Below are positions 1-64,000 of a stretch of 64,000 nt of DNA, one piece after another (within the stretch, counting starts at the first letter, position 1; every line of letters begins with the position of its first letter). The translations under genes were made by a program, and so were the position numbers. The stretch comes from Methanococcus voltae (lineage in GTDB: Archaea > AGJL01 > Methanococci > Methanococcales > Methanococcaceae): NCBI RefSeq assembly GCF_024807655.1, contig NZ_JANUCR010000005.1, positions 1 through 64,000 on the forward strand, written 5' to 3'. Under the pieces are notes generated by a model. The model searched no databases and was not told where the DNA came from. It saw only the letters and a program-made list of their open reading frames with translations.

Positions 1-1148
1 CTTACTTCTTCCAATAGTTCTGCTAACTTAGCTTTATCCATATCTAATGTTTTATTCAACTTAACTACGTTATCGGCCATTTCGTTGAATGATTCTGCTA
101 AATCGTGAGTTTCATCGTGCGTATTAACTTCAACTCTATGACTATAATCTCCTTTACTGAATTTTTCAGCCCCGTCTTTCAATAAAGCCATTGGTTTTGA
201 AATAGATTTACTAATAAAGAATGCTAAACCTATTGAAATTAATAAACCCAACAAACTTACAATTAAAGTCTGTATCATTAATTGATTCATTAAACCAGTT
301 AGTGCAGATTTAGGGGTTCCTACGAATAACATACCAATATATTTACCATCTAAATCATATAGTGGCTCATATATGGTCACATAATCTTCATTATTAATAT
401 TTGCTTCACCGTCATATGCATTACCTGCTCTTGTTTCAGCATATACGTCTCCTGAAGATTTGGTACCGACAAATCGTGCACCATCTTTTAAGATACTTGT
501 AGATATCCTTATATCATCCATAAATATTGTAACTTCATTACCAGTTATGGATTTTATTTTATCAACTAATTCTACGTTATTGTTTAATATTCTAACCATT
601 AGTAAATAACCAATTACTTGACCATCGTCTGATATTTCACTGATTGAAGCCAAACCAATACCTTCTGAAACTCCTTCAATTTTATATTTTGGGAAACCAT
701 TCATAAAAGTTGAAGACAATTTCAAAATACCAGAATCTTTTCCAGAATTCTTTAATTTATTTACTATGCCAGATGCATCTAAATTATCATTAGTATTTGA
801 GGCAATAAAATTACCATTTTTATCAGTTACTGCTACATAAGCTACATCCGAACCTTCAGTAAGCTGAATTAAACGAGTTTTTACCCCGTTTATATCTTTA
901 TCTTGTATAGAATTTACCATACCACTTGTTTTAGTAGGGTATTTACTTAAAGAATTTAAAGATGCTACTTCGTCGTTTAACATTGATTCAATAAGATTTG
1001 TATCACTAACCAATGTTTCATGCATTTGTGAATTCATATTATTTTGTAAAGTTGATAGTGATGAGCCACTTGAAATGACTACAGGTACTAAAGCCACTAC
1101 AATAGCCAAAACTATCAATTTTGTACTAATTTTTTTGAATTTTACCAT
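1..1148 (-). CDS. Methyl-accepting chemotaxis protein, C-terminal part beyond the window
   Basis: This is a membrane chemoreceptor that would pass ligand binding to CheA/CheW and the archaellum motor. 382 residues are visible. The first membrane helix lies at about residues 9-27, followed by an extracytoplasmic Cache-type sensor at about 30-290 that ends in a typical DLDGKYIGMLFVG segment. A second membrane helix spans about 292-312 and a HAMP linker about 313-365. The methylation and signalling hairpin is cut off by the window edge, so the chemoreceptor call rests on this N-terminal architecture. The start is the ATG at 1148. The ligand cannot be read from the sequence. It is transcribed away from the flavoprotein gene to its right. 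Confidence 0.88.
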   Translation of the reverse strand, partial: MVKFKKISTKLIVLAIVVALVPVVISSGSSLSTLQNNMNSQMHETLVSDTNLIESMLNDEVASLNSLSKYPTKTSGMVNSIQDKDINGVKTRLIQLTEGSDVAYVAVTDKNGNFIASNTNDNLDASGIVNKLKNSGKDSGILKLSSTFMNGFPKYKIEGVSEGIGLASISEISDDGQVIGYLLMVRILNNNVELVDKIKSITGNEVTIFMDDIRISTSILKDGARFVGTKSSGDVYAETRAGNAYDGEANINNEDYVTIYEPLYDLDGKYIGMLFVGTPKSALTGLMNQLMIQTLIVSLLGLLISIGLAFFISKSISKPMALLKDGAEKFSKGDYSHRVEVNTHDETHDLAESFNEMADNVVKLNKTLDMDKAKLAELLEEV

Positions 1149-1549
1149 AAAAACACCATTACTACTATTTTAGGGATATTAAGTGCCGATATACTATAGT
1201 TGTACTTGTCATATAATGACTTAGTAAATATATGTTGTTTATATTATAATATATTATCGATATTGTAATATTGAGCCGGTTAATACATAAAAATGTAATG
1301 ACGTATATATTAAAACATAATGGAATAAATGTATAAGTTGATAAAATAAAATTTAATTAAACAATAATAATGAAAATAATATATTCAATACATAATTAAT
1401 AATAAAAGAGTATAAATAATAAAATATTATGATAAGATAATCAGAGAATTAATAAATTATATTTTAAAAATATATGTTATATTAATATTATAATTTTAAG
1501 ACCATATTATTAAAATTAAAAAATATTCAAAAATAACAAGGGAGAAAAA
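1149..1549. other. Intergenic region between divergent genes
   Basis: This A+T-rich spacer must hold the promoters of the chemoreceptor (minus) and the flavoprotein (plus). A short palindrome GTCAT-ATA-ATGAC lies at 1208-1220, about 60 bases before the chemoreceptor start. No coding region or RNA gene is seen. Confidence 0.6.
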
Positions 1550-2131
1550 ATGAAAATATTAGGAATTAGCGGTTCACCAAAAAAAGAAGGAAATACATCA
1601 TATCTCGTAAAAAAAGCTTTAGAGGAAGCTGAAAAATTAGGTTTTGAAACAGAATTTATTTCATTAGCAGGATTAGAGTTAAATCCGTGTATTGCATGTG
1701 AAATGTGTAAAAAAGGGGAAAACTGTATTATTATTGATGATATAGAGGATATTGTAGATGCAATGGAAAAAGCTGATGGTATAATCTTAGGTTCTCCAGT
1801 TTACTTTGGTGGAGTATCATCTCAGTTAAAAATGATAATGGACAGGTCAAGGTCATTACGTGCAAACCAAAAACTTAAAAATAAAGTAGGTGCAGCTATT
1901 TCCGTGGGTGCTTCAAGAAATGGTGGTCAAGAAACAACCATTAGACAAATTCATGACTATATGCACATTCAGTCAATGATTGTAGTTGCAGACGAATTCC
2001 CAACAGCTCATTACGGAGGTACTGGTTGGGGTTCAAAGCCGGGAGATTGTAAAAACGATGAATTTGGAACTATGACGGCTCAAAACGTTGGTAAAAAAGT
2101 AGCAGAAGTTTTAAAATTAATTAACAAATAA
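1550..2131 (+). CDS. Iron-sulfur flavoprotein (NADPH-dependent FMN reductase family)
   Basis: The 193-residue protein has the flavodoxin-like fold of the FMN reductase family. It opens with the phosphate-loop sequence GISGSPKKEGNTS at residues 5-17. The compact cysteine cluster CIACEMCKKGENC (CX2CX2CX5C) is the hallmark of the archaeal iron-sulfur flavoprotein (Isf) family, which carries FMN plus one 4Fe-4S cluster. GSPVYFGGVSSQLK is the FMN-contacting loop. Known relatives pass electrons between ferredoxin and small acceptors and some reduce O2 or H2O2; the acceptor here is unknown. A GGGAG ribosome-binding site lies 5 bases before the ATG. It is a single gene. Confidence 0.88.
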   Translation: MKILGISGSPKKEGNTSYLVKKALEEAEKLGFETEFISLAGLELNPCIACEMCKKGENCIIIDDIEDIVDAMEKADGIILGSPVYFGGVSSQLKMIMDRSRSLRANQKLKNKVGAAISVGASRNGGQETTIRQIHDYMHIQSMIVVADEFPTAHYGGTGWGSKPGDCKNDEFGTMTAQNVGKKVAEVLKLINK

Positions 2132-2160
2132 TTATTTTAAATTATTTTAAATTATTTTAT
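2131..2160. repeat. Tandem repeat, 10-bp unit x3
   Basis: Three consecutive copies of ATTATTTTAA (the last ends AT) begin on the last base of the flavoprotein stop codon. The run continues into T-rich sequence and TTA triplets up to about 2225. This is where an archaeal T-tract terminator would sit for the convergent neighbours. Confidence 0.8.
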
Positions 2161-2249
2161 TTTTAAATCATAATCGTAGTATCATAATTTAATGCTTTAT
2201 TATTATTATTATTCTTATTATTCTTAGTACTATTCCCATATTAAAAAGA

Positions 2250-3698
2250 TTATCGCCTATTTTTTTGACAAATTACTTCATTTTTGCTATTATTACCCAT
2301 ATCTTTTAATTTTAAATAAGCGGGCAATATTAAAAGCACATAAACTGGGATTATTTCCAATCTACCAACCCACATTGAAATAATCCCAGTTAATTTGGCT
2401 AATGGGTGCATAGCACTATCTACGATATTTACTGAAAGTCCCATATTTGCCACCATTGAAACAGCTTCAAACATTGATTTATAAGGGTCATAACCTAAAA
2501 ATATTAACATCATACTTGCTGCAATATAATGAACAACATATCCAAAACCGATAATAAACGCATCAGTAATTAAATTACCCGACATTACATTTTTACCAAT
2601 TTTTTTATAAACTACTGAACCGGTAGGTAGTACAGACTCTTTTAATTTATAATAAAATGCTTTTCCCATTATTAAAAATCTCATTAGCTTAATACCGCCG
2701 GTTGTAGTACCCGTAGCTCCCCCAATAATCATTACAAAAATAATTACTGCCAAGGAGATATTACTTAATCCATTCATACTAACGGTTGAAAATCCCGTAC
2801 TTGTCATAGCAGAAACCATTGTAAATAAAGCATCTATTGGAGATATTCCAGATGAAAGAACCAGTATTAATGCAGAAACGGACAATATTGGTAATGATGC
2901 TTTTGTTTGTATGTCGTGTACATCTTTACCAGTTAATAAATTATGATGTACTGAAAACGATACAACGCCGCCAATGTACATTATAGCTACCATAATAAGT
3001 TTTGCTACATCGCCATAGGGAAAACTACTATTACTTACACTCATACCGCCTGTAGATATACCACACATACAAATGTTTATTGCATCCCATAGGTTTAAGC
3101 CACTTATATAAAGCATACAGATACCTAAAACGGTGTATAAAATATAGATATGCCATATTTTTTTTACAGTGCCTAACGTACTTGGTAGTATTTTTTCTTC
3201 CCTTGCTTCAGCCCTATAGTATGCAGAAGCTCCTGCTTTAGATAATATAGATATGACCATTACAAGCACACCAACGCCACCAACCCACTGTTGTAAACTT
3301 CTCCATATTTGAACAGACCTTGGTAATGATTCCACGTCGTTGATTATGCTAAATCCAGTGGTAGTCCATGCCGACATACTTTCAAAAACGCCGTCGATAT
3401 AACCAAAATAATCAATGCTTAACATTAAAGGAACCGCACCTATCATTGAAGCCATAAGCCAAGCTAATGCAGATATTACCATCGCATGTTTTAATTTTAT
3501 AGATATGGATTTAGTAAATCGGTTTACCAAATAACCCAATAATATAAAAGCCAGTGCAGGAATTACGAATATAAACCAATTTTCAGAATAATATACTGCA
3601 AAAATTCCGGGTATTATCATTAAAGAGCCTATAAACATCATTAAAAGACCCAATTCGTGCATAATACCTGTTGCATCTGTTTTTTTAAATATTTTCAT
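2250..3698 (-). CDS. trkH: Trk-type potassium uptake protein TrkH
   Basis: This polytopic membrane protein of 482 residues is the pore subunit of a Trk/Ktr potassium uptake system. It has repeated membrane-pore-membrane units with the glycine-containing filter segments typical of the family (TTTGFS early, then STGGMS, TSTGFST and NMGLS). A TrkA-type NAD-binding regulatory subunit is expected but is not next to it. The start is uncertain: the ATG at 3698 has a GAGCGATATA leader that resembles the usual site, while a TTG six codons upstream (3716) is also open. The gene is convergent with the flavoprotein gene. Confidence 0.93.
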   Translation of the reverse strand: MKIFKKTDATGIMHELGLLMMFIGSLMIIPGIFAVYYSENWFIFVIPALAFILLGYLVNRFTKSISIKLKHAMVISALAWLMASMIGAVPLMLSIDYFGYIDGVFESMSAWTTTGFSIINDVESLPRSVQIWRSLQQWVGGVGVLVMVISILSKAGASAYYRAEAREEKILPSTLGTVKKIWHIYILYTVLGICMLYISGLNLWDAINICMCGISTGGMSVSNSSFPYGDVAKLIMVAIMYIGGVVSFSVHHNLLTGKDVHDIQTKASLPILSVSALILVLSSGISPIDALFTMVSAMTSTGFSTVSMNGLSNISLAVIIFVMIIGGATGTTTGGIKLMRFLIMGKAFYYKLKESVLPTGSVVYKKIGKNVMSGNLITDAFIIGFGYVVHYIAASMMLIFLGYDPYKSMFEAVSMVANMGLSVNIVDSAMHPLAKLTGIISMWVGRLEIIPVYVLLILPAYLKLKDMGNNSKNEVICQKNRR

Positions 3699-4024
3699 TA
3701 TATCGCTCAATCCCAAACGTTTTTCCGTTATTCTACATATGACGCCAATATTTAGGTATTTATTTATTTTCCGTATCTGTCATCATTATATGTAGCATTA
3801 TCTTAGTATCTCATTAAATAATTAAATAACATAAATTAAATTTAACAAAGATAATCATTCTGTGTTATTATTTATTTCAATATTGTATAAATATGTAATT
3901 AAAAAAAATGAAATAAAAATTATAATATAGGACATTAAAATAAAATAAAATAAATCTAAAAACTGATTAAATATAAAAATAATAATAATAATAAAAATAT
4001 TTAAAAATGGAATAAAAGAATAAA
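3699..4024. other. Intergenic, trkH promoter and end of the kinase gene
   Basis: A+T-rich with long A/T runs. The part near 3720-3850 should carry the trkH promoter on the minus strand. The part near 3900-4020 is the 3' side of 2-phosphoglycerate kinase and is poor in G and C. I see no gene, RNA or strong palindrome. Confidence 0.5.
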
Positions 4025-4960
4025 TTAAATTATCTCTTCCATTTCGCCACCTTCTTCCTTATCCAATGTATTAAATTTGTTTGTAACGATTTCCAAACAT
4101 TCTTGGACCGTATCACTTATAGATACATTTTCAATTACAGGTACAAGATGGGAATTTGAATCTTTGACAATATATTTATTTATATCTTTTATAATTTCGA
4201 AATTCTCCAAATACCTTTCTAAAGGTCTATCACTAACTTTTGCTCTTGCAATAAACCTTTTTTTATGTACATTTTCAGAGCTTAATGTAAGCGTTAAAAA
4301 TATCACGTTTGGAATATTGTGATACTTATCAGATATCATTCCTGGTAAAATGTGAGTACCCTCTATAATTACACTCGTACCTTCAGTTAAACATCGGTCA
4401 ATAATTCCTTCAATACCCAATAATACAGGTTCTACGTGTCTTAAGAAACCTTGAATATATAGTTCATCATCTTCTTCATCATAATTTCTAAGGGCTCTCC
4501 AAGCAGTATATGAAGATTCATATAACATAGGCACTACATCTTTAGATATACTACGTCTCATGACTTCACGTATGGAATCAGTCCCGATAACACTGGAAAT
4601 ACCTAAACGGGAAGCCAATTCAAACGCGATTGTGGAAGTACCTACCCCACTTGAACCTCCAACGAGTATAATAACAGAGTGTTTTTTTAAGATTCTTCTC
4701 CAAATTAAATATTTATCAGCGATATCTTCATAATCATCAGATATCAAAGAATAATAAACTCTTTGTCTTAATTCATATTTGGAGATTCTTTTTAAGCTAT
4801 CAGTGTTTAAATCCGCTTCAATACCTCTTGCAAATATGTATGCTTCACTGGGTTTCATTCCTGCAGTAGTTAAAGACCTTGCAAGAAGCCCTTTTGAAAA
4901 AGGCATTTCATAATCTTTCGCTGTAACTATTATTTTGTCGGTTATTGTATCAAATATCAT
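4025..4960 (-). CDS. 2-phosphoglycerate kinase
   Basis: In methanogens this ATP-dependent kinase makes 2,3-bisphosphoglycerate from 2-phosphoglycerate, the first step towards cyclic 2,3-diphosphoglycerate, an osmolyte and phosphate reserve. The 311-residue protein starts with an ATP-cone-like regulatory domain (about residues 9-85). The kinase domain follows, with a P-loop [10 protein letters not shown] at 101-110 and the characteristic [10 protein letters not shown] just after. The order of ATP-cone then kinase is the family signature. The partner cyclic 2,3-diphosphoglycerate synthetase is not in the window. The start is the ATG at 4960. It runs in the same direction as purA, about 310 bases downstream of it. 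Confidence 0.85.
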
Positions 4961-5273
4961 AATATCACATAAGCATTAGTTTTTCATTTTAAATTTTAAC
5001 ATATTTTATAATTGATTTAAATATTCTATTATTTAAATATTAGTCAAAAAATTTTTTAAAATACGTCAATTTAAAAAAAGTACATTTAAAATTAAGTACA
5101 CTTCGTTATTTGTTGTAAATTTTGGTGTAAAATGTAAATCAAACATTAATAATGTCTTAAAATTCAGATAATTCTCAAAAAATAAATATGATATAGTTAA
5201 AGTTAATATTTTTGAATTTAAAATATGAAAAGGGAAATAATTAATTAAATAATCAATTATAGATTTATAAATA
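4961..5273. other. Intergenic between purA and the kinase gene
   Basis: A+T-rich. AAGTACA occurs twice in direct orientation, at 5078-5084 and 5094-5100 (16-base period), about 120-140 bases before the kinase start. Its meaning is unknown and the heptamer is common enough to occur by chance. No gene is seen. Confidence 0.4.
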
Positions 5274-6290
5274 TTATTTGTTTCTAATATCTATAGTTTG
5301 ACTTAATTCTGGCCCAGTAGATATTAAAGTAACTTTAACACCTAATTTTTGTTCCATTATTTTTATAAATTCTTTTGATTTATCAGACAAATCTTCATAT
5401 TTTTTCATGCCATAACATTCTGTATCATATTTATCTAAACAGGTTAATGCTATTTGTGTTGCACCGTTTAAATCACAGACTTTTTTAGCAAGTTCGTAAT
5501 CAAAATGGCCAACTCTTCTTCTTCTACCCGTAACAGTACCGTATTCAATTACACCCAACGTTTCCGCTTCTTCCTCAGTCATTTCAGATGGGAAAGGACC
5601 TTCACCCACTCTTGTAGGGTAAGATTTGAAGACTACAATAACTTCGTCAATCTTTGTTGGACCTACGCCCACATCTGCTGCAAAAGAGGACGCATTAGTA
5701 TCTTTAGAGGTAACATATGGATAACTACCGTGGAAAAGAGAAAGTAAAGCTCCTTGTGTACCCTCAATTAAAACATTTTCGTTGTTTTCAATTGCAGTAT
5801 TAACTTCCTTGGATACATCCCCGAGATATTTTTGTAAACTTTCAACGTCTTTAGCTTGTTTTAAGGTTCTCATTGCTCTGTCTACGTTTGCAGGACCGCA
5901 ACCTGTACCGGTTGAACCAATTTCTTTAGAAAGGTGAACGTTTGATTTATCCATTTCTCTGTGTTTTAATTCAATTACGCCACTGTTTGAATCCAATATG
6001 ATTCTTTGAGCCACATTGAAATCTTTTAACATTTCTAATTCTTTTTCTAAAACTTCAGGGTCGGTTAAAACACCAGCACCGATTGCTAATTTAGCATTAA
6101 CATTAGGAAAACCAGTTGGAACCATTCTAATTCCGTATTTTTTATCTCCAACTTCTACAGTATGACCTGCGTTAGGACCTACACCGCCTCTTGCAATGAT
6201 TGAAGGATTATCTTTTTCGCAAAGGTAACTTACGATTTTTCCCTTACCTTCGTCGCCCCATTGACCGCCTACAATAATGGTACATGTCAT
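5274..6290 (-). CDS. purA: Adenylosuccinate synthetase
   Basis: This enzyme catalyses the GTP-dependent joining of IMP and aspartate, the first committed step from IMP to [14 protein letters not shown] near the N-terminus (residues 8-18) is the GTP-binding/IMP loop, and [14 protein letters not shown] and [14 protein letters not shown] are the later substrate loops. At 338 residues it is the short archaeal form; bacterial enzymes have about 430. The start is the ATG at 6290, because GAGGT lies 7 bases before it. A TTG two codons upstream is too close to that site. Two copies of a 12-base motif lie in the upstream region. Confidence 0.96.
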
Positions 6291-6359
6291 TTGCAAAACC
6301 TCATTAAAAATATGATTAACTCATATTCCAATCTATTATAACGTTATTCATAATTCATA

Positions 6360-6430
6360 CATAAGGGCATAAATTTAAATGAATAGATTAATAATTAAAG
6401 TTTAGGGTAAAATACGCGCATAAGGGCATA
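6360..6430. repeat. Direct repeat CATAAGGGCATA upstream of purA
   Basis: Two exact copies, 6360-6371 and 6419-6430, lie 59 bases apart. They are 70-140 bases before the purA start, in the promoter zone of purA (minus strand). The rest of the roughly 320-base spacer 6291-6611 is plain A+T-rich sequence. The motif contains GGG, which is rare in the intergenic DNA here, so it may be a regulator site. No published purine operator that I know matches it. Confidence 0.5.
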
Positions 6431-6611
6431 TTAAACCAATAAAATACATAATAATAAGATATTTTTAATTATATCCTGCATTGCATTAAATACAGTTTTT
6501 TATAATTAATATATTTATAAATTATCGCCATAGCGCCAACTATTTTAATTTAAACTATGATTAACATAATTAATTAGAAATAGGTAATAACTAATTTAGC
6601 GTTTTGCCAAA

Positions 6612-7091
6612 TTAGTTAAAAAAACTGTCAAATTCTCCTGCATCGATAGCTTTTTGTGCTTCTCTTGGAGTTTTTCCTTCAACATTTACACCTAATGAAA
6701 CACATGTTCCGATAACTTCTTTTGAAGCATTTTTGATGTTGAATGATAACATTGCTTCATATTTCATATTTGCAACTTTAACAACTTGTTCCATTGTTAA
6801 ATTACCTGCAACTTGGTGTTTTGGTTCTTGTGAAGCTTTTTCGATACCTAATTCTTTCATAATTAAAGCTGATGCTGGAGGAATACCCACTTCAACTTTG
6901 AATGACCTTTTTTCAGTATCTACAATTACACTTACAGGAACACTCATACCTTCATATGAAGCTGTTTTTTGGTTGATTTCGTTAACAACTTGCATAATGT
7001 TAACACCTAAAGGACCGATAGCTGGACCTAATGGAGGACCTGCTGTAGCTTTTCCACCAGTAACTAATATTTCTACTACTTGTTCTGCCAT
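6612..7091 (-). CDS. rpl11: Ribosomal protein uL11
   Basis: This large-subunit protein of the GTPase-associated centre binds 23S rRNA helices 43/44. The 159-residue protein shows the conserved N-terminal [21 protein letters not shown] and a C-terminal RNA-binding domain with [18 protein letters not shown]. The ATG at 7091 is chosen because GAGGTGA lies immediately upstream; an in-frame GTG at 7100 is part of that ribosome-binding site. In many archaea this gene follows secE-spt5. Here it stands alone on the opposite strand, on the far side of top6A. Confidence 0.97.
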
Positions 7092-7431
7092 AATATTCAC
7101 CTCAATCGTGTTTGCAATATTTTTGATATTTATTATTTTATTATATTATTCTTGTTAAATTGTATAATATCAATAGTTGTCTTAACAACAAATTTATACA
7201 AAATAAATAATATGTACTAATATAAAAATACATCTAAAGTTTGACTATTCAATAAACTCCTTAATGTTATTTATGTGTATTGTATTTAAAATTTACTATG
7301 AATTTATGATACACTATAAAAATAGAAAATAGAATATAAAATTATAATATAAAATTAGTAAAAAAATTAAAAATTAAATAAATAAAAATGAAATAAAAAT
7401 AAATATGAAAATAAATACGATAAATAATTAA
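7092..7431. other. Intergenic between top6A and rpl11
   Basis: A+T-rich spacer of 340 bases holding the rpl11 promoter and the 3' side of top6A. No open frame with a ribosome-binding site, no RNA-like G+C rise and no clear repeat is seen. Confidence 0.5.
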
Positions 7432-8529
7432 TTATGGCAACCAAGTTTTTTGGTCTTCTATTTTAGCAGGTAAATACTCTTCTACAACATATTTTAAACC
7501 ATATTTAGCTAAAGACTGCTGTTCTGCCCTTACTTTACTATTTGCCATCATCGTTAAAGCTTGTTGCCAGTCTGAGAACGATTTAACAAAGTCGTCATTT
7601 TTCAAACCGTCTTTTAATCTCTTAATATCATGGTCTTTTAACGGGTGAGTAGGTAATTCATAATCTACGATATCTTGAGGCGTGACACCGATTAATCTTG
7701 CTTCAGGAACTGCCAATTTATCAGCCAAGTGTACTGCTTTACCACTACCAACTTTTAAAGTTCTGTAAATGTTTAAATACCCGTAAGGGTCGCCATCCGT
7801 AAATACCAAAATGGGCAACTTTTTTTCCTCTGCTAATCTTTTCACAAATCTTCTTGTAGCCCTTGAAGGTACACCCTTCAATGAAACTAATATACAGTTG
7901 TGTTTTTTCCAAAATCCTTCAGCACTTAATCTCGCAAACATACCCGCAGTCTCAATTGCTAAAACAAACTCTGCAGTTGTTTCCAATGTTAAATTTGTAA
8001 CTTCATTAGGTATGTTATATGCACCACTGCCCAATTTAGTACAATCGATTATAATTTCTTGACCATCTTGAGTTTTATCAATAACTTTTAACGGACCTAC
8101 AACAGAAGCACCATCTTCTTCAGGCATAAAACCTAAATCTTCCCTTAAAAAATCAGAAGCTGCCTCCAAGTCCTCAATAACGCCGTTAGATGGTTGTTGG
8201 TCATCAAATCTGGCCTCACCCCAGTTTTTAGATACATAATATGCTTCCCTCAATGTTGAGAAATCATTTGTATCCAATAAACTCTTTGAAAATTCCATCA
8301 TTTTTATTGTTTGGGCAAATATTTTTGCTTGATTTACATTAAAAGTTCTTTCTTTCTCCTTACCCATTAATGTAAAAGTACCCTTTTCATCGTCAAATCT
8401 TGCGTTAGACAAACTTCTTACCGGGAATTTAATAATTGGCCTTTTTTTCCTTATAATATCATCATACATCTGATTTGCCATATTAAGTAATTTTTGAGAA
8501 GCTAATTTTCTTTCTTTTGATGTTATCAT
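7432..8529 (-). CDS. top6A: DNA topoisomerase VI subunit A
   Basis: This is the cleavage subunit of the type IIB topoisomerase, the archaeal relative of Spo11; it makes a transient double-strand break to pass DNA. The 365-residue protein contains LREAYYVSKNW (residues 93-103), holding the catalytic tyrosine (97 or 98) in the winged-helix domain. A Toprim domain follows, with the acidic metal motif VFTDGDPYG near residue 245. The ATPase subunit Top6B is not adjacent, whereas in many archaea the two genes are neighbours. GGGTGAATTAG precedes the ATG. Confidence 0.96.
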   Translation of the reverse strand: MITSKERKLASQKLLNMANQMYDDIIRKKRPIIKFPVRSLSNARFDDEKGTFTLMGKEKERTFNVNQAKIFAQTIKMMEFSKSLLDTNDFSTLREAYYVSKNWGEARFDDQQPSNGVIEDLEAASDFLREDLGFMPEEDGASVVGPLKVIDKTQDGQEIIIDCTKLGSGAYNIPNEVTNLTLETTAEFVLAIETAGMFARLSAEGFWKKHNCILVSLKGVPSRATRRFVKRLAEEKKLPILVFTDGDPYGYLNIYRTLKVGSGKAVHLADKLAVPEARLIGVTPQDIVDYELPTHPLKDHDIKRLKDGLKNDDFVKSFSDWQQALTMMANSKVRAEQQSLAKYGLKYVVEEYLPAKIEDQKTWLP

Positions 8530-9238
8530 CTAATTCACCCAAAGGAATAGGATATTTAATGTATCATTTGTTGTATCAACAATTCCTATTTAGTTTATAT
8601 TTTTATATAATAGATATAGAATTTAAATTATTTTATGATTATCCGATTAATAATACGTATAATAGCACATATACTGCAATATATTCTATTTGGCCATATG
8701 CGATATTAAAATTAACGTATTAAAATATATCTAAAATTTTATTATAATATCATAATAGAATTAAGTGTTATATAAATTTAGTTAAATAGATTAATGATTT
8801 AAAATTAAAACCAAAAGAAATTTAAATAACTAATATATAAAAATTATAGTTAATATAAAATGTACTTAAAAGTACAATAGTACATTTCTTTTGCAAGCTA
8901 ATAGATTTTACCAAACAATAAATTTCGCATTAATGAGCATTAATTAATTATACAAAAATCATAAATTTAAATATAATTATATGCTATATGATATTGAATA
9001 TTTTTAAAATTATATCATCATATAATATATATTTACAAAAATAAAAGGACTTGTTTAACAGATTCTTAAAATGTAGTAAAGTTATAGGAATTAGTATAAA
9101 TAATATAAATATGAAATACATATAATTATAGGCAAATAATACATACTCATTTACTCAAAGCAGTGAATAAATTAAATTTATATTCTAATAAAATATTGAA
9201 CTAATTATGGAAAAGGGCATATATGAGGAGGTAATACC
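8530..9238. other. Long intergenic region between top6A and ftsZ
   Basis: 709 bases without a convincing gene. It carries the divergent promoters of top6A and ftsZ. The near-perfect inverted repeat at 8861-8876 is the only ordered element noticed. The last 40 bases contain AAAAGGGCATATATG just before the ftsZ ribosome-binding site. Confidence 0.5.
8861..8876. promoter_or_regulatory. Inverted repeat TGTACTT-AA-AAGTACA
   Basis: Two 7-base arms pair perfectly around AA. A third half-site GTACA follows at 8880-8884. The element is 330 bases from top6A and 360 bases from ftsZ. It could be an operator but no known regulator is assigned. Confidence 0.3.
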
Positions 9239-10321
9239 TTGAAATTTTTACAAAATATTGCTGAAAACGATTTTTTAGACGAACCTAAAGAAACTCTATC
9301 GGATGTAGATAAAGAATTATTAGAGTTAATAGAAGGTTCAAAAGCAAGAATAACAGTTGTAGGTTGTGGTGGGGCCGGTAATAATGCAATAAATAGGTTA
9401 GCTGATGAACAGGTTGAAGGTGCAAAAGTAGTTGCCGTTAATACCGATGCTCAGCAATTAGTTAAAACCAAAGCTGAAAATAAGGTTTTAATTGGTAAAA
9501 ACTTAACCCGCGGATTAGGGGCTGGAGGAAACCCTGAAAAAGGAGAAGAATCAGCTCGTGAAAATGCAGAAGACATTAAATCTGCGATACAAGACTCAGA
9601 TTTAGTATTCATCACCTGCGGATTAGGTGGCGGTACAGGAACAGGTTCTGCACCAATAGTTGCGGAAATATCAAAGAAAATGGGTGCTTTAACTGTTGCT
9701 GTTGTAACATTGCCATTCTCAATGGAAGGAAAAGTAAGAATGACCAATGCTTTAAATGGACTTGAAAAATTGCAAGAAGTTGCAGATACCATTGTTATTA
9801 TTCCAAACGATAAATTATTAGAAATCGTTAGAAACGTGCCATTAAGAACTGCTTTTAAAGTAGCTGACGAAGTTTTAATGAATTCAGTTAGGGGAATGGT
9901 TGAACTCGTAAACAATGCTGGAGATATCCACGTGGACTTTGCAGATGTTAAAGCTGTAATGGACGATGGTGGAATAGCAATGATGGGAATCGGCGAAAGC
10001 GATTCAGAAAAAAGAGCAAAAGAAGCTATCAATATGGCTTTAAACAGTCCGTTATTATGCGTAGATATAGAAGGAGCTACAGGTGCTTTAATACACGTTA
10101 CTGGACCAGAAGATATGAGTTTAGATGAAGCTCAAGATATTGTTTCAACTGTTTCAGAAAGACTTTCTGAAAATGCTACAATTATTTGGGGTACCACAAT
10201 TGACGACAAATTAGAAAACTCATTGAGAGTTTTATTAATCATTACAGGTACAAAATCAACCGTAAACCATAATTTAAGTCTTAAAAGAAATAAAGTAATT
10301 ATTGACATTCCAAAAATTTAA
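9239..10321 (+). CDS. ftsZ: Cell division protein FtsZ
   Basis: This tubulin-like GTPase polymerises at mid-cell into the division ring. The tubulin signature GGGTGTG lies at residues 130-136. The nucleotide motif VGCGGAGNNAINR is at 41-53 and NTDAQ at 68-72, and the catalytic T7-loop region follows DFADVKAVMDDGG. The 360 residues fit archaeal FtsZ. It starts with TTG: a strong GAGGAGGT site lies 6 bases upstream and no in-frame ATG is nearby. The gene order ftsZ-secE-spt5 is widely conserved in archaea. No FtsA- or SepF-type anchor is seen in the window. Confidence 0.97.
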   Translation: MKFLQNIAENDFLDEPKETLSDVDKELLELIEGSKARITVVGCGGAGNNAINRLADEQVEGAKVVAVNTDAQQLVKTKAENKVLIGKNLTRGLGAGGNPEKGEESARENAEDIKSAIQDSDLVFITCGLGGGTGTGSAPIVAEISKKMGALTVAVVTLPFSMEGKVRMTNALNGLEKLQEVADTIVIIPNDKLLEIVRNVPLRTAFKVADEVLMNSVRGMVELVNNAGDIHVDFADVKAVMDDGGIAMMGIGESDSEKRAKEAINMALNSPLLCVDIEGATGALIHVTGPEDMSLDEAQDIVSTVSERLSENATIIWGTTIDDKLENSLRVLLIITGTKSTVNHNLSLKRNKVIIDIPKI

Positions 10322-10411
10322 GAATATTTAATTAAATTTTTATATTTAAATGAATATAGATTTTATAAATATGGTCGTAAATAAAAATGTGATAAATAAA
10401 AATGTGATATT

Positions 10412-10618
10412 ATGTCTGAAAAATTCGATGAAATAAAAACTGAAACAAAAAATTTCATAAATCAGTGTCAAAGAGTATTGAAAGTTTCAAGAAAACCTAC
10501 ACGTGAAGAATATATCAATATTTCAAAAGTTACGGGATTAGGAATTTGTTTATTGGGCGCAGTAGGATTTGCTGTCCACGTGCCAATTACATACTTAAAA
10601 GCACTTATAAAACCCTAA
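10412..10618 (+). CDS. secE: Protein translocase subunit SecE/Sec61 gamma
   Basis: This small 68-residue subunit of the SecYE translocon clamps the SecY halves in the cytoplasmic membrane. It has an amphipathic N-terminal helix with the conserved RVLKVSRKPTREEY segment (residues 22-35) and one membrane helix (about 43-65, GLGICLLGAVGFAVHVPITY). It sits between ftsZ and spt5 as in many archaea. Spacing to ftsZ is 90 bases. Confidence 0.93.
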   Translation: MSEKFDEIKTETKNFINQCQRVLKVSRKPTREEYINISKVTGLGICLLGAVGFAVHVPITYLKALIKP

Positions 10619-10815
10619 ATTCAAACTTCTTATTTTTTAATTATATATTAATAGATAATTAAATTTAAATACCATTAATACCATCATAAATACTGTAATA
10701 CTTTGATTTTTATAAAAAATATATTATCGAGTAATTCTTTTTTAAAACTATTATTACTTATTAAAATTAATTAAAATCGTTATAAATAATAATTTATAAT
10801 TATTTTGGTGGAATT

Positions 10816-11259
10816 ATGATATTCGCAGTAAGAACGACCACAGGACAAGAGCAAAACGTTGCAGAAGCTTTAGCTTCAAGAGCTGAAAGAGAAAACTTAG
10901 AAGTATTCTCCATTTTAGCGACAGAAGACTTAAAAGGATATATATTAGTAGAAGCCACAAATAAAGGGGCTATTGAAGAATTGGTAAGACAAAACTTTAA
11001 AGTTAAAGGAATAGTTCCAGGAGAATCGAGTGTAAAAGAATTAGAGCACTTGCTAACACCTACAAAAATCATTGAATCAATTGACAAAGGGGATGTTGTT
11101 GAATTGGTTGGTGGACCATTTAAAGGAGAAAAAGCAAGAGTCACAAGAGTGGACAAAAACAAAGAAGAAATTACCTTGGAATTAATGGAAGCCGCTGTTG
11201 CAATCCCTATTACTGTTGGAATCGAACAGGTTAAAATTATTGCAAAAGATGCCCCTTAA
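10816..11259 (+). CDS. spt5: Transcription elongation factor Spt5 (archaeal NusG)
   Basis: This processivity factor binds the RNA polymerase clamp, normally with Spt4. The 147-residue protein has an NGN domain (about 1-85, beginning MIFAVRTTTGQEQNVAEALA) and a KOW domain (about 90-135, with GDVVELVGGPFKGEKARV). That is the two-domain size of archaeal Spt5. GGTGGAATT precedes the ATG. The following T-rich stretch is a likely terminator, so L11, usually next in archaea, is not co-transcribed. Confidence 0.96.
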   Translation: MIFAVRTTTGQEQNVAEALASRAERENLEVFSILATEDLKGYILVEATNKGAIEELVRQNFKVKGIVPGESSVKELEHLLTPTKIIESIDKGDVVELVGGPFKGEKARVTRVDKNKEEITLELMEAAVAIPITVGIEQVKIIAKDAP

Positions 11260-11277
11260 TCAAATTTAATCAAATTA

Positions 11278-11307
11278 TTTATTTTTTTAATTATTTATTT
11301 TTTTAAT
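11278..11307 (+). terminator. T-rich terminator after spt5
   Basis: Two direct copies of a TTATTTATTTTTTTAA-like block end about 50 bases after the spt5 stop. Archaeal polymerase terminates at oligo-T tracts, so this is the likely end of the ftsZ-secE-spt5 transcript. Confidence 0.55.
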
Positions 11308-11502
11308 GTTAATTTAGTATTTTAAGTTATATTTACAGATAACTACAATCGTTAAAGTTAGCTTGAATTTAAAACCATTAAATATTAATAAAAAGGATTA
11401 TATAGGATAAATAGCATTTTAAATGAAAAATAACTATATTATAATATGTATAAATTATTAAAACAATATATTAAAATCAAAAAATAATTATGCGGGTGAA
11501 TT

Positions 11503-12723
11503 ATGAAAGCAGTTATTTTTGTAATTGATGGTTTAGGAGACAGACCAAATTCAGAAGGCAACACTCCATTAAAAGAAGCTAAAACTCCTACAATGGATAG
11601 ATTAGCGAAGGAAGGTATCAATGGGTTAATGAATTCCGTAGATATTGGTATTAGACCAGGTAGTGATACAGCGCACTTGGCATTATTGGGTTATGACCCA
11701 AAAATAAACTACACTGGAAGAGGCCCTTTTGAAGCTTCAGGTGTTGGTTTAGATGTAAAACCTGGAGATGTAGCATTTAGATGTAATTTTTCAACAGTTG
11801 ATGAGAATTTCATAGTTCAAGATAGAAGAGCTGGAAGAATCGAAGATACGTCAGAATTGGAAAAATTAATCGATGGTATAGAAATTGACGGCGTAAAAAT
11901 CATATTTAAAGAGTCTGGTGGGTATAGAGCTGCTTTAATGCTAAGAGGGGAAGGATTAAGCGACAAAATAAGTGATGCAGACCCTAAAAAAATAGGTTTA
12001 AAAGTAAAAGAAATAAAACCATTAGATGAAACGCCTGAAGCAAAAAAAACTGCTGAAATAATGAATAAATTAATCAAAATAGTTTATGACAAATTGGATA
12101 AACATCCTGTTAATGTTGAAAGAAAAGAAAAAGGATTGTTTGCTGCAAATATCATTTTACCACGTGGTGTTGGTGAAGTTCCCCATATAGTACCGTTTGA
12201 AGAAAAATATGGCCTTAGAGGGGCTTGTATTGCAGGTACTGGATTAATAAAAGGAATTGCTAAGATGGTTAATTTAGATGTTATTGAAGTGGAAGGAGCT
12301 ACAGGAGACGCTTTCTCAAACTTTGACAATAAAGCAAAAGCTTTAATTAAAGCAATCAACGATTACGACTTTGTTCTTGTAAACGTCAAAGGAGCTGATG
12401 AAGCAGGTCATGATGGTCATTATGACGTTAAAAAAGAAGTAATTGAAAAAATAGATGTAATGTTAGAGCAAGTATTCAAAGAAATAGACCGAAATGAAGT
12501 TTATTTTGTAATTACTGGCGACCATTCGACACCTATTGAAGAAAAAGACCACTCTGCTGACCCATTACCTCTTATATTGTGGGGTAAAAGCGTTAGGGTA
12601 GACGAAGTTGATAAATTTGACGAATACACTGCTCATAAGGGTGGATTATGCTGGATTAAAGGATTACATATTATGCCAATCTTAATGGATTTAATGGGAT
12701 TAGCTAAAAAATATGGTGCATAA
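11503..12723 (+). CDS. apgM: Cofactor-independent phosphoglycerate mutase (archaeal type)
   Basis: It interconverts 2- and 3-phosphoglycerate without 2,3-bisphosphoglycerate. The 406-residue protein belongs to the alkaline-phosphatase superfamily. Metal-site motifs are VIDGLGDRP (7-15), PGSDTAHLALLGYD, NVKGADEAGHDG and TGDHSTP. This is the archaeal aPGAM branch rather than the longer bacterial GpmI. GCGGGTGAATT precedes the ATG. It is a single gene with wide spacers on both sides. Confidence 0.96.
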   Translation: MKAVIFVIDGLGDRPNSEGNTPLKEAKTPTMDRLAKEGINGLMNSVDIGIRPGSDTAHLALLGYDPKINYTGRGPFEASGVGLDVKPGDVAFRCNFSTVDENFIVQDRRAGRIEDTSELEKLIDGIEIDGVKIIFKESGGYRAALMLRGEGLSDKISDADPKKIGLKVKEIKPLDETPEAKKTAEIMNKLIKIVYDKLDKHPVNVERKEKGLFAANIILPRGVGEVPHIVPFEEKYGLRGACIAGTGLIKGIAKMVNLDVIEVEGATGDAFSNFDNKAKALIKAINDYDFVLVNVKGADEAGHDGHYDVKKEVIEKIDVMLEQVFKEIDRNEVYFVITGDHSTPIEEKDHSADPLPLILWGKSVRVDEVDKFDEYTAHKGGLCWIKGLHIMPILMDLMGLAKKYGA

Positions 12724-12856
12724 AGCTTAATTACCATATTTAAAATATATAAAAAATAACAATACTTTTCATATTCTTTTTTTGATATTTAAAAAATAAA
12801 ATTTAAATTTATTAAGGTATTTGATTAGTAAATTATTAAATTATTAGATTACTATA

Positions 12857-13909
12857 TCATAAGTTTTCAAAATCTATTTTTGGATTTATACATCTATTTT
12901 CCAAGGTATTTGATAATAAAACTACCCTACTATCCTGAGAATCGTCTATAACTTCGAATGCAGATTTATCTTCGATTTCTTTAGATATTTTAATTAATTC
13001 ATCGTGTTTAATCATATCATCTAAATTAAGTCTCTTTCTTGAATATCCAACATTCATATAAGATTTAACTTCTATGAAATTTACATTCGCTCTATCGTAC
13101 AATTCAGCAAATTTCGATAAATCATCGTTTATATTTTTAATAACCGTAGTTCTGAGGCAAGTTCTTTTCTTTTCGTGCAATAAATCTAAAGTATCTAATA
13201 TACTATTCCAATTCTGCTCAGTTCCTCGGCATATTTTTTTATAGCTTTCCAAATCAGTTGCATCTAATGATACATAAAGTTGAGTAGGGTTTATTTTTTC
13301 AATTACATCGGTTAATACCCCATTAGAAACCACAAATGTAGACATTTTCTTTTTATGGAATATTTCTATCAATTCGTCAAGATATGGGTACATTGTAGGT
13401 TCCCCTGCCAAAGACAATGCTACGTGTTTTGGTTCAGTTGCTTCCGCATACTTTTCAGCACCAATTCTATCGATAATACCTTTATATCCTGTAATAATAG
13501 TTTTGTGCATCTTTAAAATATCTTCTGCCACTTCTTCCGGCTCTTTCCATTTTGGTTCTTTAAAGTTTGGCTCATCGATACCTAAATCAGATGGTAAAAC
13601 TCTCCAACAAAATTCACATTGCTGTTGACACCATATAACTGAAGGAGTACTTTGAACACACCTATGTGTGTTTATTCCGTAAAATTTAGACTTATAACAG
13701 TCTTTATTTTCTAAAAAGCTTTTTCTTACCCAACCACATAATTTAACTGCACTATGGTCTTCAATTTGATAATGCTGTTTTCTAAGAATATTATATAATT
13801 GTTCAGGAATTTGAGGAATTCTTTTTTCCAAATTTTGAGTTTTTTGTGATTTCTTAGGTTTATCTTGCTTAATTGTGTTTGAATTAGTAATCATTTTTGT
13901 ATTTTCCAA
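12857..13909 (-). CDS. taw1: tRNA 4-demethylwyosine synthase Taw1/TYW1
   Basis: This radical-SAM enzyme condenses N1-methylguanosine-37 of tRNA-Phe with pyruvate to form the tricyclic 4-demethylwyosine. The 350-residue protein carries the radical-SAM cluster CX3CX2C at C94, C98 and C101 (WCQQQCEFCW). The second-cluster cysteines are C58, C71 and C84, and ALSLAGEPTMYP lies in the SAM core. The start is TTG at 13909: GGTGAT precedes it with the same spacing as GGTGATATTATG elsewhere in the window. The first 30 residues are lysine/asparagine-rich and probably flexible. Later wyosine enzymes are not in the window. Confidence 0.95.
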   Translation of the reverse strand: MENTKMITNSNTIKQDKPKKSQKTQNLEKRIPQIPEQLYNILRKQHYQIEDHSAVKLCGWVRKSFLENKDCYKSKFYGINTHRCVQSTPSVIWCQQQCEFCWRVLPSDLGIDEPNFKEPKWKEPEEVAEDILKMHKTIITGYKGIIDRIGAEKYAEATEPKHVALSLAGEPTMYPYLDELIEIFHKKKMSTFVVSNGVLTDVIEKINPTQLYVSLDATDLESYKKICRGTEQNWNSILDTLDLLHEKKRTCLRTTVIKNINDDLSKFAELYDRANVNFIEVKSYMNVGYSRKRLNLDDMIKHDELIKISKEIEDKSAFEVIDDSQDSRVVLLSNTLENRCINPKIDFENL

Positions 13910-14449
13910 AATATCACCATATTATAAGTGTAATTATAAGTGTAATAAAACCAGATTTGTATGTATAAATTATAAATTATAAATTAAATTCAATTTTTAA
14001 AGTATAATCTTACTTAAATTTAATAATTTATATAACTATAGTAAAGAATAGATTTATATATTAATATATCCTAATATATGTATTAATAAAATATATCAAA
14101 GTGTAGCTTAATTTAATAAAAAAAATAAAGTGTAATAAAGTATAACAAAATCTAATAAATTATAGCTCTTAAAAGCTTTTATTTTAACAGATAATGAATA
14201 TATGCCCATAAAAAAGTTAAAAAAATATTTAACATGATTAATTATGACAAATACATGATTTCAATTTCAATAAGTAAAATATAAATATACCAATATACAT
14301 TTAGTAATTAATAAACTTATTTCAAATTAAGAATATTATTTTAAAAATAAGATAAAAATTAATCAATTACAAGTTATAATTAATTGTAATTTTTAGTATT
14401 ATATCTTATATTATAGATATGACAGTTGTTAGTAAAACGGAGTGTAATT
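13910..14449. other. Intergenic between divergent taw1 and mobB
   Basis: 540 bases of A+T-rich sequence with both promoters. No gene with a ribosome-binding site, no RNA-like segment and no striking repeat is seen. Confidence 0.5.
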
Positions 14450-15214
14450 ATGAGGGTAATTGGAGTAATTGGTAAAAAAGACACCGGTAAAACAAGTATT
14501 ATATGCGATATTTTAAAGCATGTAAGTGGAATTAGTGTCGCCACCATAAAAAAAACACATCACAGCGTTGAAATAGATACACCAAATACTGACTCATATA
14601 GAATGAAAGAAAACTCCAACTTGTCAGTATTGTCCACAGGTACTAAAACAGGTTTTTACTACGACGGTATGTCATTATATGAAATTTTATCAAAAATAGA
14701 TTACGACCTTGTAATTATTGAAGGATTTAAGGAAGAACTTATTAAATACAATATTCCAAAGATATTAATGGTTGAAGGTAAAAGGGGTTTGGATTTATTA
14801 GATAATCAAGTCATAATGACTATTGAAGACTTTAAATATGATATTAAAGAAGTCATTAGTGAAATTACTGACAAAGCTGTAGTCCCTACGTATAACTTTA
14901 ATTGTGGACATTGCGGATATAACTGCAAACAGTTTGTAGAAAAAATGATAAAAGGCGAAAATAATTTAAAATGGGATAGATGTGTAATGTCATATTCTAT
15001 TAAAATAACTGCCGACGATAAAATAATCCCTGCAAATCCTTTTGTATCAGATATTATTAAAAATACGATTAAAGGTTTAATATTTAGCCTTAAATCAGTC
15101 GAAAATCCTCAAAAAATTACAATATCTTTTGATGATGAATCAAATAACGATTTATCAAACAAAATCGTAGTGAAAACTATCGAAAATGAAAAATTAAATT
15201 CCAAAAAGAATTGA
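14450..15214 (+). CDS. mobB: MobB-like GTP-binding protein with C-terminal cysteine cluster
   Basis: The N-terminal part matches MobB, the GTPase that assists attachment of GMP to molybdopterin for formate and formylmethanofuran dehydrogenases. It has a P-loop GKKDTGKTS (8-16), KTHHSVEIDTPNTDSYRM and VIIEGFKEE. After about residue 145 an extra domain carries C152, C155, C159 and C178 (CGHCGYNC then RCV), which looks like an iron-sulfur or zinc site. The start is the ATG at 14450 with GGAGTG seven bases upstream; in-frame codons further upstream lack a site. 254 residues. No other molybdopterin gene is adjacent. Confidence 0.85.
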   Translation: MRVIGVIGKKDTGKTSIICDILKHVSGISVATIKKTHHSVEIDTPNTDSYRMKENSNLSVLSTGTKTGFYYDGMSLYEILSKIDYDLVIIEGFKEELIKYNIPKILMVEGKRGLDLLDNQVIMTIEDFKYDIKEVISEITDKAVVPTYNFNCGHCGYNCKQFVEKMIKGENNLKWDRCVMSYSIKITADDKIIPANPFVSDIIKNTIKGLIFSLKSVENPQKITISFDDESNNDLSNKIVVKTIENEKLNSKKN

Positions 15215-15415
15215 TAACTATTTTTTATATATTATTAAACATTAATGTATATTTTAGATACCAATGATATATTTGAATATACTAATATTTATATATGAAA
15301 ACGTAATAAGATGATAAAGTACTAAAAGATAATATTTTTTTATTTAAAAAAAATTAAAAAAATTAAAAAAATTACTAAAATACAAAACAACAGTCTATAA
15401 ATTGATGGTGACAAT

Positions 15416-15700
15416 ATGATAAGCGAACAAGGTTATGAACATATGGCGGAAACATTTAAAGCGTTTGCAGACCCTACAAGGTTAATGATTTTGAGATTAT
15501 TAAATGAAAACGAAAGTATGTGCGTATGCAAGATTATTGATGAATTGGGCAAACCCCAACCTACTATTTCACACCACTTAAACATTTTGAAAAAATCAGG
15601 TTTAATTAAAGCAAGAAAAGAAGGTACTTGGAACCACTACTATATAGTAAACCCTAAAGTCAAAGAAATGGTCCACATTATTGGCGATTTTGAAAACTAA
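15416..15700 (+). CDS. ArsR-family winged-helix transcriptional regulator
   Basis: The protein is a compact 94-residue HTH_5/ArsR regulator. FKAFADPTRLMILRLL (15-30) is the first part of the winged helix, and KPQPTISHHLNILKKSGLI is the recognition helix, followed by a wing with EGTWNHYY. C36 and C38 (SMCVCKI) occupy the alpha-3 CxC position used for arsenite or soft-metal sensing in ArsR/CadC proteins. It stands alone with long spacers on both sides, so its target is unknown and may be its own promoter or a distant gene. GGTGACAAT precedes the ATG. Confidence 0.9.
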   Translation: MISEQGYEHMAETFKAFADPTRLMILRLLNENESMCVCKIIDELGKPQPTISHHLNILKKSGLIKARKEGTWNHYYIVNPKVKEMVHIIGDFEN

Positions 15701-16185
15701 GTATTGTAGTACTACCCCTTAAAACTATAATATTGAAATCAAATATGTAAAGTATATTATTTATATAATATATCATACTTTTTTTAATTCATAAGATACT
15801 TTTATATATAATTTAAACAAAATTAAAAGAGTAATAAATGAAAATATATTTTAAATTAAGATAAATTACTATAGATAATAATATATAAGGATAAATCCCA
15901 ATTATGAGATATAATAATCCCTTTTGTAGATTTTAAACTTAAAAAAACACTAAAATTAAAAAATAGCCGAAATATGCTTTAAAAAACTAAAATAATTGAA
16001 TTTAAAAAATTATTGCGTTTGAAAGTATTGAAAATTATAATGGTACGATAAAGATAATATAAATATAATGTAAAAATACGATAAAACATAATTTATATAA
16101 TCAAATATTATACTATTTTGAAAAATCTAATACTCTAAGTCAAATACAGTGATTTTTAAATTTAGGCTCATACCCTGGTGAAATA
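15701..16185. other. Intergenic before the GTPase gene
   Basis: 485 bases of A+T-rich sequence. AAGGATAAATCCC at 15889-15901 and AATAATCCCTTTTG near 15920 share an ATCCC core and could be regulator half-sites. Nothing firm is seen. Confidence 0.4.
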
Positions 16186-17298
16186 ATGGGAGTTCAGGAA
16201 GACATTAGAAAATTAGAAGATGAAATTAAAAACACGCAATATAACAAAGCTACTCAAAAGCATATTGGAAAATTAAAATCAAAATTGGCAAAATTAAGAG
16301 AAGAATCTCAAAATCCTTCCGGTTCAGGAGGTTCTGCAGGACCTTCGTATGCCATAAGAAAAACAGGAGATGCTACAGTAGCTTTCGTAGGATTTCCATC
16401 AGTTGGTAAATCCACACTATTGAATAAGTTAACTAATGCTAATTCTGAAGTAGGAGCTTACGCATTTACCACACTTACTATAATACCAGGACTTATGGAA
16501 CATAAAGGCGCTAAAATACAAGTTTTAGATGCCCCGGGTATCATATCAGGTGCTTCTTTTGGTAGAGGTAGGGGTAGCGAAGTTTTAGCAGCAGTTAGAA
16601 ACGTAGATTTGATAATGGTTATTGTAGACGTATTTTCTCCAGAACATATCCCCGTTATTGAAAGAGAGCTATCAAACGTAGGTATTAGATTAGACCAAAT
16701 ACCTCCAGAAGTTAAAATAGCAAAAAGGGATAGAGGAGGGGTTGCTGTTAATACAACGCTTCCATTATCTAAAATAGACGAAGATACAGTTGTTGCAATA
16801 TTGGGAGAATATAAAATACACAATGCAGATATTGTAATAAGAGACGACGTAGATGCAGACCAATTGATTGATTCAGTTATGGGTAATAGGTCATATATAC
16901 CTACACTTGTAATTATAAATAAAATCGACCTTGCAGACCAGGAAAGCTTAGATATAATGGAAAGTGAAGTTCATGAGAGACCTCACGTGTTTGTATCGGG
17001 ACACAAAGAAATAAATTTGGAAGAATTAAAAGATAAAATATTTGATACCCTTGGATTTATCAAATTATACTTAAAACCACAAGGTAAAAAAGCTGATATG
17101 ACCGACCCGTTAATTATACTTAAAAATTCAAAGGTAAAAGACGTTTGTAATAAATTACACAGAGATTTTGTTAAAAATTTCAGATATGCACAGGTTTGGG
17201 GCCCTTCAGCAAAACACCCTGGTCAAAGGGTAGGTTTAGACCACGTCTTAGGCGATGGCGATATATTATCGATTGTTGTTAAAAAATCCGGTCAATAA
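16186..17298 (+). CDS. DRG-type (Obg superfamily) GTP-binding protein
   Basis: This is a translation-associated GTPase of the developmentally regulated GTP-binding (DRG) branch, found in all archaea and eukaryotes. The 370-residue protein has a basic coiled N-terminal helix (1-45). The G domain has G1 GFPSVGKST (69-77), G3 LDAPG and G4 NKIDLAD, and a C-terminal TGS domain (about 293-368) with HRDFVKNFRYAQVWGPSAKHPGQRVGLDH. GGTGAAATA precedes the ATG. It ends 67 bases before the methionine aminopeptidase gene and both may share a transcript. The precise cellular role in archaea is not settled. Confidence 0.93.
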   Translation: MGVQEDIRKLEDEIKNTQYNKATQKHIGKLKSKLAKLREESQNPSGSGGSAGPSYAIRKTGDATVAFVGFPSVGKSTLLNKLTNANSEVGAYAFTTLTIIPGLMEHKGAKIQVLDAPGIISGASFGRGRGSEVLAAVRNVDLIMVIVDVFSPEHIPVIERELSNVGIRLDQIPPEVKIAKRDRGGVAVNTTLPLSKIDEDTVVAILGEYKIHNADIVIRDDVDADQLIDSVMGNRSYIPTLVIINKIDLADQESLDIMESEVHERPHVFVSGHKEINLEELKDKIFDTLGFIKLYLKPQGKKADMTDPLIILKNSKVKDVCNKLHRDFVKNFRYAQVWGPSAKHPGQRVGLDHVLGDGDILSIVVKKSGQ

Positions 17299-17365
17299 TT
17301 AATTTAATAAGTTATTGGGACGGATAAGTATGTGATATAATAATTTAAAAATAATAAGGGATAGT

Positions 17366-18259
17366 ATGGAAAATCAGGAATTAGAATATCAAAAAATTAT
17401 GAAAGCAGGGGAAATTGCTTCAAAGGTTAGGGGCGAAGCCCAAAATATGATAAAACCCGGCGTAAAATTATATGATGTAGCGGAGTTTGTTGAAAATAGG
17501 ATTAGAGAATTAGGTGGGGAAGTTGCATTTCCTTGTAATTTATCTATAAATGATATTGCTGCACATTATACACCATTTGCAGGTGATGAGTCAGTTTTTG
17601 GAGAAAATGACGTAATAAAATTAGATTTAGGTGCACATATTGATGGATTCATTGCAGATACTGCAACAACTGTTGATTTATCAAATAGCTATTCAGATTT
17701 AAAAAAAGCTTCAGAAGATGCTTTAAAAACGGTTATAAACTCAATAGAATTACCAATGAACGTTGGAGAAATGGGAAAAATAATCAGTGAAGTAATAGAA
17801 AGCTATAATTTAAAACCTATATCAAATCTTTCAGGCCACGTGATGCATCAAAATGTATTACATGCTGGTGTTAGTGTACCTAACGTCTATGAAAAAACAA
17901 AGGACACAATAGACGTTGGCGATTTAGTAGCAATTGAACCATTTGCCACTGATGGATTTGGAGCCATTACTGACGGAAACGGCAAATATATTTACAAATA
18001 CATAGTTTCAAGACCTTTAAGACTACCTTCTGCAAGAAATATCTTAAAAATTATTGAAAATAAATTTTGCCATTTACCATTTTCAGAGCGAGATATTGCT
18101 AAATTAAACCCCAAATATAAAATGGGTTTAAAAACATTGGTAAATGCAGGATGTCTATATGCTTATCCTGTTTTGGTTGAAAAAGAACGTGGTATGGTAT
18201 CACAATGTGAACATACTGTGTATATGGGCGAAGATAAAATAGAAATTACAACAAAATAA
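17366..18259 (+). CDS. map: Methionine aminopeptidase, type II
   Basis: It removes the initiator methionine from nascent proteins. Five metal ligands are visible: D87 and D98 (LDLGAHIDGFIADTATT), the histidine of GHVMHQNVLHAG, E in AIEPFAT and E in SQCEHTVY. The helical insertion typical of type II enzymes precedes the last ligand. The 297 residues fit the archaeal form. AAGGGATAGT precedes the ATG. It lies close behind the DRG GTPase gene. Confidence 0.97.
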   Translation: MENQELEYQKIMKAGEIASKVRGEAQNMIKPGVKLYDVAEFVENRIRELGGEVAFPCNLSINDIAAHYTPFAGDESVFGENDVIKLDLGAHIDGFIADTATTVDLSNSYSDLKKASEDALKTVINSIELPMNVGEMGKIISEVIESYNLKPISNLSGHVMHQNVLHAGVSVPNVYEKTKDTIDVGDLVAIEPFATDGFGAITDGNGKYIYKYIVSRPLRLPSARNILKIIENKFCHLPFSERDIAKLNPKYKMGLKTLVNAGCLYAYPVLVEKERGMVSQCEHTVYMGEDKIEITTK

Positions 18260-18290
18260 TCTAATAAAACTTTATACATTTATTTTATTT

Positions 18291-18320
18291 TAAATTAATT
18301 TAAATTAATTTAAATTAGTT
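18291..18320. repeat. Tandem repeat, 10-bp unit x3
   Basis: Three copies of TAAATTAATT (the third has one change) lie about 30 bases after the map stop codon, next to T-rich sequence. Confidence 0.75.
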
Positions 18321-18453
18321 TAATTTTTTGGTAATGGAATAATATTTTTATACTTAAAAATGTATAGTAAAATAATCAAAATTGGAATTTATAATTTATA
18401 ATTTATATTTTAAAAATAATAATCTATTTTAAAGATAACTAATAGGTGTAATT

Positions 18454-19020
18454 ATGATAGTTATTTTAAACAATGGTGGACAATACGTTCATAGAATTCA
18501 AAGAAGCTTAAAATACATCGGCGTAAAATCAAAAATAATTAAAAACAGTACAACCCTTTCTGAAATAGAATCTGACGAGACTATTAAAGGAATTATATTA
18601 AGTGGCGGTCCAGATATTGAAAAAGCTACAAACTGCAAGAATATAGCTTTAAATTCCAAATTACCAATATTAGGAATTTGTTTGGGTCATCAATTGACTT
18701 GTGAAGCTTACGGCGGTGAAGTTTCAAGAGCAGAAAGCGAAGAATATTCCAGTGTTTTGATAAAAGTTAAAAATCATAATGACTTATTTAATGGAGTTCC
18801 TTCAGAATTTACAGCTTGGGCATCACATATGGATGAAGTAAAAAAAGTACCAGAATGCTTTGAAATATTAGCAAACTCTGATATCTGTGAAGTTGAAGCA
18901 GTGAAACACGTTTCAAAACCTATTTATGGAGTACAATTCCACCCTGAAGTTTCACATACGGAATATGGAGACATAATTTTAAAAAATTTCTGTAAAGTTT
19001 GTAATATCGAAACATTATAA
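18454..19020 (+). CDS. guaAA: GMP synthase, glutamine amidotransferase subunit
   Basis: This class I glutaminase releases ammonia from glutamine for conversion of XMP to GMP. The catalytic triad is visible: C76 in GICLGHQ, then the histidine and glutamate of QFHPEVSHTE. At 188 residues it is the separate archaeal glutaminase; the synthetase subunit is encoded elsewhere. GGTGTAATT precedes the ATG. It is convergent with thiC. Confidence 0.96.
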   Translation: MIVILNNGGQYVHRIQRSLKYIGVKSKIIKNSTTLSEIESDETIKGIILSGGPDIEKATNCKNIALNSKLPILGICLGHQLTCEAYGGEVSRAESEEYSSVLIKVKNHNDLFNGVPSEFTAWASHMDEVKKVPECFEILANSDICEVEAVKHVSKPIYGVQFHPEVSHTEYGDIILKNFCKVCNIETL

Positions 19021-19063
19021 AAAATATAAAAAATATAAAAATTAAAATTTAGATTACATATTA

Positions 19064-20344
19064 TTATCTTTTACCCAATTCCTCAACCATTAGCAAAGCA
19101 CAGTAATCCCCACAAACACTGCAAGCTTTTTCTTCTTTTGAAGGTATTTCTTCCCTCATTTCTCGGGGTTTTTCAGAATTTAAAGACAGCTCGAACTGTT
19201 TTTCCCAGTCGTGCTCTTTTCTTGCTTTTGCCATTTCTTTTTCTTTTTCCCAAGCTATTTGACTACCTTTTGCCACGTCTGCAGCCTGAGCAGCTATCTT
19301 AGAAGCAAGTAATCCATCGATTACATCTTCTTCTTTCATCAATCTAACGTGTTCCGCGGGCGTAACATAACATAAGAAATTTGCACCACTATATGCTGCA
19401 AGTGTTCCACCTATTGCAGAGGTAATATGGTCATAACCCATTGCCAAATCAGTTACTAAAGGGCCTAAAACGTAGAATGGTGCATTTTTACATACTGTTT
19501 TTTGTATCTTCATATTTGCAGATATATTATTGTATGGCACGTGTCCAGGACCTTCAACCATTACCTGAACTCCTGCATTTCTACATCTATCAACTAATTC
19601 GCCCAATGTGATTAATTCCTGAATTTGAGGTCTATCAGTGTTGTCCACTAAACACCCTGGTCTCATACCATCCCCTAAACTTAATGTCACATCGTGTTCT
19701 TTTAAAATCTCTAAAAGATAGTCAAACTGTTGATAAAGAGGATTCTCTTTATTATGATACATAACATACGCAGTTAGGAAAGCTCCTCCCCTACTTACTA
19801 CACCCATAACTCTTTCGTCATTTTTAAGGGCTTGTACACTTTGTTTTGTAATTCCACAATGTAGGGTCATAAAATCAACGCCTTCCTTAGCTTGTCTTTC
19901 TATGACGTTAAATATTAAATCTTCGTCCATATCTACAACTTTTCCGTATTTACTTTTAGCATCTGCACCAACTTCATAAATAGGTACTGTACCGATTGGT
20001 AAATTTGTATTGGACATTATTTGTTTTCTTATTTCAGGTAAATTACCACCGGTGCTTAAATCCATTATCGCATCTGCACCGTATTTATTAGAAATAGCAA
20101 CCTTTTTTAATTCTGAATCCATATCTATGCAATCAGGAGATGTACCTAAGTTTACATTAACTTTTGTAGATAATCCTTCGCCAATTCCTACAGGTTTAGT
20201 ATCACGATTTACATTTTTAGGTATAACTACATAACCTTTAGCAATTAGTTTTCTAAGTTCGTTTACATCCATCTTTTCGTATTCTGCCACGTATTTCATT
20301 TCTTCCGTAATATTCCCTTTAATAGCTTCGGTCATTTGTGTCAT
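19064..20344 (-). CDS. thiC: Phosphomethylpyrimidine synthase ThiC
   Basis: This radical-SAM enzyme converts aminoimidazole ribotide to hydroxymethylpyrimidine phosphate for thiamine. The 426-residue protein has the ThiC barrel (MDLSTGGNL, LHCGIT, SRGGAF, LSLGDGMRPG, EGPGHVP, YVTPAEH). The C-terminal cluster motif reads CSVCGDYC, that is CX2CX3C, one residue shorter than the CX2CX4C of bacterial ThiC. GGTGAAATT precedes the ATG. I see no TPP riboswitch in the upstream spacer. No other thiamine gene is in the window. Confidence 0.96.
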   Translation of the reverse strand: MTQMTEAIKGNITEEMKYVAEYEKMDVNELRKLIAKGYVVIPKNVNRDTKPVGIGEGLSTKVNVNLGTSPDCIDMDSELKKVAISNKYGADAIMDLSTGGNLPEIRKQIMSNTNLPIGTVPIYEVGADAKSKYGKVVDMDEDLIFNVIERQAKEGVDFMTLHCGITKQSVQALKNDERVMGVVSRGGAFLTAYVMYHNKENPLYQQFDYLLEILKEHDVTLSLGDGMRPGCLVDNTDRPQIQELITLGELVDRCRNAGVQVMVEGPGHVPYNNISANMKIQKTVCKNAPFYVLGPLVTDLAMGYDHITSAIGGTLAAYSGANFLCYVTPAEHVRLMKEEDVIDGLLASKIAAQAADVAKGSQIAWEKEKEMAKARKEHDWEKQFELSLNSEKPREMREEIPSKEEKACSVCGDYCALLMVEELGKR

Positions 20345-20610
20345 AATTTCACCATTAGAATATAATATTATATTTAAAAATAGAATATATAAGATACTAT
20401 TATAAAATATATCATAGAAATTATTTTAATCATTATGATTGTATAATCTTTATTTACCAATATTAAATACTTAATATATTTAAAACAATATTATAATTTA
20501 AGAAATATATGTGTCAATTATTTTATGAATTGATTGATGACATATGAATTTAAAGACTAAAAATAAAATAAAAAAATAGAAAATAAGTTAAAATTTATAT
20601 GGTGAAAATA

Positions 20611-21576
20611 ATGTGGAATTTAGAAACAGAACGAGTTTACAATTATATATGCACTTCAAAAGCTAAAAAAGTAATATTACAAGCCCCGGAAGGTTTAAAA
20701 AGGTCCGTAGATTTAGAAATATCCAAATTACGCCAAAAATTTGAAGAAAATAATACGCCTCAGGAACAAATACCAAAAATGATAATATGGGGCGAATCTT
20801 GTTTTGGGGCTTGTGATTTATGCGATAGGGACGTTTCATTATTAAATCCTGATTTAATAGTCCATTATGGTCATGAGGAGCTTTCCTATGTTAAATCAGA
20901 AATTCCTGTGATATATGTTCATTCTTATTATAATATTGATGAAGATTTTGAAAAAAATATGGAAAAGCTTCAAAAAGAACTTAATAATCCTACAATCGTT
21001 AGTACCATACAATTTAAAAAATGTCTTGACGAATACAACCCCAATATTATATTAGGATGTAGGGCGGTAATAAATAACTGGAATAATGAAGATTCCATAT
21101 TATATGTAGGTACAGGGCGATTTCACCCCCTAATGATGGCATATAAGTTTAAAAAAACCGTTAAAATTTATAATCCGCTTTCAAGAGAAATTTCAGAAAT
21201 AACAGAATCAGAAATTAAGAAATTGATTAAAATAAGAATTGGAAAAATTACAAAATTAATGATACATCCACCTCAAAAAATAGGTATTGTTCTATCTACA
21301 AAAAAAGGACAGTGTAGAACTAAAGTATTCGACAGAATGATTGAATTATGTGAAAAAAATAACATTAAATACGTTCCAATTGTATTAAACAATATTTCAC
21401 CATCAAATTTAATATATAAAGTTGATGCGTACGTTATTTGTGCTTGTCCACGTATTGTGTTAGACGATTATACAAATTACGATAAAACCCTTATTACAGC
21501 AAGAGAATTTGAAATGTATGTAAAAGAAGATTTTGAATACGTATTTGACGAAGTAATGGAGTATGATTTTATATAA
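20611..21576 (+). CDS. dph2: Diphthamide synthase Dph2
   Basis: This non-canonical radical-SAM 4Fe-4S enzyme transfers the 3-amino-3-carboxypropyl group of SAM to the modified histidine of elongation factor 2. The three cluster cysteines appear to lie in ESCFGACDLCD (near residue 64-71), GCRAVIN and CACPRI, one in each homologous domain. 321 residues. The ATG at 20611 is chosen because GGTGAAAATA is directly upstream; an earlier in-frame ATG at 20599 overlaps that site. It is a single gene. Confidence 0.94.
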   Translation: MWNLETERVYNYICTSKAKKVILQAPEGLKRSVDLEISKLRQKFEENNTPQEQIPKMIIWGESCFGACDLCDRDVSLLNPDLIVHYGHEELSYVKSEIPVIYVHSYYNIDEDFEKNMEKLQKELNNPTIVSTIQFKKCLDEYNPNIILGCRAVINNWNNEDSILYVGTGRFHPLMMAYKFKKTVKIYNPLSREISEITESEIKKLIKIRIGKITKLMIHPPQKIGIVLSTKKGQCRTKVFDRMIELCEKNNIKYVPIVLNNISPSNLIYKVDAYVICACPRIVLDDYTNYDKTLITAREFEMYVKEDFEYVFDEVMEYDFI

Positions 21577-21642
21577 TACGTCCGCATATCTGAATAAATG
21601 TAAAAATATAAACTATAAAATATAAAATATAAAATATAATTA

Positions 21643-22272
21643 TTATTTATTTTTCTTAAATTCGTTATTATATAAATTTAATTCTTTTAAAATATTATCA
21701 AAAGATATAGAACCTTCCCTTATCAATTCTATATCATTATCTATTATTTTTACAATTGTAGAAGGCTTTTTATATTCACAATCACCGTCATCGATAATTA
21801 TATCTACACTGTTCAATATTTCTTTATCCATTTTTGATATGGAATAAGAAGAAGGTCTACCACTTACATTAGCACTTGTAGAAGTTATTGGTATTTCAGA
21901 TAACTCCAATATTATCTTTGAATCAGGTATGCGAATACCCACATAGTCCTTACAAATATAATCTGGTATAGATTCTTTTTTTGGCAATATTAATGTAATT
22001 GGACCGGGTAAAAACTTATTAATGAGTTTTTTAGCAACATTATTTACTTTCGCATATTTTTGTATATCGGACTTTTTTTGTAAACTTATAGAAAAGGGCT
22101 TCGATTCATCTCTATTTTTTATTTTATAGATTCTATCAACCACATTTTTATCCAGTGCATAACCACAGATTCCGTATATGGTATCAGTAGGACATAATGC
22201 AATTTCGCCATTTTTTAGGTACTTTTTGGCATCATTTAGTGTTATTTCTACCCCTTTTCGAATAATTTTCAT
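21643..22272 (-). CDS. L-threonylcarbamoyladenylate synthase (Sua5/YrdC family)
   Basis: It makes threonylcarbamoyl-AMP from threonine, bicarbonate and ATP, the donor for t6A37 in tRNAs. The 209-residue protein has the YrdC fold with CPTDTIYGICG (27-37), PFSISL, PGPITLILPKK, VGIRIPDS and SANVSGRPS. The C-terminal Sua5 domain is absent, so it is the short TsaC-like form. GGGGTATT precedes the ATG. Spacing to the upstream phosphorylase gene on the same strand is 56 bases, so the two may be co-transcribed. Confidence 0.93.
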   Translation of the reverse strand: MKIIRKGVEITLNDAKKYLKNGEIALCPTDTIYGICGYALDKNVVDRIYKIKNRDESKPFSISLQKKSDIQKYAKVNNVAKKLINKFLPGPITLILPKKESIPDYICKDYVGIRIPDSKIILELSEIPITSTSANVSGRPSSYSISKMDKEILNSVDIIIDDGDCEYKKPSTIVKIIDNDIELIREGSISFDNILKELNLYNNEFKKNK

Positions 22273-22328
22273 AATACCCCAGCTTATATATTCACTATAT
22301 TATTTTTAAATTTGATAATATTTAATAA

Positions 22329-23090
22329 TTAAATAAATGCACTTTTCATTGCATCTTTACATCCACAAGTTCTTTCTTCAAATTTGTAATTTATGAAATC
22401 ATCAACTACATTTAGTATTTTGCTTTCCATCGATTTAACAGTGTCTAAAACTTCATCTACAGTTAAATCACTGTCTTTAATGCCCGAACAGTAGTTTGAA
22501 ATATTGCAAAGTGAACAATAGCACATTTCTAACTCTTTAGCTAATGAAACCTCGGGATAAGCAGTCATTCCTACAACATGACCCCAATTTTTATACATAT
22601 TTATCTCAGCGATTGTCTCAAATCTTGGACCTTCAGTACATATGTACGTGCCTTCATTGTAGGAATATTGTCTTTTATCAAGTATTTCTTTTAAAATACC
22701 TCTTAAATCACTACAAAAGGGTTCTAACATATTTACGTGAGCTACTTTTCCATCTTCGCCGTCATAATACGTACTTTTTCTCACTTTAGTGAATTCAATA
22801 AAATCATCTGCAATCAAGAAAGAAGAAGGTTCTATTTCAACTTTTAAAGAACCTACTGCATTTAATGATAAAATTCGTTCCACACCCAACTTTTTTAAGG
22901 TATAAATATTTGCAAGATAATTAATTTTATGTGGGGGAGTACTATGGCTTAAACCATGCCTACCAAGTAATACGACATCTTTATTTTCATCAATCAATAC
23001 TTTTGAAGCCCCATATTTAGTTTCCACTATTTTTTCTTCACCATTTTTTAAAAGACCAGCTAAACCAGTTCCACCGATAATTCCTATCAT
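22329..23090 (-). CDS. Methylthio-nucleoside phosphorylase (MTAP/MTIP type)
   Basis: The enzyme is a 253-residue purine nucleoside phosphorylase of the methylthioadenosine phosphorylase branch. It has a phosphate loop GIIGGTGLAG (3-12), GRHGLSHSTPPHKINY, LNAVGSLK, CTEGPRFETIAEI and GMTAYPEVSLAKEL. The related M. jannaschii enzyme prefers S-methyl-5'-thioinosine, produced by deamination of methylthioadenosine. That substrate is likely here, but the specificity residues cannot be judged by eye. It is cysteine-rich near the C-terminus (CYCSLCNISNYC, CGC). The start is the ATG at 23090. Confidence 0.88.
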   Translation of the reverse strand: MIGIIGGTGLAGLLKNGEEKIVETKYGASKVLIDENKDVVLLGRHGLSHSTPPHKINYLANIYTLKKLGVERILSLNAVGSLKVEIEPSSFLIADDFIEFTKVRKSTYYDGEDGKVAHVNMLEPFCSDLRGILKEILDKRQYSYNEGTYICTEGPRFETIAEINMYKNWGHVVGMTAYPEVSLAKELEMCYCSLCNISNYCSGIKDSDLTVDEVLDTVKSMESKILNVVDDFINYKFEERTCGCKDAMKSAFI

Positions 23091-23381
23091 AAAAACACCA
23101 TTAAATAGTTGATAATTTAAATATTTAATATTTATTCTACTTTTTTAAGTCAAATTGATTAATCAATACTCAATATTATATCAAAGTCATATCAAATCGA
23201 TATGTATATTATTAATGTATTATTATGTATATTAAAATATAATAAAAGTATATATATTTACGTAATTAAGAATGTTATCCGATTAATAAACGTATAATTT
23301 TAAAATAAGTATAAAAACTAATTATCTAAAGTATAAAAATTATTTATTGATATTTTAAAATATCATTGTATGGCGAATAAA

Positions 23382-23771
23382 ATGAAATTTTACGGTAAAG
23401 TTATCAGTGGAAAAGGAAAAGGGAAATATTTTGTAGGCATAGAACCCTATAAACTGGCTTTTGAGAAAAATTTAGGATATACCCCCTATTTGGGAACTCT
23501 AAATATAAAAACAGGTCGTGATTTTTGGACCCATGTTGAAGATTACAAAGTTATAGAAGATTTTGAATACAATAATAAAAAATTTTATGGGGTAAAATAT
23601 GTACCCATAGTAATAAAAAACCGTTTTGGTATCTCGATTAAAGGTTCAATAGTTGCTCCAAAAAAAACAGTTCATTCAAAATCTGTTTTAGAGATTATAT
23701 CTTCATTAAATCTTAGAAAATATTTAAAATTAAAAAATAACGATATTATAACTGTAGAATTGGATATTTAA
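23382..23771 (+). CDS. ribK: CTP-dependent riboflavin kinase (archaeal)
   Basis: It phosphorylates riboflavin to FMN with CTP rather than ATP, which is specific to archaea. The 129-residue protein matches the RibK barrel: GKVISGKGKGKYF near the N-terminus, LGYTPYLGTLNI, and a C-terminal LRKYLKLKNNDIITVEL. The ATG at 23382 is preceded by GGCGAATAA, a one-base variant of the GGTGAATAA site seen before rpoF; the upstream in-frame ATG at 23370 overlaps it. It is followed by ribB and ribC on the same strand. Confidence 0.93.
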   Translation: MKFYGKVISGKGKGKYFVGIEPYKLAFEKNLGYTPYLGTLNIKTGRDFWTHVEDYKVIEDFEYNNKKFYGVKYVPIVIKNRFGISIKGSIVAPKKTVHSKSVLEIISSLNLRKYLKLKNNDIITVELDI

Positions 23772-23924
23772 TATATCTTCCAATAATGTAATCAACAATA
23801 TCATATCCTGTAAATGAAATAACAAATTAGATATAATAAAACAAAAATATTATCACATCGCAAATATAAGAAATTTATAATTAAATAATTAATAGATAAC
23901 TAAAAATAAAAATATGGTGTTATT

Positions 23925-24623
23925 ATGGAAGAATATGGAAACGTTAAAAAAGCTATTGAAGCACTTAAAAAAGGAGAAATCGTATTAATTTACGATGACG
24001 ATAAAAGAGAAGCTGAAACCGATATGGTTATTGCATCTGAATTTATAACACCTGAAACCATTAGGACATTTAGAAAAAATGCAGGTGGTTTGATATGTAC
24101 TTGCATAATGCCAGAAGATTGCGATAAATTAGGAATTCCTTTTATGGTTGATATATTAGGATTAGCTTCTGAAAAATACCCTGTTTTAAACAAATTATAC
24201 CCTGATGATATACCATACGATGAAAAATCATCATTTTCAATAACTGTAAATCATAGGAAAACATTTACTGGAATCCCAGACAATGATAGGTCCTATACTG
24301 TTGAAAAATTAGCTAATATGTGCAAAGAAAACAGATTTGAAGAATTTGGTTCTGAATTTAGAAGCCCTGGACACGTTCACTTACTAAGAGGTACCGAGGG
24401 ATTAGTACAAAGAAGACAAGGTCATACTGAAATATCATTGGCACTTTCAAAAATTGCTGGAACATATCCTATGACAACCATTTGTGAAATGATGGGTGAC
24501 AATGGGGGCGCTTTAAGCAAAGAATTAACTGCAAAATACGCTGAAGAAAATAAACTCGTTAATGTAGCAGGTGCTGATATTATAAACTATTATTTAAATG
24601 TTTTTTGTAAAAAAGAAGAATAA
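23925..24623 (+). CDS. ribB: 3,4-dihydroxy-2-butanone 4-phosphate synthase
   Basis: It converts ribulose 5-phosphate to the four-carbon unit of riboflavin. The 232-residue stand-alone protein shows [18 protein letters not shown] (acidic metal loop), [22 protein letters not shown] and [10 protein letters not shown]. The GTP cyclohydrolase II fusion common in bacteria is absent, as in methanogens. GGTGTTATT precedes the ATG. It is the middle gene of the riboflavin group. Confidence 0.97.
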
Positions 24624-24680
24624 TATAAAAATAAAATAATAATAATAATATAATATAACAAAAGAATAAATTACAAATAA

Positions 24681-25214
<534 letters not shown>

Positions 25215-25625
25215 TTATTTTAAAAAATAGATTTTTTGATAAATTTATTTTAAAATAATACTTCAAATAATAATTACTAAACATACGAATATTTAATAAT
25301 ATAAATATAAATATTTTTTTTAACATATATTATTTTAGTAAATGATTAATTTATTATTTAAGGTTATTATTTCAAAATAGGGCCTAAACTTTGTAAATTT
25401 GTATTTAATAATATATTATGGTTATCAATTCTAATTTAAACGATAATTATATATTTGTGAAACATCTTATAGTAAATGATTAAAATATTTACTATGCTAT
25501 TGGAATATTAAAATATAAGTTATAACTTATAACCAAAAACTATATATAGAACTTCAAATGATTAATATAGTTATAATACGTATATCATTATTAAACTAAA
25601 ACTTTTAAAGTATGAGGTGATATCT
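25215..25625. other. Intergenic upstream of cdc48
   Basis: 411 bases. It holds the end of the riboflavin group and the cdc48 promoter: an 18-base palindrome (25514-25531) and a TATA-like TATATATA at 25541-25548, about 78 bases before the start codon. No gene is seen. Confidence 0.5.
25514..25531. promoter_or_regulatory. Perfect 18-base palindrome before cdc48
   Basis: TATAAGTTATAACTTATA reads the same on both strands. It lies ten bases upstream of a TATA-like element, the position of many archaeal operators. With such A/T-rich arms, one or two palindromes of this length are expected by chance in a window of this composition. Confidence 0.35.
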
Positions 25626-27971
25626 ATGGTAGAACTTATCGTAGAGGAAGCATATCAAAGCGATGTAGGGAAAAGTACCGTAAGAATAGACCCTGTAACT
25701 ATGCAAAAACTTTCATTAGAACCTGGCGATGTAATCCAGATTGAAGGGAAAGAAACGACATATGCTACAGTTCTTAGAGGATATCTTGACGACCAAAATA
25801 CTAAAACAATTAGAATGGATGGTTTACTTAGACAAGTTACTAAAGCAGGAATTGGGGATAAAGTAACCATTGAAAAAGTACAGGCCAAAGAAGCTAAAAA
25901 AATAGTTTTGGCACCATCAAGACCTGTAAGATTCAATGCGGGATTTGAAGATTACGTAAAAAGTAGATTGGATAAACAAGTTGTTGGAAAAGGCTCAAAC
26001 GTGCTTGTAGCAGTATTGGGAACTGCTTTCCAATTTGTAGTGGTAAACACATCACCTAAATCACCTGTAATAGTAGGACCAGCTACCACTGTTGAATTAA
26101 AAACAGAACCTGCGGGAGAAATTAAAGAAACTAAAGTACCAAGTGTTTCTTATGAAGATATAGGTGGATTAAGGGAAGAAGTAAAAAAAATTAGGGAAAT
26201 GGTAGAATTACCAATGAGACATCCTGAATTATTCGATAGGTTAGGTATTGAACCTCCTAAAGGTGTTTTACTTGCAGGACCTCCGGGAACTGGTAAAACT
26301 TTACTTGCAAAAGCTGTTGCAAATGAATCTGGTGCTAATTACTATACGATAAACGGCCCAGAAATTATGAGTAAATACGTTGGGGAAACCGAAGAAAACT
26401 TAAGAAAAATATTCGAAGAAGCAGAAGAAAATGCTCCGTCAGTGATATTTATTGATGAAATTGACGCTGTAGCTCCAAAAAGAGATGAAGTAACTGGAGA
26501 AGTTGAAAGAAGAATGGTTGCTCAGTTATTAACTTTATTAGATGGTCTTGAAAATAGAGGGCAAGTAGTTATATTAGCGGCTACAAACAGACCTGACTCA
26601 ATAGATATTGCATTAAGAAGACCTGGACGATTAGATAGGGAACTTACAATTGGAATACCTGACAGAAATGCCAGAAGGGAAATTTTAGATATACATACAA
26701 GAAGTATGCCACTTGAGGCAGATTATGATGAATTAAGCTTAAAAGATGGAATAAGTTATTTATCAAGTAGCAAAAGAAAAGATATTGATGCAAGAGACAA
26801 ATCTAAAACATTGCAAGAAATTTTAATTTCAACACGCGACCCTAATTTAGTGGTTGAAAAAGCTAAAGAATTAGGTATTATTGATAAATTAGATGTTGCA
26901 ATAGTTAAATCATTCGTAAGAGAACTTGCAGATAAAACCCACGGTTTTGCAGGTGCTGATTTATCCGTTTTATGTAAAGAAGCTGCTATGAAATCATTGA
27001 GAAAATTACTTGACAATAAAAAGATTGACCTTGACGAAGAAATACCTAAAGAAGTATTGGAAACTCTTAAAGTCACAAAAACTGATTTCTATGATGCTTT
27101 AAAAGAGGTTGAACCATCTACGCTTAGAGAGGTATTAGTGGACGTTCCAGACATTAAATGGGTAGATATAGGTGGATTAGAAGACGTCAAACAGGAATTA
27201 ATTGAAGCAGTAGAATGGCCTTTAAAATACCCTGATAAATTTACAAAGATGGGAATTAGACCGCCTAAAGGTATATTACTCTATGGTGCACCAGGAACTG
27301 GTAAAACTTTACTTGCAAAAGCTGTTGCAAATGAAAGTGAAGCTAACTTTATTAGTGTAAAAGGACCTGAAATATTCAGTAAATGGGTAGGAGATAGTGA
27401 AAAAGCTATTAGAGAAATCTTTAAAAAAGCAAGACAAGCATCACCTACAGTTATATTCTTTGATGAGATTGATTCGATTGCACCGGTTCGAGGTATGAGC
27501 TTTGGTAATGATGCAGCTGAAAAAGTGGTAAACCAATTATTAACGGAATTAGATGGTTTAGAAGAACCTAAAGATTTAGTGATTATTGCAGCTACAAACA
27601 GACCTAAACTAATCGACCCTGCATTATTAAGACCAGGTAGAATCGATAGAATGGTTTTAGTACCTGCCCCTGATAAAGATACAAGATTAAAGATATTTAA
27701 AGTACATACTGCAAATATGCCACTCCTTAACAATGAGGAAGAAGAAAAAAACAATTTATTAATGGAATTGGCCGAAAAAACAGAAGGATATTCCGGTGCA
27801 GATATTGCAGGAGTATGTAGGGAAGCAGCAATGATTACTTTGCGAGAAAATCTTGAAGCTCAGATAATACCAAAAGAATCATTCATAAAAGCGATGAAAA
27901 AGGTTAAACCTTCAATTACCAAAGAAGATGAAGAAGAAAACAGGAAATTAGTTGAAGAATTTAATAGTTAA
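25626..27971 (+). CDS. cdc48: CDC48/VCP-type AAA+ ATPase
   Basis: This hexameric unfoldase delivers proteins to the proteasome. The 781-residue protein has an N-terminal double-psi barrel/CDC48_2 domain (1-175). D1 has Walker A GPPGTGKT (218-225) and Walker [11 protein letters not shown]2 has Walker A GAPGTGKT (554-561), Walker [11 protein letters not shown] and arginine fingers in RPGR. About 60 extra residues (roughly 367-432, starting YLSSSKRKD) interrupt the helical lid of D1. They have no intein splice motifs. The ATG at 25626 follows GAGGTGATATCT; a GTG at 25617 is inside that site. Confidence 0.97.
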
Positions 27972-28095
27972 GGACTAAAAATAATATCAGTAAGAAATTT
28001 AAAAATAAAAATAAAAATAAATATACTCCTTTTTCATTTTTTTAAATTTTTAAAAAGATTTAGTAAATAAAAAAATAAGTCATTTTTATATTAAA

Positions 28096-28120
28096 TATAT
28101 TATATTATATTATATTATAT
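28096..28120. repeat. Tandem TATAT, 5-bp unit x5
   Basis: Five TATAT units in a row overlap the trm1 stop codon (28115-28117, minus strand) and extend into its 3' spacer. It lies between the convergent cdc48 and trm1 genes. Confidence 0.75.
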
Positions 28121-29245
28121 TGAACTATTTTCAGAAATTGAAACAATTATATCGGACAATTTCGCATCTGATTTTAAAGCATATGGTGTATAATGTACCC
28201 TTGAAACTTTAAAGCCTTTGTCAGTTAAATCCTGAATTATTACGTCCATTGGTGGCACTAATTTTTTAATAAAACTACATATTTCATGAATATTATAACT
28301 TCCTACCATCTCAAATTCAGACTCTTTTTTTAAAGTATTTAATATTTCAACTGCCCTATGTGAATAATTTCTATCTTTAGCAATTTTATATGTATTTTTA
28401 ACTAAATCATAGTCATTTAGTTTACCTAAATAAAAAGGACCGCCAAATCCTCTCTCAAATCCATCAAAGTAATTTTTAACAGTGATGTCTTCATATTGGC
28501 GTTTAACATAACCAAGATTTTCCATTGCCTTTTCAGCTTTTCCAGCACCACGTTCTGTAATCATAAAAGTCCTTACATAATGGTCAGTACAATGTGAAAA
28601 AAGGGGTCTTAATCCAATATCATACTTCGCAGCATTTAAAATTGCACTTGCAATCAATATCCTTACTGCATACTCTTTATCGCCACGAATAGGAACTGAA
28701 TTATAACGTCTTATACATGATTTGTGATAAGCTCCACAAAGTACTGCAGTATCGGTAGCCGTCATACATACTATTCCACCTTTTGTTAACGTCGACCTAA
28801 TTCCGCTATCCATATAGGGGGCTGGCGAACCAAAAGGATCCAAATCACTTACGTTAAACTCCCGATAATTTTCAGACAATAATATGTTTGCATCTTTATG
28901 ATGAACTGATAACTTAACATTATCGTTGAACTCATTTATTTTTATATTTTCGTGAATTGCACGTATCGCATTTGGGTTAATATCACCTATAGAAATATCC
29001 AAAATACCTTTAAAATCAAGTTCTTTTGCATACCTTAATCCACGGGCACCACTTCCACCCAAAGCATCACAAATTTTAAACTCATCTCGCTTAAAATTGT
29101 CTAAAAAAGCCTGTATTGTAGAAATGGAAATGTCTCTATTAATTTCCATTACGGGGTTGTAAAAAACGGGGTCTTTTTTTGATAAGGTTCGCTCTTCTGA
29201 AACATTTAATTTAGTACTTCCTTCAATTATTGTTTTTTTAGCCAT
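28115..29245 (-). CDS. trm1: tRNA (guanine26-N2)-dimethyltransferase Trm1
   Basis: It methylates G26 of tRNAs with SAM. The 376-residue protein has the Trm1 order: FYNPVMEINRDISI near the N-terminus, the SAM site DALGGSGARGLRYAKEL, the catalytic-region motif DLDPFGSPAPYMDS, and the C-terminal domain beginning around PLFSHCTDHYVRTF. The ATG at 29245 is chosen because GGTGTT lies at the usual spacing; an adjacent ATG at 29248 is equally open and earlier in-frame codons lack a site. Confidence 0.95.
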   Translation of the reverse strand: MAKKTIIEGSTKLNVSEERTLSKKDPVFYNPVMEINRDISISTIQAFLDNFKRDEFKICDALGGSGARGLRYAKELDFKGILDISIGDINPNAIRAIHENIKINEFNDNVKLSVHHKDANILLSENYREFNVSDLDPFGSPAPYMDSGIRSTLTKGGIVCMTATDTAVLCGAYHKSCIRRYNSVPIRGDKEYAVRILIASAILNAAKYDIGLRPLFSHCTDHYVRTFMITERGAGKAEKAMENLGYVKRQYEDITVKNYFDGFERGFGGPFYLGKLNDYDLVKNTYKIAKDRNYSHRAVEILNTLKKESEFEMVGSYNIHEICSFIKKLVPPMDVIIQDLTDKGFKVSRVHYTPYALKSDAKLSDIIVSISENSSI

Positions 29246-29882
29246 CATAACACCAGTGATAAAAAATAAATTCATTAAATTTTGATTTTTTGATTTTTTG
29301 ATTTTTAATAATATTAATACTAATCGAGTTATAAATTAGACTAACTAATATTAATAGTATGGATATATATTACATCATAGAAATAATGGGATATGTAAAT
29401 TCAAATAATATTTAGTTTTTAAAATACCGATTACTTTTAAATAACATTGTATATGTAAATAATATAATAATATGATTTTATTGTAGATTTTAATTATGCT
29501 AATTTTAAAAGTATTTTGTGTAATAATTTTAGATGTAAGTTTATTAACTAACTTTTAATAGTGTATATCATATAGTAGTTGACAACGATTAGAAAAAAAT
29601 TGAATATTAAAAATATCTATAATTTACTACTAATTAAGAAATATAGTATATATAATAGTATTTAATAATATTTTTTGTTAATATCGTATGAAACACAAAT
29701 ATATAAAGTAAAAAATACAAAATTAGTAAATATGTATATTATATGCAACATATGTGCAATTTATTAAAGATAACTCCTTTAAACTCAAGGAGTAAATTAC
29801 TCCAATTATACATAATAATAACAATTTTCAATTCCGTTTATCAATTTTTATTTTCTGAAATCTTTATTAAAAGGGTGATTGG
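29246..29882. other. Long intergenic between divergent trm1 and nrdD
   Basis: 637 bases. Near trm1 lie three GATTTTTT units (29284-29307). In the last 110 bases before nrdD lies a compound inverted repeat (29773-29803). The remainder is A+T-rich with no open frame or RNA-like segment. Confidence 0.5.
29773..29803 (+). promoter_or_regulatory. Overlapping inverted repeats before nrdD
   Basis: ACTCCTT (29773-29779) pairs with AAGGAGT (29787-29793) across a 7-base loop. GGAGTAA (29789-29795) pairs with TTACTCC (29797-29803) around one A. The central GGAGT is shared, so the two hairpins or half-site pairs exclude each other. It lies 80 bases before the nrdD start. It could be an operator with three half-sites or an RNA switch. 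Confidence 0.5.
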
Positions 29883-32201
29883 ATGATAGCAAGTAAAAAA
29901 ATCGTTCCCGATATAAAAATTATCAAAAAAAGTGGGGATAGTGAACAATTTGATATAAATAAGTTGGTAAAATCACTTTTAAACTCTGGAGTCGACTACT
30001 CTGACGTAGAACCGATACTTTCAAACTTATACGAAGATATAGACGAAGGAATGACCACCGAACAACTTAAAAAAAGTATTTATAACGTATTATACGAATA
30101 TGAAGAAGAACATGGAAAATCAAAATACTCTGAAAAATACCTTTATGACAATTGCCTAAAAATTAGAACCTCTGGAAAAGAATTTGAGGGATTTGATAAA
30201 AATAAGATAGCTGAGGCACTTATTAATGAAGCCAATGCAGATGAATCAGTTGCTTTAAAAATAGCAAATGAAGTAGAAAAAGAACTTAAAAAGATGAATG
30301 TAAAATACCTTACAGCACCTATGATAAGGGAAGTAGTAAATTACAAACTTATAGAGCACGGTCTTGAAGATATTAGGCACCAACACACAAGGTTGGGTAT
30401 TCCAGTATACGATATCGATAGATTAATTAATCACGGGTCAAAAGACAACGCTAACTTAATGCACAACCCTGAAAGTATACACAAATGGGTTGCTGATGAA
30501 ACAATGAAGGAATATGCGTTAATGAAAATATTCCCAAAACATATTGCAGATTTACATATGAAAGGAGATATTCACCTTCACGATTTGGAATATGCCGCTG
30601 TTAGAACCGTTTGCTGTCAACACGATTTAAGACCTTTCTTAATGCACGGTTTAAAAGTTGATGGTACTGGGAGACATACAAGTGTTTCAAAGCCTGCAAA
30701 AAATCCTGAAGTAGCTATACAACACGCTGCAAAAGTTTTAAGTGCTTCACAATGTGAAATGTCTGGCGGTCAGAGTATTGATGAATTTAACGTATGGTTA
30801 GCCCCATATATGAGAGGATTATCATACGAAGAAGTAAAACAACTTATGCAAATGTTTATTTACGAAATGAACCAGATATATGCGGCAAGAGGGGGGCAAG
30901 TTGTATTTAGTACGATAAACTTAGAATTAGAAGCTCCAGAATTTTTAAAAGATAAACCTGCAATCAAAAATGGTCAAATTGTAGGAACTTATGAAGAATA
31001 TGATGCAGAGATAAAAATAATTGCTGAAGCACTTACTGAAGTCTTAATGGGCGGGGATGCGTACGGAAAACCTTTCTTATTCCCTAATGTGATATTTAAA
31101 TTAAGAGAAAATGCTTTTAAAAATGAAAATTATGAATTATTATACAAAATTCATAGATTAAGTGCAAAATGGGGACTTCCTTACTTCATCAATATGACTG
31201 CTGATTATCAGGTTGGAAACACTAACGCTATGGGTTGTAGAACTCGTTTAAGTGGAGATTGGGGCAATAGTGTTGAAGAAGGTACCCTTAGAACTGGAAA
31301 TATGCAATGGTACACTTTAAACTTGCCAAGAATAGCATATGAAGCAAAAGGGGACGATACAAGACTCTTCGAATTATTAAATGAAAGATTACATTTAGTA
31401 CAGGATGCTTTATTAATAAAACATAGTATATCTGAAAAAAGATTATATGGCGACGATGAATCAAGAGCCGTATTGCCTTTCTTAACCCAAGAATTCGATG
31501 AAGACCAGTATTATAGATATGATAATACAACAAAAACTTTCGGATTTGTTGGTTTAAATGAATTATTAAAATATCATATGGGTGAAGAATTACACACTTC
31601 AAAAGATGCTGTTTCATTTGGTGAAAAAGTAATCGGACATATCAAAGGATATGCAGACGGCCTTAAAAAAGAAACTGGATTAAGATGGACAGTTACTCAG
31701 ACTCCTGCTGAGAGTACTGCTGGAAGATTTGCAAGATTGGACCATAAATACTACAAAGAACAGACTGAATCTGTTGTAAACGGTAATTTGGACGATATGG
31801 GTAGTATATATTACACTAACTCATCACACGTAAAAGTAAATTCAGATGTTACACTCGGTGAAAAAGTAAGTATCGAAGAAAAATTCCATCCATTATGTAA
31901 TGGGGGACATATCGGTCATTTCTGGAATGCAGAAGCTTACGCTGACCCTGATGTATTGATGACAATTACCAAAAAAATATGTGATTCAAATATCGGATTC
32001 TGGACCTATACTAAAAATTTAAGTATCTGTGAAGCTTGCAATAAAGCAATGACTGGTTTAAAAGACAATTGTAGTAATTGCGGTAGCGAAAGCGTAGAAA
32101 AATTCAGTAGAATTACAGGATACTTGCAAAACGTTTCAAATTGGAACAGTGCTAAACAAAAAGAATTATTAGATAGAAAAAGCAATCTACCAAGATTATA
32201 A
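29883..32201 (+). CDS. nrdD: Anaerobic ribonucleoside-triphosphate reductase
   Basis: This class III glycyl-radical enzyme makes dNTPs under anoxia. The 772-residue protein has an N-terminal ATP-cone (about 10-95) for allosteric control. The large barrel has RTVCCQHDLRPFL (active-site cysteine region), QCEMSGGQS and NAMGCRTRLSG. A C-terminal zinc site follows (CEACNKAM, NCSNCGS), then RITGYLQNVSNWN with the glycine-radical region. The activating enzyme NrdG is not adjacent. GGGTGATTGG precedes the ATG. No intein is present. Confidence 0.97.
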   Translation: MIASKKIVPDIKIIKKSGDSEQFDINKLVKSLLNSGVDYSDVEPILSNLYEDIDEGMTTEQLKKSIYNVLYEYEEEHGKSKYSEKYLYDNCLKIRTSGKEFEGFDKNKIAEALINEANADESVALKIANEVEKELKKMNVKYLTAPMIREVVNYKLIEHGLEDIRHQHTRLGIPVYDIDRLINHGSKDNANLMHNPESIHKWVADETMKEYALMKIFPKHIADLHMKGDIHLHDLEYAAVRTVCCQHDLRPFLMHGLKVDGTGRHTSVSKPAKNPEVAIQHAAKVLSASQCEMSGGQSIDEFNVWLAPYMRGLSYEEVKQLMQMFIYEMNQIYAARGGQVVFSTINLELEAPEFLKDKPAIKNGQIVGTYEEYDAEIKIIAEALTEVLMGGDAYGKPFLFPNVIFKLRENAFKNENYELLYKIHRLSAKWGLPYFINMTADYQVGNTNAMGCRTRLSGDWGNSVEEGTLRTGNMQWYTLNLPRIAYEAKGDDTRLFELLNERLHLVQDALLIKHSISEKRLYGDDESRAVLPFLTQEFDEDQYYRYDNTTKTFGFVGLNELLKYHMGEELHTSKDAVSFGEKVIGHIKGYADGLKKETGLRWTVTQTPAESTAGRFARLDHKYYKEQTESVVNGNLDDMGSIYYTNSSHVKVNSDVTLGEKVSIEEKFHPLCNGGHIGHFWNAEAYADPDVLMTITKKICDSNIGFWTYTKNLSICEACNKAMTGLKDNCSNCGSESVEKFSRITGYLQNVSNWNSAKQKELLDRKSNLPRL

Positions 32202-32387
32202 TCAATTATTTAATCATTAATTGATTTAAATACTCATTTCTTTTTTGTAATATATTAAATTATAAATTAACTCATTTTAAAAAACAGTTTAAAATATTAT
32301 ATATACTATTTAAACTAATACAATATTACACTATAAATTCAATTTACGAAAATTAAATAATTATTTATTCAAAATAAAAGGGATAAT

Positions 32388-33092
32388 ATGAAAGCAATTT
32401 GTGTATTAAGTGGCGGATTAGATTCTACAGTAGCATCATTGATTGCAAAACAAAAAGGATATGATATAACCTGCCTAACATTTAATTATGGACAACAAGC
32501 CCTAAAAAATGAAATAAGTGCATCTAAAAAAATAGCTGAAATATTGGGTGCCGAGCATAAAATAATTGATTTAAACTTTTTAAGCGAAATGTGTGAACTA
32601 AGCGAATGTGGTTTAAAAACAGGCGACATACCATCTATTTCAGAGGAAAATTTAGATAATAGGGTCGTTGCAGAACAGACTATGAAAAAAGTATGGGTAC
32701 CTGCAAGAAATTTAATAATGTTCTCGATAGCATCAGGACTTGCCGAAGCAATTTGTGCAGATTATGTATACTGTGGAATTAATGAAGAAGAAGCAAGTAC
32801 ATTCCCAGATAATACAATGGAATTTATGGATAGATTTAACAAATGCAATGAATATGGAACACTTAATAAAGTAAAATTAGAAGCTCCACTTTATAAAATG
32901 AATAAAGACGAAATTGTAAAAAAAGGAATTGAATTAGAGCAAAAATTAGGTTTAGAATTATTAAAATACAGTTATTCGTGTTATCACGAAAATCCGGAAT
33001 TTATTCATTGTGGAATTTGTGAAAGTTGTATGAGAAGAAAAAGAGCATTTAAATTAGCAAATACTGAAGATATTACCACATATAAAGAATAA
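32388..33092 (+). CDS. queC: 7-cyano-7-deazaguanine synthase QueC
   Basis: It converts 7-carboxy-7-deazaguanine to preQ0 with ATP and ammonia; in archaea preQ0 is exchanged into tRNA position 15 and becomes archaeosine. The 234-residue protein has the PP-loop SGGLDSTVA (8-16), VPARNLIM and a zinc-binding C-terminal CYHENPEFIHCGICESC. AAGGGATAAT precedes the ATG. Other archaeosine genes are not in the window. Confidence 0.96.
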   Translation: MKAICVLSGGLDSTVASLIAKQKGYDITCLTFNYGQQALKNEISASKKIAEILGAEHKIIDLNFLSEMCELSECGLKTGDIPSISEENLDNRVVAEQTMKKVWVPARNLIMFSIASGLAEAICADYVYCGINEEEASTFPDNTMEFMDRFNKCNEYGTLNKVKLEAPLYKMNKDEIVKKGIELEQKLGLELLKYSYSCYHENPEFIHCGICESCMRRKRAFKLANTEDITTYKE

Positions 33093-33205
33093 AAAAAATT
33101 AAAGAATAAAAAAATATTAAGATTAATATTAAATTTAAAAATAAAATAATAAAAATAATAATAAAAATAATAATAAAAATTGACGTACTAACTTAGTGTG
33201 ATACG

Positions 33206-34258
33206 ATGGATAAAATGATTACAATCCCAAGATATACAATTGTTGAAAATGGTGCAATTAACAAAATACCCGAATTGTTGGAAAAATTGAATTTAAAAAA
33301 TCCATTGGTAATTACGGGTAAAAGCACTCAAAAATACAATAAATTGGGATATGACTCTATTTATTATCATGAAGTAGAGTACGAAAGATTTAATAAATTA
33401 ACTGACGAAAATTTAAAATATGTTAAAAAATCATTTGGAGATTACGATTGTATTTTAGGAATTGGGGGAGGTAAATCTATTGATGTAGCTAAATACACAT
33501 CAAGTATTAGTAAAAAACCATTTATTAGCGTACCGACCACAGCTTCAAACGATGGTATTGCTTCACCAATTGTTTCATTAAGCGTTCCATCGTTTATGGC
33601 CGAACCCCCTATTGCAGTTGTTGGCGATATAGATATAATCAAAAAATCACCTAAAAAACTTTTAGCTTCAGGTATGGGGGATATAGTTTCAAACATTACC
33701 GCAGTTTTAGATTGGAAATTAGCACATATTGAAAATAATGAAAAATATAGCGAAAGTTCCGCCATATTTTCAAAAACAATTGCAGAAGAGCTTATGGAAT
33801 ATATGCAAACAACCAAAAATAAAGATAATTTAGCAGAATACCCTAAAAAAATAGTTAAAGCACTTATTGCAAGTGGAATGGCTATTGCAATTGCACATTC
33901 TTCGAGACCTGCTTCAGGTAGTGAACATTTGTTTTCACATTCTATTGATAAACTTAAAAATGAAGGCGTAATCGATAATAAATCACTACACGGCGAACAG
34001 TGTGGTGTAGGTACTATCATATTCTCAAAAGCATACGTAAATGAAAAAAGATTAAATAATAAAGTGTATGGTGAAATAGTAAAATCCTTAAAAATAGTTA
34101 AATCACCAATTGATATTTATGAATTGGGTTATGATGAAGACATAGCCGTTGAAGCGTTGTGTAATGCCCCCAAATTAAGAAAAAGATATACAATTTTAAG
34201 AAATGGATTAGATAAGAAAAAATCATTAGAATTATTGGAAAATTCACAAGTTATATAA
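33206..34258 (+). CDS. egsA: sn-Glycerol-1-phosphate dehydrogenase
   Basis: It reduces dihydroxyacetone phosphate to sn-glycerol-1-phosphate, the backbone with archaeal stereochemistry for membrane lipids. The 350-residue protein has the NAD(P) loop [34 protein letters not shown] (zinc-ligand Asp), [12 protein letters not shown] and LHGEQCGVG (zinc-ligand histidines). GTGATACG precedes the ATG. It follows queC by 113 bases on the same strand. Confidence 0.95.
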
Positions 34259-34356
34259 TTTAAAATATTTATTTTTAAATTTTTGAAAAAAATAAGGAAA
34301 ATAAAGAATAAAGAATAAAGAATAAAAAAATAAAATAAAATAAAATGATTATAAAT

Positions 34357-35640
34357 CTATTTTAAAGACTTAAATGCTTTATCCATTGCGTTCATAGTAT
34401 TTGTTAAATCTTCTTCTTTATGGGCAATAGATGTAAAACAGCACTCAAACTGAGAAGGTGCTATAAATACGCCATTATTCAATAAACCAAAGAAATATTT
34501 GTTAAATAATTCGGTATTACTTTCTTTTGCGATGTCGTAGTTTAAAACTTCATTTTTATTAAAGTAAACTTGGAATATTGATGCTATATTATACACTTTT
34601 GTTTCGATATTGTATTTATCGGATAAGTCCCTTAAGTGATTAGATAAAATTGTTGCTTTTTTAGTAGTTTCAGTGTAAAAGCTATCATTTAAACACTTTA
34701 AAGTTTCAATTCCTGCAGTTATAGATACAGGATTACCATTAAATGTACCTGCTTGATATATTGCACCATTTGGTGAAAAGTTTTCCATTAATTCCTTTTT
34801 ACCTGCAATTGCACCAATTGGAAAACCGCCACCTAAAATTTTACCTAAAGTCACCAAATCAGGGACTACACCAAAGTATTCCTGAGCTCCCCCTTTTGAC
34901 AACCTAAAACCAGTTATAACTTCATCAAATATTAATATTATATTATTTTCTTCAGTTATTTCTCTCAAAAATTTTAAATAGTCGTCATTTGGTAAAATAC
35001 ATCCTACATTACCCATTACTGGTTCAACTATAATACAGGCTATTTCATCTTTTTGTTCATATATAGTTTTTTCCATTAATTCCCTATTGTTAAATGGCAA
35101 TAATATAGTATTTTTCGTTGTATCAGCAGGAATTCCTGGAGAATTAGGAGAACCGTGTGTTAAAGCTCCACTACCACTTTTTACAAGTACATAATCATGT
35201 GCACCGTGATAAGCCCCGTCAAATTTAATTATTTTATTTTTACCCGTGATACCTCTTGCTAATCTAATTGCACTCATTGTAGCTTCAGTACCTGAATTAA
35301 CAAATCTAACCATTTCAGCACAAGGTATTCTATTAATTACTTCTTTTGCGAGTTCTATTTCCTTTTTAGCAGGTACTCCATACGCTGTACCCAAATCCAT
35401 TTGTTCTCTTACTTTATATAATACTTCTTGATTTGCGTGCCCTAAAACCATAGGTCCGTATGCTAAACAGTAATCTATATAGGTATTATCGTCTTCGTCT
35501 ATCAAATGGCATCCATTAGCACTTTTTACAAAAAAAGGATATGGTTTAAATGCCCTAACAGGACTGTTAACTCCTCCAACCAAACATTTTTTTGCTTCAT
35601 TGTATAATTTTTCCGATTTTTCTGTTTTTATTGTATACAT
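34357..35640 (-). CDS. hemL: Glutamate-1-semialdehyde 2,1-aminomutase
   Basis: This PLP enzyme converts glutamate-1-semialdehyde to 5-aminolevulinate, the second step of the C5 tetrapyrrole route. The 427-residue protein shows [27 protein letters not shown], the [12 protein letters not shown]-aspartate and the PLP lysine in [23 protein letters not shown] precedes the ATG. hemA, the preceding step, lies at 61971-63191, so the two are not an operon here. Confidence 0.97.
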
Positions 35641-35874
35641 TATTGCACCAACACGATTTAATATAATTTATAGAATAATTTTTTAAATTAATACTTTATT
35701 TTAAAACTTATGGAATATATAGTATTTACGATTTATGTGCTAAAAAAATGGAAATTAATACGAAAATTACCATTATTAACAAAGAATAAAAAAATAAGAT
35801 ATAAGAATAAAAAAATAAAAAAAATAAAAAAGAAGTAATAATTAATAATTAATAAATAATTAAAATATGATAAG

Positions 35875-36150
35875 TTAGAAAACTTTATTATATGCTAAAA
35901 CCCAAAATACAATCGCTATAAAGAAATATATTGGCAATCCCCCGCCTAACCATTGTTTTTGAGTCATACTCTTACTACCAAATACTTTGGATGTAAGATG
36001 TCCCGAAATTATGAAACCTACGAACAAAAATAAAAATGCCGCTATTCCACTTAAAAAGCCCAATCCCATTGTATATATATAATTAGCCAAATAACCAAAT
36101 GCAATTCCAAAAATTGCGTTTATAATAGCTACTTTTACGTCAAAAGACAT
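35875..36150 (-). CDS. Small three-helix membrane protein, archaeal EMC6-like candidate
   Basis: The 91-residue hydrophobic protein has helices at about 7-27, 31-52 and 70-88 and a polar hinge SKVFGSKSMTQKQW. Size and helix pattern recall the archaeal DUF5379-type proteins that have been compared with EMC6 of the membrane insertase complex; this is inference from memory, not a sequence match. GGTGATATC is placed exactly as for well-supported genes, so it is expressed as a protein. It may be co-transcribed with the 80-residue gene 72 bases downstream. Confidence 0.6.
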   Translation of the reverse strand: MSFDVKVAIINAIFGIAFGYLANYIYTMGLGFLSGIAAFLFLFVGFIISGHLTSKVFGSKSMTQKQWLGGGLPIYFFIAIVFWVLAYNKVF

Positions 36151-36222
36151 GATATCACCGTATTATAATATTGTCAGTACATAGTATTTCGTTAGTATGT
36201 TGTCCATTTTATTTTTTATTTT

Positions 36223-36465
36223 TTATTTTTTGTATATCTCGTTAATTTCAAAAACTTTAAGATACTCTTTTGGTCGTTTACTTTCTGAATAAGTATAATT
36301 ATCCAATATAATTACTTCGTCATTTGCATAATAGTTATCACCTTCGAAAAGTAAAACATCGCCCTTTTGAAGTAAAAATGCAAATTTTCGCTTTATATTA
36401 TATGCACCTTTGTCAACCAATATTTCATAACTTTTTAAAGAAAGTTTAATTTCAGAATAATCCAT
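36223..36465 (-). CDS. Hypothetical small protein, possible ASCH/PUA-like fold
   Basis: The 80-residue protein is predicted soluble and rich in beta strands, with no membrane helix or cysteine. LQKGDVLLFEGDN followed by DEVIILDNYTY resembles the strand-turn pattern of ASCH/PUA-like domains, which bind RNA or modified nucleotides. The likeness is weak and I do not recognise the family. CAGGGAAATT precedes the ATG. It follows the small membrane protein gene on the same strand. Confidence 0.55.
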   Translation of the reverse strand: MDYSEIKLSLKSYEILVDKGAYNIKRKFAFLLQKGDVLLFEGDNYYANDEVIILDNYTYSESKRPKEYLKVFEINEIYKK

Positions 36466-36733
36466 AATTTCCCTGATTTTACATTACTTTATTTTAATGT
36501 AATTAAATTATAAAAATTAATTAGCGAATATAGTATAAAAATCATTTGAATTATTTTACTAATAATTTATAGTTTATGATATAATATATTAATTTATTGA
36601 ATATAATATAAAAATAATAGAATAGAAAAATAAAAATAAAATAATAATATAAAAATGAAAATATGAAATATGAAATACACAAGATTTCATATTATCGGTT
36701 AATTAACCTATTTATTAATTAAGTAATTAATAT

Positions 36734-38215
36734 TTAATTATTTGAAACTTGTTCATACTCTTCTATCATATCGTCAGATGGCTTTTCAACCAAACTAATC
36801 AATACAATGAAGATTGAAGCTATTATAAATGCCGGTACAATTTCATATAAATCGAATATTCCGCCAGATACGCCAAACATACTGCTGTTTTTCCAAAGTA
36901 TTACTGTAAGACCACCTGCGAGCATACCTGCAATTGCCCCACCTTTTGTGGTTTTCTTCCAAAATAAGGAAAACAAAACCAAAGGACCGAAAGTAGCTCC
37001 AAATCCTGCCCAAGCATAAGATACTAAATCTAAAACCTTATTGTTAATATCCAAAGCCATTGCATAAGCCATTAAAGCAACCAATATTACTGAAAACCTA
37101 CTGACCCATAATAATTCTTTTTCAGATGCCTCTTTCCTTACAAGTGCATACATATCCTCAGTAAGTGCTGAAGCAGTAACTAACATCTGAGAGTCTACAG
37201 TACTCATAATTGCGGCCAAAACTGCGGCCAATAATACTCCCGCAATTAAACTTGGGAATAATCCATCAATTAAAACCATAAATACACTTTCAGGGTCTGA
37301 CAAAGGTTGACCTTGGAAAGCTACAGCCCCCACCATACCAACCAATACCGCCATTGCAAGACTTATAACTACCCAAGTAGTAGCGATACGTCTCGCTTTT
37401 GGTATTTTATCTTCGGAACTAATGGCCATAAACCTTACAAGTATATGAGGTTGTCCGAAATAACCTAAACCCCAAGCTAACGAAGATATAACCGCAAGTA
37501 ATGCTAATGGTTGACCTGTTAAATCCGTGAATGGATTAACAAATTCAGGACTTATTTCGTTAAATCCTGCCATTACTGCGTCAGTACCTCCAATATTCAT
37601 TATTGCAGCTAATGGAACTATAATAATTGCAAGTACCATTATTAAACCTTGTAAAAAGTCGGTCCAACAAACTGCCAAGAATCCGCCTAAGAATGTATAT
37701 GATATAATTACAAGTGCCCCTATTGTCAAGGCAAGAGTATAATCCAAACCAAAAACAGTCCCGAACAATTTTCCACCAGCTACAAGACCGGATGAGGTAT
37801 ATATCATAAAGAAAATTAAGATAAACACTGCAGAAATAATTCTAAGTATTTTAGAATTATCTCTAAATCTATTTTCAAAGTAAACTGGTAATGTAATGGA
37901 ATCTTTTGCAACTTCAGTATATCGCCTAAGTTTACGGGCAACAAACTTCCAATTAAGATAAGTACCCACTGCAAGACCCAAAGCAATCCACATTGCTTCC
38001 ATACCTGCCAAGTATGCAAAACCAGGTAAGCCCATTAAAAGCCAACCGCTCATATCCGAAGCTTGAGAACTTAAAGCAGTTACCCAACTGTTAAGTTTCC
38101 TACCCCCTAATATATAATCGCTTAAATTCTCGTTTTTTCTATAGTAATGAACGCCTATTCCAAGCATTACTATTAGATATATCACGAAAACCAAAATAAT
38201 TTCTAAGTTTTTCAT
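36734..38215 (-). CDS. putP: Sodium/solute symporter, PutP (proline) type
   Basis: This member of the SSS family takes up proline or a related solute with sodium. The 493-residue protein has about 13 membrane helices, with family motifs LNSWVTALSSQASDMSGWLLMGLPG near the N-terminus, GFLAVCWTDFLQG and ILAAVLAAIMSTVDSQ (shown in part). The ASDMSGW stretch matches the Na+-site region of PutP. Proline is the best guess, while other amino acids or osmolytes are possible. GGTG is seen a few bases before the ATG on the minus strand. Confidence 0.9.
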   Translation of the reverse strand: MKNLEIILVFVIYLIVMLGIGVHYYRKNENLSDYILGGRKLNSWVTALSSQASDMSGWLLMGLPGFAYLAGMEAMWIALGLAVGTYLNWKFVARKLRRYTEVAKDSITLPVYFENRFRDNSKILRIISAVFILIFFMIYTSSGLVAGGKLFGTVFGLDYTLALTIGALVIISYTFLGGFLAVCWTDFLQGLIMVLAIIIVPLAAIMNIGGTDAVMAGFNEISPEFVNPFTDLTGQPLALLAVISSLAWGLGYFGQPHILVRFMAISSEDKIPKARRIATTWVVISLAMAVLVGMVGAVAFQGQPLSDPESVFMVLIDGLFPSLIAGVLLAAVLAAIMSTVDSQMLVTASALTEDMYALVRKEASEKELLWVSRFSVILVALMAYAMALDINNKVLDLVSYAWAGFGATFGPLVLFSLFWKKTTKGGAIAGMLAGGLTVILWKNSSMFGVSGGIFDLYEIVPAFIIASIFIVLISLVEKPSDDMIEEYEQVSNN

Positions 38216-38377
38216 AAAAATACACCAATTTAGAAATATCTACATATATGAATATTTTTGTAGAATATTTTATAAAATATAAGTTTAACAATATTTCTAT
38301 ATTAAATACTATTTTAATCATATATATTTGGTTTTATATGATTTATATAAGTAATTATTCGATTTTTACTTAAAAAA

Positions 38378-38450
38378 AGGTAATAATCGCAAAGATTTAA
38401 GAAACTATTGTATTATTGCCTTATTACTATATTGGTAAATAATAAAAGGC
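38378..38450 (-). promoter_or_regulatory. Two mutually exclusive hairpins upstream of putP
   Basis: AGGTAATAAT (38378-38387) pairs with ATTATTGCCT (38412-38421), with one G-T pair. GCC+TTATTA (38418-38426) also pairs with TAATAA (38440-38445) and GGC (38448-38450). The segment ATTATTGCCT can enter only one of the two. It is 160-235 bases before putP. A regulatory leader is possible, but A/T-rich pairing is cheap here. Confidence 0.3.
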
Positions 38451-38593
38451 GTTTGATTATTACTTGCAAATTAATACAATTTATACTTATCAAACTATTC
38501 AATATATTTATTAATGTTTTTTATAATTTTCTGTTTAATTTGGAGTCAAATTTAAAATAATGAAGTGTAAAACAGGATAAATAGTATAGTCAT

Positions 38594-38647
38594 ATAAGAA
38601 TTATAAGAATTATAAGAATTATAAGAATTATAAGAATTATAAGAAAT
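38594..38647. repeat. Tandem repeat ATAAGAATT, 9-bp unit x6
   Basis: Five exact and one imperfect copy (extra A in place of T) run head to tail, about 55 bases past the ppaC stop codon. A slippage-prone simple repeat. Confidence 0.9.
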
Positions 38648-38700
38648 TATTTAAAAAATAAAAGAAAAAAATGGATATATATTAGGTAATTATTAGGTAA

Positions 38701-39624
38701 TTATTTATTGTAATATTTCTCTAAAGGTGGAATAACTTGTTTTTTTCTTGACATTAAACCATCTATGAAAATACTTTTTTCAGATAATTTTACATTGAAA
38801 GAAGTTTCAAATGCTTCTTTATTACCGCAAACTAAAACTTCACTACCTTCCTTCATTATATCTGTTATTAGGAATAATATTAAATCATAATCGCCTGAAT
38901 TAACTCTTTTTTGAATTAAATCGTATATTTCTTCTTTTTTAGATTCAACTTCTGAAGCATCAATAACCTCAGCTTGTCCAACACCAACTTTTTTACTGTT
39001 TAAACTAAATTCTTTATAATCGATATCTAAAATTTCAGATGGTTCCATACTTCCAACGGTAGATTTAGCTTTTAACATTTCAATACCGTACGCATACATA
39101 TCTTTAATGTTTGCTATCTCTGCAAGTTTTTTAGCTAATTCTTTATCCAATTCAGTTGTTGTAGGAGATTTAAATAACAAAGTGTCAGATAAAATTGCAG
39201 ATAATAAAACTCCTGCAATGTCTGCTTTTAATTCTTTATTTTTTGCACCGATGTAATCTAAGCTATTTCTAAAGTATAATTCAGCAATTACTGATGCTGT
39301 TGAACCAATTGGTTTTGAAACATAAATTATTGGCTCAGAAGTGGAAATTCCAACCTTATGGTGGTCAATAATACCCAATAATTTACCATCTTCTAAATCA
39401 TCGAGTGATTGAGACCTTTCAGCGTGGTCAACCAAATAAAGTTGTTTTCCTTTTGCAGAAGTTATTGTTTCCGGCTCCATTAAACCAAATCTTTTTAATA
39501 TAAACTCTGTTTCTGGATTAATGTCTCCCTGTTTTGCAGGCATCCCATCTAAAAAGTAAGCAAGTGCTATTGCTGAACAAACACTGTCAGTGTCTGGATT
39601 CTTATGTCCTACTGTATATATCAT
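38701..39624 (-). CDS. ppaC: Manganese-dependent inorganic pyrophosphatase
   Basis: This family II pyrophosphatase of the DHH superfamily drives biosynthesis by hydrolysing PPi. The 307-residue protein has GHKNPDTDSVCSA (H7, D11, D13 as metal ligands), the DHH motif in GIIDHHKVG, AILSDTLLFKSPT, and the C-terminal DHHA2 domain with the substrate-binding GLMSRKKQVIPPL. No CBS regulatory insert is present. GGTGAAATT precedes the ATG. Confidence 0.96.
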   Translation of the reverse strand: MIYTVGHKNPDTDSVCSAIALAYFLDGMPAKQGDINPETEFILKRFGLMEPETITSAKGKQLYLVDHAERSQSLDDLEDGKLLGIIDHHKVGISTSEPIIYVSKPIGSTASVIAELYFRNSLDYIGAKNKELKADIAGVLLSAILSDTLLFKSPTTTELDKELAKKLAEIANIKDMYAYGIEMLKAKSTVGSMEPSEILDIDYKEFSLNSKKVGVGQAEVIDASEVESKKEEIYDLIQKRVNSGDYDLILFLITDIMKEGSEVLVCGNKEAFETSFNVKLSEKSIFIDGLMSRKKQVIPPLEKYYNK

Positions 39625-39856
39625 AATTTCACCATTTAATATAATATTGAATATATATTTATTTTTATTATATATAATTAATATAATTATGTTTAATTCA
39701 TTGTATGTAGCTAATATATGAGTTTAACGATAATCATAGATTAATTACCCGAAAATTAATAAAAAAAGAATATTAAATAAAATTAAACTAATTTATAAAA
39801 ATAAGTGGGTATTGGCATATATAAGTATATATAACAGTTTAGATTATGTAATACAT

Positions 39857-40087
39857 AGCTTCAATAAACCGACCTACATGGAGCCTATGGATGACCTCGC
39901 AATGATAGAGGGTTCGAATTTGAAGCAATATTATCGTATAAACCAACTTTTGGGCGAGTTATGAGAGTTTGCGTTGGCTTGCAATGACCATAATACAGCA
40001 AAAGTTAGTAAACTGGTCTCGACATTTAGGGTTAGCCAATTGACATGGTATATTCCAAGTATGAAATTTGGTGTTGATGTCGAGATA
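39857..40087 (+). ncRNA. Candidate structured RNA of unknown type
   Basis: G and C are clearly more frequent here than in the flanking spacer, which in A+T-rich methanogens marks structured RNA. Three local stems are perfect. GCTTCAA (39858-39864) pairs with TTGAAGC (39920-39926). CCAAC (39943-39947) pairs with GTTGG (39973-39977). TCTCGACAT (40017-40025) pairs with ATGTCGAGA (40077-40085), enclosing CCAA/TTGG and TGG-TATATT-CCA. GCAATGA recurs at 39899 and 39981. It lacks the conserved cores of RNase P RNA and SRP RNA and is not a tRNA. Strand is assumed from the downstream gene. A decayed gene is an alternative. Confidence 0.4.
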
Positions 40088-40227
40088 AATTTTTAGAACT
40101 ATTTTTAAGCATAATTAAAAAATTTAATCAAAGTTAATATATTTTGTCAAAATTTAACAAATGAAGGTATTATCGAACATATTATAACATATATACATAT
40201 ATATTAGAAATCTAACAATATTATATA

Positions 40228-40241
40228 TGAACAATTGTTCA
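40228..40241. promoter_or_regulatory. SmtB/CadC-type operator
   Basis: TGAACAATTGTTCA is a perfect 14-base palindrome that fits the TGAACA-type inverted repeat bound by SmtB/CadC/ZiaR repressors. It lies about 66 bases before the repressor start and immediately upstream of a TATA-like AATATATT, so a bound repressor would block transcription factor B or polymerase. Confidence 0.65.
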
Positions 40242-40306
40242 ATTGATATAATATATTAAATAATATACCCCTAAGAATAATAAAAATTAAAAATAAAGGT
40301 AATAGT

Positions 40307-40696
40307 ATGTCAACTCACGGAAAAAAAGATAAATTCATAAATTTAGAAAAAACAGAGGTTGAAATGTGTCAAGAACATGATAATGATAATACACATATTG
40401 AAAAAGCTATGGGATACCTACCCATCGACGAGGAAATTTTAGGGACTTCAAATTATTTCGCTGCTTTAAGCGAGCCTAATCGTTTAAAAATATTATATAT
40501 CCTTAAAAATGGAGAATATTGCCCTTGTGAACTATCTGAAATATTGGGATGTACAAAATCAGCTTTATCTCACCAATTAAGGATATTAAAAGATAAAAAT
40601 CTAATAAAAAATAGAAAAGATGGAAAATTTATATATTATTCCATTAAAGATTCAAAAATTTCAAAAATACTCGAATATATTAAAATTAAAAATTAA
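40307..40696 (+). CDS. CadC/SmtB-like metal-sensing repressor
   Basis: This ArsR-family regulator of 129 residues probably releases DNA on binding a soft or divalent metal. The winged-helix core is LSEPNRLKILYILKNG (54-69), with recognition helix TKSALSHQLRILKDKNLI. C72 and C74 (YCPCEL) sit at the alpha-3 position and C21 with nearby histidines (CQEHDNDNTH) in the N-terminal arm, the same layout as the Cd/Pb/Zn site of CadC. It precedes the metal ATPase by 46 bases and has its own palindromic operator. AAAGGTAATAGT precedes the ATG. Confidence 0.92.
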   Translation: MSTHGKKDKFINLEKTEVEMCQEHDNDNTHIEKAMGYLPIDEEILGTSNYFAALSEPNRLKILYILKNGEYCPCELSEILGCTKSALSHQLRILKDKNLIKNRKDGKFIYYSIKDSKISKILEYIKIKN

Positions 40697-40742
40697 AAAT
40701 TAAAAAAGAACGGTATAGACTGCCAAACCCCGAGATGAGATT

Positions 40743-42950
40743 ATGGTGGTAAAGTATCACTTAAAAGGATTAAAATGCTCCGCATGTGCATCTAAAATAG
40801 AACAAAAATTAAAAGAAATATATCCCCTAACAGCCATTAATTTAACAACTTTTGATTTGTTTATGTTTGATGAAGAATTTGACGAGAAAGAATTAGAAAA
40901 AATTATAAATTCAGTTGAAAAAGGTGTAAAATTAGTAAAAATAAATGATTATTCTTTTAAAAATGAAAAAAATAATAAAAAAAGTGAAAATAAAAATATA
41001 AATAAAGATATTGAAAAAATTAACCGTAAAAAAGTAATTGAATTGAGTATATTAAGTATTTTATTCCCAATATTATTATACACGTATTATTCGGGATATT
41101 TAACCCAAAACAATGCGATTATAGGATTTATAATTATGTATTTAATAACTGGAAGGTCCGTAATTATCAAAACTGTAAAAAATATTTTAAACGGTAATTT
41201 ATTCGATGAAAACTTTTTAATGACTATTGCGTCAATTGGTGCATTTTTTATTGGCGAATATCCTGAAGGTGTCGCAGTAATGTTATTGTACACGATTGGC
41301 GAATACCTACAAGAAAAAGCATTGAATAATTCAAAAAAATCTATAGATTCACTTGTCTCTTTAAAAGTCAATTATGCTAATGTATATGAAAATGGAGAAG
41401 TTAATACAGTAAACCCGGAAACTGTAAACGTTGGGGACATTATACTTGTAAAAGTAGGCGAAAAAGTTCCTCTTGACGGAATTGTTGTTAATGGAAGCTC
41501 CACTATTGATACATCGGCAATTACTGGAGAAAGTTTTCCCAAATCAGTGTATGAAAATGATAAAATATATTCTGGTTCTATAAATTTAGCAAACCCTTTA
41601 AAAATAAAGGTAATATCAGACTATAAACATTCTATGATTTCAAAAATAAGAGATTTAATAGAAATAGCAAATATCAAAAAATCAAAATCTGAAAAATTTA
41701 TAACAAAATTTGCAAAATATTATACTCCGAGCGTAATATTTCTTTCAATAATGATTGCAATCATCCCAATAATTGCGTATGGAGATTATTCCTGGATAAC
41801 TAAAGCATTAATATTACTTGTAATATCATGCCCTTGTGCATTAGTACTTTCAGTACCATTGAGCTATTTTTCAAGTATTGGAAAACTTTCAAAGGAAGGA
41901 ATTCTCTTAAAAGGCTCTAATTACATTGATGAACTAACTAAAATTAAAACAATAGCATTTGATAAAACTGGTACTTTAACATACGGAAAATTTGAATTAT
42001 CCGAAGTAATACCTGCAGATGGAAATTTTAAAAAAGAAACATTTTTAAAATTAGCTTATTTAGCATATAATGCTGAAAAAAATTCAAATCATCCATTAGC
42101 AATTGCAATATGTAAATATTATGAAGATAAATTATTATCTAAAAATAATCCAAATTATTTGTCAAATGACATTTTTATTAAATTATTGGCTAAAAAAATA
42201 AAAATAAAGTCGGTTGAAGAAATTTCTGGTAAAGGGATTGTTTTAAAATATCAATGTAATAATTCAAAGAACTTAAAAGAAAATATATTCTTAATAGGGA
42301 ATGAAAAACTATTAAAAATGTATGATATTCCCATAGTTAACTCCAATATAGGTTATAGTACTACAAACGTATTTTTAGTAATCAACGATAAATATATGGG
42401 ATACGGTAGCTTTGATGATAATTTAAAATATGAATCTCGAGAGACAATTGCCCAATTATCAAAAATGGGTCTAAAAAATGTATTATTAACAGGAGATACT
42501 GAAAAAGTTGCTGAAAAAGTAGCTAAAAACTTAAAAGTAGACGAATACTACTACGAATTATTACCCGTAGATAAATTAAACATTATTGAAAAAATGTCAT
42601 CAAACGACAAAATAGCTTTTGTAGGTGATGGGATTAATGATGCCCCAGTTATTAAAAGAGCTAATGTTGGAATAGCTATGGGCAATTTAGGTAGTGATAT
42701 AGCGATAGAAGCTTCTGACATAATAATTATGAATGATAACTTATTAAATATCGTTAAAGGAATTAAAATCGCCAAATACACTAAAAAAATAGTTCACCAA
42801 AACATAGTTTTGTCATTGGGTGTTAAGTTATTATTCATAATGTTGGCTATTTTCGGTAGCATTTCATTATGGGAAGCAGTTTTCGCTGACGTTGGTATCA
42901 CAATACTTGCAATCTTAAATTCATTACGAATAATCAATAAAACTTACTAA
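40743..42950 (+). CDS. Zn/Cd/Pb-exporting P-type ATPase (P1B-2)
   Basis: The 735-residue heavy-metal pump has an N-terminal HMA domain with KCSAC (C12, C15) and a lysine/asparagine-rich linker (about 75-100). Other motifs are TGES, the membrane metal site CPCAL, the phosphorylation site DKTGTLT, the HP motif NSNHPLA and GDGINDAP. The last helices read NIVLSLGVKLLF then LWEAVFADVG, with the lysine and aspartate that mark the Zn/Cd/Pb class rather than copper pumps. It is co-transcribed with the upstream repressor. Exporting toxic metal is the expected role; zinc homeostasis is possible. Confidence 0.95.
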   Translation: MVVKYHLKGLKCSACASKIEQKLKEIYPLTAINLTTFDLFMFDEEFDEKELEKIINSVEKGVKLVKINDYSFKNEKNNKKSENKNINKDIEKINRKKVIELSILSILFPILLYTYYSGYLTQNNAIIGFIIMYLITGRSVIIKTVKNILNGNLFDENFLMTIASIGAFFIGEYPEGVAVMLLYTIGEYLQEKALNNSKKSIDSLVSLKVNYANVYENGEVNTVNPETVNVGDIILVKVGEKVPLDGIVVNGSSTIDTSAITGESFPKSVYENDKIYSGSINLANPLKIKVISDYKHSMISKIRDLIEIANIKKSKSEKFITKFAKYYTPSVIFLSIMIAIIPIIAYGDYSWITKALILLVISCPCALVLSVPLSYFSSIGKLSKEGILLKGSNYIDELTKIKTIAFDKTGTLTYGKFELSEVIPADGNFKKETFLKLAYLAYNAEKNSNHPLAIAICKYYEDKLLSKNNPNYLSNDIFIKLLAKKIKIKSVEEISGKGIVLKYQCNNSKNLKENIFLIGNEKLLKMYDIPIVNSNIGYSTTNVFLVINDKYMGYGSFDDNLKYESRETIAQLSKMGLKNVLLTGDTEKVAEKVAKNLKVDEYYYELLPVDKLNIIEKMSSNDKIAFVGDGINDAPVIKRANVGIAMGNLGSDIAIEASDIIIMNDNLLNIVKGIKIAKYTKKIVHQNIVLSLGVKLLFIMLAIFGSISLWEAVFADVGITILAILNSLRIINKTY

Positions 42951-42980
42951 ACTAACTAAAAATTAACAATAATCAAAATT

Positions 42981-43010
42981 TAATACTAATTAATACTAAT
43001 TAATACTAAG
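42981..43010. repeat. Tandem repeat TAATACTAAT, 10-bp unit x3
   Basis: Three copies (the last ends AAG) lie 30 bases past the ATPase stop codon. Confidence 0.8.
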
Positions 43011-43183
43011 TTATACCAATTTTAACATATTTTACATAATTTTATTTTTATTTTAATCTCCTTTTGTAATTTATACTTATTTTTTTACTTGTTTATAGTA
43101 TGCAATATTTAAATAGATTGGAAGAATAGTATAATATGGTAATATTTTAATTGATTTGGATGTTTAAGGACTATGGTGGAAAT

Positions 43184-43774
43184 ATGAAATTATTATTTGG
43201 TACGGGAAATATAAACAAAGTAAAAGAAGCTAAATTAATCTTAAAAAATTCTAAATATGAAGTAGAACAGTTGAAAATACCATATCCCGAACTACAGGGT
43301 ACTCTCGAAGAAGTAGCTAAATATGGTGCTAAATATGTTTATGACGAATATATGTCCAAAAACGAAAAAATTTCTAATGAAAATGTAAGTATAATTGTAG
43401 AAGATAGTGGTTTATTCATAGAATCATTGCGAGAATTTCCCGGAACTTACTCAAAATATGTTCAAATGACATTAGGTAATGAAGGAATTTTAAAACTTCT
43501 TGGAACGTGTAAAAAGAGGAATGCGTATTTTAAAACCGTTATAGGATATTACGACGGCAAAGAAATCAAAACGTTTTCTGGAACGGTAGAAGGAACGATA
43601 TCCTATAAAATGAAATCTAACGGATATGGTTTTGCTTATGATAGCATATTTGTGCCAAAAGGTTGCGAAAAAACTTTTGCAGAAATGCTACCTGCTGAAA
43701 AAAGTGATATATCTCACCGAAAAAACGCATTTATGGAATTTAAAAGATATATAGATTCATTATCTAACGAATAA
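43184..43774 (+). CDS. rdgB: Non-canonical purine NTP pyrophosphatase (RdgB/HAM1)
   Basis: It hydrolyses ITP, dITP and XTP to keep deaminated purines out of nucleic acids. The 196-residue protein has [12 protein letters not shown] (6-17), [20 protein letters not shown], and a C-terminal [10 protein letters not shown]. The ATG at 43184 follows GGTGGAAAT; in-frame starts further upstream (43151) lack a site. It is a single gene. Confidence 0.95.
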
Positions 43775-44022
43775 CACAAAATTATTCCTTTTATTTTATA
43801 TATTTTACATAAAATTTAATTATATTTTTAGGTATTTTAGGTAATAGCTACCCTAAAATAATATTATTTTAAAAATTTCAATATCTTATTAAAACATTAT
43901 GCCAAAGTACATATATTTAATAAGTAAAGAGTTAAAAATATCATATTATTAAAAAAGATTAAAAGATTAAAAGATTAGAAATAAGATAAATAGCTATAAT
44001 TTAAGATAAATATGGTGTAGAA

Positions 44023-45150
44023 ATGGAATTATCACAAAATATGGTTTTAATAATATTCGTATTACTATGGATACTATTACTAATTTTAGACAAATTTAAA
44101 GAAAAACACGATTTAAAATTAAACTATGAATTAAAAACTTATTTCGTATTTGGAGTCCTAAAAACTAAAATAGGACTAAAATTTATCGATAAAGTAGGAA
44201 AATATAAATTTTGGAGGTGGTTATCCACATTATCAATCCCCCTCGCAATATTTATAAGTATTTTTGCATTTGTAAATTATATGATGTCTTCCCTGGGCAT
44301 AATTAATGGAAGCATTGAGCGTGAAGCTGCAACGCCAGTAATTATGCTATTTGGAAACACAATTCCTTGGATTGCAGGTATATTCGCACTCGGTATTGGA
44401 ATTACAGTTCACGAACTTGCTCACGGTATCGTTGCAAGGTCATTTAACCAGAAAATTAAAAGTACCGGATTATTATTAGCATTGGGTATACCATTGGGTG
44501 CTTTTGTGGAGCTTTCAGAAGAATATCAAAATTCCGCCAAAAGGGTGCGTGGTTCAGTTGCTGCTGCAGGACCTATGGCTAATTTAGTACTTGCAATATT
44601 ATTCTTATTTGCATTGCCGTGGAGTGCTTCATTAAATAGTGATATAACAATATCTGAAGTGTTAGAAGGTCATCCAGCAGATGGAATATTAAAAAGCAAT
44701 GATATTATATATTCAATCGATGGAAACCGAATTGAATCATTACAAGAATTCCAAAAAGAAGCAAGTGAGCTAAAACCTAATGTAAGCTCGAATATTATAA
44801 TTATACGAGACGATAAAAAGTTAGAATATAATATTACTGCAGGTTCGGATGGAAAAATTGGAATAATGGCCATTACGTCAGGTTATGTAAACTTACTGGT
44901 AAATACCATCTATTGGTCATTTATGTTAAATTTACTACTTGCCATATTTAATTTATTGCCTGCAATACCATTAGATGGATATCATATTTGGATATCATTA
45001 CCGGACACCATAAGAGAGCTTGGAAATAGTCGAATTACTGACCATATCGCCAATGGGTTAGCATACATAATAAATGACAAAGTGTTGCATTCTATCGGTT
45101 CATTAATATGGTTGCTCATATTTGTAGTGATAATTTATTCATTTATATAA
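44023..45150 (+). CDS. Site-2-type membrane zinc protease (M50) with PDZ domain
   Basis: This intramembrane metalloprotease has 375 residues. Several membrane helices surround HELAH (residues 130-134), and the third zinc ligand is in NLLPAIPLDGYH near residue 315. Between them a PDZ-like domain (about 205-280) contains GHPADGILKSNDIIYSIDG. The RseP/S2P family cleaves membrane-bound regulators; archaeal substrates are mostly unknown and no anti-sigma-like partner is adjacent. GGTGTAGAA precedes the ATG. Confidence 0.93.
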   Translation: MELSQNMVLIIFVLLWILLLILDKFKEKHDLKLNYELKTYFVFGVLKTKIGLKFIDKVGKYKFWRWLSTLSIPLAIFISIFAFVNYMMSSLGIINGSIEREAATPVIMLFGNTIPWIAGIFALGIGITVHELAHGIVARSFNQKIKSTGLLLALGIPLGAFVELSEEYQNSAKRVRGSVAAAGPMANLVLAILFLFALPWSASLNSDITISEVLEGHPADGILKSNDIIYSIDGNRIESLQEFQKEASELKPNVSSNIIIIRDDKKLEYNITAGSDGKIGIMAITSGYVNLLVNTIYWSFMLNLLLAIFNLLPAIPLDGYHIWISLPDTIRELGNSRITDHIANGLAYIINDKVLHSIGSLIWLLIFVVIIYSFI

Positions 45151-45187
45151 TACAATTGAATAACCATTATTAAATAATATTAAATTA

Positions 45188-45220
45188 TTTTTTATTTTTT
45201 ATTTTTTATTTTTTTTATTT
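45188..45220 (+). terminator. T-rich terminator after the M50 protease
   Basis: Repeated ATTTTTT blocks begin about 40 bases past the stop codon, the form of an archaeal oligo-T terminator. Confidence 0.55.
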
Positions 45221-45431
45221 CATATATTAAATATTATATTTTTTTATAATTATATTTACATTTTATAGTAAATTTTTAAAATATATGAAATAATATGTAA
45301 ATAGAATACGCAAAGATTATATATTTATATTGTATCTTAATCATAATTGTATGAAATAATATGTAAATATAAATAACTTTTTAAATAAAAATATAAAAGT
45401 TAACATATTAAAAATTGATTTAAGGGATAAA

Positions 45432-46295
45432 ATGATAACAATTGTATGTGCGGAAGGCGGTTCTACAATATATGCGCTAAAAAATGCTATAAAAGAACTT
45501 GGACAACCTTGTAAAATATTATTACTTTCAGAAGATAATCTATTGGTTGATGACAATTATAAAATAGATACGGACTTAATTCACTCCAGATGTGGAATTG
45601 GAGACTATATGGACAGATTAACATTGTATTCGTGGCAAGTATTAAAAAATTTAGAAGAAGAAAACTATAAATTTGTAAACTCATTATCTACAATCTACAA
45701 CTCATCAGACAAATTTAAAACTTTGAAAATATTAAATAAAAATGGAATAAAAGTACCAAAAACAGCTTTAATTCGAGATTATGGTGATGCGATAAGATTT
45801 ATTGAAAAATACGACATAAAATATCCGTTAATATTAAAAAATTCGTTCTCAAAATGTGGTATGAGAGTAGACAAACCCCTTAACAATGAAGAATTAAAAG
45901 AAAAAACAAAAAATTCAATGTGGGAAAGCAAACTAATACAGGAATATATCGATTTTAAAGACCAAAATACTGGATTGTATAAAGATATGAGAGTATTGGT
46001 AGTCGATGGGCAAGTTGTAGGGGGCTATAGGAGAATAAGCAATGATTATATAACCAACCTATACAAAGGCGGAAGTATAGAAGAATTAAAAATTAATTCA
46101 GATGTTGAAGAAATAGCATTAAAATGTTCTGAAGTTATGAAAGGGGATATAATGGCAGTTGATTTATTGCCAAAAAATGATGAATACAATGTGGTTGAGG
46201 TAAATACCGCACCAGGGACCAAAGGATTTAGACAATTGGGTATTAATGCAGATGAAATAATAGCAAAATGCTTGATTGACCGTATGAAACGATGA
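45432..46295 (+). CDS. RimK-like ATP-grasp ligase
   Basis: The 287-residue ATP-grasp ligase belongs to the family that adds glutamate to ribosomal protein S6, coenzyme F420 (CofF) or tetrahydromethanopterin (MptN). Visible motifs are SSDKFKTLKILNKNGIKVPKT, the ATP-lysine region YPLILKNSFSKCGM, LIQEYIDF, KDMRVLVVDGQVVGGYRR and the metal site AVDLLPKNDEYNVVEVNTAPGTKGF (shown in part). I cannot decide between MptN, CofF and another acceptor from sequence alone. It is followed 63 bases later by a Mur-ligase-fold gene. AAGGGATAAA precedes the ATG. Confidence 0.82.
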   Translation: MITIVCAEGGSTIYALKNAIKELGQPCKILLLSEDNLLVDDNYKIDTDLIHSRCGIGDYMDRLTLYSWQVLKNLEEENYKFVNSLSTIYNSSDKFKTLKILNKNGIKVPKTALIRDYGDAIRFIEKYDIKYPLILKNSFSKCGMRVDKPLNNEELKEKTKNSMWESKLIQEYIDFKDQNTGLYKDMRVLVVDGQVVGGYRRISNDYITNLYKGGSIEELKINSDVEEIALKCSEVMKGDIMAVDLLPKNDEYNVVEVNTAPGTKGFRQLGINADEIIAKCLIDRMKR

Positions 46296-46357
46296 AATAA
46301 TAATAAAAATAAAAAAATAAAAATAAAAATAAAAATGGGGGTGAAATAATCTTAAAT

Positions 46358-47839
46358 GTGAAAGAAAAGGAAAATATGGAAAAAAATTCAAAAATACTAA
46401 TTGTAGATATAAACCATGGTGCTTTGGATATTGCAGAAGAATATCTTTTTAACAAAGATTTTAAAAATAGAAAATTAAAAAAAGGTAAAAAAGAAAATTA
46501 CGTTATATTATGGGATATTTATGGAAAAATTAATAAATTAAATGAATTATATGATTTAAAAGGTTCATCATCATTTACTGATAAAGATAAAGAAATATAC
46601 AAAAAATATAATAAATTAAAGGATTATATGCCTCAAAAATTAAAATTGATTACTTCAAAAATTGAAGATATTGATTATTCTGAATTTAGCGATATTATTG
46701 CACCAGTACACTGTCCCATAAATGTTAAATTTAAAACATTTCATGAATCAGTTTCAGAAATACTATGTACCAAATATAAAGATTTTATTTCAAAAATAAT
46801 TACAATAACGGGAGTAAAAGGTAAAACTTCCACTTCTGAACTAATAAATCACATTTTAAACGGTAAATACAACGTTTATTTACACAACAGTACCCAAGGT
46901 TCAATAACACCGACTGAAGTTCTAAATACGTTAAATAGATTGGAAAAGGAAAAAAAATTATACAAATATGATTATTTTATATTTGAAATATCTTTGGGGC
47001 TTGTTTCTTCAAAATATGGAATTATTACAAATATTTTAGAAGATTACCCAATAGCAAATAATTTAAGAAGTGCGAAAGTAAAATTAAGCACTTTAGAATT
47101 TGCAGATAATTGCTACATATTAAAAGACTTGTATAATAATTATAATAAAATTATTGAAAGTTTAAACATAGCTAATATACATATAATAGATAACAACCCG
47201 CCTAATTTAAAAATTATAAACAAATACCCTTTAGAATTTCAATATACTCCTAAAAATAATATTAATTTAAAAACTAATGATTTTAAGTTAAATAAAAAAA
47301 TTTTTGGATTACATAATATTTCAAATTGTATCTTAAGTTATGAAATTTGTAAAAATATGATGAATTCAGAAGACATTATTAAGAGAATTGAATCTTTTGA
47401 ATTAAAAAATAGAATGGAATTAGAATATTATAATATTTTAAGAAATACTAATCCAGGACTAAATATAAAATCAATTTCCAATTCAGTCGAAGATTTTATT
47501 GAATCTTTTGATAATCCCATAATATGTTTAGGTGGGGATTTTGGTTGTACTTGTGAAGAAATTAACGCAGAAAAATTGCTCAATCAGCTTTTGAAAATAA
47601 ATAAATTAAATAAATTAAGTAATAAAACACTGCCAATATATTTATCAGGCGATTTAGGTTATGAGATACATCAAATATGGCAAAAAAAATTGAATAACTC
47701 TGAAAAGATTTCAAATTTGAAAATAAGAGTTGAAATAATTGAAAATGTAAAAATAACTAAAAAAGAAGATTTGATTAAATTAAAAATATTGTCTGAAAAA
47801 AACAATTATTTAATAATATATAGAAGTTCCATTGTTTAA
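46358..47839 (+). CDS. cfbE: Mur-ligase-fold protein, probable coenzyme F430 synthetase CfbE
   Basis: The protein has 493 residues. After a short lead, ILIVDINHGALDIAEEY followed by WDIYGK resembles the N-terminal HGG-type segment I associate with CfbE. The P-loop ITGVKGKTSTSEL is that of Mur ligases, and a central domain and a C-terminal LGGDFGCTCEE follow. CfbE uses ATP to close the last ring of F430. An alternative is another Mur-type amide ligase. The start is unsure: GTG 46358 lies 14 bases after GGGGGTGA, while ATG 46376 follows AAAGGAAAAT. It pairs with the upstream ATP-grasp ligase. The window also holds three earlier tetrapyrrole genes. Confidence 0.6.
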   Translation: MKEKENMEKNSKILIVDINHGALDIAEEYLFNKDFKNRKLKKGKKENYVILWDIYGKINKLNELYDLKGSSSFTDKDKEIYKKYNKLKDYMPQKLKLITSKIEDIDYSEFSDIIAPVHCPINVKFKTFHESVSEILCTKYKDFISKIITITGVKGKTSTSELINHILNGKYNVYLHNSTQGSITPTEVLNTLNRLEKEKKLYKYDYFIFEISLGLVSSKYGIITNILEDYPIANNLRSAKVKLSTLEFADNCYILKDLYNNYNKIIESLNIANIHIIDNNPPNLKIINKYPLEFQYTPKNNINLKTNDFKLNKKIFGLHNISNCILSYEICKNMMNSEDIIKRIESFELKNRMELEYYNILRNTNPGLNIKSISNSVEDFIESFDNPIICLGGDFGCTCEEINAEKLLNQLLKINKLNKLSNKTLPIYLSGDLGYEIHQIWQKKLNNSEKISNLKIRVEIIENVKITKKEDLIKLKILSEKNNYLIIYRSSIV

Positions 47840-47898
47840 ATCATAAAATATAATCTAATTATAAATAAATTAATCAATACATTACTGTTATCCATAAA

Positions 47899-49344
47899 TT
47901 AATTTTTTATAATGGATTCATCAACCAATATGTAATCATATCGATAAATACCACCCATCTGGACTGTATTTTTTTTAACAATTCCAGAAAACAAAAGTTT
48001 TTGCAATTCTGTGGCTAAAATATTCTCACTGAAACCTTTATTTTTTGCATGAGCCATAAATGTCGAATAACCTTTTATAGTGTGATTTTCGGCTAAAATA
48101 TTTATTATAAAATTATTATCGAACAAATCCAATTCATTTATCAAATTATATTCGTCTATAATCTCAAAAATTATATTTTTCAAGTCATAGGGGGAATTTT
48201 TAATATGGTATTTTTGAGTTTGAATATCTTTATTTAATATATTATTTGGTTCTGCATAAATCCGTACATTCCAAGACTTTTTATATGCAATCTTTAAATT
48301 TTGTACCAAAGGTGAAACTTCATCCAACCTATGCTTTTTACCATTTATCAATACAGGTACTTTATTTTCTACTATTTTAGGAGGCTTTGGAATATCTAAA
48401 TATAACTTAAATCCCATTTTTTGATATAATACATCTTCAAGAACCATTAAATTAGATTCAGTTAAATTTATAAGCTTATAGATTTCCAAAGGCTTTAATT
48501 CACGATATGGGAATGTTGCAATATTTTTAAATAAATTTCTGGTATCCAACATTTTCATTAATTCTTTACCATACCCCTCAGAATTTCTAAGCGTAGAAAC
48601 TAAATCAATGTCATCCATTACTGATAAGTCCTTATTTTCTATAATTCCGTCTTTTAAAATATACAATGTAGCATTTTTAAGCATACATTCAGCTATACGA
48701 GATACGGGGTGCATATATACCGTTGGATACATCTGATATCGGGCTATAAGTAATGACTCGATTGCAGAAACACCTTTTTCCAAAATTCCTAAAGAATTAG
48801 AATCTTCAAAATCATTTATTGAGCTTATAATGCGGTGTATATCTATAGAACCATATGCCACACCCGTGTGATAACTATCCCGTATTAAATAATCCATTCT
48901 ATCTGAATCCATGTCTCCGTGTATTAATTTTCCCACAATACCTTTAGAATTATACGATTCAAGAACTTCTTTACTTTGATAATTTTCAAAATCCATCTTT
49001 TTTATTTTTTGTCGGGTGTAATGTTCATGGTCATAATTATTTATCTCTAAAGTATGTGAATAAGGAGGATGCCCAATATCATGTAAAAGCCCTAATATCC
49101 TAACTAAATTCACATCAACATTTGGATTATCCAGTTTTTTTGCCATTTCCCCTGCTACATACATAGTACCTAAAGAGTGCTCAAATCTTGTATGGTTTGC
49201 ACTAGGATAAACTAAACAGGTTAATCCTGTTTGTTTTATATTCCTAAGTCTTTGAAAATTTTCAGTATCCACGATGGAAATTTCTGATTCTTTTATCTTT
49301 ATATCCTTATGAATAGGGTCCCGGATTATTTTTGATTTTTCCAT
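47899..49344 (-). CDS. HD-superfamily phosphohydrolase (SAMHD1/dGTPase-like)
   Basis: The 481-residue metal phosphohydrolase has the complete HD set: H56 (TRFEHSLGT), H88-D89 and H92, H97 in LLHDIGHPPYSH, and a distal aspartate in HGDMDSDRMDYLIRDSYHTG. The layout is that of COG1078 proteins related to SAMHD1 and bacterial dGTPases, so a nucleotide substrate is likely, though it is not proven. The C-terminal about 90 residues are winged-helix-like. No clear ribosome-binding site precedes the ATG (GTAATAAGT on the plus strand), so it may be leaderless. Confidence 0.9.
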   Translation of the reverse strand: MEKSKIIRDPIHKDIKIKESEISIVDTENFQRLRNIKQTGLTCLVYPSANHTRFEHSLGTMYVAGEMAKKLDNPNVDVNLVRILGLLHDIGHPPYSHTLEINNYDHEHYTRQKIKKMDFENYQSKEVLESYNSKGIVGKLIHGDMDSDRMDYLIRDSYHTGVAYGSIDIHRIISSINDFEDSNSLGILEKGVSAIESLLIARYQMYPTVYMHPVSRIAECMLKNATLYILKDGIIENKDLSVMDDIDLVSTLRNSEGYGKELMKMLDTRNLFKNIATFPYRELKPLEIYKLINLTESNLMVLEDVLYQKMGFKLYLDIPKPPKIVENKVPVLINGKKHRLDEVSPLVQNLKIAYKKSWNVRIYAEPNNILNKDIQTQKYHIKNSPYDLKNIIFEIIDEYNLINELDLFDNNFIINILAENHTIKGYSTFMAHAKNKGFSENILATELQKLLFSGIVKKNTVQMGGIYRYDYILVDESIIKN

Positions 49345-49504
49345 AGTAATAAGTTATTTTTAAAAATATATATAGTTTTTTGATTTAATTTAGGCATTAA
49401 ACTCCCAGAAAGAATTTAAAGAAAATAAAAAGTACAAAAAACAAAGAATATGACGTTAATAAACGAGAAAATGAGAATAAAATAAAAATAAAATAATAAT
49501 ATAA

Positions 49505-49566
49505 ATATAATGTTAATTAAAAAATAAAATAAATATAATAAAAATAATAAAAATAATAATAAAAAA
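49505..49566 (-). terminator. T-rich end of the tRNA/5S operon
   Basis: On the minus strand, starting about 35 bases after the last tRNA-Asp, the sequence reads CATTTTTTATTATTATTTTTATT and continues T-rich for 60 bases. Methanococcus stable-RNA transcripts end at such oligo-T runs. Confidence 0.5.
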
Positions 49567-49600
49567 TGAATAAATCCTTACGGCTTAAAAATACAGAAAG

Positions 49601-49675
49601 CGCCCTGGCCGGGATTTGAACCCGAGTCACAGGAGTGACAGTCCTGTATGATAGGCCGAGCTACACCACCAGGGC
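49601..49675 (-). tRNA. tRNA-Asp (GUC), distal copy
   Basis: Full cloverleaf: acceptor GCCCTGG/CCAGGGC with discriminator G, anticodon stem CAGGA/TCCTG with loop CTGTCAC (anticodon GTC), T arm with GGGTTCAAATCCC. 3' CCA is not encoded. It is identical to the copy at 49974-50048. Confidence 0.97.
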
Positions 49676-49688
49676 ATAATAAAAAAAG

Positions 49689-49807
49689 TGATCGGCAGCG
49701 TCATCTTGTTCCCACCATATGGCAGTACTTAAGAAATCGCTGGAGGGCTTAATTTCCGAGATCGGAATGGGATCGGATGGGACACCTCCGCTATAACCGC
49801 CGTATCA
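49689..49807 (-). rRNA. 5S rRNA, distal copy
   Basis: About 119 nt, with closing helix TGATACGGC/GCCGATCA and the archaeal 5S core CCCATTCCGATCTCGGAA then TTAAGCCCTCCAGCG. It differs from the other copy at one base (plus-strand A at 49795, G at 50168). It lies between tRNA-Lys and tRNA-Asp, outside a 16S-23S operon. Confidence 0.96.
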
Positions 49808-49817
49808 ACAGCTAAAA

Positions 49818-49891
49818 CGGGCCCGAAGGGATTCGAACCCTCGACCGCCTGGTTAAAAGCCAGGCGCTCTACCAGACTAAGCTACGGGCCC
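49818..49891 (-). tRNA. tRNA-Lys (UUU), distal copy
   Basis: Cloverleaf with acceptor GGGCCCG/CGGGCCC, discriminator G, anticodon loop CTTTTAA (anticodon TTT) closed by CCTGG/CCAGG, and T arm GAGGGTTCGAATCCCTT. CCA is not encoded. It is identical to the copy at 50191-50264. Confidence 0.97.
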
Positions 49892-49973
49892 AAGTCTTAC
49901 GAAAAGTACACAAATACCTATGCTATAATTATAAGTTAAATAGTGCAGAATTATATTTCATATAAATATAAAG

Positions 49974-50048
49974 CGCCCTGGCCGGGATTTGAACCCGAGT
50001 CACAGGAGTGACAGTCCTGTATGATAGGCCGAGCTACACCACCAGGGC
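49974..50048 (-). tRNA. tRNA-Asp (GUC), proximal copy
   Basis: Same 75 bases as the distal copy: acceptor GCCCTGG, anticodon GTC, discriminator G. It follows the proximal 5S gene in the transcript. Confidence 0.97.
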
Positions 50049-50061
50049 ATAATAAAAAAAG

Positions 50062-50180
50062 TGATCGGCAGCGTCATCTTGTTCCCACCATATGGCAGTA
50101 CTTAAGAAATCGCTGGAGGGCTTAATTTCCGAGATCGGAATGGGATCGGATGGGACACCTCCGCTATGACCGCCGTATCA
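50062..50180 (-). rRNA. 5S rRNA, proximal copy
   Basis: Same extent and fold as the distal 5S gene, with one base change near the 5' end (GGCGGTCATAG here, GGCGGTTATAG in the distal copy). Confidence 0.96.
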
Positions 50181-50190
50181 ACAGCTAAAA

Positions 50191-50264
50191 CGGGCCCGAA
50201 GGGATTCGAACCCTCGACCGCCTGGTTAAAAGCCAGGCGCTCTACCAGACTAAGCTACGGGCCC
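50191..50264 (-). tRNA. tRNA-Lys (UUU), proximal copy
   Basis: Identical to the distal tRNA-Lys, anticodon TTT. Only five bases separate it from the upstream tRNA-Tyr gene, so both come from one transcript. Confidence 0.97.
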
Positions 50265-50269
50265 AAGAG

Positions 50270-50343
50270 TCCCGCGAGCCGGATTTGAACCAGCGACATG
50301 CGGATCTACAGTCCGCCGTTCTACCAGTCTGAACTATCGCGGG
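50270..50343 (-). tRNA. tRNA-Tyr (GUA)
   Basis: Acceptor CCCGCGA/TCGCGGG with discriminator A, anticodon loop CTGTAGA (anticodon GTA) closed by GCGGA/TCCGC, T arm with TGGTTCAAATCCGG. The C1-G72 pair is typical of archaeal tRNA-Tyr. No intron. Confidence 0.96.
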
Positions 50344-50417
50344 ATAATTCTTGGATATGCTTCTGATATGCTATTTCCTAACATTTACGTATGCTTATTT
50401 ATATTTATTAAATTAAA

Positions 50418-50494
50418 TGGTGGGCCTGCCCAGATTCGAACTGGGGTTTCAGGATCCCAAATCCCAAAGGATGACCAGGCTACCCCACAGGCCC
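50418..50494 (-). tRNA. tRNA-Pro (UGG), CCA encoded
   Basis: Acceptor GGGCCTG/CAGGCCC, discriminator A followed by an encoded CCA (50418-50420). Anticodon loop TTTGGGA (anticodon TGG), T arm CCCAGTTCGAATCTGGG. It is the only member of this operon with a templated CCA. Confidence 0.95.
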
Positions 50495-50529
50495 AAGTAA
50501 AAGTCTTAAGTCTATTGCCTAAGAACTCA

Positions 50530-50603
50530 AGCCCCAGGGGGGATTCGAACCCCCGACCACCTGATTACAAGTCAGGCGCTCTACCAGGCTGAGCCACTGA
50601 GGC
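50530..50603 (-). tRNA. tRNA-Thr (UGU)
   Basis: Acceptor GCCTCAG/CTGGGGC with discriminator T, anticodon loop CTTGTAA (anticodon TGT) closed by CCTGA/TCAGG, T arm GGGGGTTCGAATCCCCC. It is the first gene of the operon, about 15-20 bases behind the start box. Confidence 0.96.
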
Positions 50604-50616
50604 AATCTTTTATTTT

Positions 50617-50657
50617 ACTTGCACAATGACTAACGCTATTATACTATATAAATGTTT
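50617..50657 (-). promoter_or_regulatory. Stable-RNA promoter of the tRNA/5S operon
   Basis: On the minus strand, AAACATTTATATA (50645-50657) fits the Methanococcus box A consensus AAANNTTTATATA exactly. TGCAAGT (50617-50623) is an exact box B, where transcription starts. The spacing (about 21 bases between the boxes) and the position just before tRNA-Thr agree with the published stable-RNA promoters of this genus. Confidence 0.9.
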
Positions 50658-50812
50658 CCATCATTTATAAAATTAAATTTATATATATTTAAATATCCGC
50701 ATCAATTTGAGATTTGATTTAGTATCGTAGTATTTATTACAAATTAATATAAAATAATATAAAATAAAAATATATTAAAAATATATTAAAAATAAAAATA
50801 AAAAAGGTTTAT

Positions 50813-51718
50813 TTAATTTCCTCTTTTTGCCAATAATTGTTCTTCAGGTATTTCGTCAATATTAATACCCACCATAGGCTCCCCTAAGTTTTTACTTACT
50901 TCTGCAATTAATTCTGGCTTATCATAGTTGTAAGTAGCTTCAACAATAGCTTTTGCTCTTTTTTCAGGGTCTCCTGACTTAAAGATACCTGAACCAACAA
51001 ACACGCCATCACAACCCATTTGCATCATTAAAGCCGCATCTGCAGGTGTAGCAATTCCACCTGCTGCAAAATTAACTACAGGTAATCTTTTTAATTTTGC
51101 AACTTCGTAAACTAAGTCAATAGGTACTTTTAACTCATTTCTCGCTAATTGAACTAATTCAGCATCCAAACCCATTTCAGCGTATCCTACAACTCTTGCA
51201 ATACCTTCGTTCATTGCTCTCATGTGTTTTACAGCTTCTACAACGTTTCCAGTACCTGCTTCTCCTTTTGTTCTTATCATAGCTGCTCCTTCATCAATTC
51301 TTCTAAGAGCTTCGCCCAAGTTTCTTGCACCACAAACAAATGGCACGGTGAAAGCTTTTTTAGCAATGTGATTTACTTCGTCAGCAGGGGTTAAAACTTC
51401 ACTTTCGTCAACCATGTCTGTACCTAATGATTCCAAAACTTGAGCTTCTACATCATGACCAATTCTTGCTTTTGCCATTACAGGGATTGAAACTGCATCG
51501 ATTATTTCGAGTATCATTTCAGGGTCTGACATTCTTGCAACGCCACCTTGTACCCTAATATCGGCAGGAACTCTTTCTAATGCCATAACTGCAGTAGCAC
51601 CAGCTTCTTCTGCAATTTTTGCTTGTTCAACATTTGTAACATCCATTACAACGCCGTGTTTAACCATTTTTGCAAATCCTCTTTTAAGTACGTCTGTACC
51701 CACAAGTTTTTTACTCAT
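50813..51718 (-). CDS. pdxS: Pyridoxal 5'-phosphate synthase PdxS
   Basis: This barrel subunit makes PLP from ribose 5-phosphate, glyceraldehyde 3-phosphate and ammonia. The 301-residue protein shows [15 protein letters not shown] (first residues approximate), [20 protein letters not shown] with the second active-site lysine, and [22 protein letters not shown] (shown in part). The glutaminase partner PdxT is not adjacent. GGTGAGATA precedes the ATG. Confidence 0.97.
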
Positions 51719-52045
51719 TATCTCACCAATAGCTGTTAAATAAATATTCTGATTTAATCAGTTGATTATAATTTATTTTAAATATATATTTCAAAAAATA
51801 ATTACAATGTACTATATTATATACTTTAACATATTACGTTTAAAAGTTAAAATTCAGATTTAGTAATTCTACTTATTACAATGATTTTAATTATTCTAAT
51901 TTATGAATATATATCCAAATATAAAAAATTAATTATGACATACTAATTCAGTATTATTAATATGAAAGTTTAAAATACATAATATAAAAATATATTAATT
52001 ACTACAACTTATAATGTAGTAGATGTTATTTATAAAGGTGATATT
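51719..52045. other. Intergenic between divergent pdxS and the CBS gene
   Basis: 327 bases with both promoters. A palindrome CTGATT-T-AATCAG (51749-51761) lies 31-43 bases before pdxS, close to its likely transcription start. No gene is seen. Confidence 0.45.
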
Positions 52046-52534
52046 GTGGAAATTGACACTGCTTTAGCAAGATATCATCACCTGCAAATCAAAGAGATAA
52101 TGCCAACAAAAGAAGATATGCCTATAGTATGCATAAATGATTCTGTATCTGATGTATTAAATCTATTAAGAACAAGACATCACGTATGGGTGATTGATAC
52201 AAAAAATGATAACAATTTAGAAGGTATCATCAGATATTTAGACGTAATTGATTTTTTACTACCGCCCAGCAAACATAAAATTTATATGGGAAGTTCAACA
52301 TCAATCTTAAAATCAATTATAGGTGGTGCAAATACAGTTAAAGAAATACTTCAACCAAATCCATTAACTATTAATCAAAATAACACAGTATTGGAAGTTT
52401 TAACTAAAATGGAGCAGTACAAGGTTCAAATTATTGGTGTAGTTGATGACGATAATAAATTAGTTGGAGAAATTAGTTTAAAAATCTTAATAAGACAATT
52501 TATGGACTTATGTTTAGGCCCTAAAGGTTGTTAA
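52046..52534 (+). CDS. Two-CBS-domain protein
   Basis: The 162-residue protein consists of two CBS motifs (about 15-70 and 98-155), with PIVCINDSVSDVLNLLRTRHHVWVID (shown in part) and NTVLEVLTKMEQYKVQIIGVVDDDNKLVGE in the second. Such pairs bind adenine nucleotides or SAM and usually regulate a partner; no fused catalytic domain is present. The start is GTG with GGTGATATT directly upstream. It is followed, after a spacer, by the antiporter. Confidence 0.88.
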   Translation: MEIDTALARYHHLQIKEIMPTKEDMPIVCINDSVSDVLNLLRTRHHVWVIDTKNDNNLEGIIRYLDVIDFLLPPSKHKIYMGSSTSILKSIIGGANTVKEILQPNPLTINQNNTVLEVLTKMEQYKVQIIGVVDDDNKLVGEISLKILIRQFMDLCLGPKGC

Positions 52535-52905
52535 GTTAGTAATTATAAAGCATTATTAATTAAAAATATTGAAAATATTAAGATTAAATACATAAATATT
52601 GATATATCCCCACATTATATTATTAAGGATAAGATTGTTGTTTGCATTAATAAACAGGTTATAATTTGATTTTATTTTGTTATTAGTTATTTTTAAGAAA
52701 TTTACCTGTTAATCCACCGATATAATTCATTAATGCTATTTAAATTTAAAATAAGATTATTAATAGCCATATTAGCTAATTTAATAAAGATTTGAAAATT
52801 TAAGAAGTTATTAATTATATTATGTCATAATACTAATTTAAAATTAAAATTAAAATTAAAAACCATTATCAAAAATAAAAAATTTTATAGATATCGGTGA
52901 TTCAA
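52535..52905. other. Intergenic before the antiporter
   Basis: 371 bases, A+T-rich. AACAGGT near 52649 and ACCTGTT near 52705 could pair across about 47 bases. Otherwise I see no gene or ordered element. Confidence 0.4.
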
Positions 52906-54084
52906 ATGGATTACAGCTGGGTTTTATTAACCCTGGGCATTTCACTAATCGCAGGAAAATTGGGCGACCACCTCATGGAAAAATTAAAATTGCCTGGCGT
53001 ATTAGGTGAAATATTAATGGGTATGCTTCTTGGAAATTTAATATACTTTGGATTTATTGACGGGCATCACCTAACATTACATAACAATGAAATATTTGAA
53101 TTTTTATCAAAAATGGGAATCATATTCTTATTGTTCCTAGGTGGTTTAGATACAAATATTGCAGAAGTTAAAAAAACAGGCTTAATAGCTACGGTATCCA
53201 CAGTATTTGGCGTTTTGTTTCCATTGGTTATGGGTTATCTTGCACTATTGTATGTAGGTTATCCCCCACAGGAAGCTTTTGCTGCAGGTGTAATATTAAC
53301 TGCGACGAGTATTGGACTTACTGTTCGTGTTATGATGGATTTAGGCGTTTTAAAAACAGATGTTGGGTACGCTTCACTAAGCGCAAGTATTATGGATGAC
53401 TTTTTAGGAATTATGCTGATAATCTTCGTAGTAGGTATGGGTGATTTAACTTCTTTATTCGGTAAATTAGGCCTATTTGTGATAATAGGTTTCGTAGGCT
53501 GGAAACTTATCGGAAAATATATCTCCTTTGCAGAAAAATTGCATGTTCAAAGAGGCATACTTTCATTTATATTGGCTTTATTATTCATATTTTCATTTCT
53601 TGCAGAAAACTGGTTCGAAGCAGCTATTGAAGGCTCTTTCTTAGCAGGTTTAATTCTTTCAAAAACTCCCGAAGGTAAAGCAGTTATGAATGATATAAAA
53701 ACTATAGGTTATAGTTTTTTAATACCGTTATTCTTCGTATACACAGGTGCAAGTTTAGATTTGGGCGTGTTTGGAAACTATGATGCTTTAAGCTTAGCAG
53801 TAATCCTAACTGTTGTAGCGGTGATAAGTAAAGTTGCAGGTAGGGGATTAGGTGCTAAATTAATGGGTTGGAATACAAAAAAATCCTTACAAATGGGTAT
53901 CGGCTCAATACCTCGTGCAGAAATAGCACTTATAAACCTGATGGTTGCAATTAATGCAGGGATTATATCCCAAGGTAATATACCAAAATTCATTGCTGCT
54001 ACATTGATATTCATTACAGTTTCGATATTGATAACCCCTCCATTGTTAAAATGGGCTTTTAAAGATGAATGTACATTGAATTAA
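52906..54084 (+). CDS. Cation/proton antiporter, CPA2 (KefB/NapA) family
   Basis: This Na+/H+ or K+/H+ exchanger has 392 residues and about 12-13 membrane helices. Family features are LPGVLGEILMGMLLGN early, FLLFLGGLDTNIAE, the unwound-helix region TSIGLTVRVMMDLG, SASIMDDFLGIML with the ion-binding Asp pair position, and GIGSIPRAEIALI. No TrkA-N domain is attached. The ATG at 52906 is chosen because GGTGATTCAA is upstream; a GTG at 52897 lies inside that site. Ion choice cannot be read from the sequence. Confidence 0.9.
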   Translation: MDYSWVLLTLGISLIAGKLGDHLMEKLKLPGVLGEILMGMLLGNLIYFGFIDGHHLTLHNNEIFEFLSKMGIIFLLFLGGLDTNIAEVKKTGLIATVSTVFGVLFPLVMGYLALLYVGYPPQEAFAAGVILTATSIGLTVRVMMDLGVLKTDVGYASLSASIMDDFLGIMLIIFVVGMGDLTSLFGKLGLFVIIGFVGWKLIGKYISFAEKLHVQRGILSFILALLFIFSFLAENWFEAAIEGSFLAGLILSKTPEGKAVMNDIKTIGYSFLIPLFFVYTGASLDLGVFGNYDALSLAVILTVVAVISKVAGRGLGAKLMGWNTKKSLQMGIGSIPRAEIALINLMVAINAGIISQGNIPKFIAATLIFITVSILITPPLLKWAFKDECTLN

Positions 54085-54312
54085 TTACTATGCACATAAT
54101 AAAAAAATAAAAAGAATTATTGATAAAAAATAATGATTACAAAAATTAATAAATGTTAAGTATATATGGTGAATAAAAACCTCGTAAGCCATAAGATAAA
54201 TTAAATCATTATTTTTTTATAGTAAAATAGTATTTAATATTATAGTGTACAAATTATTAATAAATAAAAAATAAAACTAACCATTAAAAACAAGGTAAAT
54301 ATTGGTGATATT

Positions 54313-54489
54313 ATGGTATACGCTGTAAACGCTGAAGAATGTATTGCATGTGGTGCATGTGTTCCTGTATGTGCTGTTGAAGCAATTTCAGAAATGGATG
54401 ATGGAAAAGCAGTTATCGACGCTAACAAATGTAATGATTGCGGAGACTGTGCTGACGTATGTCCAGTTGAATGTATAAAACAACAATAA
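54313..54489 (+). CDS. 2[4Fe-4S] ferredoxin
   Basis: This small gene encodes 58 residues. Two clostridial-type cluster motifs are complete: C10, C13, C16, C20 (CIACGACVPVC) and C40, C43, C46, C50 (CNDCGDCADVCP). The protein is acidic with the usual pseudo-twofold symmetry. Ferredoxins of this size carry electrons between CO dehydrogenase, hydrogenases, oxidoreductases and formylmethanofuran dehydrogenase in methanogens. GGTGATATT lies directly before the ATG, the standard site. It is a single gene. Confidence 0.95.
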   Translation: MVYAVNAEECIACGACVPVCAVEAISEMDDGKAVIDANKCNDCGDCADVCPVECIKQQ

Positions 54490-54594
54490 TATAATAATAA
54501 GTAATATTAAAAGATTATAATAATTAATGTAAAAATATAAATTCTATTTTTTAATTTTTAAGTAACTTCGATAAAAAAATAAAAATATAATAAT

Positions 54595-55785
54595 TTACTG
54601 ATTTTGAGCCATCCAATTTTCTAAAGTAGTTTTTTGCTCGTATTTTTTGATTTTAACAGGTGTTTTGGAAATATAACCGTATTCTCCCCCTCCACCAGGG
54701 TAAATATTAATAGTATTATTTCTAAATTTCTCGACCGTTTGCCCCACAGTTTCGTGTATAGCTTTTAAAGCCCCTATGTCCGATTTTATCAATATTTCAA
54801 TCTCATTTTTAAAGTTATGCAAATAATTATCATATAGTGTTTGAACTGATTTCGTATTCACACCTTTGCCAATTGAAAAAGATATTATTTCTGCTAATGG
54901 TATTATTCTATGATAAGGAGGCCTAAAATCGGGGTGGATTACTTTTTTATCCTTTGAAAGCTCTTTAGAACGTTCTAAAACTCCTTTTTTAATTGTACCA
55001 CCACATTCCCTACATTTGAATTTGAATTTAATTGCATCTTCAATATCATACCTCAAATAGCATTTTGTACATGCCGTAGTATGATATTTACCTAAATTAG
55101 GGTCTAATCCGTAATTAGCAACTATTTTATTATTTTTTATTGCATTTCTAATTTCTTCAAAATTATGCTCAATATCGCCCACGTTTGAAATTTCCATTTG
55201 ATTAAATTCCCTACCCATTCTATGAGGATAAAAAGAATGTGCATCAGAATTGCTTAAAAACGGTATATCTCGCAATTCTTCTACCATATCTGCCATATCG
55301 GTATCTGCAGATAACCCCAATTCAATATAATCTGGTTTTTTACCATAACAATCATAAACGGAATTATAAGTTTTGTAAAGACTTGTCCAAGGTGTAAAAA
55401 CGTGAGCAGGACCTATTAAACCACCTAATTCTTTTACAATATCCATTATTTCCTTACCATCTAACGAAACATTTGGTCTACCTTCATAACCTATGTTTTT
55501 AGAATGACTTGATAGATAATTAATTAAATCATTTGTTTGTGCCAAATTTGGTAAAATTATTAAATGGTGAACTCGATGTTTATCCTCTATTTCAGTTGTA
55601 AGTACTAAATTATCATCTAAATGGTTTTTTATCTCGTCTAACCATTTTGGATTTAAACAATCGCCCGTACCAATTATATCCAACCCTTTTAATTTACCAT
55701 ATTTTACAATATTATCTATACTCATAAATTTAGACGTTCCTTTTGAATATTTAGAATGGAGGTGTAAATCAGTGTTTGCTATCAT
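54595..55785 (-). CDS. Endonuclease Q (PHP domain DNA repair enzyme)
   Basis: It nicks DNA 5' of deaminated bases (hypoxanthine, uracil, xanthine) and AP sites. The 396-residue protein has an N-terminal PHP metal site (NTDLHLHSKYS), DIIGTGDCLNPKW, GLIGPAHVFTPW, FLSNSDAHSFYPHRMGRE, and a zinc finger CTKC...CREC at about residues 236-263. A helical domain and a C-terminal GGGGEYG follow. This composition is that of EndoQ, found in Thermococcales and methanogens. It overlaps no neighbour and is divergent from pus10. Confidence 0.9.
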   Translation of the reverse strand: MIANTDLHLHSKYSKGTSKFMSIDNIVKYGKLKGLDIIGTGDCLNPKWLDEIKNHLDDNLVLTTEIEDKHRVHHLIILPNLAQTNDLINYLSSHSKNIGYEGRPNVSLDGKEIMDIVKELGGLIGPAHVFTPWTSLYKTYNSVYDCYGKKPDYIELGLSADTDMADMVEELRDIPFLSNSDAHSFYPHRMGREFNQMEISNVGDIEHNFEEIRNAIKNNKIVANYGLDPNLGKYHTTACTKCYLRYDIEDAIKFKFKCRECGGTIKKGVLERSKELSKDKKVIHPDFRPPYHRIIPLAEIISFSIGKGVNTKSVQTLYDNYLHNFKNEIEILIKSDIGALKAIHETVGQTVEKFRNNTINIYPGGGGEYGYISKTPVKIKKYEQKTTLENWMAQNQ

Positions 55786-56120
55786 TTTATCACAAATATT
55801 TTAAAATTAACGAATAATTTTTTTATAAACTTGATTCAATCGGTTTTTAAATAATATTTAATTATTTTTTTAATTAAGTTTTAATTAAGTTTTAATTAAG
55901 TTTTAATTAATTTTTTAGTTATTCTTAATTAACATGCTTATCTTAATATATCAATATCTCGCTATATTGTATAATATTTTATATTATTTTATAATATATT
56001 GTATTAACTTATAATATAATTATGTATTAAGTATACTGATTTAATTAATGATTTAAAAATATAATAAATTTTACAGAAAAAGGATTTCAATACAATTTAA
56101 AACCAGATTATGGTGATATT
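55786..56120. other. Intergenic between divergent endonuclease Q and pus10
   Basis: 335 bases holding both promoters and the 11-bp tandem repeat (55868-55911). The remaining sequence is very A+T-rich with TATA-like runs between 55940 and 56030. Confidence 0.5.
55868..55911. repeat. Tandem repeat TTTTAATTAAG, 11-bp unit x4
   Basis: Four head-to-tail copies (the last ends T instead of G), in the promoter region of endonuclease Q, about 85-125 bases before its start. Confidence 0.85.
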
Positions 56121-57680
56121 ATGGATTATGAAAACAAGATATTACAAAAATATAATTTATGTAATAGATGCTATGGCAGAATTTATGCCAAATTAATGAG
56201 AATGGGCAACAAAGATAGAGGAACTTCGATAAAAACCGTCATAGCAATGAATTTTGAGGAAAAACTTAAAGATTTAATTGAAGAAAAAAATAACTTAATT
56301 GATATAATTTCAAATTCTCAAGATATTAATGAAAATGAAGAAATTGATGAAAATACTAAAAATAATGAAGATACTGAAAATAAAGCTGATGACAAAAGTC
56401 AAAGTAATGAAGAAAAAATTCAGGAAATTGATGAAAAAATAAACATAATTAAAGAAAATTTAACACTTTTGAGAAAAACAGGATTAAACGGAATTAAAAA
56501 CGAGTATATAATTGAAGAATTGCTAAAAGACGATATAACCCGGGAGGAAAATGAATCGGAGGAAAATGAATCTAACATATTTTTAACACCAGAACAGAAA
56601 TGTCCCTGGTGTAAAGATGTATTTAATATTCAAAATCTTGAAGAAATAGCTGATAAAATAGTAGAAGCCCTTTCAGAATACGAATTCGACCGTTTTTTAA
56701 TAGGTACACGTCTTCCAAAAAGAATAAAAGAATTAGAAAAAGATTTAGAAACTACATTCAATGAAAAAAATACGGAAAGTTTAAGAAACGAATTTGGCCG
56801 GGAACTTGGAAAAATTTTAACCAAAAAATTAGAAAAACCGGTGGATAAAGAAACTCCTGACATTGTAGTTATGGTAAATCCATATAATCAAAAAATATAC
56901 TTACAAATAAACCCGATATTTATCAAAGGACGATACAGAAAAACCAAAAGAGGAATTCCGCAAAGTCATTGGGATTGTAGAAGTTGTAGAGGAAAGGGTT
57001 GTGAAAAATGTAATTTCACAGGTAAGCAATACCCGACCTCTGTTGAGGAGATAATTGCAGAACCAGTTATGAATATCGCAAAAGGTAGTGGAGAAGCATT
57101 ACACGCTGCAGGGCGTGAAGATATAGATGTAAAAATGCTTGGAAAAGGTAGACCATTTGTTATTGAAGTAAAAGAACCTAAAGTTAGAAAAATGGATTTA
57201 CTCAAAATTATGGACGAAATAAATAAAATTGAAGGCGTAGAAGTTTCTGATTTAGAATATGGTGTGAAAAATGATGTAAGATTCTTCAAAAATGAACCTC
57301 ACACAAAAACTTATTGTGCATTGGTGTCAATTGTGGATGAAGAACTCGAAAATCACGACTTTGAAAATGACAAGATAGTAGAATTATCTGAAAAACTTGA
57401 AAATTTAAGAATTGACCAACGAACGCCTCACAGAGTGTCTCACAGGCGTGCAGATTTGGTAAGAGTTAGAAACATATATAAAGCTTGGTGCGAACCTATT
57501 GATGAAAAATCATTTAAACTAACCGTTTATTGTGATGGTGGTTTATATATCAAGGAATTAATTAGCGGAGACGAAGGAAGAACTAAACCTTCAATATCTG
57601 AAATTTTAGACATTCCTTGCTATTGTAAATTACTTACAGTCATGGAAGTACATGATGAAAACAATCCTGCAAATTATTAA
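56121..57680 (+). CDS. pus10: tRNA pseudouridine synthase Pus10
   Basis: It makes pseudouridine 54 and 55 in the T loop of tRNAs. The 519-residue protein has N-terminal zinc cysteines C14, C17 (CNRCYGR) and a second pair in KCPWCK, then a THUMP-like region. The catalytic domain has SHWDCRSCRGKGCEKCNFTGKQYP (shown in part) and AGREDIDVKMLGKGRPFV with the catalytic aspartate. Residues about 62-120 form an acidic, asparagine/glutamate-rich insertion between the zinc cysteine pairs that looks disordered. GGTGATATT precedes the ATG. Confidence 0.94.
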   Translation: MDYENKILQKYNLCNRCYGRIYAKLMRMGNKDRGTSIKTVIAMNFEEKLKDLIEEKNNLIDIISNSQDINENEEIDENTKNNEDTENKADDKSQSNEEKIQEIDEKINIIKENLTLLRKTGLNGIKNEYIIEELLKDDITREENESEENESNIFLTPEQKCPWCKDVFNIQNLEEIADKIVEALSEYEFDRFLIGTRLPKRIKELEKDLETTFNEKNTESLRNEFGRELGKILTKKLEKPVDKETPDIVVMVNPYNQKIYLQINPIFIKGRYRKTKRGIPQSHWDCRSCRGKGCEKCNFTGKQYPTSVEEIIAEPVMNIAKGSGEALHAAGREDIDVKMLGKGRPFVIEVKEPKVRKMDLLKIMDEINKIEGVEVSDLEYGVKNDVRFFKNEPHTKTYCALVSIVDEELENHDFENDKIVELSEKLENLRIDQRTPHRVSHRRADLVRVRNIYKAWCEPIDEKSFKLTVYCDGGLYIKELISGDEGRTKPSISEILDIPCYCKLLTVMEVHDENNPANY

Positions 57681-58026
57681 AACTAAAATTTTTACATTTA
57701 ATCTTTTGAAAAAATATAAATATTAAAAATTATAATTAGTAAAAATTATAAGACAAAAATATAAAAATATAAAAATATAAAAAATATCGTAATATCATAA
57801 ATTATTAATGAATGGATAGGAATAATTATATATATGTAAAATATATATGTAAAAAGATATATTAATCATGGTCATACTATTCATGTTTAATTCGTTAATA
57901 ATCAAAATCTTAAATGAAATTCTAAAAAGTAATTTAGGATAGATTTAGAATATGACGCCAATATGGACCCAATATTTTAAATTCAAGGATTAAAATAAGC
58001 TTATAATGAAACAGCGAGGAGAAACT
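57681..58026. other. Intergenic between pus10 and rpl21e
   Basis: 346 bases. ATATATATGTAAA occurs twice in tandem at about 57828-57855. The last 30 bases contain a GAGGAG ribosome-binding site. No gene is seen. Confidence 0.45.
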
Positions 58027-58320
58027 ATGCAAAAAAGCGAAGGATTTAGAAGCAAAACAAGATATAAATTAAAAAAACACCCAAGACAAAGAGGATTGTT
58101 CCCTTTAACTAGAGCTTTAAGAGTTTACAAAATAGGAGAAACAGTTCACGTTGTGTTAGACCCTTCAGTACAAAAAGGTATGCCACACCCTAAATTCCAC
58201 GGTAAAACTGGTAAAGTTGTTGCTCAAAGAGGTAGTTCATACTTAGTTAAAGTTAAAGATGGTGGAAAATACAAAGATATCATCGCAAGACCTCAACATT
58301 TGAGAGAATCAAAGGCATAA
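58027..58320 (+). CDS. rpl21e: Ribosomal protein eL21
   Basis: This large-subunit protein is shared by archaea and eukaryotes. The basic 97-residue protein has GFRSKTRYKLKKHPRQRG, then a KOW-like barrel with VHVVLDPSVQKGMPHPKFHGKTG (shown in part) and a C-terminal RPQHLRES. The ATG at 58027 follows GAGGAGAAACT; an in-frame ATG at 58006 has no site. It opens the conserved archaeal group eL21-rpoF-DUF655. Confidence 0.97.
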   Translation: MQKSEGFRSKTRYKLKKHPRQRGLFPLTRALRVYKIGETVHVVLDPSVQKGMPHPKFHGKTGKVVAQRGSSYLVKVKDGGKYKDIIARPQHLRESKA

Positions 58321-58419
58321 TTTAACTAATATTTAAAGATAAATATTAACATTTCATTTATTTTTTTAATTATATTATAACAATTTTAAATTTACGAATT
58401 TTTGATTTTGGTGAATAAA

Positions 58420-58743
58420 ATGATTGGTAAAAAATTATTGGCTGAACAATATACCACAATTGCTAATGCTACAGAAATTATGAACGCAAGAGCAGTTATT
58501 GACGAAATGTCATATGAAAATGGTTGTGCATTAGATTATTTAAACAAGTTTTCAGTATTAACAAAAGAAGAAGCTGAAGAGTTATACAAAGAACTTATAG
58601 GGTTAAATGTGGAAAAAAAAGACGCTATGAAAATTATAGACATATTACCTGTTGATATGGAAGATTTAAAAGCAGTATTCTACAAAAAAGACGTCCCTGA
58701 AAATGCAGAAGATATATTGGATGCAATCTGTAAATTAATCTAA
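58420..58743 (+). CDS. rpoF: RNA polymerase subunit Rpo4 (RpoF, Rpb4 homologue)
   Basis: With Rpo7 it forms the stalk of archaeal RNA polymerase. The 107-residue, all-helical protein has the HRDC-like C-terminal region (ELIGLNVEKKDAMKIIDILP). The ATG at 58420 follows GGTGAATAA; earlier in-frame codons precede that site. It lies 99 bases after eL21. Confidence 0.92.
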   Translation: MIGKKLLAEQYTTIANATEIMNARAVIDEMSYENGCALDYLNKFSVLTKEEAEELYKELIGLNVEKKDAMKIIDILPVDMEDLKAVFYKKDVPENAEDILDAICKLI

Positions 58744-59039
58744 TAATCAAGAATAATTAATTTACAAACCTATTTTATGATACTTACAATACCTATTTTT
58801 GTTAATTGTTAATTAAATGCTTATTTACATTTATAATATGCTTATTTATTTTCACATTATAAATAATATTTTAAAATTATAAAATGATAATATATTGTTA
58901 TTTTTTTCAATCTTTTTTTAAAATCAATACATATATATGCTACGGCAAAGATAAATATTATATTATTTTAAAAAATTAAAATATCAAATTCGTAAATACG
59001 GCAAATAACTATCATAGAATTGCTTAATGGGGGCATAAT

Positions 59040-59633
59040 ATGCAAAAAACCCGTAAAAATTACAAAAGAGAATTTGAAGATTACGCTTATGTATTGGATT
59101 TTTTACCATACGGACATTGTGAAGATACAAGACCCAGTTATAAAAAAAGGGGCTTAGTACAGGCTTTTGGTGAAAAAAACTTTGTATTGATGGAATTAGA
59201 ATTAAAAAATAATATTGATGTTGAATTAGCAGAAAAATTATATATTGGCAAACATAATCGTGAGAAAGTAAGCCATGTTTTAAAAATGTTGAAATATGAA
59301 GAATTATCAAGAACTTCTAAATTAGAATTGGTTTATGTAATAAAAGAAGCAATTTTTAATCAGGAAGGTAGGTTTATAAATTTTTTAAATAGTTGTGATG
59401 CAATAAGCTCAAGATTACATTCCTTACAAATACTACCCAGTATTGGAAAAACTGCAATGTGGAAAATAATTGAAGAAAGAGAAAAAAAGCCATTTGAAAG
59501 CTTTGACGATTTTGAAAAAAGAGTTCATAAACATAATATTGTAGAAGTAATTGCTCAAAGAATCGAAGAAGAACTAAAAGAACCACAAAAATACTATTTA
59601 TTTGTAAGATGGAAAAATAATATTAACAAATAA
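59040..59633 (+). CDS. DUF655 protein, helix-hairpin-helix nucleic-acid-binding
   Basis: The 197-residue archaeal family is found next to rpoF and the 16S rRNA dimethylase gene ksgA in many genomes. An N-terminal OB-like part (YAYVLDFLPYGHCEDTRPSY) is followed by a helical domain. A helix-hairpin-helix motif LQILPSIGKTAMWKIIEER lies near residue 145, with a following DDFEKRV helix. It probably binds RNA or DNA; its function is unknown. ksgA is not next here: a glycosyltransferase follows. GGGGGCATA precedes the ATG. Confidence 0.88.
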   Translation: MQKTRKNYKREFEDYAYVLDFLPYGHCEDTRPSYKKRGLVQAFGEKNFVLMELELKNNIDVELAEKLYIGKHNREKVSHVLKMLKYEELSRTSKLELVYVIKEAIFNQEGRFINFLNSCDAISSRLHSLQILPSIGKTAMWKIIEEREKKPFESFDDFEKRVHKHNIVEVIAQRIEEELKEPQKYYLFVRWKNNINK

Positions 59634-59827
59634 TATGATTCTTAAAAATATAATATAAAATTTTAAAATACTATTTTTTTAACATATTTCAAAAACTTTT
59701 GTAATATATTTTAATAATAAAATAACATACTAAACTGATAACAAATATTTGTATTAATTTGTATTATATTATGACATAGTATATCATATTAACCATATGT
59801 AATTTGCTCAATTAAAACGGTGATTTT

Positions 59828-61015
59828 TTGAAAATATTAATTCCTACGATATATCATCCTTATCCAGGTGGAATATCCACACATGTTGAAAATTTAATTA
59901 AAAATATAAATCTAATTATTCAAGAAAATAAAAAAGAAAATGACGATTTAACTTATAAAAAAATTGAATTTCACATATTAAATTATAAAAAAACGGAAAA
60001 TATGGAAAAAATAGACTTTGATAAAAAAAAGAAAAATCAAAACGATATTAAAAACGTAATTATCCATGAAATCCCATTTATTAAAAAATTAAGGGGTCCT
60101 ACTTACTTTTTAAATGGGTATAAAGAAGGCTCTAAAATAATCGAAGATAATGATATAAACTTAATACATAGCCATTACGCATTTCCGCAGGGATTTTTAG
60201 GGGCTAAATTGAGTAATAAATATAAAATACCACATATTTTAACATTACACGGTAGTGATGTTATGAAATTGTCAAAAAACCCCGTGGGAAAACCATTTTT
60301 TAAATACGCCATTAAAAATAGTACGGGAATAATTTGCATAAGTAAATATTTAAAAAAAGAAATTCAAAATGAACAAAACATTTTAAAAATCACCCAATTA
60401 TACAATGGAATAAATTTAGAACTATTTAATAACAAAAACATTTCTGACGAGAATTATGGATTATATGTAGGAGCTTTTGTGGGGCAAAAAGGTATTAATA
60501 CATTAATTAACTCCATAATACAAATAAACCAACAAATTGGGACTAAAAATAATTTTAAATACAAATTAGTAGGAAGCGGAAAAAAAATTAATGAAATTAA
60601 AGAATTAATTAAAAAGAATAATTTAAACAATATTGAAATACTCGGGCAAAAAAGCCAGTTTGAAGTTTCCGAACTAATTAAAAAGTGTAGCTTTTTAGTT
60701 TTACCATCTAACTCCGAAGGTATGGGTATTGTACTATTAGAAGCTATGGCCTGCCAAAAACCAGTGATTGGTACATCTATCGGAGGAATTCCAGAATTGA
60801 TTACTGAAAATTATAATGGTTATATCGTAAAATCAGGCGATAGTGATTCTTTAGCAAATTCTATCTTAAAACTCATTGAAAATCCTAAAATTAGGGCAGA
60901 ATTTGGAAATAATGGATATATACTCTCAAAAAAATACTCTTGGAAAAATAATGCCGAAGAAACCTTAAAATTATATCATAAATTAACAAATTGTAAAGTT
61001 AATGAAAAGTTATGA
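59828..61015 (+). CDS. GT4-family glycosyltransferase
   Basis: This is a GT-B fold glycosyltransferase of 395 residues. The N-terminal acceptor domain starts with YHPYPGGISTHVENL, and IHSHYAFPQGFLGAKL and HILTLHGSDVM follow. The donor domain has VGAFVGQKGINTLI and the EX7E motif in SEGMGIVLLEAMACQKPVIG. It could act on a surface polysaccharide, glycolipid or the archaellin N-glycan; no cluster partner is present. The start is TTG: GGTGAT lies at exactly the spacing used before ATG starts. The gene is very rich in asparagine and lysine codons. Confidence 0.9.
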   Translation: MKILIPTIYHPYPGGISTHVENLIKNINLIIQENKKENDDLTYKKIEFHILNYKKTENMEKIDFDKKKKNQNDIKNVIIHEIPFIKKLRGPTYFLNGYKEGSKIIEDNDINLIHSHYAFPQGFLGAKLSNKYKIPHILTLHGSDVMKLSKNPVGKPFFKYAIKNSTGIICISKYLKKEIQNEQNILKITQLYNGINLELFNNKNISDENYGLYVGAFVGQKGINTLINSIIQINQQIGTKNNFKYKLVGSGKKINEIKELIKKNNLNNIEILGQKSQFEVSELIKKCSFLVLPSNSEGMGIVLLEAMACQKPVIGTSIGGIPELITENYNGYIVKSGDSDSLANSILKLIENPKIRAEFGNNGYILSKKYSWKNNAEETLKLYHKLTNCKVNEKL

Positions 61016-61218
61016 AAATTACATAATTCTCAAAATTATTTCAAAAATGATTAATAATAAAAGCTTAAAAAGTATTAACAACAGCAAATTAAAAATTGGA
61101 ATTAAAAATAAATAAAACCATAATAAAAAAAATAAAACTTAATATAATAAAAAATATGGCTCTTAAACATATTAAAATTAAAAAAATCTAATGATAAAAT
61201 TAAAAAAAGATAGATACT

Positions 61219-61938
61219 ATGATTCCATTTTTTTTAGACTTAAAAAACTTCAAAGTACTTGTTTTTGGATATGGGGATGTTTCAAAACGAAGAATTTTAA
61301 AATTAATAGAAAGTAATGCAAATATTGATGTATATTCTCAAGAAAACCCGTTTAATATATCTAAAAAGTATAATTATGAGTTTATAAGTTATACCGCTTG
61401 CAATATAAGTAAATTAACTACATACGAATTGGAAAATCTAATAAAAAAATACGATATTATTATAACCTGCGTTGATAAAAAAAATAACAAAAGAATAGTG
61501 GAAATTTCCAAAAATTTAAAGAAAATGGTATCTTCATCTACTTTTGAACCAGAAATAAACTTTATTATTCCTGCATTCTTTAAAAAAGACGATATTTGTT
61601 TTTCAATATATACGGGGGGCAAAAGTCCATTAATCGCCCGAGAAGTTAGAAAATTAGTTCAAAATTACCTGTCGGATTATAAATCGGAAATAGAACTACA
61701 AGAACAAATTCGAAATTTATTAAAGGATAATACATTAAGTTATTCTAAAACAGATGCAGATGATAACCTTAATTTTAAAAATCAAATCGATAGGAAAGAA
61801 ATATTAGAATTAGCATTTAAAGATGAAAAATTTAAAGGAAAAATTTTAAATTTAATAGAAGAATATTTTAAAAATAACCAAGATAGCAAAATTAAAAAAA
61901 TAATAAAAAATAATACTAAGGATAATAATCAAAATTAA
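61219..61938 (+). CDS. Precorrin-2 dehydrogenase / sirohydrochlorin ferrochelatase-like (Met8/CysG N-terminal type)
   Basis: It oxidises precorrin-2 to sirohydrochlorin with NAD, on the way to siroheme and F430. The 239-residue protein has the Rossmann loop [14 protein letters not shown] (14-27), [13 protein letters not shown], and [16 protein letters not shown] in the dimer domain. The C-terminal 60 residues are charged and probably flexible. No uroporphyrinogen methyltransferase domain is present. It ends just before hemA; the stop overlaps an ATG (TAATG). The ribosome-binding site is weak. Confidence 0.9.
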
Positions 61939-61970
61939 TGATAATAAATTATGAAAATTCGGGTGTATAT

Positions 61971-63191
61971 ATGTTATTGTTTAAAGCCGACCATAAAACT
62001 TTTTCAATTGACGAATTAGAAAAATTAAGACAAAATGAAGAAGAATTTTACAAAAAACATAAGCATTGTATATTGGTACAAACCTGCAATAGGATAGAAA
62101 TATATTTTGATGATTTACAATACCAATGCATTAAAGAATGTAAAAAAGGACTAAACAATGACCAATATATGGCTAAATTACTTGAAGAATTCAAAAATTT
62201 TCAAATTATCCAAGGTAAAGACGCAATCATACATTTCTTAAAAGTAGCTTGTGGTATTGAATCGATGGTACTTGGGGAAGACCAAATTCTTGGACAGATT
62301 AAACGAAGTTTACAAACATCTAAAGAAAAAGGAAAATGTAGTAAATACTTAGAAATGGTTTTTTTAAAGGCTATCCATGTTGGTCAGCGAGTTAGGGTAG
62401 AAACTAAAATAAATGAAGGTAGTGTCTCTATTGGCAGTGCAGCATTGGAATTAGTTGAAAAAAACTTTGGTTTAGACAATAAAAATGTATTATTAATTGG
62501 TGCAGGGGAAATGGGGACTTTAGTTGCTAAAACACTTGCTGAAAAAAATATAAAAGCAGTTATAATATCTAACCGTACTTATGAACGTGCAGAAAGGCTT
62601 GCAAAAGAATTAAAAGGTATTGCAATTAATTTTGATAAATTAAAAGAAGCCATAAATTACAGCGATATAATCATATGTGCTACGGCATCACCACATACGA
62701 TATTGCATAAAAAAGATATAGAAGATATCCAAAAATCTAACTCCGTGAGTGCTAAGATTATAGTTGATATAGCGAATCCTCGTGATGTAGAAGAAAGTGT
62801 TTCAGAGCTCGAAAACATTATATTGTATACAATCGATAACTTAAGGGAAGTTTCAGATACCAATTTGCAAAAAAGAATGGATGAAATGCCAAAAGTATAT
62901 GAAATCATAACTCAAGAATATGAAATATTACTTAAAAATCTTGAAAAATTAGATATAGAGGAAATATTAAAAGATTTAAATAATTATTTAGAAGAAATTA
63001 GAGTTAAGGAATTAAATAAAGCTCTAAACTTAGTCAAAAATAACCCTGAAAAAGCCGAAGAAATATTTAAAAACTTTTCAAAATCAATTACTAAAAAAAT
63101 TTCTCACGATTATGTAAATTATTCATGCAATACATCCAAAGATAAACTTATTAACTCTATTTGGTGGAAAAATGAACAATATAAAAAATAA
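61971..63191 (+). CDS. hemA: Glutamyl-tRNA reductase
   Basis: It reduces Glu-tRNA to glutamate-1-semialdehyde with NADPH, the first step of tetrapyrrole synthesis. The 406-residue protein has the catalytic cysteine C39 in [24 protein letters not shown], the NADP loop [14 protein letters not shown], and a C-terminal helical dimerisation arm. The ATG at 61971 is chosen since GGTGTATAT precedes it; an ATG at 61938 overlapping the previous stop is the alternative and would add 11 residues. Its 3' end overlaps the start of HMG-CoA reductase by 20 bases. Confidence 0.95.
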
Positions 63192-64000
63192 TAATGAAAA
63201 TAAGGAAAATAATGAAAAAAATGTTGAATTTAAAGAAATTAAAACTAAAGAAATTGATGAAATAGTCGAAAAATTGATTAAAAAAGAAATAAAAGTGTAT
63301 CAATTGGATAAATTAATTGGGGAAAAAAATGCAGTTATAGTTAGAAGAAATTATATTGAAAAACTATCAGGTGTAAAAACAGAACATATTGGACATTATA
63401 CCCTTGATGAAAAACCTGCAATGCAAAAAAACATTGAAAATATGATTGGTGCGGTTCAGGTTCCACTCGGATTTGCAGGCCCTTTAATTGTAAATGGAGA
63501 GTATGCACAGGGTGAATTTCAAATACCTTTGGCAACGACAGAAGGTGCATTGATTGCTTCAATAAATAGGGGTTGTAGCATTATTTCAAAATGCGGAGGC
63601 TCAAAAGCTCGAGTGATAGGGGATAAAATGACTCGTGCACCCATTATTGCCACCAAATCTGTTGCAGATGCATTGGAATTAAAAAATTGGATTGAAGATA
63701 ACTTTGATAAAATAAAAGAAGTTGCGGAAAGTACTACAAGACACGGTAAATTAATAAATGTATCGCCTGTAATAATAGTTGGAAAAAATGTTTATCCAAG
63801 ATTTTGCTTCACAACCGGTGATGCAATGGGGATGAATATGGTCACAATCGCTACAGAAAAAGTATGTGGACTATTAGAGCAGGAAATGGCTCAAAAAGGA
63901 ATTATAATTAATACTGTTGCGTTAAGTGGTAATGTTTGTGTGGATAAAAAACCATCCGCAATTAACTTAATAGAAGGAAGGGGTAAAAGTATAGTGGCAG
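63172..64000 (+). CDS. hmgA: 3-hydroxy-3-methylglutaryl-CoA reductase, 3' part beyond the window
   Basis: It makes mevalonate for isoprenoid lipid side chains. 276 residues are visible. After an acidic, asparagine-rich lead of about 25 residues come the class I motifs [28 protein letters not shown] (catalytic Glu) and [14 protein letters not shown] (catalytic Asp and NADPH loop). The ATG at 63172 has GGTGGAAAA directly before it and lies inside the end of hemA, so the two genes are translationally coupled or at least co-transcribed. The NADPH/catalytic-His end is outside the window. Confidence 0.94.

Follow-up and report, generated by a model that had tools for sequence, protein, structure and literature searches.

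A very probable HgcG/Pab40-related box H/ACA guide RNA, with three tandem hairpins conserved across Methanococcales, in a divergent spacer of Methanococcus voltae

In the stretch of Methanococcus voltae DNA analyzed here (64,000 nucleotides, referred to as the window), a divergent spacer separates a ppaC-like DHH/DHHA2 gene, on the minus strand, from an arsR-type regulator gene followed by a P-type ATPase gene. The segment at 39857-40087 lies in this spacer, with arsR about 200 nt downstream on the same strand, and a Ham1 gene is found at 43151-43774, with arsR and the ATPase gene between it and the segment. The initial annotation had described a G+C-elevated block in an AT-rich spacer, and this description holds, the G+C content being 39.4% in the segment, 15.0% and 15.2% in its flanks (39625-39850 and 40090-40306, respectively) and 28.5% in the window. 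The features assigned to the locus are collected in Table 1. Upstream of the arsR-type gene and outside the RNA, the palindrome ATGAACAATTGTTCAATTGAT (40228-40252) is likely an ArsR/SmtB-type operator.

Table 1. Features assigned to the RNA locus (window coordinates; guide and target assignments are predictions)
Feature	Position	Strand	Details and basis
TATA-box promoter region (CATATATAAGTATATATAAC)	39818..39837; box aligned with relatives ~39827-39836	+	comparison of homologs
RNA gene extent	~39855 to 40089	+	three hairpins M1-M3, ~240 nt
H/ACA hairpin M1	39855..39930	+	lower stem 39858-39864/39920-39926; AUA box 39928-39930; covariation, covariance model, target scan
M1 5' guide AAACCGA	39866..39872	+	pairs with 23S UCGGUUU; co-change with target in Methanocaldococcus
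M1 3' guide UCGA	39914..39917	+	pairs with 23S UCGA immediately 5' to the target U
H/ACA hairpin M2	39942..40012	+	lower stem 39942-39951/40000-40009; AAA box 40010-40012; covariation, covariance model, target scan
M2 5' guide GGGCG	39952..39956	+	pairs with CGCCC of 23S A-loop hairpin
M2 3' guide CAGC	39996..39999	+	pairs with 23S GCUG
H/ACA hairpin M3	40016..40089	+	lower stem 40016-40025/40077-40086; AAA box 40087-40089; covariation, covariance model
M3 5' guide AGGGUUA	40028..40034	+	pairs with 23S UAACCCU
M3 3' guide GUUG	40073..40076	+	pairs with 23S UAAC; GUUA in nearly all relatives
Two T5 tracts directly after M3	40090..40106	+	sequence

When the relatives were aligned, the segment resolved into three hairpins in tandem, each with an ANA box after a lower stem of about 10 bp and with a two-sided pocket below a kink-turn-like upper stem, and all three share the size (~65-75 nt) and the internal two-sided pocket of archaeal box H/ACA sRNAs. 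In fact, a lower stem of about 10 bp, an ANA box and a kink-turn-like element are described features of archaeal H/ACA RNAs (PMC3608112, PMC7991803). In the window genome, the M1 lower stem comprises just 7 uninterrupted pairs (GCTTCAA with TTGAAGC), and in M3 TCTCGACAT pairs with ATGTCGAGA over 9 bp (40017-40025 with 40077-40085). The 7-bp and 9-bp stems, together with several short ones, had already been pointed out and do exist, but they cover only part of the structure. The ANA boxes directly 3' of the lower stems read AUA, AAA and AAA in M1 to M3 of the window, M2 and M3 thus carrying AAA and not ACA, and AUA or ACA in relatives, with ACA in Methanocaldococcus. Additionally, a kink-turn-like GA / NNN-GA signature is conserved in the upper stems, reading GGA...GAUGA in M1 and being of the UGA...GAUGA type in M2 and M3, as expected of the K-turn or K-loop (tandem G-A) of archaeal H/ACA RNAs, a putative L7Ae site.

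The structure was evaluated by covariation in the individual hairpin alignments. The H/ACA structure forms pairs in 90.5, 86.6 and 83.4% of the alignment cells of M1, M2 and M3, with 9, 11 and 15 double-change pairs, respectively; since the structures behind these counts were traced manually on the sequences, these values are biased toward a high pairing percentage and less so toward double changes. The M1 and M3 structures were hand-drawn because RNAalifold, on the A3 alignment, mispaired part of the kink-turn, with the apical stem lost. For all three hairpins, none of 500 shuffles reached the covariation score and sliding the partner lowered it by roughly 40% or more, and the lower stems paired with their own partner better than in any of 2000 partner permutations. 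On the other hand, the single-sequence folding energy is unremarkable (z = -0.48 on the plus strand), and the minus strand even gave a better z-score, a result that we regard as misleading. Therefore, folding alone is no proof of an RNA, and it is the comparative data, namely covariation and order-wide conservation, that supply it. The compensatory changes and the homologs found throughout Methanococcales, both named beforehand as checks, bear out the earlier proposal of a structured non-coding RNA.

The chance that the segment is a decayed protein gene, tRNA or mobile element is practically negligible. Such a reading could call on GGGTTCGAAT, which resembles a tRNA T-loop, and on short ORFs of 35-50 aa that overlap the segment, but the M1 3' guide accounts for the T-loop-like letters, Rfam finds no tRNA in the segment, no second good copy was found in the window's genome, and base-pair covariation explains the sequence. 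The covariation of the stems across relatives led to the rejection of all three forms of this reading.

In a DNA search, every one of the seven Methanococcus genomes (75-99% identity) and most of the remaining Methanococcaceae proved to carry the segment, and a separate search of Methanococcales with the RF00064 covariance model recovered the same loci, scoring at most 47 bits in the three-hairpin homologs. Covariance models built for M1 and M2 each match 32 of 394 archaeal genomes, all of them Methanococcales, and the two hairpins are adjacent almost everywhere; on the window, these models score 85.7 and 68.9 bits, respectively, its own sequence being part of the training sets. The array is not of constant composition. 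M1 and M3 are present and M2 was not detected in G008, whose sole copy (L045) adjoins ppaC and arsR, and G010 carries a full three-hairpin copy plus an M1+M3 copy lacking M2 (L044). In G013, an extra M1 on the minus strand (L198, C2:873900-874250), with a mutated guide, AAACCAACC, and a lower stem that is not intact, is a decayed relic of a second M1 copy.

The gene order around the RNA bears on whether it belongs to the metal operon. The genus labels Methanocaldococcus and Methanotorris are used here for relatives as inferred from sequence and kinship. The ppaC gene adjoins the RNA in Methanococcus, in the Methanotorris-like G009 and G011, where Ham1 directly follows the RNA, and in Methanocaldococcus. 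Methanocaldococcus-like genomes have the RNA in two parts, with M1 and M2 (L024-L027) beside ppaC and a lone M3 (L028-L035) just upstream of Ham1. The simplest history would be an older order ppaC - RNA - Ham1, which was split in Methanocaldococcus and into which the metal operon was inserted in Methanococcus. A TATA-type box, from which the RNA would be transcribed, lies about 38-45 nt upstream of ACCGACC, at near-constant spacing, in all examined homologs with an M1, those of Methanocaldococcus among them, and the T5 tracts downstream of M3 may act as an archaeal terminator. It is extremely unlikely that the segment instead serves the arsR/metal-ATPase operon as a 5' leader or riboswitch-like element, as its distance of about 200 nt from arsR on the same strand could suggest, together with the presence of arsR downstream of the RNA in several Methanococcus relatives. 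No arsR/ATPase match was found beside the RNA in the Methanotorris-like and Methanocaldococcus genomes, where it adjoins ppaC, and the RNA is set apart from arsR by the T tracts and an AT-rich gap. Together with its own TATA box, a ppaC neighborhood without the arsR/ATPase operon argues that the RNA is not the leader of that operon. Thus, of the two options left by the initial annotation, an independent sRNA or part of a longer leader, the first is retained and the second is not.

In Rfam searches of the window at gathering thresholds, only tRNAs and 5S rRNA were detected, all outside the segment, in agreement with the previous statement that no housekeeping RNA is present. At relaxed cut-offs, a single family, HgcG/Pab40 (RF00064, typed as H/ACA), aligned with the segment end to end, at 22.2 bits (E-value of 4e-4 for that stretch), so the suggested covariance-model search was silent at Rfam thresholds and informative only below them. 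The HgcG gathering threshold of 77 bits is reached neither by the segment nor by any Methanococcales genome, which is why the segment looked unassigned and explains why Rfam misses the family in this order. In P. abyssi, HgcG is located at 382332-604 (PMC4652768), the same coordinates as the HgcG locus of G082 in our set. The genomes covered by the phylum-level search lie outside Thermococcales, and a pattern scan for the 3' hairpin of HgcG in named genomes gave mostly unrelated matches. The M3 model, built from Methanococcales, matched, at each of the HgcG loci searched, the 3'-terminal hairpin (E ≤ 5e-7), and this M3-like third hairpin was found in Thermococcaceae and an Archaeoglobus-like family; the M1 and M2 models gave no confident match to the HgcG loci.

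HgcG/Pab40 of Pyrococcus, Thermococcus and Archaeoglobus-like genomes likewise joins three H/ACA hairpins in tandem in a single RNA. The third, Pab40.3, directed to L2016 in helix 69, has the guide and target of M3. The first does not share its target with M1, since anchoring L2016 on helix 69 places P. abyssi L2588, the position attributed to Pab40.1, 8 nt upstream of the uridine predicted for M1, and the second, Pab40.2, directed to L1932 (PMC4652768), differs from M2, which points to the A-loop and has no clear counterpart. That HgcG and the Methanococcales array descend from a common ancestor is supported by their shared hairpin order and by the full-length alignment; M1 would presumably have been re-aimed relative to the first HgcG hairpin. 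Additionally, an M. jannaschii H/ACA motif guides L2015 (PMC4652768); its guide and target, and those of its Methanocaldococcus relatives (L028-L035), are the ones of M3, but there the RNA is separate, has one hairpin and lies next to Ham1, whereas M3 is here part of a three-hairpin RNA.

Candidate targets were obtained by scanning every uridine of the 23S and 16S rRNAs against all distinct guide variants, with guide boundaries fixed after a first scan and the 16S sequence taken from a relative, the window's own assembly yielding no 16S match. Each hairpin has one best site with complementarity on both sides of an rRNA uridine, always in 23S: CUCGA-U-G-UCGGUUU for M1 (mean score 26.6, next 19.1; P = 0.002 against permuted guides), GCUG-U-U-CGCCCA for M2 (24.7, with 23.7 for the adjacent U; P = 0.003) and UAAC-U-A-UAACCCU for M3 (24.6, next 21.1; P = 0.003). 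These sites, located through E. coli landmarks, are presumably U2504, U2554 and U1915 in E. coli numbering, and the predicted targets would therefore be the U2504 equivalent in the peptidyl-transferase center for M1, U2554 (or U2555) of the A-loop for M2 and U1915 of helix 69 for M3. The E. coli position equivalent to the M1 target is believed to be modified by RluC (pseudouridine 2504), a stand-alone enzyme used by bacteria at this position, and the equivalent of the M2 target by yeast snR10 (pseudouridine 2923), a eukaryotic two-hairpin snoRNA, both unlike the three-hairpin archaeal RNA.

The guides are nearly invariant among homologs while the stems covary, and the M1 guide changes together with its target, AAACCGA/UCGGUUU in Methanococcus becoming GAACCGA/UCGGUUC in most Methanocaldococcus and AGCCGA/UCGGCU in G025. 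In G031 the M1 pairing is retained via a G-U pair, and G009 and G011 are exceptions, with a guide mismatched to the target at position 7. The M2 guide variants, in which GGGCG becomes GGGUG and CAG becomes UAG, still pair through G-U. In the window genome and its two closest relatives, GUUG replaces GUUA in the M3 3' guide (position 40076), giving a G-U pair with the target. It is very unlikely that the hairpins, although derived from H/ACA RNA, no longer guide modification and serve instead as an rRNA-folding chaperone or regulator. Other roles have been proposed for archaeal guide RNPs (PMC3608112), and hairpins can evidently be lost, as in G008 without M2 and G013 with its decayed extra M1, but the near-invariance and co-change of the guides, along with a pocket, spacer and ANA box like those of productive guides, speak for continued guiding.

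Altogether, we are highly confident that the segment encodes an HgcG/Pab40-related box H/ACA guide sRNA of about 240 nt, whose three hairpins are predicted to direct 23S pseudouridylation. In H/ACA RNPs, the kink-turn is the binding site of L7Ae, and the stems together with the ANA box are that of Cbf5, which isomerizes the uridine left unpaired when the pocket pairs with rRNA. A TruB_N/Cbf5-family gene is present in the genome. Each hairpin would assemble with Cbf5, Nop10, Gar1 and L7Ae and pair, through its open pocket, on both sides of one 23S uridine, and Cbf5 would convert the pocketed uridine to pseudouridine, with M1 acting at the U2504 equivalent, M2 at U2554 and M3 at U1915. Contrary to the earlier suggestion of a new RNA, the class is already known, and it is this version that appears to be uncatalogued. 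It is probable that the RNA represents a Methanococcales-specific HgcG relative in which M3 kept the helix-69 target, M1 and M2 serve U2504 and A-loop U2554, M1 tracks its target, and the array was split in Methanocaldococcus.

Judged from sequence, a function can be proposed for an RNA that seems to lack annotation, in a methanogen genus amenable to genetics, with three predicted pseudouridines in the catalytic core of the ribosome that are directly mappable. The family also offers a clean example of a guide co-evolving with its target, and of an array of guides divided between lineages. If correct, this assignment would show that archaeal guide arrays can be re-aimed, split and trimmed, and would reveal an RNA-guided archaeal route to position 2504.

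In some Archaeoglobus-like HgcG loci (L122, L125 and L129), the first hairpin also gives weak to moderate matches (29-39 bits) to the M3 model, which hints at a possible origin of the array's hairpins by duplication. Elsewhere in the window, inside a tRNA cluster, a minus-strand tRNA-5S-tRNA unit (49601-50603) with two 5S copies, whose flanking tRNAs score identically, is apparently duplicated.
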